Source of the DNA: a virus
Length of the DNA: 30,382 nt
Direction: 5' to 3' (one strand)
Virus record (IMG/VR): IMGVR_UViG_3300024326_000626
Coordinates: 1-30,382 of that record
In this document: positions 1-30,382 of the stretch, in pieces
Layout: each line of letters opens with the position of its first letter
Numbering within the stretch: the first letter of the stretch is position 1
Position numbers and translations under genes: made by a program
Notes under the pieces: model-generated
What the model saw: the letters and a program-made list of their open reading frames with translations, nothing else
Databases searched by the model: none
What the model was told of the DNA's origin: nothing

Positions 1-984
1 GGCGTTCAATACACCGGTACTGTTTATTCTACTAAAGGCAGTACATCTACTGTCGATATTGGATATAGACAACTTGTCTTTATTAATCTACAAAAAGAAG
101 ACCCTGCATTTAGAGAATTAGGAAAAACAATAGGCTCTGAAGTAGACGTTACAATTACTTCTGACCCTTTTGATGATTCAGTATCTCTATACGGTTCATT
201 AACTGAAGGAGCTAGAAAAAAGACATTCACTGAAATGCAAGCTGCTATCGAAACACAAGATACGGCATGGAGTGGTAATGTTACTAAAATGATGCAAGAA
301 GCAGGATATATTGTTCGTGTAAATGGAATTGACTGCTTTATGCCGGGTAGTTTAGCTGGTATTAATAAACTACATGATTTCTCTAGTATTATAGACACTG
401 ACATGTATGTTGTTCCAGTAAGTTTTTCTAAAGAAAAAGGAACTATTGTAGTTTCACATAGAGCTTATTTAAAGACTATGATTCCAGGTACTATTGATAA
501 ACTTAAAGAAAATTTAACTCAAGAAATTACTGGTACCGTTACAGGTTCAGCCAAGTATGGAGTATTCTGTGAATTTAATGAATGCTTAACTGGTATGATT
601 CATGTAAATGATTTAGATTCTGATTTGTTAGTAAGACATAAGAATAGAGAAATAGTTCCAGGAGAAGAGATTACATTTAGAATCAAAGATATTATTTCAA
701 ATGATAAAATAACTCTTACTCAAAAAGATGAGGTTGCTGCAAATCCTTGGTTAAAAATCAATGAGAAGTTTAAACCTAATTCTGATGTTTTAGCAACTGT
801 AAAATCATGTAAAGATTATGGATTGTTTATTGAAATAGCGGAAGGTATTGTTGGCTTATTACATGTAAGTGAATTTGAAAATACAGAAGCTTTAAAATCG
901 TATAAACCTAAGCATAAAATAAACGTTACAATAACTAGAATAGAGGAAGATACAAAGAAAGTTTTCTTAAAACTTGCTGAGTAA
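1..984 (+). CDS. S1-repeat RNA-binding protein (5' end outside window)
   Basis: The reading frame is open from base 1, so the gene starts upstream; 327 residues are visible. They read as consecutive S1 (OB-fold) modules. A first module covers about residues 1-66 (GTVYS...VDIG). A second, about 88-160, carries FMPGSLAGI, like the FVPGS segment of ribosomal protein S1. A third is at about 173-242 (GTVTGSAKYGVFCEF, GMIHVNDL) and a fourth at about 255-327 (ATVKSCKDYGLFIEI, GLLHVSEF). S1 modules bind single-stranded RNA, and in ribosomal protein S1 they bring mRNA to the 30S subunit. Tandem S1 repeats are not a usual T4-type gene. I infer a role in translation or RNA handling, for example favouring phage mRNAs that lack Shine-Dalgarno sites. 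It could instead be a general RNA chaperone. A 6-bp hairpin follows the stop codon. Confidence 0.85.
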   Translation, partial: GVQYTGTVYSTKGSTSTVDIGYRQLVFINLQKEDPAFRELGKTIGSEVDVTITSDPFDDSVSLYGSLTEGARKKTFTEMQAAIETQDTAWSGNVTKMMQEAGYIVRVNGIDCFMPGSLAGINKLHDFSSIIDTDMYVVPVSFSKEKGTIVVSHRAYLKTMIPGTIDKLKENLTQEITGTVTGSAKYGVFCEFNECLTGMIHVNDLDSDLLVRHKNREIVPGEEITFRIKDIISNDKITLTQKDEVAANPWLKINEKFKPNSDVLATVKSCKDYGLFIEIAEGIVGLLHVSEFENTEALKSYKPKHKINVTITRIEEDTKKVFLKLAE

Positions 985-1000
985 AATCTATTTTTAGATT
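985..1000 (+). other. Small hairpin after the S1-repeat gene
   Basis: AATCTA (985-990) and TAGATT (995-1000) form a perfect 6-bp stem with a TTTT loop directly after the TAA stop. No clean T-tract follows, so at best it is a weak terminator or an mRNA 3'-end protecting hairpin. TAGATT recurs just downstream at 1003-1008, which could offer an alternative partner. Confidence 0.35.
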
Positions 1001-1012
1001 ATTAGATTATAC

Positions 1013-1041
1013 GTGATATATAAAGAAAGTAAATTTATCAC
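1013..1041 (+). promoter_or_regulatory. Inverted repeat around TATATAAAG upstream of the amidoligase-like gene
   Basis: GTGATA (1013-1018) and TATCAC (1036-1041) are a perfect 6-bp inverted repeat ending at the base before the ATG. Between them lies TATATAAAG (1017-1025), which resembles the T4 late promoter core TATAAATA. It may be a promoter with an operator, or a start-codon-proximal hairpin with a 17-base loop. No experimental support is possible from sequence alone. Confidence 0.3.
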
Positions 1042-2355
1042 ATGCTCACGTATCAAATTATTAATGACGATAGAAAAGAAGACATTCTAGAAATGGGGCT
1101 AGTTGGAGTAGAATTCGAATTTTACTCCAACAAGTCTTTAGAAGATACTAGAAAAGAAATAGCATCTCTTTTAGGTAAAAAGGTTAGGTTAGAAGATAAA
1201 GCGCATAGTGACTTCCAACCAACTAAAAAAGAGTTTAAATTAGAACCTGACATGTCAGGTGGTAAAGGCTTGGTCGAATTAGTTACTGGAGCCATACCTT
1301 ATAACGATGCTAGAAAGATGATTATCGACATGTTAGCATGGATCGATAAGAATGGATATACTACTGAAAAGTCATCAATACACTTAAATGTAAGTTTTGA
1401 TTCTGACAAAGTAGAGTACCCTGAATTTATTCAAAGAATGGATGCTTTAAAGTTTATATTAGACTTTAACGAGGCTGAAGTTTACAAAATGTTTCCAAAT
1501 AGAGAAAATAGTGTATACGCAAAATCAATTAAGTGGGTAGTACCTAAATTAGAATCTACTTATTTTAATGGACAGCATATTAACCCAATGTCATTTGACT
1601 TTCCTAATGAAAAGTATTATGGAGTAAACTTTGAAAAATTACAAAAAGGATATTTAGAGTTTAGATATATTGGCGGTAAAGATTATCAAAAGAAGACTTC
1701 AAATATTCTTTATTTATTAGAAAGATTTTTATTTCAATTATGGAATACTGCAAAAAGTAAATCATACACTCAATTAAATCTTTTAGAATTAAAGAGAATA
1801 TTGAATAAAAACAATCCATATATTTCAGTACTTAAAGACCATACAAGGTTTAAAGAGTTTTTTCCAGAAATAGAGTTAACCGTTGATTTAAAGAAATCTG
1901 ATAAAATCATATCTCTTTATTGGGACAAGATTAAGTTTAGTGTAGTTAAGTTAATCAGCCATGGCTCTTTGTCGAAAGGTTATATTAACTATGATAGCGA
2001 CATTGGAAGAGTTCAGGTTAAAGAAGGTGAACTATCGAATTGTTTCGATTTGAATAATTACGACTTTATAGACTGCAAGATATCTGGAACTTTTTCTTTT
2101 TGTGATATATTTAGATCTGAAATAAAAGATGCTAATATGTTAAGGTGTAACCTTTATCAAAACACTATGGTTTCAGGTTCTAAAGTAGAATCTTGTTATG
2201 TTAGTAGAGAATGTGAACTTACAAACTGTTATGTTTTCCAATGGGATTCAATATTTAAAGGAAGAATGATTGGTGGTATATTTAGACATGGCAAAATAAG
2301 CAAGTCTGCAGAGTTTGATAAAACTGAAATAATAAATAGTAAAAAAATAGATTAA
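1042..2355 (+). CDS. Amidoligase-like protein with C-terminal beta-helix-like repeats
   Basis: This is a 437-residue protein. Near the N terminus is GVEFEF (22-27), the Gly-x-Glu-x-Glu type motif of the putative amidoligase family (ATP-dependent carboxylate-amine ligases related to glutamine synthetase). A central SSIHLNVSF segment (about 111-119) and YLEFRYIGGKDY (about 202-213) match the conserved His and E-F-R regions of that family. Known or proposed roles are joining amino acids or amines to a carboxylate, often in cell-wall or peptide modification. Residues about 335-430 change character to short repeats (DFIDCKIS, SFCDIFRSEIKDANMLRC, SKVESCYVS) with spaced Cys and hydrophobics, like pentapeptide or right-handed beta-helix repeats. 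Its place before the baseplate genes suggests a virion or host-wall role, but this is inference. Start ATG sits directly after an inverted repeat. Confidence 0.6.
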   Translation: MLTYQIINDDRKEDILEMGLVGVEFEFYSNKSLEDTRKEIASLLGKKVRLEDKAHSDFQPTKKEFKLEPDMSGGKGLVELVTGAIPYNDARKMIIDMLAWIDKNGYTTEKSSIHLNVSFDSDKVEYPEFIQRMDALKFILDFNEAEVYKMFPNRENSVYAKSIKWVVPKLESTYFNGQHINPMSFDFPNEKYYGVNFEKLQKGYLEFRYIGGKDYQKKTSNILYLLERFLFQLWNTAKSKSYTQLNLLELKRILNKNNPYISVLKDHTRFKEFFPEIELTVDLKKSDKIISLYWDKIKFSVVKLISHGSLSKGYINYDSDIGRVQVKEGELSNCFDLNNYDFIDCKISGTFSFCDIFRSEIKDANMLRCNLYQNTMVSGSKVESCYVSRECELTNCYVFQWDSIFKGRMIGGIFRHGKISKSAEFDKTEIINSKKID

Positions 2356-2357
2356 AA

Positions 2358-3200
2358 ATGGCAAAAATAAGAACAGGAGAACCCTTAGATTTTCAAAATG
2401 AAAGAGACTATGGTGCAGAATGTCTAGCTGCTTTTTTAGCAGAAATTGGTTCAGAAATTACAGGTGCATGTATGGTACCTTTAAATTTACCAGAGCCTGA
2501 AGTTAAAAATATAACTAAAAGGGCTATTAAGTGGTTTAGAAAAAATTACGAATATAGTTTAAGACAAAACTATTATCATGTTCCTTCTGAAGTTTTTTCA
2601 TCTGATTATTTTAAAGATAACAGATCAGTAAATTTTGGACCACAGGAACTTGATGGTTCTGGTGAAGTTTTTTCTATTTATGGAGTTTACGATTTAGCAT
2701 CTGGTTGGAATTCAGGAGCGTCTGGTTTTGACTTAAGATTTACTGAAGGGAATGACTTCGCTATTGATAAAATGTTATTTAGAAATGCATTTGAAGGTTC
2801 AGGTGCTTCAGAGTCTGCTGAAGAGTTACAATACTATGTAATTAACCAAAGTTACTTTGATATGGCTAGACAAATATTAGAGAATCCTTTAAGTTTCCAT
2901 TATTCACAATTAACTGGTGAATTGAAATTTATGGGAGATACTCCTAAAGGTGATGTTATTTTAGAGCTTTACGAAAGTATTCCTGATTGTGCATTGTATA
3001 ATGATGAAATCTTTTTTAGATATGTTGCAGCTAAAGTAAAAGTTGCAATTGGTTCTAAATTATCAGTGTTTAAGTTTTCTCTACCAGGTGGAGTTGAAAT
3101 AGACTATGATGGTATTTTATCAATGGGACAAGAAGAACTGGAAGGTGTTAAAGAAGAAATAAAAGGAGATGAAGGAGTAGATTGGATGTTTCACTCCTAA
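2358..3200 (+). CDS. Probable virion structural protein upstream of gp25
   Basis: This 280-residue protein starts 3 bases after the previous stop, in an A-rich context. I do not recognise it with confidence. It is soluble, with no signal or membrane segment. It has an aromatic N-terminal helical region (IKWFRKNYEYSLRQNYYHVP, about 58-77), a Gly-rich middle (about 110-150) and a C-terminal LPGG turn (FSLPGGVEIDYDGI, near 240-253) followed by a very acidic tail. The combination of an early helical region, NPLSFHYSQLTGEL and a late LPGG is the kind of layout I associate with neck or baseplate proteins of large myoviruses, but I cannot name a family. Position immediately before gp25 and gp6 supports a baseplate or tail role. 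It may replace T4 gp53, to which I see no clear similarity. Confidence 0.6.
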   Translation: MAKIRTGEPLDFQNERDYGAECLAAFLAEIGSEITGACMVPLNLPEPEVKNITKRAIKWFRKNYEYSLRQNYYHVPSEVFSSDYFKDNRSVNFGPQELDGSGEVFSIYGVYDLASGWNSGASGFDLRFTEGNDFAIDKMLFRNAFEGSGASESAEELQYYVINQSYFDMARQILENPLSFHYSQLTGELKFMGDTPKGDVILELYESIPDCALYNDEIFFRYVAAKVKVAIGSKLSVFKFSLPGGVEIDYDGILSMGQEELEGVKEEIKGDEGVDWMFHS

Positions 3201-3219
3201 AAAATAAGATAAATAATCT

Positions 3220-3576
3220 ATGGAATTATATGTTAAAACGATAGAAGACCCAAATCACAATGTAAATACGGTTCATATTGAGAATGAGATATCACAACTT
3301 ATTACTCAAATTGAGACTATGCTTTTTACAGATAAGGGTACCGTTTTAGGAGAACCTGGATTTGGTGCAAGTTTAGAAACTTTAATATATGAACTGAATG
3401 CAAATGAAGAGCAAGTTAAAGGACTTGTTAAGGAGCAAATAGACATGTATATCCCTTTAGCACAAAAGTATGATACTAGAGTAGATATTACTTTTCAAAG
3501 AGGAGAAATAAGAGATATTGCAAACTTAAATGTAATAATTGACTCTCAATATTTAGTTGGGGTCAGGATAGAATAA
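3220..3576 (+). CDS. 25: Baseplate wedge protein gp25
   Basis: At 118 residues it is close to T4 gp25 (132). It carries the gp25/TssE signature: a helical N-terminal half (IENEISQLITQIETML), then LFTDKGTVLGEPGFGASL (about 35-52), where the E-P-G-F-G element corresponds to the conserved EPR-type loop, then a C-terminal strand region on the pattern of R-G-E-I-R-D. In T4, gp25 joins gp6 and gp53 in each of the six wedges and helps nucleate the sheath; the type VI secretion homologue is TssE. The following gene is gp6, the expected partner, 11 bases downstream. Confidence 0.88.
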   Translation: MELYVKTIEDPNHNVNTVHIENEISQLITQIETMLFTDKGTVLGEPGFGASLETLIYELNANEEQVKGLVKEQIDMYIPLAQKYDTRVDITFQRGEIRDIANLNVIIDSQYLVGVRIE

Positions 3577-3587
3577 TAAATAAAAAA

Positions 3588-5444
3588 ATGGCTGAATTAA
3601 AATTTTTAGAAAAAGCAAGAGTTAATGCTAAGCAAATATATGGCGATGCTTCTAATTATATTGGAAGAGTCTATGGAAGAGCTGGTGACTTTTTTACAAC
3701 AGCTTCACCATTTGCTCAAATATTAGAAGTAATGTCTGAGATGAATGAAATGCTTATGTTCTATATAGAAGACTCTACAGTAGAGCAAAACATTTACACT
3801 GCACAGCAGCCTGAATCTATATATGGACTTGCTAGACTTGCCGGTCATGACCCAACAAGAGGGTTTGCAGCAACTGGAGAAATTAGGTTTAGATGGAAAC
3901 CAGGTGCTAAAGATGATATTGCTGGAAACAATTTAATTATACCTGTAAATACTAAAATTACATTTGAAAATAATGGTCTTACTTATTTCTTAAGAACGCA
4001 AAAAGATGAGTTTCTTTTACCTAAATCTTCAAATGGCTGGGTTCAAGCAAGTATAATGCAGGGCGAATTAGAATCTCAAACAGTTACTGGAACTGGAGAA
4101 AAGATGCAAAGTTTTAATATTAAAGTACCCGGAACAACAGACCACAACTATGTTAAAGTATCTGTAAATGGCGAATTATGGACTAAATTTGATAGTCTAT
4201 ATGAAATGAGACCTACAGATAAAGGAGTTTTGATTAAAAGCGGAATTAGTGGTGGAATTGATATTTACTTTGGAACTGGTAATTTTGGTTCTATACCTCA
4301 AAATGGAGCAGCAATAGAAATACAATATTTAAAATGTGATGGAGCTGCAGGAAACTTAAATCAATCAGGTGATTTAAGTTTTAACTGGATTGAAGAGGGT
4401 TCTGATTCAACAGGAGAAGATTATGACTTAAATGAACTACTAGATTCTGAAGTATTGATTACTCCTTTTATGGGAGCAGATCCAGAGTCTACTGAATTTA
4501 CAAAAATGCTAACACCAATGGCTAGCAAAAGTTATGTTTTGTCAAATCCTGACAACTATGAATATTTCTTATCTAAATACGGTCAATTTAGTTATTTAGA
4601 TGCATATAATACAACAGAAGACGGCTATTTAGATGATGACAACGTTATTTATATTTTTGCTATTCCAGATTTAGAAAAAAGATTATTGTCTGGTACTGAT
4701 TATTTTTCAGTTCCGCAAGAAGAATTCTTTTTCAGCAAAGAAGAAACTGATAGATTTATTGGTGTTATAGAGGATAGTGGTCAACAAATGGTTACAAGTG
4801 AAGCTGTATTCGTAGAGCCTAAAGCTATTAAATATAGAATGGATATATCTATAAGATGGTTTGAAGGATTTAAGCAAGAAGATATTTTTAATGACATCAG
4901 AGCTGCGGTTAGTAATTACCTTATAAAAATTACAAGAAGGGATAAACTTCCTAAAAGTGATATCGTTGCCTTAATCGAGGATGTTGAAGGTGTTGATGCC
5001 GTAAATGTTCAATTTGTTTCAAGTGTTGAAGAAGAGGCTAGAAGAAATGGATACTACACTTATAAAAAGGTTACAGTTACCCCCACAACGCCTGAACTCC
5101 TCGGCAACGACGGAGACCAAAAAAGATTAGTGTTCTTTAAAAGAACAGAAGAAATTAAAAAAATAACGCTTGACCAGCCAGACATGTTAATTCCTGTTTC
5201 AGGAGGAGATAAGGCTATAGAAGATTGGTACAATAAAATAGGTTTAGATAAGTATGGTGACATTATTTTAGATAAAGATGAAGTTGCTGTATTTAGAGGA
5301 AATTGGGAAGATAGAGATGGGAATCTTGTAAAAGATACTCCAGCTATTGGTGAAATGAGTTCACTTTCAATTTATTTTGATAATCCACCAGTTCCTAGAA
5401 CTATTTATAGTAGAATTCAAGCAGGAAATAGAAGAGCATTGTAA
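3588..5444 (+). CDS. 6: Baseplate wedge protein gp6 (baseplate J-like)
   Basis: The protein has 618 residues, near T4 gp6 (660). The hallmark is the J/gp6 domain at about 205-260: KSGISGGIDIYFGTGNFGS, then IPQNGAAIEIQYLKCDGAAG and GNLN, matching the family pattern F-G-x-G-x-x-G-x-x-P...Y...G...GN. gp6 dimers form the inner ring that ties wedges together in contractile-tail baseplates. An N-terminal helical segment (about 30-60, MSEMNEMLMFYIEDSTVEQN) and a C-terminal region with KITRRDKLPKSDIVALIEDV (about 445-465, a typical gp6/J small domain for joining wedges) fit. The last codon overlaps the next start as TAATG. ATG at 3588 is preceded by ATAAATAAAAAA and no Shine-Dalgarno. Confidence 0.88.
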   Translation: MAELKFLEKARVNAKQIYGDASNYIGRVYGRAGDFFTTASPFAQILEVMSEMNEMLMFYIEDSTVEQNIYTAQQPESIYGLARLAGHDPTRGFAATGEIRFRWKPGAKDDIAGNNLIIPVNTKITFENNGLTYFLRTQKDEFLLPKSSNGWVQASIMQGELESQTVTGTGEKMQSFNIKVPGTTDHNYVKVSVNGELWTKFDSLYEMRPTDKGVLIKSGISGGIDIYFGTGNFGSIPQNGAAIEIQYLKCDGAAGNLNQSGDLSFNWIEEGSDSTGEDYDLNELLDSEVLITPFMGADPESTEFTKMLTPMASKSYVLSNPDNYEYFLSKYGQFSYLDAYNTTEDGYLDDDNVIYIFAIPDLEKRLLSGTDYFSVPQEEFFFSKEETDRFIGVIEDSGQQMVTSEAVFVEPKAIKYRMDISIRWFEGFKQEDIFNDIRAAVSNYLIKITRRDKLPKSDIVALIEDVEGVDAVNVQFVSSVEEEARRNGYYTYKKVTVTPTTPELLGNDGDQKRLVFFKRTEEIKKITLDQPDMLIPVSGGDKAIEDWYNKIGLDKYGDIILDKDEVAVFRGNWEDRDGNLVKDTPAIGEMSSLSIYFDNPPVPRTIYSRIQAGNRRAL

Positions 5445-5713
5445 TGGGACTATACGACGATTTATATAGATATAAAAGAGAAAAAAGATATAATTACCAG
5501 AAGGTACGAAAAGACAATAGACTTAATTTAGGTTATGACTATTCTGATGACCTTATTAGGAATAATATCTCTAGTCATATTTTTAGAAATGACACTATTC
5601 GAGATTTTATAGGTTTTTGTACAGATTATTATATGAATACAATAAAACAAATCCGTAAAATGAAAAATTGGAAAAACTTTACGGTCGATAAAGATGATAA
5701 AAACGTAAGATAA
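5444..5713 (+). CDS. Small basic protein between gp6 and gp7-like genes
   Basis: This 89-residue protein is rich in Tyr, Arg, Lys and Asp and has no Cys. It begins MGLYDDLYRYKREKRYNYQK. The gene shares one base with gp6 upstream (TAATG) and one base with the gp7-like gene downstream (TAATG), so it is almost certainly translated by coupling with both wedge genes. The family is not recognised. Stoichiometric translation with gp6 and gp7 suggests a small wedge or assembly component. A chaperone-like role is equally possible. Confidence 0.75.
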   Translation: MGLYDDLYRYKREKRYNYQKVRKDNRLNLGYDYSDDLIRNNISSHIFRNDTIRDFIGFCTDYYMNTIKQIRKMKNWKNFTVDKDDKNVR

Positions 5714-8502
5714 TGGCAGAATATCCTTATTTAAGATTTTTTAATGGTGTAGAAAATGAACTAAATTTAAAAGAAGATTTAGTTTCTGGAGTTTTAAAAG
5801 GTTCAATCTTTTTACCAGAAGTTTCTACAGGTTTATATGAATCTGCAAACCTTTTTATTCTTGAAGAGCAAAAAGATGCTCAAGGAAACCCAGTATGGGG
5901 TACTCCAATTGGGGAATCCGGATCAACTCAATTTAAAGTTGAATGGGTTGATGATGTTTATTCAAGCAATGACTTGTTTTTCTATGGTACTAGAATAGAA
6001 GATGAAACTGTAAAAATTCAAGAATTAGATACTTTAACTTTAGATACTTTAGACCATACAAACCTAGTATCTACTGACGTTACAGGTCTTAAAGAAGTTT
6101 CTGATTATATTAATAGTGCTATGCAAATTAATATTGGTTTATCTTCTGCAAATGAAGGTAGACATGATAAAGTTTTAAGAATATCTGATACCTTTGATGA
6201 TACTGTTTTGGCTGAAATATTAGTGTATGGCGAAACTATCGGCGAAGATGAAAGATTAAGAGACCTTTTACAAAATTTAGGAGGCACATTAGATGATGGC
6301 GATTTTATTATGTTTAAAGAGCATGATATTAATGAGTATGGAATTGATTGGAAATTAATGAACCAAAAAAGAAGAGAACTTCTTTTAGAATTACATAATA
6401 TAAAACCATTTGTAGGAACATATAAAGCAGTGTTGAATGCAATTGACTTTTTTGGATATAACAATATCACATTAAAAGAATATTGGTTAAATATAAATCA
6501 AGAGAGCGGAGCTTTTGGAAAATTACAAGCAGTTCCAGTACCTGATACAAATAGTGGTTTTTCATATAAGAAACGAAAAAAGTTTAATTTACCAAATTCT
6601 AATTTAAAGAAGACTTCTAGATTTTCTTTAGTTTACAAATTAAATAACCCAACTGGTGGGTTTGATAATTGGGATATTCCAGAAGTGGAAGAGGCTTTTG
6701 ATTTTACACCTGAAGAAGTATTAATAAAATTATATGGTCTAAAGAGTAAATTACAAAGAGACTATTTACCATTACAGGCAAAGATTGTAGATATTACAGG
6801 AGAAGGAGACTTTTTTGACCAAAAAAACATAAACACTTGGAATAATCAAGAGCCTATTGCTCTTTTTAATGAAGGAAAAGATGTTGATTTTAAAGTTTTT
6901 CCGGAAAATAAACAATTGTACATAGAAGACTATAAACTATTAACAGACTCTAATATACTTATTGGAACTTCTCCTGGTTCTATTATAGGACTGGAAGAAT
7001 TTGATGACATATCTCAATCAGATAGAGAATTACTTCTTTCTGACTTTGAAAATTTCTATTTAAAATATTACGAAGAAGATAAAGATAGTTTCAACAATAG
7101 TGTTCTTGGGTACTATGACGTACCTGTTGGTTCTCCATTAATTTTAGAATGTACTTCATTACCACAAACTTGGGAAGATGCTGATTTTCCATGGGCAGAT
7201 GCAATAGACCCTCAAATTACATGGAATAACTGGTGGAAAAGAAATGTTTATGAAATTGAATGGAAAGTAACTGGTCCTAGAGGATATTCTCAATCTTTTA
7301 AAGGAGACATTGGATATTGGGAAACTAATGGTCTTACTTCACCTGATGAAATTTTGACATGGCATCCAGAAATGCTAAAACTTGCAATTATAGTACCATA
7401 TACTGGAGATTATGCAGTTGAATTAAGACTTACTGACTTAAATGGTTTTACAAGTTTCCATAAAAAACAAGATGTATTTAACGTTAAAGTTAAACCTATT
7501 GAATTGTATGGAATTTATCAATGGAAAGAAAATACTGATTGGAGAAAATGGAAAACTTCATGGGATAATACTGGAGGATATTGGGATTTGCCTACTGAAA
7601 ATTTAGAAAAAGTTAGAGATAGTTTTCAAAGTTTATATCTTACAATGGATAGAAATAATTATCTATATGATGAATCTCAAGGAAAGCAATTTTCAACGGT
7701 TAGAAGATTTATAGACAATGACCCTTCTAATTTAACAGGTTATGGAGAAACTACAGGACCATATACATGGGATGCAATTGATGAAGTAAGGTGGAATGAT
7801 TTTAAACATGCTTGGTGGAATTCAACTAGAATAGGTTCAGATTTAGCAGCTAGTTTTAAAATATCAGATGCTTATCAAGGTAATGTTTTAACAATAAAGC
7901 ATTTCGATCCTATTACAAAAGAAAATAAAATTGGATATCATACTATTGTTTCTTCCACACCAACCGGTACTGGAGACATTGCTGGATGGCAAGCAATTGC
8001 TGATGAATTAAACGCATCAACAGATGAAATAATTTCTAAATTTAATTACAATCCAGTATTTGAAGATACTAATAACGACGGTGCGGTAGATACTTTTAAT
8101 TTTATGTTAGGTGTAGGTAAAAACTATTCTTATTCATATGACTTTGATAGTGTATATTTCAGCATAGGTTCTGGTACGGCAAATGGTCTAATTATAGGTG
8201 AAGTTCATTTTACTTCTTATAACCCAACATTTGATAGTGTTCGTATTATAAATGGCAGCGCTGATATTGAAAGGTCTACACATGTAACTATTTCAGTTGA
8301 TAAAACTCAGATGCCTGGTATTAAAAATCCAGTATGGAAAATATATAAAGATACTAACGCAGATTACAGTGATATATATTATGATAATATGTGGTTACCA
8401 TACTTATTTCAAAAACAAGGTTCTTATAGAATATCCTTAGAATTGGAAGACAGTAACGGTAATAAGAATAGTATCGAAAGAAATATGATAAACGTAAAAT
8501 AA
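5713..8502 (+). CDS. 7: Baseplate wedge protein, gp7-like
   Basis: The protein has 929 residues, similar in size to T4 gp7 (1032). Residues about 205-270 contain EYGIDWKLMNQKRRELLLEL, then NIKPFVGTYKAVLNAIDFFG and a KEYWLNI segment. This is the pattern of the wedge-initiator/tail protein I type domain (a helix, then P-x-x-G-T-x-x-A...FFGY...LKEYW) seen in gp7-type proteins of marine T4-like phages. Two regions look like Ig/PKD beta-sandwich domains: about 510-598 (YEIEWKVTGPRG ... YAVELRLTDLNG) and the C terminus about 855-929 (SYRISLELEDSNGN). Between them is a Trp-rich stretch. Following gp6 after one small gene fits the T4 order 6-7. The gp7 call rests on position, size and domain pattern, not on close sequence recall. 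Confidence 0.7.
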   Translation: MAEYPYLRFFNGVENELNLKEDLVSGVLKGSIFLPEVSTGLYESANLFILEEQKDAQGNPVWGTPIGESGSTQFKVEWVDDVYSSNDLFFYGTRIEDETVKIQELDTLTLDTLDHTNLVSTDVTGLKEVSDYINSAMQINIGLSSANEGRHDKVLRISDTFDDTVLAEILVYGETIGEDERLRDLLQNLGGTLDDGDFIMFKEHDINEYGIDWKLMNQKRRELLLELHNIKPFVGTYKAVLNAIDFFGYNNITLKEYWLNINQESGAFGKLQAVPVPDTNSGFSYKKRKKFNLPNSNLKKTSRFSLVYKLNNPTGGFDNWDIPEVEEAFDFTPEEVLIKLYGLKSKLQRDYLPLQAKIVDITGEGDFFDQKNINTWNNQEPIALFNEGKDVDFKVFPENKQLYIEDYKLLTDSNILIGTSPGSIIGLEEFDDISQSDRELLLSDFENFYLKYYEEDKDSFNNSVLGYYDVPVGSPLILECTSLPQTWEDADFPWADAIDPQITWNNWWKRNVYEIEWKVTGPRGYSQSFKGDIGYWETNGLTSPDEILTWHPEMLKLAIIVPYTGDYAVELRLTDLNGFTSFHKKQDVFNVKVKPIELYGIYQWKENTDWRKWKTSWDNTGGYWDLPTENLEKVRDSFQSLYLTMDRNNYLYDESQGKQFSTVRRFIDNDPSNLTGYGETTGPYTWDAIDEVRWNDFKHAWWNSTRIGSDLAASFKISDAYQGNVLTIKHFDPITKENKIGYHTIVSSTPTGTGDIAGWQAIADELNASTDEIISKFNYNPVFEDTNNDGAVDTFNFMLGVGKNYSYSYDFDSVYFSIGSGTANGLIIGEVHFTSYNPTFDSVRIINGSADIERSTHVTISVDKTQMPGIKNPVWKIYKDTNADYSDIYYDNMWLPYLFQKQGSYRISLELEDSNGNKNSIERNMINVK

Positions 8503-8516
8503 AAAAACAATAAAAA

Positions 8517-9047
8517 ATGGCAGTTATAGAAATTTTAGGAACAGATTCATTATCTTCGTCAAGAACGACACTTAATGATAACTTTAATGCTTTACAAGAT
8601 GAGATAGTAGACATCAAAGCATTATTAGATCCGACAACAAACACATTAACGGGAGTTAATGCAAATTTACTTTCATTAGTTGTATCTGGTGCTACTACTC
8701 TAGCAACATTAAGTTCAACTTCACTTGACAATACTGGCGAAAGTAATTTGGGAGGAAGCGTAATAAAGTCTGGTTCTTATCAGGATATCGCAACACCTTC
8801 AGCAACCTTACCAGCTACATTAACAGATTATAACTATTTTGTTGATTGTACAGTCGCATTAACATTAGTTGCAGGTTCAGAAGGTCAAGAAATTACATTA
8901 ATAGCAGGAGTTGCAGGAGATGTAGATGCAACAAGCGTCGCAGCAGCTACTAATATTACATTAAACAGCGTAGGGAGTACATTATCACTAAGATACTTAG
9001 GTTCTAGTTGGTATGTTGTAGGTTCTCATGGCGTTACAATATCTTAA
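8517..9047 (+). CDS. Short tail fibre or baseplate-anchored fibre protein
   Basis: This protein has 176 residues. The N terminus (EILGTDSLSSSRTTLNDNFN, from residue 5) is a fibre-attachment pattern common in phage tail proteins: a short beta segment, then a helix with L-N-x-N-F-x-x-L. The rest is rich in Thr, Ser, Ala, Val and Gly with few charges, as in trimeric beta-structured fibre shafts and heads. The C terminus (LSLRYLGSSWYVVGSHG) resembles the end of small beta-sandwich fibre domains. The same N-terminal pattern occurs in the collagen-repeat fibre at 19342, which suggests both attach to a common site. It starts after AAAAAACAATAAAAA. No T4 gene name is justified. Confidence 0.65.
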   Translation: MAVIEILGTDSLSSSRTTLNDNFNALQDEIVDIKALLDPTTNTLTGVNANLLSLVVSGATTLATLSSTSLDNTGESNLGGSVIKSGSYQDIATPSATLPATLTDYNYFVDCTVALTLVAGSEGQEITLIAGVAGDVDATSVAAATNITLNSVGSTLSLRYLGSSWYVVGSHGVTIS

Positions 9048-9063
9048 TAAAAACAATAAGTAA

Positions 9064-10983
9064 ATGGCTACACCGTTAGTAAGAATACCACAAGTACAAG
9101 GAGGCACAATGTATGCCTTCGCAAATGGAACAAGAGATTTAACAAGGGCATTTAATAATGCAGACCTTGAATTTGACTTTTCAAAGTATGCTCTTTTAGA
9201 TTTGCCTAATTTTCAAGCACCTTCGAGTGGAGAAAATACAATTCAGTTTGATTCATTAATAGATTATTCAGGAGCGGCTTACGTTCCTTCTTCTAACGCT
9301 GCTGTAGAATTTGCTAAAACTTTTCAAAATTATGCACTTAACTTGGAAGAGTTACTTTTACAAGATGATGATTTTGATTCTACTCTTTTTAGTTCAGATG
9401 CAGAAAAGATATTTTTTAAATGGATGGAAAAAACCGGAGCAATTAGATTCAAAACTGCCGATTCTAATGAAGCTGCAAATGTTGGTTTTTCTACAGAAGA
9501 ATTTAATGCTTCTGGAACTGGGACAGATTATGAAAGAGTAGTAAAATATTTAGGTACTATTGATGTTGGAAATGATATCAACTATAAAGGACAAGCATAT
9601 CAAGAAGTTTTTATAAATGTACCATCTAGCATAGGTTACACACCAACTATTTTATTCAATAATACAAACTATAATACTACACAAACTTCTATTCTAGGAG
9701 AGGCTGATATTAATGGTAGAGCTGGAACAACACATCCAGATATAAACTTAGATACTGAAACTCTTGCTGATGTCGCTTCTGGTGAATATTTAGTAGGACC
9801 AACATCTTCTAATTATGGAATTGATTGGGAGGCTGATAACTATGCTAATATTGTAAATTCTTCAACATTACAAACTTTAGAAGATTTTGCAAAAACTGGT
9901 CAAGATTTTAGATTTAATGCTGTATTAATTTATTATGACCTTTATAGCAAATCAGTACCTTCTAACAGGTCAACAAATCTTTATGGTATCTTAATACTAG
10001 ATAACCCACAAGATAATCCAGGTGCAGCAAGTAGTTCATATATTCCTGAAATTGTAAAATACAAACCTAATGAAATTACTGGTTTAAATGGTAATGCATT
10101 TGGTCTTAAATTAAATCTTAAATTTAATTCATCTTTAGATAATGTTGGGGTTGAAGTAAACGTAAATGACTTTACGACATTCTCAATGGACTTATTTATG
10201 GATACGACAAGTTCATTAGAGCAAGCAACTAAGATTTTAAGAGATGCTAATATTAGATATAACACAATTTCTTCAAGAGTTGATGAGGTTGAAAACTTAA
10301 TAGCAACAACAGAAGGAACTGATTTAATAATTAGCAGGTTAAACGAATTAGAATCTTCTTTAGAAAATGCTTCACTAAACCTTGCTGATGCAGACAGTTT
10401 ACTCAGCTTAATCACAAGCGCTAATAATAGAATCAATCAGATAGTTGATGGAACTATTCCTACAGAGGTTCAATATAACACTGATGTATTGGCTGCTGGA
10501 AATGGAATTCTTTTAGATAAAAGTATACCAAATAAAATAAAAGTCAATAATAATTTAAAAGGATATTCTTTAAATAGACCTTATAGATTTAACGAAAACA
10601 CATTGACAAGATATACTGAAATTTCAGCGGCGTCTCAATACGATCCGACACAATCTTCAACTTATGGTATTTGGACTCAAATTAAAGATTTTTCAAATCA
10701 GTTAAGATTAGCAGGAAAAGTTACTTCCGGAAGTGCTGATACAAATATCAATATATACTTAGACGATAAACTTATTAAATGGTCAGATGGTCAAAGTTTT
10801 AAAGTTGTTTTTGAAAATTTAGATTTGAATGGATATTCAATAAATATTTGGACAAATTACTTAAACAATTATAATACACAAATTGGAAGTTTATCAGATG
10901 CTCAATTGAGCGATAACCCTTATTTTGAAATAGTATGCGTAAATGCTGCTAGTTATGATTTCGAAATTGATATAATAAGATAA
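9064..10983 (+). CDS. Virion structural protein with central coiled coil
   Basis: This is a 639-residue protein. The N-terminal segment (LVRIPQVQGGTMYAFANGTR, from residue 5) looks like a particle-assembly segment, and I have an impression of similar openings in structural proteins of marine T4-like phages; I cannot confirm this. Residues about 383-470 are a predicted coiled coil (LEQATKILRDANIRYNTISS, RVDEVENLIATT, LNELESSLENA), consistent with a trimeric or dimeric rod. It is followed by a C-terminal beta-rich domain (about 480-639). The low Cys content, abundant Asn, Thr and Ser and the location in the tail operon support a tail or baseplate fibre component. It lies where T4 would have gp8 to gp10, but I see no similarity to those. 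Confidence 0.65.
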   Translation: MATPLVRIPQVQGGTMYAFANGTRDLTRAFNNADLEFDFSKYALLDLPNFQAPSSGENTIQFDSLIDYSGAAYVPSSNAAVEFAKTFQNYALNLEELLLQDDDFDSTLFSSDAEKIFFKWMEKTGAIRFKTADSNEAANVGFSTEEFNASGTGTDYERVVKYLGTIDVGNDINYKGQAYQEVFINVPSSIGYTPTILFNNTNYNTTQTSILGEADINGRAGTTHPDINLDTETLADVASGEYLVGPTSSNYGIDWEADNYANIVNSSTLQTLEDFAKTGQDFRFNAVLIYYDLYSKSVPSNRSTNLYGILILDNPQDNPGAASSSYIPEIVKYKPNEITGLNGNAFGLKLNLKFNSSLDNVGVEVNVNDFTTFSMDLFMDTTSSLEQATKILRDANIRYNTISSRVDEVENLIATTEGTDLIISRLNELESSLENASLNLADADSLLSLITSANNRINQIVDGTIPTEVQYNTDVLAAGNGILLDKSIPNKIKVNNNLKGYSLNRPYRFNENTLTRYTEISAASQYDPTQSSTYGIWTQIKDFSNQLRLAGKVTSGSADTNINIYLDDKLIKWSDGQSFKVVFENLDLNGYSINIWTNYLNNYNTQIGSLSDAQLSDNPYFEIVCVNAASYDFEIDIIR

Positions 10984-10989
10984 GAATAA

Positions 10990-13900
10990 ATGGACACACA
11001 AAACTCATTAAATAGCGTTATTAGACAGTTCACTCAAATGAACACAAATGCTTTAGAAACTTTTGAAAGAATTAATCAAGCAGTAACAACTCAAGATGAA
11101 TCAATAACAGTTTCCATAGATTTATTTGGTACTCCAGACGAGGATGGTAATACTACAATAAAGACTTATCAAATACCTTCTTTTGGTTTCTTAAATAAAG
11201 AAATGAAAAGACTTGAAAACAATATCAAAGCGCTTAGTGGTGTTGGTACTTCAAATGCAACAGTTCAATTACCTGATGGCAGCTTTCAAAGAGTTATCAC
11301 TAAAAAACTAAAGACACCTGCAAATGATTTAGAGGTTATTGATTTACCAACTTCTTTTGAAACTACAGATAATGACTTTTTTGAAGATTTTCTTAACCCT
11401 TTATTAACTGTAAAATTTAATGTTAGTGGTCAAATTGACACTGATACTGAAAGGGTTTTAGTTAAAAGATTTATATTTCCAGCTGAAGATGATTTTGCAC
11501 CTTCTTATTTTGATGACAATTACAAAAATTTAGAAGAGTTAGATTATGAAACTGCTCTTGGTGATATTATTTCAGATGGTGTAAATATAACAATTGATGA
11601 GCAAGTAAGAGATTTACCTTTTAAATCTACTCAATATTATGGTGGGTTTGATGTTATCAATGTAGAAAATGTATCTAGAACTTTTCAAGTTGATGGAGAA
11701 GATGTTACAAGAACCGTAAAACTATTTACACTTAATAAATTAACATATAATGATGGGGAAAAGTCACTAAAAGATACCGAGCTTTTAAGTATAGGAGATA
11801 ATCTTCTGGTTAATTCTGGTAACAATAGCACAAGGTATGAGATAACTAACATTTATTCAGGTACAAGTCAACTGGAGTTAAAGCTGATAGAAGGATTTGA
11901 CTCTGTATCTATTGGTGCTGATGTTTTAAAAATTTATAAAAATTTAGAAGATTCAGTAAGCCTAAGTATTAATGTAGGTTTTAATGAAAGACAAATTGTG
12001 TTCTTTAAAGCAATTGACCCTTCTTCTAAAATTATAGCAGAAAACTGGTCACCTGGTGTTGGGTTCTATTCAAACGAATTAACAATTGAAGAGGTTGATG
12101 GAAGTACTTCAACTTTAGCAGCATATTATAGAAATAATGTAGCTGATTTCGGACAATTTATTAAATCACTTAAAGAAGATTTCATTCCACCTGCAACTGT
12201 AGGAATTGTTCCAGATCCAGTTGAATTATTACCAGGTAATTTTTCAGTAGTTCAAGTAAATACTCACTTAACATCTAATGATGCATTCGATTCTATCAAA
12301 AAACTATCAAGTGATAAAGTTACTGTTTTAGAATCAATTAAAAAATTAGATGATACTATTTCAAATAAAAGATCCGAGATAGCAACTAAGAAATACACTT
12401 CTAAAATAGAGCAAAATAAAGATAAAAATAATCTTAACTCTCTAATTGAAAAAAGAAGTGGAGAAGCAAAACTTTATACTTCAATAGTAAATCAAATTCA
12501 AAGTATTAGTACTGACCAAGGTATAGCTGATATCAGTGCAAAATATAGAGTTAGAGGTTTTTGGGCTATTCCAGAAGCAAAAGATAACGAAGATACTTTA
12601 CCACAAGAAATAGTTCAATTTAAGATTCAATATAGATATGTTTCATCTAGCGGAAAAACTTCTAACATAGAGCAAATTCCTTTTGAAACAAATGGACAAA
12701 CTACAACAGCAAGTTTTTCTAATTGGAATCAATATGAAACCCCTGTTAGAAAAAGACTTAGAGATTCTGTAACAGGTAAATATGTTTGGGTTTCTGAATC
12801 AGTTGAAGATGGACAAGAAATAAACTTTAACCAATTAGATATTCCAATTAATTTAGGAGAAAGTGTAGAAATAAGAATAAAATCTATTTCTGAAGCAGGA
12901 TATCCTTCTAACCCTTTAGAATCTGATTGGAGTGAAATTACTAAAATTGATTTTCCAGAAGGTCTTTTAGATACTACAAATATAGTTAATTTAATTGAAG
13001 AAAATTCTAAAGAAACTACATTTGTAAAATTATTAGATGAATTAGAATCTAAAGGTTTTTATGAGCATATTGCACAATCTGTTATTGCTAACGAAAAATA
13101 CTTTGCGCATGGTGCTAAAGATATTAATTCTGGATTCTTATCTGGAGAGCAAACACCAATAACATTATTTGATAAATTAATAGACCTTCAAAAAGAAATA
13201 GAAACTCTTAGAGGAGTTATAGAAAATGCAGAAGGAGAATTAACAGTTACTTTAGTTGATGAAGAAGGAGCTACTACTCAGATAGAAGCTAACCAAACAG
13301 CAAAAGTATTTGCTGGATATTATGTTGATGAGGTTGCAGACTTAAATATTAAAAAAGGTCATATTGTTACTAAGACTTTTAAACTTTTATTAGAAAATAC
13401 AAAAGCGACAGATTTAGAATTAGTTGCTAGAGTTATTGGTAAAAGATCCGATGCAGTTTATCATTCTTCTTCTACTGGAACTGAAGTTGATTTTGAAATG
13501 GGAACAAATGATTTTGCTGTTACACCATCACCAACACTAGCATCAAGAGTTGAAAATGATACTTATTATACAGTAGAGGCTAAATATGACTTAGTGCCAA
13601 TACAATATCAAAATATGTCAAGTGCCGAGGCAGCTGCTGAAATTTTCAATAATGCATCGCCTTTTCAATCAGCACAGAGAAAAGGTCAATTTATTTATAG
13701 CAGATATATGGATGTTTCTGGTGAAAACCCACTTTATGCAGTTGCTCCTTTAGATTATCTTAATGGAACAGACCTTACTTTAACTAATAACTCAAATAGA
13801 TTCGAATACTTTGGTATTGCAGGAGCTGGTTCTGTAGGAGCACCAAGTTCTGACTTTATATGGGACGGTTCAACTGGAGTTGTAACACTTGGGTCACTAA

Positions 13901-14532
13901 CATCCGGGGATTATGATGATAGTCTTTATGTTCATATAGACCATCCTCAAATAGGAACTCCAGGTTTCGCTCCAGGAAATACTAATATGAGTCAATTAGC
14001 GACTTTACAAGAAAGTGAAGCATTCTCTAATTTACAGAACGCATATAGATATGATAATGACTCATCATACCAAAGAAGTATGAAAATGTCTTTTAGTGAC
14101 AATGACCAATATCTTCTAGGAGGTAAATCGTGCGGTGCATATCTTTTTGTATCTCCAACTAGAATTGGAAGTTTAGAAGTAGATGGTGATAATAAATTCG
14201 GTAAAAGAAAAATAGGTAAATTAGATGAGAAGCAAGTAAATTCTACAACTGCTAAAGCTCCTAATCTAACTTTAGATGTCGTCTTTCAATATAGAATGAC
14301 AGATTATTTTGGTACTACATCTGCAGGAGGAGTTGATACTTCAAGTGGTAGAATTGGTGGTTTAAATACTTCTCAAATAAATAACTTGACGTATTCAAAA
14401 ACAATTGGTATAGATTTATTTGATTCGAATGAAAACCAATTTTCTTTCGATGTTGAAGTTTTTGCTAAGTACAAACCTAAAGGATTTAATCTTAATAATA
14501 TCAAAGCTGTAACTCTTAATAAGACTATATAA
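10990..14532 (+). CDS. Large virion structural protein with coiled coil and fibronectin-like domain
   Basis: This protein has 1180 residues. The N-terminal about 90 residues are helical with a heptad-like segment (FGFLNKEMKRLENNIKALSG). Residues about 430-512 form a strongly charged coiled coil (VTVLESIKKLDDTISNKRSE, EQNKDKNNLNSLIEKRSGEA). Residues about 515-660 look like a fibronectin type III or related sandwich (VQFKIQYRYVSSSGKTSN, then VEIRIKSISEAGYPSNP...SDWSEI), as seen in tail-tip host-specificity proteins. A second coiled segment lies near 730-755 (FDKLIDLQKEIETLRGVIEN), followed by long beta-rich regions to the C terminus. This architecture fits a baseplate or tail-fibre connector. 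Its family is not recognised. It starts 6 bases after the previous stop. Confidence 0.65.
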   Translation: MDTQNSLNSVIRQFTQMNTNALETFERINQAVTTQDESITVSIDLFGTPDEDGNTTIKTYQIPSFGFLNKEMKRLENNIKALSGVGTSNATVQLPDGSFQRVITKKLKTPANDLEVIDLPTSFETTDNDFFEDFLNPLLTVKFNVSGQIDTDTERVLVKRFIFPAEDDFAPSYFDDNYKNLEELDYETALGDIISDGVNITIDEQVRDLPFKSTQYYGGFDVINVENVSRTFQVDGEDVTRTVKLFTLNKLTYNDGEKSLKDTELLSIGDNLLVNSGNNSTRYEITNIYSGTSQLELKLIEGFDSVSIGADVLKIYKNLEDSVSLSINVGFNERQIVFFKAIDPSSKIIAENWSPGVGFYSNELTIEEVDGSTSTLAAYYRNNVADFGQFIKSLKEDFIPPATVGIVPDPVELLPGNFSVVQVNTHLTSNDAFDSIKKLSSDKVTVLESIKKLDDTISNKRSEIATKKYTSKIEQNKDKNNLNSLIEKRSGEAKLYTSIVNQIQSISTDQGIADISAKYRVRGFWAIPEAKDNEDTLPQEIVQFKIQYRYVSSSGKTSNIEQIPFETNGQTTTASFSNWNQYETPVRKRLRDSVTGKYVWVSESVEDGQEINFNQLDIPINLGESVEIRIKSISEAGYPSNPLESDWSEITKIDFPEGLLDTTNIVNLIEENSKETTFVKLLDELESKGFYEHIAQSVIANEKYFAHGAKDINSGFLSGEQTPITLFDKLIDLQKEIETLRGVIENAEGELTVTLVDEEGATTQIEANQTAKVFAGYYVDEVADLNIKKGHIVTKTFKLLLENTKATDLELVARVIGKRSDAVYHSSSTGTEVDFEMGTNDFAVTPSPTLASRVENDTYYTVEAKYDLVPIQYQNMSSAEAAAEIFNNASPFQSAQRKGQFIYSRYMDVSGENPLYAVAPLDYLNGTDLTLTNNSNRFEYFGIAGAGSVGAPSSDFIWDGSTGVVTLGSLTSGDYDDSLYVHIDHPQIGTPGFAPGNTNMSQLATLQESEAFSNLQNAYRYDNDSSYQRSMKMSFSDNDQYLLGGKSCGAYLFVSPTRIGSLEVDGDNKFGKRKIGKLDEKQVNSTTAKAPNLTLDVVFQYRMTDYFGTTSAGGVDTSSGRIGGLNTSQINNLTYSKTIGIDLFDSNENQFSFDVEVFAKYKPKGFNLNNIKAVTLNKTI

Positions 14533-14597
14533 TTTCTGAACTTAAGGCGTATATTAAAGAGATATATAATTAGTAAAACTAAAAATATAAATAGTTA
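14533..14597 (+). promoter_or_regulatory. Intergenic gap with two TATA-type motifs
   Basis: This 65-base gap is one of the longer ones in the structural block. It contains TATATAAT (14562-14569) and a perfect TATAAATA (14586-14593), the T4 late promoter core. The TATAAATA is only 4 bases before the ATG at 14598, so transcription from it would start at or after the start codon. The first motif is better placed for a promoter. The second may simply be the A/T-rich initiation context seen at other genes in the window. Confidence 0.3.
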
Positions 14598-17500
14598 ATG
14601 CCTAGAAGTATTCGAACGGATATTGAAGTTAATAATGGATCTGATTTTATATCTAGACCCATTCTAAGAACAAACCCAAAACTTTCTACTAATGTTAAGA
14701 TTGTAGTAGAGGATGATGAATTATTCTTAGAAAGCTTTGATGCATCTGAACAGCTATCTGATTTTAAATATAAGAAGAAGAGAGTCAGCAAAAATGGCAA
14801 GTATTCTTATGACCTTTCTAGATTTTGGATAAAAAACTCAACACCTTTAGAGTTAGCATTTAATGTAAAAAGAGAGTACAGTGATTTTTCTATACTTGAT
14901 GATTTTTCTAAGCAGTTTGAAGAAACTTATAATTATGGAACTAGTTCTAACTTTTCTAAACTATATGATTCAGAGTTTAAAATATTTGCACCTATATGGT
15001 TAGATAAAAAAGTACCTTCTAAGTTTTTAATTTTTAGAATAAAAGACCCTTTAGATGCAGACTCCATAAATTATTCTAATAATGCAGATAGAATAAATGA
15101 CATCATGACTAATGCTACTCTAATAAAAACTATAGATTTATCAGAAGACAGTAACATAGGTACATACGTAAGAAATCACGTTAATTCCGAAGATTTTCCA
15201 AAATCGCCATTAACAGTTTCGTTTGAACAAGATGAAAAAACTTTATATAATGGAATTGATTTAGAGAAAGGTGGGTTTGTAAGTAAGGGTGAATATCAAT
15301 ATAGAGATACTTTAGATACTGATAAACCAGTTATAGAATACAATGATTTCATTACTTCAGGTTTTTCTAGAAATGGTATTGCATGTGCAAATCTACTCAA
15401 TCTTGAGTTTATGTTTAATGATGACGAAGCTGAAGAGTATTCTATCAATAGATATTTTGGTTTATATGTCGACTCTCATGATATAGGAGAAGGTAAAGTA
15501 AAAAGATTAATAAATGATACTGTTACTTTTTCAGAAATAAGCCATAACTTAGACTTTACAACTAATGCAGATTATTGGTCACTTCCTTATTCTGAATTTT
15601 TTAAAGATAAAGCAATGTTGGGCTGGGTAAAAACAGCAAGAGGATATCATAATGTTAAAAATGGAGTTGATTGGGATATATCTAAACTAGAAATAAAAAT
15701 AGACTCTAACAATCAAGATTATTCTGACTTTTTTGGAATCAAGAGAACTGATAGAAATGTAGAGTCTTTTATAAATGATTCAGCAGAAGGAGATTTCCTA
15801 AAATTAAAAGTTGTTGGAACTCCAAATCACAACGATAATTTTACTCTTGTAAATTTAAAGAAACAGTCTTTTTCTATATTTATAAATAAAAATACAGCTG
15901 GAGAAATAATAACAATTGAAGATAATCTTTCAAATTCTTTTACAGCAGTTTCAGGAGCTACTTCTGAAGAGACTTCTCTTAATATTATAGCAGCATGGCC
16001 TTCAATAGGAACTTTTGCAAAATATTCTTTATTGCAAAAATATAATTCTAAAGATAATATATGGTATATAGATGTATTTGAAGATGTTGTTAGTATGGAG
16101 GAAGACCATAGTTTTATAAGTTTAAATAATACTCCTACATTTTTATCGATACAAAGAAATGTTTATCCAGTAAATACTGCAGCAAATACATTTTATGCAG
16201 ATAACACGATATTAAAGGCTAGAACAAATGTTAAGTCTTTTTCTAATTTAGGAACTAATAAGAATATTGCTAATGCTATTTCAGAAGTTATAACTGAAAA
16301 TACTAGATTTGAAACTTTAATAGATGGTGAAACAATATACGTTAAGTCACCTATAAAAGGATATAAATTAAATAATTTTGGATTCTTTTTTACAGATTCA
16401 AATGCTCCATTCTTAGAAATAGAATTTGGAGAAGACACTTCTAATATTTTAAATATTGGTTCTAGCTTTTTAAGTACCAAGACTGCATATTATTTACAGG
16501 GTGGAAACGAAAAAAACAAATCTATTTATATTAATTTAGATGATGAAGACCAAGTTTCAATCGGAGAGTATTTCATAGATGGTTCAGGAAACTACAATAA
16601 AGTTATAGACAAAGTAACAGATTCTAGAACGATTAATTCCGAATATAAGAAGATTATTTTAGAACATAAGATTAAAAATAAACTTTCTGGTGTTTTAAGC
16701 ATTTATTCGGAATTTAAACTTTCTTGGGGTTATTTTAGTGGATATGATATCTATGATTTTAACTTTGACTTCTTTGATAATTCAAATTCTGACTTGAAAG
16801 AATTAAATAGAGATAGAACTTCTGGATATCCTGGTAGTATACCTTCTCCTAAAACTGCATTCTCAGAAGAGAATTTAGAAGACTTATATTTAGATCCAGA
16901 AAAATATTATGCAAATCTTATACCTTTATTAAAACAAGAATCTACTGAAGACGTTGAAAATGAAACTATAGAAAATGAACTTGATAGGTTAAAAGAGAAT
17001 TTTACAACTGAATTTGCTACCAAATCTAGAGTTGTTCCTAGTATTAATAAATGGTCATTAATAAACTCAACTAACGTTAGAGAAAATCCTTACTACTTAA
17101 ATGTTTCAGAAACTTTTGGCGAAACTAACTTTTCACCAAGTTTAGAAAGTTTAGAAAGAGATCCGAAAAAAATGACACATGAATGGTTTTATTTAGATAA
17201 AAGACCAGACTACTATATGACACCTTTAGAAGAATTTAGTTATTTAGAGAATGCGAGTGATTTACCTATAGAATTTGATGATTTTAAAAGTGTAGATTTT
17301 GATTATTTTAAATCTTACTTTTTATTGCAAGGTAATTTAGCCAATAGATGGAGTCATTTACCTAAAAAGAGAAAATATACTTTTATAGAAGAGGGTACTA
17401 AAGAAAATTTCGCGTCTACTATTTTTAAAGGTTTGAAATTCTCTATGAAATCTAGAAAGAAAGCAGAAAATTCAATAACTAAAGAATTTATTAAATCTAC

Positions 17501-19340
17501 TGAGTTTAATGGTTATAGATTTACAGCTTTTATGAAAACTAAGTTTGATGATTCTAAACCAAATCATTTAGGTGTAAGAGTTATTAGAAATAAGAAATTT
17601 AAGTATGTTGTTTTAATGTTAGAATTAGAAATGTCTGATTCTAATTATGATTGGTTGAATAGGAGATTATTGTATGAATTAGACCATAAATTAGAAAGTG
17701 GAGATTATGCAGATGCCCAAGTAAGTGGTGCTTTAGATTTATCTTCAGTTTCGCTTCCAGTTTCTGGTTTTACTACATTAAGTTCAGTACCACATGCCGA
17801 TGGTTCAACTACAGAATTTCTACACCAGATATTAAAAGATCCGACTACTGGTTTATATGGAGTTTTAAAAATAAAAATAGGGATTATTGAATATGGTATT
17901 CAGATCGCTAGTGTTATTAATAATACTACAATTCAGTTAGAAGGTGCAATGTATGAACTTTCTACTGGAATTGTTCAACCTACTGGTTTTTATACAAGTT
18001 CACAATATAAGTCTGCTGAATATAGTTATGAGGGTGGAGGAATATTTGCACATAGGGAGCTTTTAAATCAATTGTCAGCAGGTAACGTTGCTGAAATATT
18101 AAATAAGTCTAACGCCGCAGAATATATTACAGTAGAGTCAGATGGTACTATAGTTGAAAATAATTTTGTTGTAAATATAGATGACGGAAATGAAGTCATA
18201 AAAACTTCTAGCTTAACTGCAGATGTAGACACAAATAAGCCTAAGGCATTTAGTCTTACGAATTCAGTTATAGGATATGAGATTCAAAAAGCACAAAATG
18301 AGTATTTTACATTCTTAAAAAGACATAACGGTAGATATTCTCCAGCTATGAAATCTATAGTAACTTTTAGAGAACCTTTTTCTAGACATAAAATAGATAC
18401 AGATTGGACTACAGAAACTCCGGCTATGCCAAGTTCTACTTATGATTATAGCAACCCTGAATTAAATGAACTTACAAGTGCTCTTTATAAAAAATTAAAT
18501 GATTTAGGAGTATTTTACGATTTAACATTTATTAGAGATAGTGAATTTAGAGAATCTTATGGAAGAATTAAAAATTATTTTTATCACAAAGTAAATGAAA
18601 TAGACACAGAGGGTGTTATTAAACTTTCAGAGTCAGATTCACTTTTGCCTAAATATAGTTTAATTGATGAAATTGCTATTGATAAAAGAGACATTAATAT
18701 ATTTAAGTCAAGATGGGAACATGAATACTATGTTAGAGCAGAATCTGCTTCTAATAAAACATTGGTTCCTGGAACTAAAAATATAATTGAAGAAAAAAGT
18801 TATCTTTCTTCAAATACTCCTAAAATTGGAACTTCATATCAGATATTTGATTTTACTTCTGAATACTTTGATACTTTAGACATTTTAACAGATGCTAAAA
18901 TATCAGATAATGTTGAGAGTGAAGTTGCTTTTACAGAGACTAAATCACAATTAATCATAGACTTTTATCTAGAAAAAAGTGCAGTTCGTTTCTTTAAAAA
19001 TGAAGGTATCAAAGACACTATAACAAAACATGTTGCATTGGAAGATAGTTTTGGTAGAATAGATTCATTAGATGACGATATTGAAGAATATGTTTCTAAT
19101 AATATCCTACCTCTTTTTTCTATAAGTTCAATTGATTTATATGTTCTTAGCAGTAAAAAGATTACATCATCAATTGAGTCTTCAGCAAGCATTGCAGATG
19201 TCGAAAATGGTGGTTATGAATTAGACAACAATTACAGCTTTGTATTAGACCCTAGAAACCCACTTAATTTTAGACTAATATATAATAAAAAAGCAGGTTT
19301 AAAAGCAAAGCTTAGACCTGTTATAAAAATAAAGTCATAA
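14598..19340 (+). CDS. Giant structural protein of the tail module
   Basis: With 1580 residues, this is the largest gene of the window. It has no signal peptide or membrane segment. The N terminus (about 10-130) is compact and strand-rich (RPILRTNPKLSTNVKIVVED, then DLSRFWIKNSTPLELAF, FKIFAPIWLDKKVPSKFLIF). The middle is rich in Asp, Asn, Ser and Phe and alternates short beta-like segments. About 870-1020 is aromatic and basic (HEWFYLDKRPDYYMTPLEEF, KKRKYTFIEEG). The C terminus ends in a basic beta-hairpin (KKAGLKAKLRPVIKIK). I do not recognise the family. It is placed between two large structural proteins and one base before the collagen-repeat fibre gene. I infer a tail, baseplate-peripheral or fibre-connecting protein. 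An enzymatic domain is not evident. Confidence 0.65.
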   Translation: MPRSIRTDIEVNNGSDFISRPILRTNPKLSTNVKIVVEDDELFLESFDASEQLSDFKYKKKRVSKNGKYSYDLSRFWIKNSTPLELAFNVKREYSDFSILDDFSKQFEETYNYGTSSNFSKLYDSEFKIFAPIWLDKKVPSKFLIFRIKDPLDADSINYSNNADRINDIMTNATLIKTIDLSEDSNIGTYVRNHVNSEDFPKSPLTVSFEQDEKTLYNGIDLEKGGFVSKGEYQYRDTLDTDKPVIEYNDFITSGFSRNGIACANLLNLEFMFNDDEAEEYSINRYFGLYVDSHDIGEGKVKRLINDTVTFSEISHNLDFTTNADYWSLPYSEFFKDKAMLGWVKTARGYHNVKNGVDWDISKLEIKIDSNNQDYSDFFGIKRTDRNVESFINDSAEGDFLKLKVVGTPNHNDNFTLVNLKKQSFSIFINKNTAGEIITIEDNLSNSFTAVSGATSEETSLNIIAAWPSIGTFAKYSLLQKYNSKDNIWYIDVFEDVVSMEEDHSFISLNNTPTFLSIQRNVYPVNTAANTFYADNTILKARTNVKSFSNLGTNKNIANAISEVITENTRFETLIDGETIYVKSPIKGYKLNNFGFFFTDSNAPFLEIEFGEDTSNILNIGSSFLSTKTAYYLQGGNEKNKSIYINLDDEDQVSIGEYFIDGSGNYNKVIDKVTDSRTINSEYKKIILEHKIKNKLSGVLSIYSEFKLSWGYFSGYDIYDFNFDFFDNSNSDLKELNRDRTSGYPGSIPSPKTAFSEENLEDLYLDPEKYYANLIPLLKQESTEDVENETIENELDRLKENFTTEFATKSRVVPSINKWSLINSTNVRENPYYLNVSETFGETNFSPSLESLERDPKKMTHEWFYLDKRPDYYMTPLEEFSYLENASDLPIEFDDFKSVDFDYFKSYFLLQGNLANRWSHLPKKRKYTFIEEGTKENFASTIFKGLKFSMKSRKKAENSITKEFIKSTEFNGYRFTAFMKTKFDDSKPNHLGVRVIRNKKFKYVVLMLELEMSDSNYDWLNRRLLYELDHKLESGDYADAQVSGALDLSSVSLPVSGFTTLSSVPHADGSTTEFLHQILKDPTTGLYGVLKIKIGIIEYGIQIASVINNTTIQLEGAMYELSTGIVQPTGFYTSSQYKSAEYSYEGGGIFAHRELLNQLSAGNVAEILNKSNAAEYITVESDGTIVENNFVVNIDDGNEVIKTSSLTADVDTNKPKAFSLTNSVIGYEIQKAQNEYFTFLKRHNGRYSPAMKSIVTFREPFSRHKIDTDWTTETPAMPSSTYDYSNPELNELTSALYKKLNDLGVFYDLTFIRDSEFRESYGRIKNYFYHKVNEIDTEGVIKLSESDSLLPKYSLIDEIAIDKRDINIFKSRWEHEYYVRAESASNKTLVPGTKNIIEEKSYLSSNTPKIGTSYQIFDFTSEYFDTLDILTDAKISDNVESEVAFTETKSQLIIDFYLEKSAVRFFKNEGIKDTITKHVALEDSFGRIDSLDDDIEEYVSNNILPLFSISSIDLYVLSSKKITSSIESSASIADVENGGYELDNNYSFVLDPRNPLNFRLIYNKKAGLKAKLRPVIKIKS

Positions 19341-19341
19341 G

Positions 19342-21228
19342 ATGGCATTAAATTTAAAAGAAATATTCGAAAGCGATTCTGAAATTATCAGAATAAGCAA
19401 GTTAAATTATAATTTCGATCAATTATTATCAAATGGTGGAGGACCTCAAGGTCCTCAAGGAACTCAAGGTGTTACAGGTATTGCTGGACCAGTAGGTTCA
19501 ACTGGAGCTGCAGGACCTCAAGGACCTGCAGGAGCAGATGGAAGTAACGGAGTATCTTTAAACGTATGGGACACAGATCAAGAATATGACGATGGTGGTG
19601 GAGCAACCCCATCTGACTATTATATTATTAGACCATTTAATTTAGACGGGTCTCCTACAACAGACTTAAAAACTAGAATGATTTTAGGAGATGAAAGCGC
19701 ATTTAATGCTGCTGCAAATCTACCTAATTTTGAACCACTTGCTCTTTTAAATCTAATAATACCACAAGACCCTTCTGGAAATACAGAAGTTTCTAACCAT
19801 ATTGAAATACTTCATTCATCAACAGGTGCTGCTAAATATGCTATAAGAAGTGAATTTGTCGGAGCTGATACAACTTTTAAAATTACAGGAAATTCTACAC
19901 CAGGAGAAACTAATTTCATAATAGATATTCCAACAACGATTTCATTGAGTTCAGGAAATGCTAGTATTACAACAACTTCAGGTGACATAAATATAACAGG
20001 AGCTGCTGATATCTATACAAGTGCTGATGGAAATATAGAAATAAAATCAACAGGGGATGGAGACATAACCTTTGGTTCATTAAGTGGAAACATTGTTACT
20101 AATATTTTTGCAGAAGAAGATGTTATTATAACAGCAGGACAGTATATAGCATTAACTGCTACTGAAGATACTACAATAAACTCTAAAAATGCAACTATCA
20201 CTTCTACAGTAAGCAACACTTTAGTGGCACCTGATAATTTTTTAAATACAACAACGCCAAATGGTACGAATACTTTAACAGCATCGGGATATCAAGGTAG
20301 TAATAGATTAATTGCAGATGGTCCTTCAAGTATTAATGTAATTGATGCGAAATCATATAACGTTTTAAAAGTTGACGGTGTAGATAAGTTTAAAGTATCC
20401 AGTGGAATTAACACTTCTTCAGAAAGTATATTCTTTGATGATCCTGACGGAAGTCATGATAGTACATATTCTTCTGGAGATGGCGTTAGATGGAAAGAAG
20501 GAGGGGCATATAACCAAATAGATAGTACTACAGGATATTACGCTGCGCCTAATAATGGTTCTACTGATGCTGAAAGAACTTTATCAGATTATTACTGGGA
20601 AAAATCTATTATAGATTCATGTGTAATTAAAAATGCGAATGGTGCTGTTAGTTTACCATTTGGTAGTGGGAATGATGTTGGAGACTTTTCAAATTATGGC
20701 AATATTACAGCATCAGGTACTCCAACAAATTCAGATGCTTCTGAAATGGCTTACATAAAGGTTGGTAATAAAGTAGAATGTTGGGGTAAAGGAAACGTAG
20801 AAGTAAAAGCCAGTAATAGAAGTACATGGGCATCAAACTCAAATCCATTAGTAATTGATATTTTTGGAGTAGAGACTTTTCCATATACAAATGATGCTAA
20901 TTTTTATATAGATGTAGATATTACTTTAAATTCTGAAGGAACTACGCCATCAACAGATACCGATTATACTGTATCTGATTATACTCAAGTTGGTAGAATT
21001 TACCCAGGAAGTAACGAAATTTATTTATTTAATAAAGGATTTAAAGAAATTGGTGGGGTTGCAACATATTTTATGGAACCAATAAGAGCTGAAGATTTAA
21101 TAGACAGTGGTACTCCAAATGATCAGTTTATTCATTATTCTTTTAAGTTTTCAATACCAGTTGATTATAACTCATATAATAGATCCTACTATGATACAGC
21201 AGCGGGCGGCGCACCAGTTGGTTTATAA
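19342..21228 (+). CDS. Tail fibre with collagen-like repeat and beta-helix
   Basis: This is a 628-residue protein. Residues 34-70 are about 12 uninterrupted Gly-x-Y collagen triplets (GPQGPQGTQGVTGIAGPVG and onward), a common trimerising stem of phage fibres. The N-terminal 30 residues contain LNYNFDQLL, similar to the attachment pattern of the short fibre at 8517. Residues about 190-300 show regular short strands with Thr/Ile/Asp turns (NASITTTSGDINITGAADIY, DGDITFGSLSGN), as in the intertwined beta-helix of gp5/VgrG-like needles and fibres. The C-terminal about 230 residues form a likely globular head, including KVGNKVECWGKGNVEV, a pattern seen in receptor-binding tips. It follows the giant protein gene with one base between stop and start. 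It is the best candidate here for a receptor-binding fibre. Confidence 0.75.
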   Translation: MALNLKEIFESDSEIIRISKLNYNFDQLLSNGGGPQGPQGTQGVTGIAGPVGSTGAAGPQGPAGADGSNGVSLNVWDTDQEYDDGGGATPSDYYIIRPFNLDGSPTTDLKTRMILGDESAFNAAANLPNFEPLALLNLIIPQDPSGNTEVSNHIEILHSSTGAAKYAIRSEFVGADTTFKITGNSTPGETNFIIDIPTTISLSSGNASITTTSGDINITGAADIYTSADGNIEIKSTGDGDITFGSLSGNIVTNIFAEEDVIITAGQYIALTATEDTTINSKNATITSTVSNTLVAPDNFLNTTTPNGTNTLTASGYQGSNRLIADGPSSINVIDAKSYNVLKVDGVDKFKVSSGINTSSESIFFDDPDGSHDSTYSSGDGVRWKEGGAYNQIDSTTGYYAAPNNGSTDAERTLSDYYWEKSIIDSCVIKNANGAVSLPFGSGNDVGDFSNYGNITASGTPTNSDASEMAYIKVGNKVECWGKGNVEVKASNRSTWASNSNPLVIDIFGVETFPYTNDANFYIDVDITLNSEGTTPSTDTDYTVSDYTQVGRIYPGSNEIYLFNKGFKEIGGVATYFMEPIRAEDLIDSGTPNDQFIHYSFKFSIPVDYNSYNRSYYDTAAGGAPVGL

Positions 21229-21242
21229 TAAAATAAAAATAA

Positions 21243-22028
21243 ATGTTTAAGAAAATAGAAATAAAACCAATACACTTCATAGCAGCTATACTAGTACTGT
21301 TACTGTTGATGCTTATGCAGTGTAACAGGGTTAGTAAACTTAAACAAGAAAATGTTGCTTTAGAAAATAAAGTTGAAAGAATAAAAGGTAATGTTGAAGC
21401 AAGTGTAGATACTGTTGAAGTTTTTACTAATGATAATGGTTTTTATATTAGTGAAATAAAAGGGTATCAATTTACTGTTAAAGAATTGAAAAAAGAAAAT
21501 GTTGAATTGTTAGATAAATACAAGGACGCGTTAGAAGATGCTTTAAAATTAGAAAGATTAAATCAACTCTTACAGGCTCAAATAAATATAAAAGACGTAG
21601 ATACTGTTTGGGCTATAGTCAAAAACGATACTACTCTTATATTTTCAGATTCTACATTTTATGAAGATGATAATTGGCGAAAATTTACAGCTACTGTAGA
21701 TGTTTCTTTGAACGACACTGTAATTAAAGGAGCAATAGGAACTTTTGATTACGACCAAAATATAAAATTATATGCAGGTATAGAGACTGTAGATGGTATT
21801 AAAAAAGTTAATATTTCTACTAAATATCCTGGAATAACATTTAAAAACATTGAGGGTATTTCTATAGTAGAAGATGAACTTAATAAAATTAAAAAACAAA
21901 AAAGAGGTAGACTTTCTTTAGGAGTTGGAGGAGGTTATGGAATAACTTTTGGTAATAGTAATACTATATACCATGGACCACAAGTCGGGTTATTTTTAAC
22001 TTATTCACCTAAATGGCTACAATTTTAA
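21243..22028 (+). CDS. Membrane-anchored coiled-coil protein with C-terminal beta domain
   Basis: This is a 261-residue protein. A basic N terminus (MFKKIEIKPIH) is followed by one hydrophobic segment at about 12-26 (FIAAILVLLLLMLMQC), then a coiled coil at about 29-50 (VSKLKQENVALENKVERIKG) and a second at about 78-115. The middle carries D-T-V/D-T-T strand repeats, and the C terminus is SLGVGGGYGITFGNS ... GPQVGLFLTYSPKW. This layout resembles the DUF6808-type proteins I recall from Bacteroidota phages; the name is from memory. A signal-anchor plus periplasmic coiled coil is also the layout of inner-membrane spanins. The Cys at the end of the hydrophobic segment does not sit in a classical lipobox. 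It is possibly a lysis or envelope protein encoded amid tail genes. Confidence 0.6.
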   Translation: MFKKIEIKPIHFIAAILVLLLLMLMQCNRVSKLKQENVALENKVERIKGNVEASVDTVEVFTNDNGFYISEIKGYQFTVKELKKENVELLDKYKDALEDALKLERLNQLLQAQINIKDVDTVWAIVKNDTTLIFSDSTFYEDDNWRKFTATVDVSLNDTVIKGAIGTFDYDQNIKLYAGIETVDGIKKVNISTKYPGITFKNIEGISIVEDELNKIKKQKRGRLSLGVGGGYGITFGNSNTIYHGPQVGLFLTYSPKWLQF

Positions 22029-22043
22029 AAAGATAAATAATAT

Positions 22044-24044
22044 ATGGCACAATCATCTAGATATTTCAAGATAGACGAAGACGTACTTTTAGAATTTATA
22101 TACCATGATCAGGCTAATGCTACTGATTATGATATTGATGTTGATGATAATGGTAGCGAAATAAAAGTTTTAGATACTGTTGACGGAGACTATCTTTCTG
22201 CAAGACATTTAATACATGAACTAGGAAGTGATGTTGTAAATTTCGATGTTACTGAATCAGGTGGATATGTTGCTATAGAAAACTTTGCAGCTAGAACTTT
22301 ATTATTAGAAGCTGGAAAAACTTATAAATTTAATTTAAGTGCAGTTACACTGCCTTTAACATTTGATATTACTGGAAATAGTGTTGGTACTCCATACGAT
22401 GCAGTTACTCAAATTTATACTTATATACCTAACATTACAGGTTCCTATTTATATTCAATCACTGGTTTAACTGGTGGAAAAGTTACAGTTGCAAATACAG
22501 CTAACCCATTATTTGCAACTCCCGATGAAGAAACTGGAAATAGTATAAAAACAGGTTCTGGAACAATTGGAAGATATCATGGAGTTTCAGTTGGAGAAAA
22601 CAAATATGCTTTATTAGATAGCACGAATTCATTTATAAACGACCCTTCTTGGTTGGGTAGTGATTCTGCTGCTTTAGCAGCAAGTCAAGCAAATGCTACT
22701 TTAAATGTTAATTTTATTAGATATGATAAAATAAGACTTCATTTAAGAAATGGCTTTAGTTTTGCAGCTAGAGGAAAGCAGGGATTTTTATTCGAAGTTA
22801 AAACAGATAGAGATAATGAGGTTCAAAATTATTTAACTCAATTAGTTTACTTAAACACTTCTAATTTTGAGACAAAAAATCCAAAACCATTTATCATATC
22901 AGAAACTCTTTATACTAATTTTATTGAGGTAAAAGTTCCAACATTAGTTGGTCAATATCAAGATTTTGAAGATATATTTTATGGTGATGGAACATTAGGC
23001 TCTAGTAATGTTTTTCCTACTTCAAATTATAATATTTCATTTAAACTTATAAATACCCTTGAAGATAATGCAAGTATAGATTATTTTTATACAGGAGAAG
23101 AACAAAATGTTTTAATAAGTAGAGAAGATGAATTCCAAGATTTTACAGTAAAAGTTCAAGAATCTGCAGATGGAGATTACTTTGAAATATTTGGAGAAAA
23201 AGATGCAAGTGCTGCTGATTTCGAAGCGTATATTATTGATAGAATATTAAACTCAACTGCGGATATTTCAGTAATATTTGACATTACCGTTTTTGAAAAC
23301 GTAGGTACTGGTTTTATAGAAACTTATTCTACACAAATGACAAAAGTTGAAGATTGGGAAGAACCTATAGAGTTTAGACCTATTATTAAATTCTCAAATA
23401 CAGCGACAAGTTTTGCTATTGATGTTGTTATGAGAATCTATAATCAAACTGACAATACCCAAATAGTTAAAAATGCAAGTTTAACATATACAAACGCTGC
23501 TAAATATGGTAAAAAATTATTGAGAGTAAATATAAACTCTACTAACAATTTAACTAGAATCTATAATACATTACCAGATAGACAAGCAACTAGAAATACT
23601 GCACAGGTTTTAAACAGTGCTCTTCCAAAGGGACAGGTAAAATATACTCCTACTTTTATAGAAAGAATGGAAATTACAGCAACTCCTGAAAAAATAACAT
23701 TGGAAGATGGAACAGTTACAACTTTAGGAACTGAAGAGATTTTAAATATAGGACCTTTCGATACTTATATAAAGTTTTCTATCTCTAAAATAGAAGATGG
23801 TGAAACTAAGGCAATATCATTCCTAGAATCAGGAAATGTAAAGATGACATTTAATTCAGGTTTAAGTTTTAATAATGTAACTACATTTAAAGATGTTGAT
23901 GCTAGCAAAGGAGAAGTTTTATTTCAAATAAGTAAAGCCAATGCTTTAAAAGTTCAAGCGCTCACCAATAAAAATTACTATCTTTCTGTAGATAATGGTT
24001 CAACTGAAACTATGATTTACAAAGGTACATTTATAGCAATATGA
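22044..24044 (+). CDS. Virion structural protein, beta-rich
   Basis: This protein has 666 residues and no membrane segment. It is mostly beta-forming sequence with Gly/Asn/Thr turns. The N terminus (SSRYFKIDEDVLLEFIYHDQ) starts without a leader. Residues about 85-150 look like an Ig-like sandwich (LEAGKTYKFNLSAVTLPLTF). Residues 225-260 are more basic (RYDKIRLHLRNGFSFAARGK). The family is not recognised. Its stop overlaps the next start as ATGA (24041-24044), so it is probably co-translated with the tail-tube-fold protein, pointing to tail or baseplate assembly. Confidence 0.6.
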   Translation: MAQSSRYFKIDEDVLLEFIYHDQANATDYDIDVDDNGSEIKVLDTVDGDYLSARHLIHELGSDVVNFDVTESGGYVAIENFAARTLLLEAGKTYKFNLSAVTLPLTFDITGNSVGTPYDAVTQIYTYIPNITGSYLYSITGLTGGKVTVANTANPLFATPDEETGNSIKTGSGTIGRYHGVSVGENKYALLDSTNSFINDPSWLGSDSAALAASQANATLNVNFIRYDKIRLHLRNGFSFAARGKQGFLFEVKTDRDNEVQNYLTQLVYLNTSNFETKNPKPFIISETLYTNFIEVKVPTLVGQYQDFEDIFYGDGTLGSSNVFPTSNYNISFKLINTLEDNASIDYFYTGEEQNVLISREDEFQDFTVKVQESADGDYFEIFGEKDASAADFEAYIIDRILNSTADISVIFDITVFENVGTGFIETYSTQMTKVEDWEEPIEFRPIIKFSNTATSFAIDVVMRIYNQTDNTQIVKNASLTYTNAAKYGKKLLRVNINSTNNLTRIYNTLPDRQATRNTAQVLNSALPKGQVKYTPTFIERMEITATPEKITLEDGTVTTLGTEEILNIGPFDTYIKFSISKIEDGETKAISFLESGNVKMTFNSGLSFNNVTTFKDVDASKGEVLFQISKANALKVQALTNKNYYLSVDNGSTETMIYKGTFIAI

Positions 24045-24592
24045 TTTTAAACAGTAGAAATAATTTATTTGATTTTAGGTTTCCTAAAAACTTTATTCCA
24101 AAAGAAGTAGCGGAAAAGTATAAAAAGTATTTGCATAAAATTCCAGGAAACATGTTAGAAAACCCTATAGATTTTATCAATTACACAATACAGGAGGTTA
24201 ATTTACCAGGAATAAGTTTCGACCCAGTAACTCAAGCTGATAATGATGGAACTACAAGATATCATAGAGGTAGACTTCCAATACAAAATCTTATTGAGAG
24301 GCAATTTACTGTAAAGTTTCAATTGTTAGATGCTTACTTAAATTATTGGATATTAACTGATACTCTTTTATTTTATTATGCAGATGAAACTCCAGATAAA
24401 TATATCCCAGATGTTAAATTAAGAATATTAGATGCTGAAGGTTTAGGAGTTGCTAGTATTGGTTTTGAAAAACCTATCATGAATTCTATTTCAGATTTAA
24501 ACTTAAACTTGGCAGAAAATGTAGCAGAGTTTAATACATTTGAAGTAAATTTCTACTATAATATGTTTAACATAAAAATAGACTTAGATTAA
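24041..24592 (+). CDS. Possible tail-tube-fold protein
   Basis: This protein has 183 residues. The pattern YTIQEVNLPGISFDPV (about 47-62), then a strand FTVKFQLLDAYLNYWILTD (about 89-107), then KLRILDAEGLGVASIGFEKP (about 126-145), ISDLNLNL and a final FNTFEVNFYYNMF (about 164-176) resembles the tail tube family (T4 gp19 and its paralogues gp48/gp54 at the tube base). In that family a V-x-L-P-G loop, a central pair of long strands and a final F-x-V-x-F strand recur. The size is close to gp19 (163). The identification is from pattern, not from strong similarity. A tube-base adaptor like gp54 is an alternative, since the gene sits in a baseplate cluster rather than beside a sheath gene. Confidence 0.45.
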   Translation: MILNSRNNLFDFRFPKNFIPKEVAEKYKKYLHKIPGNMLENPIDFINYTIQEVNLPGISFDPVTQADNDGTTRYHRGRLPIQNLIERQFTVKFQLLDAYLNYWILTDTLLFYYADETPDKYIPDVKLRILDAEGLGVASIGFEKPIMNSISDLNLNLAENVAEFNTFEVNFYYNMFNIKIDLD

Positions 24593-24609
24593 AAACAAAT
24601 ATATAAATT

Positions 24610-24978
24610 ATGAAAACGTTTGTAAAATACTTGGAAGAAAATCAGGTAACTGAAAAAGAAATACAACTTCTTAATGAAGGACTTCAACAAGAATGGACGC
24701 CTGAATTAGAAGCTAAAGTTGATGAGGCAGTTGATTCTTTTTTAAATGAATATCGTGATGGAAACGGAGATTTAGATTTAGAAAGGTTTAATGAAGAAAT
24801 GACAAATGAAGGTCTCTTCGGTTCTATTGTTGGTGGTCTTACTGGTTTTGCTTTAGGAAAGTCCATGGGTAAAATGATTGCTAAAGTTTTAGGTATTGAC
24901 AAAGGTGTTCTCTATGATTTATTAACTTCAAGACTTGTAGGTACCGCTCTAGGTGCTACTATTGGAAAAAGATTTTAA
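24610..24978 (+). CDS. Small glycine-zipper protein
   Basis: This is a 122-residue protein. The N-terminal 65 residues are acidic and helical (FVKYLEENQVTEKEIQLLNE). From about residue 70 a Gly-rich amphipathic region begins (GLFGSIVGGLTGFALGKSMG) and ends in RLVGTALGATIGKRF, with Gly every four residues, as in glycine-zipper membrane segments. Such segments occur in pore-forming or ejected phage proteins and in holin-like proteins, but none is recognised here. It may be a short-lived membrane protein or an internal virion protein. The start ATG is preceded by TATAAATT, and the stop is separated by one base from the resolvase start. Confidence 0.6.
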   Translation: MKTFVKYLEENQVTEKEIQLLNEGLQQEWTPELEAKVDEAVDSFLNEYRDGNGDLDLERFNEEMTNEGLFGSIVGGLTGFALGKSMGKMIAKVLGIDKGVLYDLLTSRLVGTALGATIGKRF

Positions 24979-24979
24979 T

Positions 24980-25645
24980 ATGAATTTTATTACTATCGAC
25001 TTTTCTCTTAATTCTCCAGGAATCTGTATTTTTAATGATAAGAGTAAGAAGTATCACTTTATTTCGTATGTTAAAAAGAATGGTTCTAAAAAAGCTATAA
25101 AATTACAAGAAGAATTAGGAATGTTAGAAGAGGTTACTCTTGTCTTTCAACCTAATTTTGAAAAAGAGTTAGATTATTCTAGTGTAGAGTTAGGTAAAAT
25201 TAAAAGGTATGATGTTATGTCCAATGACATTATTAATCTTATTACACAAAACACTTTTAAAGATGATGGTTTCATGATTGCTTTTGAAGGAGTCAGTTAT
25301 GGGTCTAAAGGAGGAACTAATAATATTATTGATATGGCGAGTGCTGCATCTATTCTCAAGATAAAACTTCTCAAATACTTTAAACCCGAAGATATTCAAA
25401 CAGTTTCTCCTGCAACAATTAAGAAACATGCTGGAAAGGGCAATATGAATAAGAGAACTCTTTGGGATGTCTTTGTTGAAAATAGAACAGGAGAGGAATT
25501 TCTAGAAGAGAATAATTTTTGGAAGTTCTCGAAAAAACTTGAAGTGGGCAAGTCTGTTCCTAAACCCTTTGATGACCTTGTAGATGCCTTTTATCTTAAT
25601 AGTTTGTTAAGAACCCTGAAAGCTAATCTAACCTCTCCTTCCTAA
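24980..25645 (+). CDS. RuvC-type Holliday junction resolvase
   Basis: The resolvase has 221 residues from the chosen ATG at 24980, which lies one base after the previous stop. A longer in-frame start at 24953 would overlap the upstream gene and add eight residues before strand 1, so it is rejected. The RNase H-like fold motifs are present: strand 1 with D7 (FITIDFSLNSPGI), E103 (AFEGVSYGSKGG), and DDLVDA with D199 and D202, the last acidic pair of RuvC. SPATIKKHAGKGNMNK (143-158) matches the RuvC segment P-x-x-V-K...G-x-G-x-A-K. RuvC cuts four-way junctions symmetrically; in T4 that job belongs to the unrelated gp49 (endonuclease VII). The likely role is debranching of replicated DNA before packaging. 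It is the last gene of the structural block. Confidence 0.82.
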   Translation: MNFITIDFSLNSPGICIFNDKSKKYHFISYVKKNGSKKAIKLQEELGMLEEVTLVFQPNFEKELDYSSVELGKIKRYDVMSNDIINLITQNTFKDDGFMIAFEGVSYGSKGGTNNIIDMASAASILKIKLLKYFKPEDIQTVSPATIKKHAGKGNMNKRTLWDVFVENRTGEEFLEENNFWKFSKKLEVGKSVPKPFDDLVDAFYLNSLLRTLKANLTSPS

Positions 25646-25775
25646 AGACTTAAGTTATATAACACGTAGCGGCTTTTGTTTCAAAAATAATAAACTTTTT
25701 TTAAAATAAATGCCCTCAGATTTTTATTTGTCGTTTATTATGATTATATTTATACTATAACAAACTAAAACAAAG
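25646..25775 (+). other. Non-coding gap after the resolvase gene
   Basis: This is 130 bases of AT-rich sequence between the resolvase stop and the first tiny gene. It contains a 10-base palindrome GTTATATAAC (25654-25663) and a T-tract (25695-25702), but no convincing stem-plus-T terminator. I find no exact match to the Bacteroidota TAnnTTTG promoter element. Its 3' end is the first, imperfect copy of the A-rich start cassette. Confidence 0.4.
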
Positions 25776-25779
25776 ATGA
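25761..25779 (+). repeat. Start-codon cassette, copy 1 (imperfect)
   Basis: CAAACTAAAACAAAGATGA differs from copies 2 and 3 at the first positions and in CC versus CT. The ATG inside it is the start of the 57-residue gene. All three copies end in ACAAAGATGA, so this sequence probably serves as a translation initiation context. Confidence 0.7.
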
Positions 25780-25949
25780 TTAAAAGAAAAATAGCCGATT
25801 GGATGTATCGCTTCTGGTATAAAAACCACACTCATATATGGGTATATGAACCAGCATATGTGTTAAAATCAAATAGTGAAAACGTCAAATGTAAATTATG
25901 CGGTAAAACAACTACTAAAACAGAATTATTTAAACCAAAACAAAGATGA
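25776..25949 (+). CDS. Small CxxC protein
   Basis: This 57-residue protein begins MIKRKIADWMYRFWYKNHTH. It is basic and aromatic-rich (three Trp, five Tyr/Phe in the first half) with one CKLC pair near residue 40 that could form half of a zinc knuckle or a disulfide. It ends FKPKQR. The function is unknown. Its stop overlaps the start of the next tiny gene (ATGA), and both starts lie in the repeated A-rich cassette, which supports real translation. It probably belongs to the group of small accessory genes T4-like phages keep between functional blocks. Confidence 0.55.
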   Translation: MIKRKIADWMYRFWYKNHTHIWVYEPAYVLKSNSENVKCKLCGKTTTKTELFKPKQR

Positions 25950-25950
25950 G
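25932..25950 (+). repeat. Start-codon cassette, copy 2
   Basis: AAACCAAAACAAAGATGAG is an exact 19-base match to copy 3 at 26068-26086. It covers the last codons of the 57-residue gene and the ATG of the next gene. Confidence 0.85.
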
Positions 25951-26089
25951 TTTAGCAACATTATATTTAATTATTCAGACACCATTAGTAACAGCTTCAT
26001 TTTGCTTAGTAGCTTATCAAACTAGAATTTACTATAAACAAAAAAAGTTGCTCAAAGAAATGATAGAAAACCAAAACAAAGATGAGTGA
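25946..26089 (+). CDS. Small single-span membrane protein
   Basis: This is a 47-residue protein. After MSLAT comes a hydrophobic span of about 22 residues (LYLIIQTPLVTASFCLVAYQ), then a basic tail (RIYYKQKKLLKEMIENQNKD). The layout is typical of small phage inner-membrane proteins with the positive tail in the cytoplasm. The function is unknown; holin-like or host-takeover roles are possible. It starts inside the previous gene's stop (ATGA) and ends in another copy of the start cassette. Confidence 0.55.
   Translation: MSLATLYLIIQTPLVTASFCLVAYQTRIYYKQKKLLKEMIENQNKDE
26068..26086 (+). repeat. Start-codon cassette, copy 3
   Basis: This is an exact 19-base repeat of 25932-25950, again ending in an ATG (26082). 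Here the ATG opens only an 8-codon frame (MSETTLSR, stop at 26106-26108) that ends 17 bases before the tRNA-like gene. This may be a remnant of a third small gene cut short by loss or by insertion of the RNA genes. Confidence 0.8.
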
Positions 26090-26125
26090 AACAACTTTGT
26101 CTAGGTAGCATATAAAAATAAATAC

Positions 26126-26257
26126 GGGGAGTTGGCCAAATGGCAAGGCGACTATTCTTATTGAACCCAGCCCTGATCAGGCTAGAAGAATAAGCAGATC
26201 ACTTATTTGGAAAAAGGTGTAGAATAGTAGATGATGGTTCGATTCCGTCACTCCCCA
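26126..26257 (+). tRNA. tRNA-like gene with about 60-base insertion in the anticodon arm
   Basis: The ends are those of a tRNA. Acceptor GGGGAGT (26126-26132) pairs fully with ACTCCCC (26250-26256), followed by A as discriminator base. T8 and G9 are followed by a D arm GCC (26135-26137)/GGC (26147-26149) with loop AAATGGCAA. The T arm is GATGG (26233-26237), loop TTCGATT, CCGTC (26245-26249). CCA is not encoded. The anticodon stem ACTAT (26151-26155)/ATAGT (26224-26228) is present and extends to 8 bp (26151-26158/26221-26228), but its loop holds 62-68 bases instead of 7. The total is 132 bases, against 71-76 for a class I tRNA. The 3' side of the loop reads T-GTA-G-A in the right register for a GUA anticodon, which would require removal of 26157-26217. 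Identity is unresolved. It may be intron-containing, a tRNA-derived regulatory RNA, or decayed. Confidence 0.65.
26159..26220 (+). other. Structured insertion within the tRNA-like gene
   Basis: Two hairpins lie inside the insertion. AGCC (26169-26172) pairs with GGCT (26180-26183), leaving loop CTGATCA. GAATAAG (26188-26194) pairs with CTTATTT (26202-26208), with one G-T pair, leaving loop CAGATCA. Both loops are 7 bases and share GATCA, so the loops could pair with each other through TGATC/GATCA. An A-rich linker GGAAAAAGGTGT leads back to the anticodon stem. The segment is far too short for a group I or II intron core. Confidence 0.45.
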
Positions 26258-26260
26258 GCT

Positions 26261-26343
26261 CTTAGATAGGTTATAAAAGACCGAACAACGAGGCGTCAGC
26301 AATCCGCAATTATCCACGCCTACAACTGAAAGGAGAGTCTAAG
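26261..26343 (+). ncRNA. Predicted structured RNA downstream of the tRNA-like gene
   Basis: A closing stem CTTAGAT (26261-26267) with GTCTAAG (26337-26343) encloses a 6-bp hairpin AGGCGT (26291-26296)/ACGCCT (26316-26321) with a 19-base loop. AGAC (26278-26281) could pair instead with GTCT (26337-26340). The segment is more GC-rich than its surroundings and has no open frame of note. It begins four bases after the tRNA-like 3' end, so both may be cut from one transcript. The order stem, hairpin, stem vaguely recalls the P7-P8 part of group I introns, but no complete core is present. Confidence 0.4.
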
Positions 26344-26476
26344 TGGGATATAAACAAAACAAAATAAAGATATATAAATTAATATGGAAAACAGTAAATT
26401 AGTTAAAATTACTGGGCTTTAAAACATAATAATTTAGGCTTCATTAAGAAAGCAATCTTTAGTCAGATAGACTCCC
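26344..26476 (+). other. Leader stretch between the structured RNAs and the gp32 operator
   Basis: This stretch is AT-rich. It includes an A-rich segment similar to the start cassettes (TAAACAAAACAAAATAAAGA, 26351-26370) leading to an ATG at 26384 that opens a 12-codon frame (MENSKLVKITGL, stop at 26420-26422). Small hairpins are possible at GCTT/AAGC (near 26435-26451) and AGTC/GACT (26461-26473). The short frame could be a leader peptide or chance. Confidence 0.3.
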
Positions 26477-26558
26477 TTAAAAAGCTCATATTTAAACAAT
26501 TTAAAAGTTTTCTATATAACTATAAGTAATAAACGTAAATTAAAGTAAATTAAAGATT
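26477..26558 (+). promoter_or_regulatory. Putative gp32 autoregulatory (translational operator) region
   Basis: Five TTAAA motifs occur in the 82 bases before the gp32 start (26477, 26492, 26501, 26540, 26550). The last two are part of a perfect tandem 10-base repeat GTAAATTAAA (26535-26544 and 26545-26554). In T4, gp32 represses its own translation by binding cooperatively to an unstructured AU-rich stretch with UUAAA repeats next to the start codon, nucleated by an upstream pseudoknot. The same arrangement here suggests the same control. A pseudoknot is not obvious by eye. Confidence 0.5.
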
Positions 26559-27470
26559 ATGAGTGAATTTAACATTTTTAGTATTGGTGTAGAAGATATC
26601 GATACGCATGAACAACCACAAAACACAGGCACAAATACAATGTATAAGCCTACTGCGGATGATGGTAAAGACGGAACCTATAAGGCTCTTATTCGTTTTG
26701 TACCTAACGTAGAAAACCCAAGAAACAGTTTAATTAAGAAATACGTCAACTGGCTAACAGGCCCTGATGGTGAATCAAAATTAGTAGATTCTCCAAGTTC
26801 AATCGGTGAAAGTTGCCCAGTAGCAGACGCTTTTTGGAAATTAAGAAAATCAGATTCAGCGGTAGACCGTAAAGCTTCTGATAAATTAAAAAGAAGAGAG
26901 CAATATGTTTCTCTTGTAAAAATCATCAAAGATCCACAGCATCCTGAATTAGAAGGAACTTACAAGATTTTTAAATTTGGTTATAAAATCAAAGAAAAAA
27001 TCGATGCTGAATTAAAGCCTAATTTCGGTGACCCAACGCAAGTGTTCGATTTATTTGAAGGTAAGAATTTTGAATTAGTAATTACTAGACAGAATGATTA
27101 TAATAATTATGACACGTCTAAGTTTTCATCTTCAAAATCAGCAGTTGTTATTGGTGAAAAGTCTAAACCAGCGGAAAGAGTAGAAGAAGATATGGCTACT
27201 ATTAAAACAGAACTAGAAGGAGCACCTTCACTTGCATCTTTTGAGTATAGAGCATGGGATGAGCCAACTAGAGAATTCGTTAATAGCGTTATCAAAATGT
27301 ACTTAAATCCAGGAGACGCAATGGATAAAGTTACAAACCAAACTTTTGATAAGCCAGCTGCAAAAGCAACTCCGAAAACAGAAGCTGCAGCTGCCCCGGA
27401 AACAACACCAACCGGAAGTGGAGAATCTAGTGCTGACTTAGAATCTTTTTTGAATGACCTCGAAATCTAA
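26559..27470 (+). CDS. 32: Single-stranded DNA-binding protein gp32
   Basis: At 303 residues it matches T4 gp32 (301). Matching segments are YKALIRFVPN (41-50), GESCPVADAFWKL (83-95), SLVKIIKDPQHPELEGTYKI (118-137), FKFGYKIKEKIDAEL and FELVITRQNDYNNYDTSKF, all in T4 order. The C terminus is acidic (SADLESFLNDLEI), the tail that recruits replication and recombination partners, and is preceded by an Ala/Pro/Thr-rich linker. The protein coats single strands during replication and repair. The T4 zinc site (His64, Cys77, Cys87, Cys90) is not kept: C86 is the only cysteine in the whole protein. The primase gene starts inside its last codons, so the two are coupled. Confidence 0.9.
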   Translation: MSEFNIFSIGVEDIDTHEQPQNTGTNTMYKPTADDGKDGTYKALIRFVPNVENPRNSLIKKYVNWLTGPDGESKLVDSPSSIGESCPVADAFWKLRKSDSAVDRKASDKLKRREQYVSLVKIIKDPQHPELEGTYKIFKFGYKIKEKIDAELKPNFGDPTQVFDLFEGKNFELVITRQNDYNNYDTSKFSSSKSAVVIGEKSKPAERVEEDMATIKTELEGAPSLASFEYRAWDEPTREFVNSVIKMYLNPGDAMDKVTNQTFDKPAAKATPKTEAAAAPETTPTGSGESSADLESFLNDLEI

Positions 27471-28536
27471 TATACTTACATTAGAACTTAAAGAAAAAAT
27501 CAAAAAAGCTTTAAAGCAGGTAGTTCTTAAAGAACACACAAGCCACAACAAGCAAATGATAAAAGACATGTCAGGTAGACTAAGCCTGGCATGTCCTTAT
27601 TGTGGAGACTCTACTAAAGACGACACCTTAAAAAGAGGTAACGTTTATTGGAGCACTTTACAATATCATTGCTTTAATTGCGACCACCATTCTGATATTT
27701 ATAATTTCTTAAAAGACCATGGAATTAGAATGTCAGAAAACATGGACGTTATAGAAGTTTTAGATTATATAAAGGTAAATAAAGCTGCCACTCAAGAGTA
27801 CGAAAAGTTTACTCCATTTGTATATGAAAAAATAATAAATCTTGCAGTAGAAGAAAAAGATTTTATGAAAGCCACCAATTCTAAGAAAATAGTTCCAGGA
27901 GATTGGATATGGTTTCAATTAAAAAATAGACTTTTAAGCCACAAACTAGATAGGTTCTTATATAACGAAAGAGAAGGTAGACTGTGGATATTAAATAAAA
28001 CATTAGAAGGTAAAATTGTCGGAGCACAAGCAAGAAGAATGAAAGGAAAAGGCTCTAGATATTTAACTTATGATATTTCAAAAATATACGAAACGATTTT
28101 AAATAAGCCTTTAGAACTAGAAGAAGAAACACTTACAGGAATCAACAACGTTTCAACTCTTTTTGGAGCATTAAACGTAAACTTTCAGCAGCCTGTAACT
28201 GTATTTGAAGGACCAATGGATGCTATGTTTATGAAGAACTCTATAGCACTCTGTACAGTTGGAAGAGATACTATGAAATTAGATGCTATCGAATCAGTAA
28301 GATATATGCTAGACAACGATAGTGCAGGTCTTAAAAAGACCATAGAAAAACTTAAAAAAGGAAAGACCGTATTTATGTGGTCAAAATATATCAAAGATAA
28401 AAAATTAGATAAATATAATAACATAAAAGATCTGAATGATTTAATAAAAGTCTGCTATAATAACCAGATTAAGTTAAATTTATCTGAATTAAATAACTAT
28501 TTCACGAATAATAAATTAGATCTGTTGTATGTTTGA
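27454..28536 (+). CDS. 61: DNA primase (gp61-like, DnaG type)
   Basis: The protein has 360 residues; T4 gp61 has 342. The N-terminal zinc ribbon is C47-P-Y-C50 and C73-F-N-C76, inside ACPYCGDSTKDD and YHCFNCDHHSDIYNFL, used for template recognition. The TOPRIM catalytic part has FEGPMDAMF (E252, D256) and MLDNDSAGLKKT with D287-N-D289, the metal-binding acidic pairs. It would make RNA primers on the lagging strand with a gp41-type helicase, which is not in the window. The start at 27454 overlaps gp32 by 17 bases in another frame and gives MTSKSNILTLELKEKIKKAL, a good N-terminal helix. The end overlaps the next gene by 8 bases. Confidence 0.88.
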   Translation: MTSKSNILTLELKEKIKKALKQVVLKEHTSHNKQMIKDMSGRLSLACPYCGDSTKDDTLKRGNVYWSTLQYHCFNCDHHSDIYNFLKDHGIRMSENMDVIEVLDYIKVNKAATQEYEKFTPFVYEKIINLAVEEKDFMKATNSKKIVPGDWIWFQLKNRLLSHKLDRFLYNEREGRLWILNKTLEGKIVGAQARRMKGKGSRYLTYDISKIYETILNKPLELEEETLTGINNVSTLFGALNVNFQQPVTVFEGPMDAMFMKNSIALCTVGRDTMKLDAIESVRYMLDNDSAGLKKTIEKLKKGKTVFMWSKYIKDKKLDKYNNIKDLNDLIKVCYNNQIKLNLSELNNYFTNNKLDLLYV

Positions 28537-28735
28537 TTTAAGTATGGAAGAAGAAATAGACAAGTTCTATAATGATGGTGATAGATTTAAAAATCTTAAA
28601 CATCTTATAGATTTTGAGTTTAAAGACAAAGAATATTTAAGCACTGGATTTGAAATTCCAAAGCCTAAACATAAAAAGAAATTAAAAGCGGCCAAATTTA
28701 TAAGGCCAAATAACAAAGATAAATCATTATTTTAA
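28529..28735 (+). CDS. Small acidic-to-basic protein between primase and UvsY
   Basis: This is a 68-residue protein. The N-terminal half is acidic (LSMEEEIDKFYNDGDRF), and the C-terminal half is strongly basic (PKPKHKKKLKAAKFIRPNNK). The start overlaps the primase stop by 8 bases, and the stop abuts the UvsY-like ATG, so translation is tightly coupled. In T4, a gene near 32 encodes gp33, a small late-transcription co-activator. Size and location make gp33 one possibility, but I see no diagnostic motif, and the charge layout would also suit a DNA-binding or helicase-loading accessory. Confidence 0.6.
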   Translation: MFDLSMEEEIDKFYNDGDRFKNLKHLIDFEFKDKEYLSTGFEIPKPKHKKKLKAAKFIRPNNKDKSLF

Positions 28736-29179
28736 ATGGAAGAAGGAGCAAAAACACAAGAAAGCAGAGTATTACTTTTAGATAGAAAATTAGGAGAACA
28801 AAGAGCTGCATGGACCGGTAAAATAACTGTACTGGCAAACGGTATTAAAACGCTTTCAGGAATGGAAGTCGTTATTTCTGATATCTTAAATGTTAGACAA
28901 CAATTAGTCGAGCAGTTAATGTATGTTCAAGTAAAGCAAAAAGACCAAAAAAGAAGAAATGACATAAAGTGGAAAGATGCTTGGATAAGATATTACAATT
29001 ATGATTACAAGTTAACTGATAAGATTAGAGAAAAGTTTATCGAAGCAGAACTTGGAGATGATAGAATGATTTTATCTCTATTAGAAAATCAAGTAGATTT
29101 CTATAGAGAGTCAGTAAAAACTCTAGATAATATGGGTTTTGCTGTTCGTAACAGATTGGCGATAAAAGATCTGGTATGA
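28736..29179 (+). CDS. uvsY: UvsY-like recombination mediator
   Basis: The protein has 147 residues, against 137 for T4 UvsY. It is all-helical and charged. The C-terminal part, LLENQVDFYRESVKTLDNMG then FAVRNRLAIKDL, matches the T4 pattern of a long helix ending in a Gly-Phe-Ala-Ile/Val turn (T4 SRGFAIKHIQDM). The central YVQVKQKDQKRRNDIKWKDA resembles the basic DNA-binding stretch of UvsY. UvsY loads UvsX recombinase onto gp32-coated DNA. The next gene is UvsW, its neighbour in T4 too. The call rests on this pattern, length and neighbourhood. Confidence 0.72.
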   Translation: MEEGAKTQESRVLLLDRKLGEQRAAWTGKITVLANGIKTLSGMEVVISDILNVRQQLVEQLMYVQVKQKDQKRRNDIKWKDAWIRYYNYDYKLTDKIREKFIEAELGDDRMILSLLENQVDFYRESVKTLDNMGFAVRNRLAIKDLV

Positions 29180-29200
29180 TAAAGAAAGGAAATATGAATA

Positions 29201-30382
29201 ATGTTACTAACACTAACGGAGAATAAGCAATTCTTAAGAGTTGACGAGGCGACAGAATTAGAACTAGAACAACTTAATATTTCTTTAACTAAAAGAATAG
29301 ATAGTTGGAGATTTAACCCTCTTGTAAAGAGAGGAGTGTGGGATGGATACGTTTCTTATTTTAAAGATAACAAATGGATTCCAGCTGGACTTTGGAGATA
29401 TGTCTATAATGTTTGTAAAGAATACAAATTCGAATTAAAAATAGAAGGAGTCACTGAACTGTTTGATAAAAACATAACAGCAGATTGGTTCGAGAAATGG
29501 GCTTTAGGGTTTTTTGAAGGAAACGAAATAACACCAAGAGACTATCAAATAGAAGCAGCATACAATATACTAAAATTTAGAAAATGTTTAAGTGAACTTG
29601 CAACATCTGCAGGAAAAACACTGATAAGTTTTCTTACAGTTGCATATCTTCTAGAAAGAGAAAAAGCAAAAAAGATTTTGTTTATAGTTCCTAATGTATC
29701 TTTAGTAGTGCAAGCAACCGAAGACTTTAATGATTATAATTTTCAAAATAGAGTAAATATAAAAGTTCAACAAATATATAGTGGGCAGAAAATAAGAGAT
29801 GGTAGAAATGTCGTTATAGGTACTTATCAATCTCTTGTTAAAAAAGAAAAAGAGTACTTCGATCAGTTCGATGCTGTAATTATTGATGAGTGTCATAAAA
29901 TGAAAAGCCAATCAATCAAGACTATTCTTTCAAAATGTACAAATGCAGAATATAGATATGGTCTTTCAGGTACAATTCCAAAAGAGGGAACTTTAGATAG
30001 ATTAACTTTAATGGCACATACAGGACCTTTGATATCAGAGGTAAATGCACACTTTTTACAGGAAGAAGGTCATATAGCAAAATGTTTCGTAAAAGTTATT
30101 GAAATGAATTATGCACCTGAATCAGCTAAAAAAGCATTTGAAGAAATGTCTCAGAACAGATATGAAAGCAAAGATGTATTCCAATTAGAACAGAACTACA
30201 TAATACAGTCAGAAGCCAGATTGGATTTTATTACAAAAGTAATAGGTAAAATACCTAAAAATAGTTTAGTTTTATTTCATAGAATAGAACATGGTAAAAA
30301 GATATATGATAAACTTAGACAAGATACCGATAAGACTATTTACTATGTAGATGGAGGTATAGATAAGGATATTAGAGAAGAA
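29201..30382 (+). CDS. uvsW: ATP-dependent helicase UvsW (3' end outside window)
   Basis: The window shows 394 codons in an open frame, about 80% of T4 UvsW (503). The start is the ATG at 29201, 21 bases after the UvsY-like stop; an upstream ATG at 29194 opens only 10 codons. The N-terminal DNA-binding domain shows SWRFNPLVKRGVWDGYVSYF (35-54), close to T4 RFNPRFRYGNWDGR. Walker A is ATSAGKT (134-140) and motif II is D229-E-C-H. Motif III-like LSGTIPKEG and ALPHA/beta helicase-domain-2 start (LVLFHRIEHGKKIYDKL, then YYVDGGIDKDIR) follow. UvsW unwinds R-loops and branched DNA, ending origin-dependent replication and driving branch migration. It probably forms one operon with gp32, primase and UvsY. 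Confidence 0.92.
   Translation, partial: MLLTLTENKQFLRVDEATELELEQLNISLTKRIDSWRFNPLVKRGVWDGYVSYFKDNKWIPAGLWRYVYNVCKEYKFELKIEGVTELFDKNITADWFEKWALGFFEGNEITPRDYQIEAAYNILKFRKCLSELATSAGKTLISFLTVAYLLEREKAKKILFIVPNVSLVVQATEDFNDYNFQNRVNIKVQQIYSGQKIRDGRNVVIGTYQSLVKKEKEYFDQFDAVIIDECHKMKSQSIKTILSKCTNAEYRYGLSGTIPKEGTLDRLTLMAHTGPLISEVNAHFLQEEGHIAKCFVKVIEMNYAPESAKKAFEEMSQNRYESKDVFQLEQNYIIQSEARLDFITKVIGKIPKNSLVLFHRIEHGKKIYDKLRQDTDKTIYYVDGGIDKDIREE

Follow-up and report, generated by a model that had tools for sequence, protein, structure and literature searches.

In bacteria, the Y RNA YrlA attaches a tRNA-like module to another structured module, and in eukaryotes the tRNA-like elements of the mascRNA/MALAT1 type act as RNase P maturation signals, do not decode, and are cut off. 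The acceptor/T arm is the usual substrate of RNase P, and U33 is universal in decoding tRNAs. GOLLD and ROOL are ornate RNAs of phages and prophages that form homo-oligomeric cages (PMC12286853). In OLE and GOLLD, the preservation of a palindromic loop by covariation has served as an argument for intermolecular kissing loops (PMC12286853).

Our study analysed a 30,382-base IMG/VR contig, called here, at its full length, the window. Its gene content is that of a T4-like phage: genes for the tail and baseplate, for a primase, for a RuvC-like resolvase (24953-25645), and, at 26559-27470, for a single-strand binding protein (ssb) of the gp32-like kind. A preliminary description had pointed to a tRNA-like gene with an insertion in its anticodon arm at 26126-26257, to be checked with ARAGORN, with Infernal against Rfam, and by covariation among related phages. 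Beyond that description, we identified a 3' four-way-junction domain, permuted forms, and palindromic loops, and our best reading is that this odd tRNA with an insert is a member of a new class of structured phage RNA. The existence of a bipartite RNA class whose structure is under selection in both parts is nearly certain. No model in Rfam 15 matches the junction or the whole RNA, the tRNA-like half being the only part that matches a family (RF00005), and we found no description of this RNA in the open-access literature; an earlier report in subscription papers is possible. Between the RNA and ssb, at 26380-26520, lies a second conserved non-coding stretch of the type GATATATAA..ATGGAAAAC..GGAC..GGTTCATA, which is also present in T4-like relatives without the tRNA-like RNA (L007, L012, L017, L018, L020, and L021) and is possibly an ssb leader used for autoregulation.

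The tRNA-like domain and the junction that follows it

The Rfam tRNA model RF00005 matches 26126-26257 on the plus strand with 47.3 bits (gathering cut-off 29; E=2.6e-07 for the whole window), and this is the sole Rfam match within the whole window. The alignment spans the full model (1-71) and places 67 bases as an insertion in the anticodon arm, which bears out the tRNA-like gene first noticed there. The 132-nt domain, counted with its discriminator A, has all the arms that had been described, all of them on the plus strand: an acceptor stem in which GGGGAGT (26126-26132) pairs 7/7 with ACTCCCC (26250-26256); a D arm, GCC-AAATGGCAA-GGC (26135-26149), as placed by the Rfam covariance model; an anticodon stem extended to 8 bp in the fold, between ACTATTCT (26151-26158) and AGAATAGT (26221-26228); and a T arm, GATGG-TTCGATT-CCGTC (26233-26249), with 5/5 pairs, one of them G-U. 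The acceptor 3' strand, the discriminator A (26257), and a single spacer G (26258) make up 26250-26258, and no CCA is encoded. The fold of 26126-26257 is more stable than that of shuffled sequences (z=-2.17; 4 of 200 shuffles at least as good). With ARAGORN the outcome was divided: default settings report nothing, whereas the mode that allows introns places a tRNA-Thr(tgt) here, with identical coordinates and an intron of 59 nt.

Relatives were gathered through the neighbouring ssb and RuvC genes of other contigs, which recovered the same locus in close versions (L005, L006, and L011) and in more distant ones (L010 and L022). Most of the relatives fetched match RF00005, with inserts of 67-74 bases and with differing arm sequences; the scores of these homologues in other viral contigs reach 48.9 bits in L005, 49.9 in L011, 47.8 in L010, and 56.5 in L022. 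Every fetched relative also has, directly after the tRNA-like domain, a conserved 3' stretch of the form CAGCTCTTAGATAGGTT..AACCGAACAACGAGGCGT..ACGCCTACAA..CGAAAG..GGAGTCTAAGTGG. Sequence patterns for this stretch yielded first 20 and then 117 viral stretches, together with 21 GTDB genome contigs, and 113 distinct junction copies were analysed. The extent first given, 26126-26257, therefore holds for the tRNA-like part, but the conserved unit actually runs to 26345.

The added part is a four-way junction at 26259-26345 (plus strand), which starts one base past the discriminator and is laid out as P1-UA-P2-GAACAACGA-P3-UACAA-P4-AGAG-P1', on the evidence of a covariance model (R1), covariation, and folding. 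P1 is a helix of 8 bp between 26259-26266 and TCTAAGTG at 26338-26345, with one U-U mismatch; it is followed by the P2 hairpin (26269-26282), the invariant joining strand GAACAACGA (26283-26291), the P3 hairpin GGCGU..ACGCC (26292-26320), whose sequence is nearly invariant, and the invariant joining strand UACAA (26321-26325). In the family layout of the junction, the strand between P1 and P2 is written GUA. R1 was built from a seed of 16 sequences from which the window's clade was left out, and it scores the window at 53.8 bits (E=1.7e-11) at 26259-26345; the window thus has the four-way junction with both characteristic joining strands. Within the seed, 98.2% of cells are paired and 53 are double-changed, against 15.5 after shuffling (0/500), and this signal is lost when the partner strands are slid. 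The 74 distinct R1 matches, in an alignment fitted to the model, contain 216 double-changed cells against 62 shuffled (0/500). The covarying helices are P1 and P2, and unconstrained folding of single members recovers P1-P3. Because the fold energy of the window's junction alone is not unusual (z=-0.88), support for its fold is comparative. P3 appears to be constrained by sequence, since a looser scan gave just two near variants, L312 and L404, and a second copy in L197 has C-G in place of U-A; the search pattern itself, however, accounts for some of this invariance. Covariation in P3, which was sought by the same looser scan, was rejected, each of the two near variants losing one P3 pair. A group I intron in 26258-26500, with AGTCTA/TAGACT read as P7, was also considered and rejected: the Rfam intron families give no match up to E=10, and what looked like an S strand at 26456 does not share the conservation of the domain.

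About 60 distinct loci, mostly viral contigs, show this same contact between the two domains. A tRNA-like domain in which 6 or more of the 7 acceptor positions pair, and which has a D stem and a T arm, precedes 70 of 100 junction sites (62 distinct). N73 plus exactly one base stands before P1 in 54 of the 62 distinct members, a few of which are poorly placed at the 5' end, and six more fall within one base; the arrangement in the window, A73-G26258-P1, is typical of the family. The base after the discriminator is almost always G, followed by the C of P1, and CCA is almost never encoded. Among 42 distinct acceptor/T-arm sequences, 97.4% of cells are paired, a percentage inflated by a choice of members made partly on pairing, and 182 cells are double-changed against 59.7 shuffled (0/500), a count that this choice does not inflate. 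Independent RF00005 scores lie above the cut-off in L005, L010, L011, L022, L282, L285, and L295. The covariation check thus found hundreds of compensatory changes maintaining the acceptor, T, P1, and P2 stems. The ends of the domain had been described as maintained and not decayed, a view to be abandoned if homologues had lost acceptor or T-arm pairing; we observed the opposite, with both stems kept through compensatory changes.

Modular variants and distribution

Our study identified several arrangements in which the two domains are combined differently. L184, L187, and L276 carry a circular permutation of the junction around the tRNA-like domain, so that the 3' strand of P4, GGAG, and P1' lie upstream of it and P1 and P3 downstream; between L187 and L276, P1 shows a compensatory change from CTCTAA/TTAGAG to CTCTGA/TCAGAG. 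In these permuted forms, whose upstream part lies about 150 bases before the junction match, RNase P would split the transcript into two RNAs, as in permuted tmRNA. L197 (3226-3467, minus strand) carries two junction copies inside the anticodon arms of tRNA-like domains, within a cluster of 20 ordinary tRNA genes. L183 has a promoter-like sequence of its own upstream and keeps the tRNA elbow. In L182, L186, L232, and L272 there is no recognisable tRNA-like domain and other hairpins stand in its place, a plain hairpin in the case of L272. Several Patescibacteria (Kaiserbacteria, Berkelbacteria, Uhrbacteria, and others) have the junction alone, preceded by a sigma-70-like promoter, followed by a terminator-like hairpin, and set among housekeeping genes, near secA, rpoB, or the gene for ribosomal protein L25. 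Because these four loci and the Patescibacteria do without the tRNA-like part, the class can dispense with it.

Stand-alone junctions that look like small RNAs were observed in L279-L281, L284, L286-L288, L290, L293, L294, L298, and L299, most of them from Patescibacteria. Single-stranded, C-rich sequence and a terminator-like hairpin lie downstream of them, with secA adjoining in L281 and L290, and they are possible anti-Shine-Dalgarno small RNAs. The junction is rare in the genomes sampled, with 2 of 192 in Patescibacteria and 1 of 148 in another phylum, each sample including the genome that led there.

In phages the RNA is an accessory gene. Exactly one copy was found in each of 6 of the 23 viral records searched, with carriers of up to 459 kb; the other 17, several of them of 175-205 kb and many of them close relatives, lack it. 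Because it is missing from many close relatives, its benefit must be conditional. The carriers are many phages from marine, freshwater, and other sources, mostly known as environmental sequence, and tRNA clusters are a frequent location. Cultured phages hardly carry the RNA: the only plausible case is Tetrasphaera phage TJE1 (27.5 bits with R1, P2 missing), which we kept as a probable divergent member. Weak P3-hairpin matches in CUS-3, IME10, Kumotta, and Erwinia pEa_SNUABM_4 were rejected, the three loci scored reaching 18-19 bits, and a put-type antitermination RNA, considered from the CUS-3 match, was dropped once CUS-3 failed.

Other unusual elements were observed near some members. Just upstream of the family member in L010, at about 3280-3440, there is a second odd tRNA-like sequence with a large D-arm insertion, an acceptor stem CGCGTAG..CTACGCG, a T arm GAGGG-TTCGACT-CCCTC, and an anticodon-like CCTAGAA loop. 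Directly upstream of the member in L163, at about 12830-12960, a second tRNA-like sequence has a long anticodon-arm insert (GGGGAAA..GGGGTTCGACTCCCC) and no junction of its own. In the same tRNA clusters, L167 and L180 contain another conserved structured non-coding sequence, AGAGGTAGTGAAGCTACAATGATATAG..CCTCTATATCGTAGTAACCCC..ACCTCTCT, which lies ahead of the final ordinary tRNA on the upstream side of the element.

The insert and its palindromic loops

The insert is variable, with a median of about 55 nt where the anticodon loop would be, and a stem persists at the anticodon position, in most cases with 5/5 pairs. In the window it contains two hairpins on the plus strand. Hairpin 1, AGCC-(CUGAUCA)-GGCU (26169-26183), displays a palindromic heptaloop at 26173-26179; its stem covaries among L005, L006, and L011 (GCC/GGC against GUC/GAC), and the heptaloop recurs on unrelated stems of other members. 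It is absent from the window's minimum-energy fold, and its support is comparative. Hairpin 2, GAAUAAG-(CAGAUCA)-CUUAUUU (26188-26208), is conserved in sequence in L005, L006, and L011 and so carries no covariation information; this region is paired otherwise in the minimum-energy fold. Its loop (26195-26201, CAGAUCA) is complementary to that of hairpin 1 (GAUCA/UGAUC).

Palindromic loops recur across the family. In tests on clustered sequences, phylogeny being handled by the clustering only, 21 of 40 clusters contained palindromes of the type N-CUAG-N' where 3.5 would be expected, and 11 of 40 contained UGAUCA where the expectation is 1.25, frequencies that none of 400 dinucleotide shuffles reached in either case. 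The bases flanking CUAG are complementary at 21 of 28 sites against 9.6 expected (0/20000), and these palindromes take all four forms (ACTAGT, TCTAGA, GCTAGC, and CCTAGG). The heptaloop YUGAUCA stands on at least ten unrelated stems and is sometimes swapped for loops of the UAAUUA type, which are likewise palindromic. Many clusters carry neither or just one of the CUAG-type and UGAUCA loops. Because loop palindromy is preserved by covariation, the pattern suggests, at about the level of an even guess, that the RNA associates with itself through kissing loops, as in the phage RNAs GOLLD and ROOL; palindromes in the loops of GOLLD covary in a similar way (PMC12286853). A local closing pair is another possible reading of the N/N' pair next to CUAG.

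Interpretation and comparison with known RNAs

The explanation that we prefer, with a probability of roughly 0.55, is a stable, self-associating, non-decoding phage RNA whose 5' end would be made by host RNase P and whose junction would bind a conserved partner. As part of this explanation, and with the same degree of confidence, we read 26126-26345 as the gene of a single non-coding RNA, about 220 nt long and with two structured domains. It would be transcribed together with its neighbours or from an upstream promoter. Host RNase P probably cleaves just 5' of 26126, which we infer because the acceptor/T arm is intact. No aminoacyl charging is expected. Copies would pair with each other, or the arms of one copy with each other, through kissing loops, with the tRNA-like domain and its insert providing scaffold and contact surfaces, and the junction with its invariant joining strands would be a candidate binding site for the partner. 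The protein with two S1 RNA-binding domains (PF00575) encoded at 235-984 was considered as this partner and rejected: it is conserved in T4-like relatives with or without the RNA and is equally frequent in both. As a structural RNA in the infected cell, the molecule might work in a way comparable to GOLLD and ROOL. A fuller proposal, in which homo-oligomers form via self-complementary loops on a tRNA-shaped scaffold, the four-way junction is a receptor, host tRNA enzymes carry out maturation, and Patescibacteria have retained or taken up the junction of this class as an independent small RNA, is tentative, with odds well short of even.

The tRNA-like domain might alternatively be a mere handle for processing and stability, with the insert adding stability and the junction acting as the functional part that binds a protein, the ribosome, or a ligand. 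This reading is somewhat doubtful. It fits a junction that is the constant part of the RNA, down to its two invariant joining strands, the plain hairpin that substitutes for the tRNA-like domain in L272, and the Patescibacteria, where, with flanking promoter-like and terminator-like sequences, processing would be unneeded. However, recurrent insert loops would be superfluous for a handle, and the tRNA elbow is kept in most members, even in some with a promoter-like sequence of their own, such as L183. A decoy for, or inhibitor of, host tRNA-targeting factors (anticodon nucleases or toxins) or the translation apparatus is unlikely. A tRNA shape kept with its anticodon region replaced, and a patchy, single-copy presence in phages, often in tRNA clusters, would suit it, but the anticodon loop that such nucleases cut is missing; the heptaloop does resemble an anticodon loop (C-U-GAU-C-A), yet its position 37 is C and not a purine, and it is not universal.

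The preliminary description had also listed a new minimal intron among its readings. A tRNA-Thr(UGU) gene that decodes after some splicing activity removes a 59-nt intron from its anticodon loop is, in our judgement, quite improbable. In intron mode, ARAGORN models a full tRNA-Thr(tgt) with a 59-nt intron in the window, one with a 60-nt intron in L011, and tRNA-Leu(tag) with a 70-nt intron in L022; a canonical Thr-UGU loop can indeed be drawn for the lineage to which the window belongs. This does not extend across the family: of the members run in intron mode, only the window's clade and L022 clearly allow a canonical loop after excision, the bases of the would-be spliced loop are not conserved, and the predicted anticodons are arbitrary (Thr, Leu, Val, and Pro). 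Of 35 insert clusters, only 12 have U at what would be position 33, and L256 is among the members without it. In nearly every member with the tRNA-like domain the 3' end continues into the junction, and in L197 the insert is replaced by the junction domain. The Rfam group I and II intron families have no match in 25640-26600 at E up to 10, in agreement with the earlier exclusion of such introns. Measured against decoding tRNAs, the RNA has the arms of the covariance model and lacks a 7-nt anticodon loop with U33; its 3' end encodes no CCA and is joined to the junction, any later trimming or CCA addition being invisible in sequence. Because there is no conserved U33, no CCA, and no free 3' end, the RNA is likely tRNA-shaped without decoding, a reading already offered for this locus and supported further by the compensatory changes in its stems. 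The idea of a tRNA pseudogene in decay, broken up by random sequence, could draw on the lack of a default ARAGORN call, but it is refuted by compensatory covariation in all tested stems, by the fixed spacing to the junction, and by presence in diverse phages, leaving it hardly credible.

These results describe an RNA as constrained as a riboswitch or a ribozyme, present in phages of up to 459 kb and in several lineages of Patescibacteria. With default settings, tRNA finders miss it, and once introns are allowed it is wrongly labelled as an intron-bearing tRNA; an odd tRNA gene in a virome can thus be a module of another kind of RNA. It is a defined and synthesisable target for structure work and offers a direct test of whether small phage RNAs, too, build RNA-only assemblies.

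Like GOLLD and ROOL, the new RNA is phage-borne, often lies near tRNA genes, and has a likewise unassigned function; with GOLLD it also shares a conserved 3' region, a variable 5' region, and self-complementary loops with covarying palindromes. It differs from both in size (about 200-250 nt against several hundred) and in its real tRNA-like domain with an unrelated 3' junction, and their Rfam models have no match in the window or in 22 further loci searched. GOLLD and ROOL form homo-oligomers, and for the new RNA palindrome enrichment and covariation point only indirectly to oligomers joined by kissing loops. With tmRNA it shares permuted gene forms and a tRNA-like domain in which the anticodon stem leads on into a further module; in contrast to tmRNA, it has a full D arm, an insert of only about 60-90 nt, and an extra domain past its 3' end, and it has neither a tag reading frame nor a chain of pseudoknots. 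A tmRNA or permuted tmRNA was accordingly rejected, ARAGORN -m finding none in six members and Rfam giving no tmRNA match in the window region. YrlA likewise combines a tRNA-like and a second module, but in the new RNA only the 3' strand of the acceptor continues into that module; the YrlA covariance model finds nothing in this region of the window, even with E allowed to reach 10, and the weak sub-threshold matches in L303 fall on ordinary tRNAs. tRNA genes with anticodon-loop introns have their insert at the same position, and ARAGORN models the window as one of them, whereas the new RNA lacks a conserved U33, a free 3' end, and a group I/II signature, and has a second conserved domain. Use of RNase P, as proposed here, would be shared with mascRNA/MALAT1, but the tRNA-like domain appears to stay part of the phage RNA. 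The new RNA belongs to none of these families; in setting and in its possible mode of action it comes nearest to GOLLD and ROOL, and in its use of a tRNA-like module to tmRNA and YrlA.
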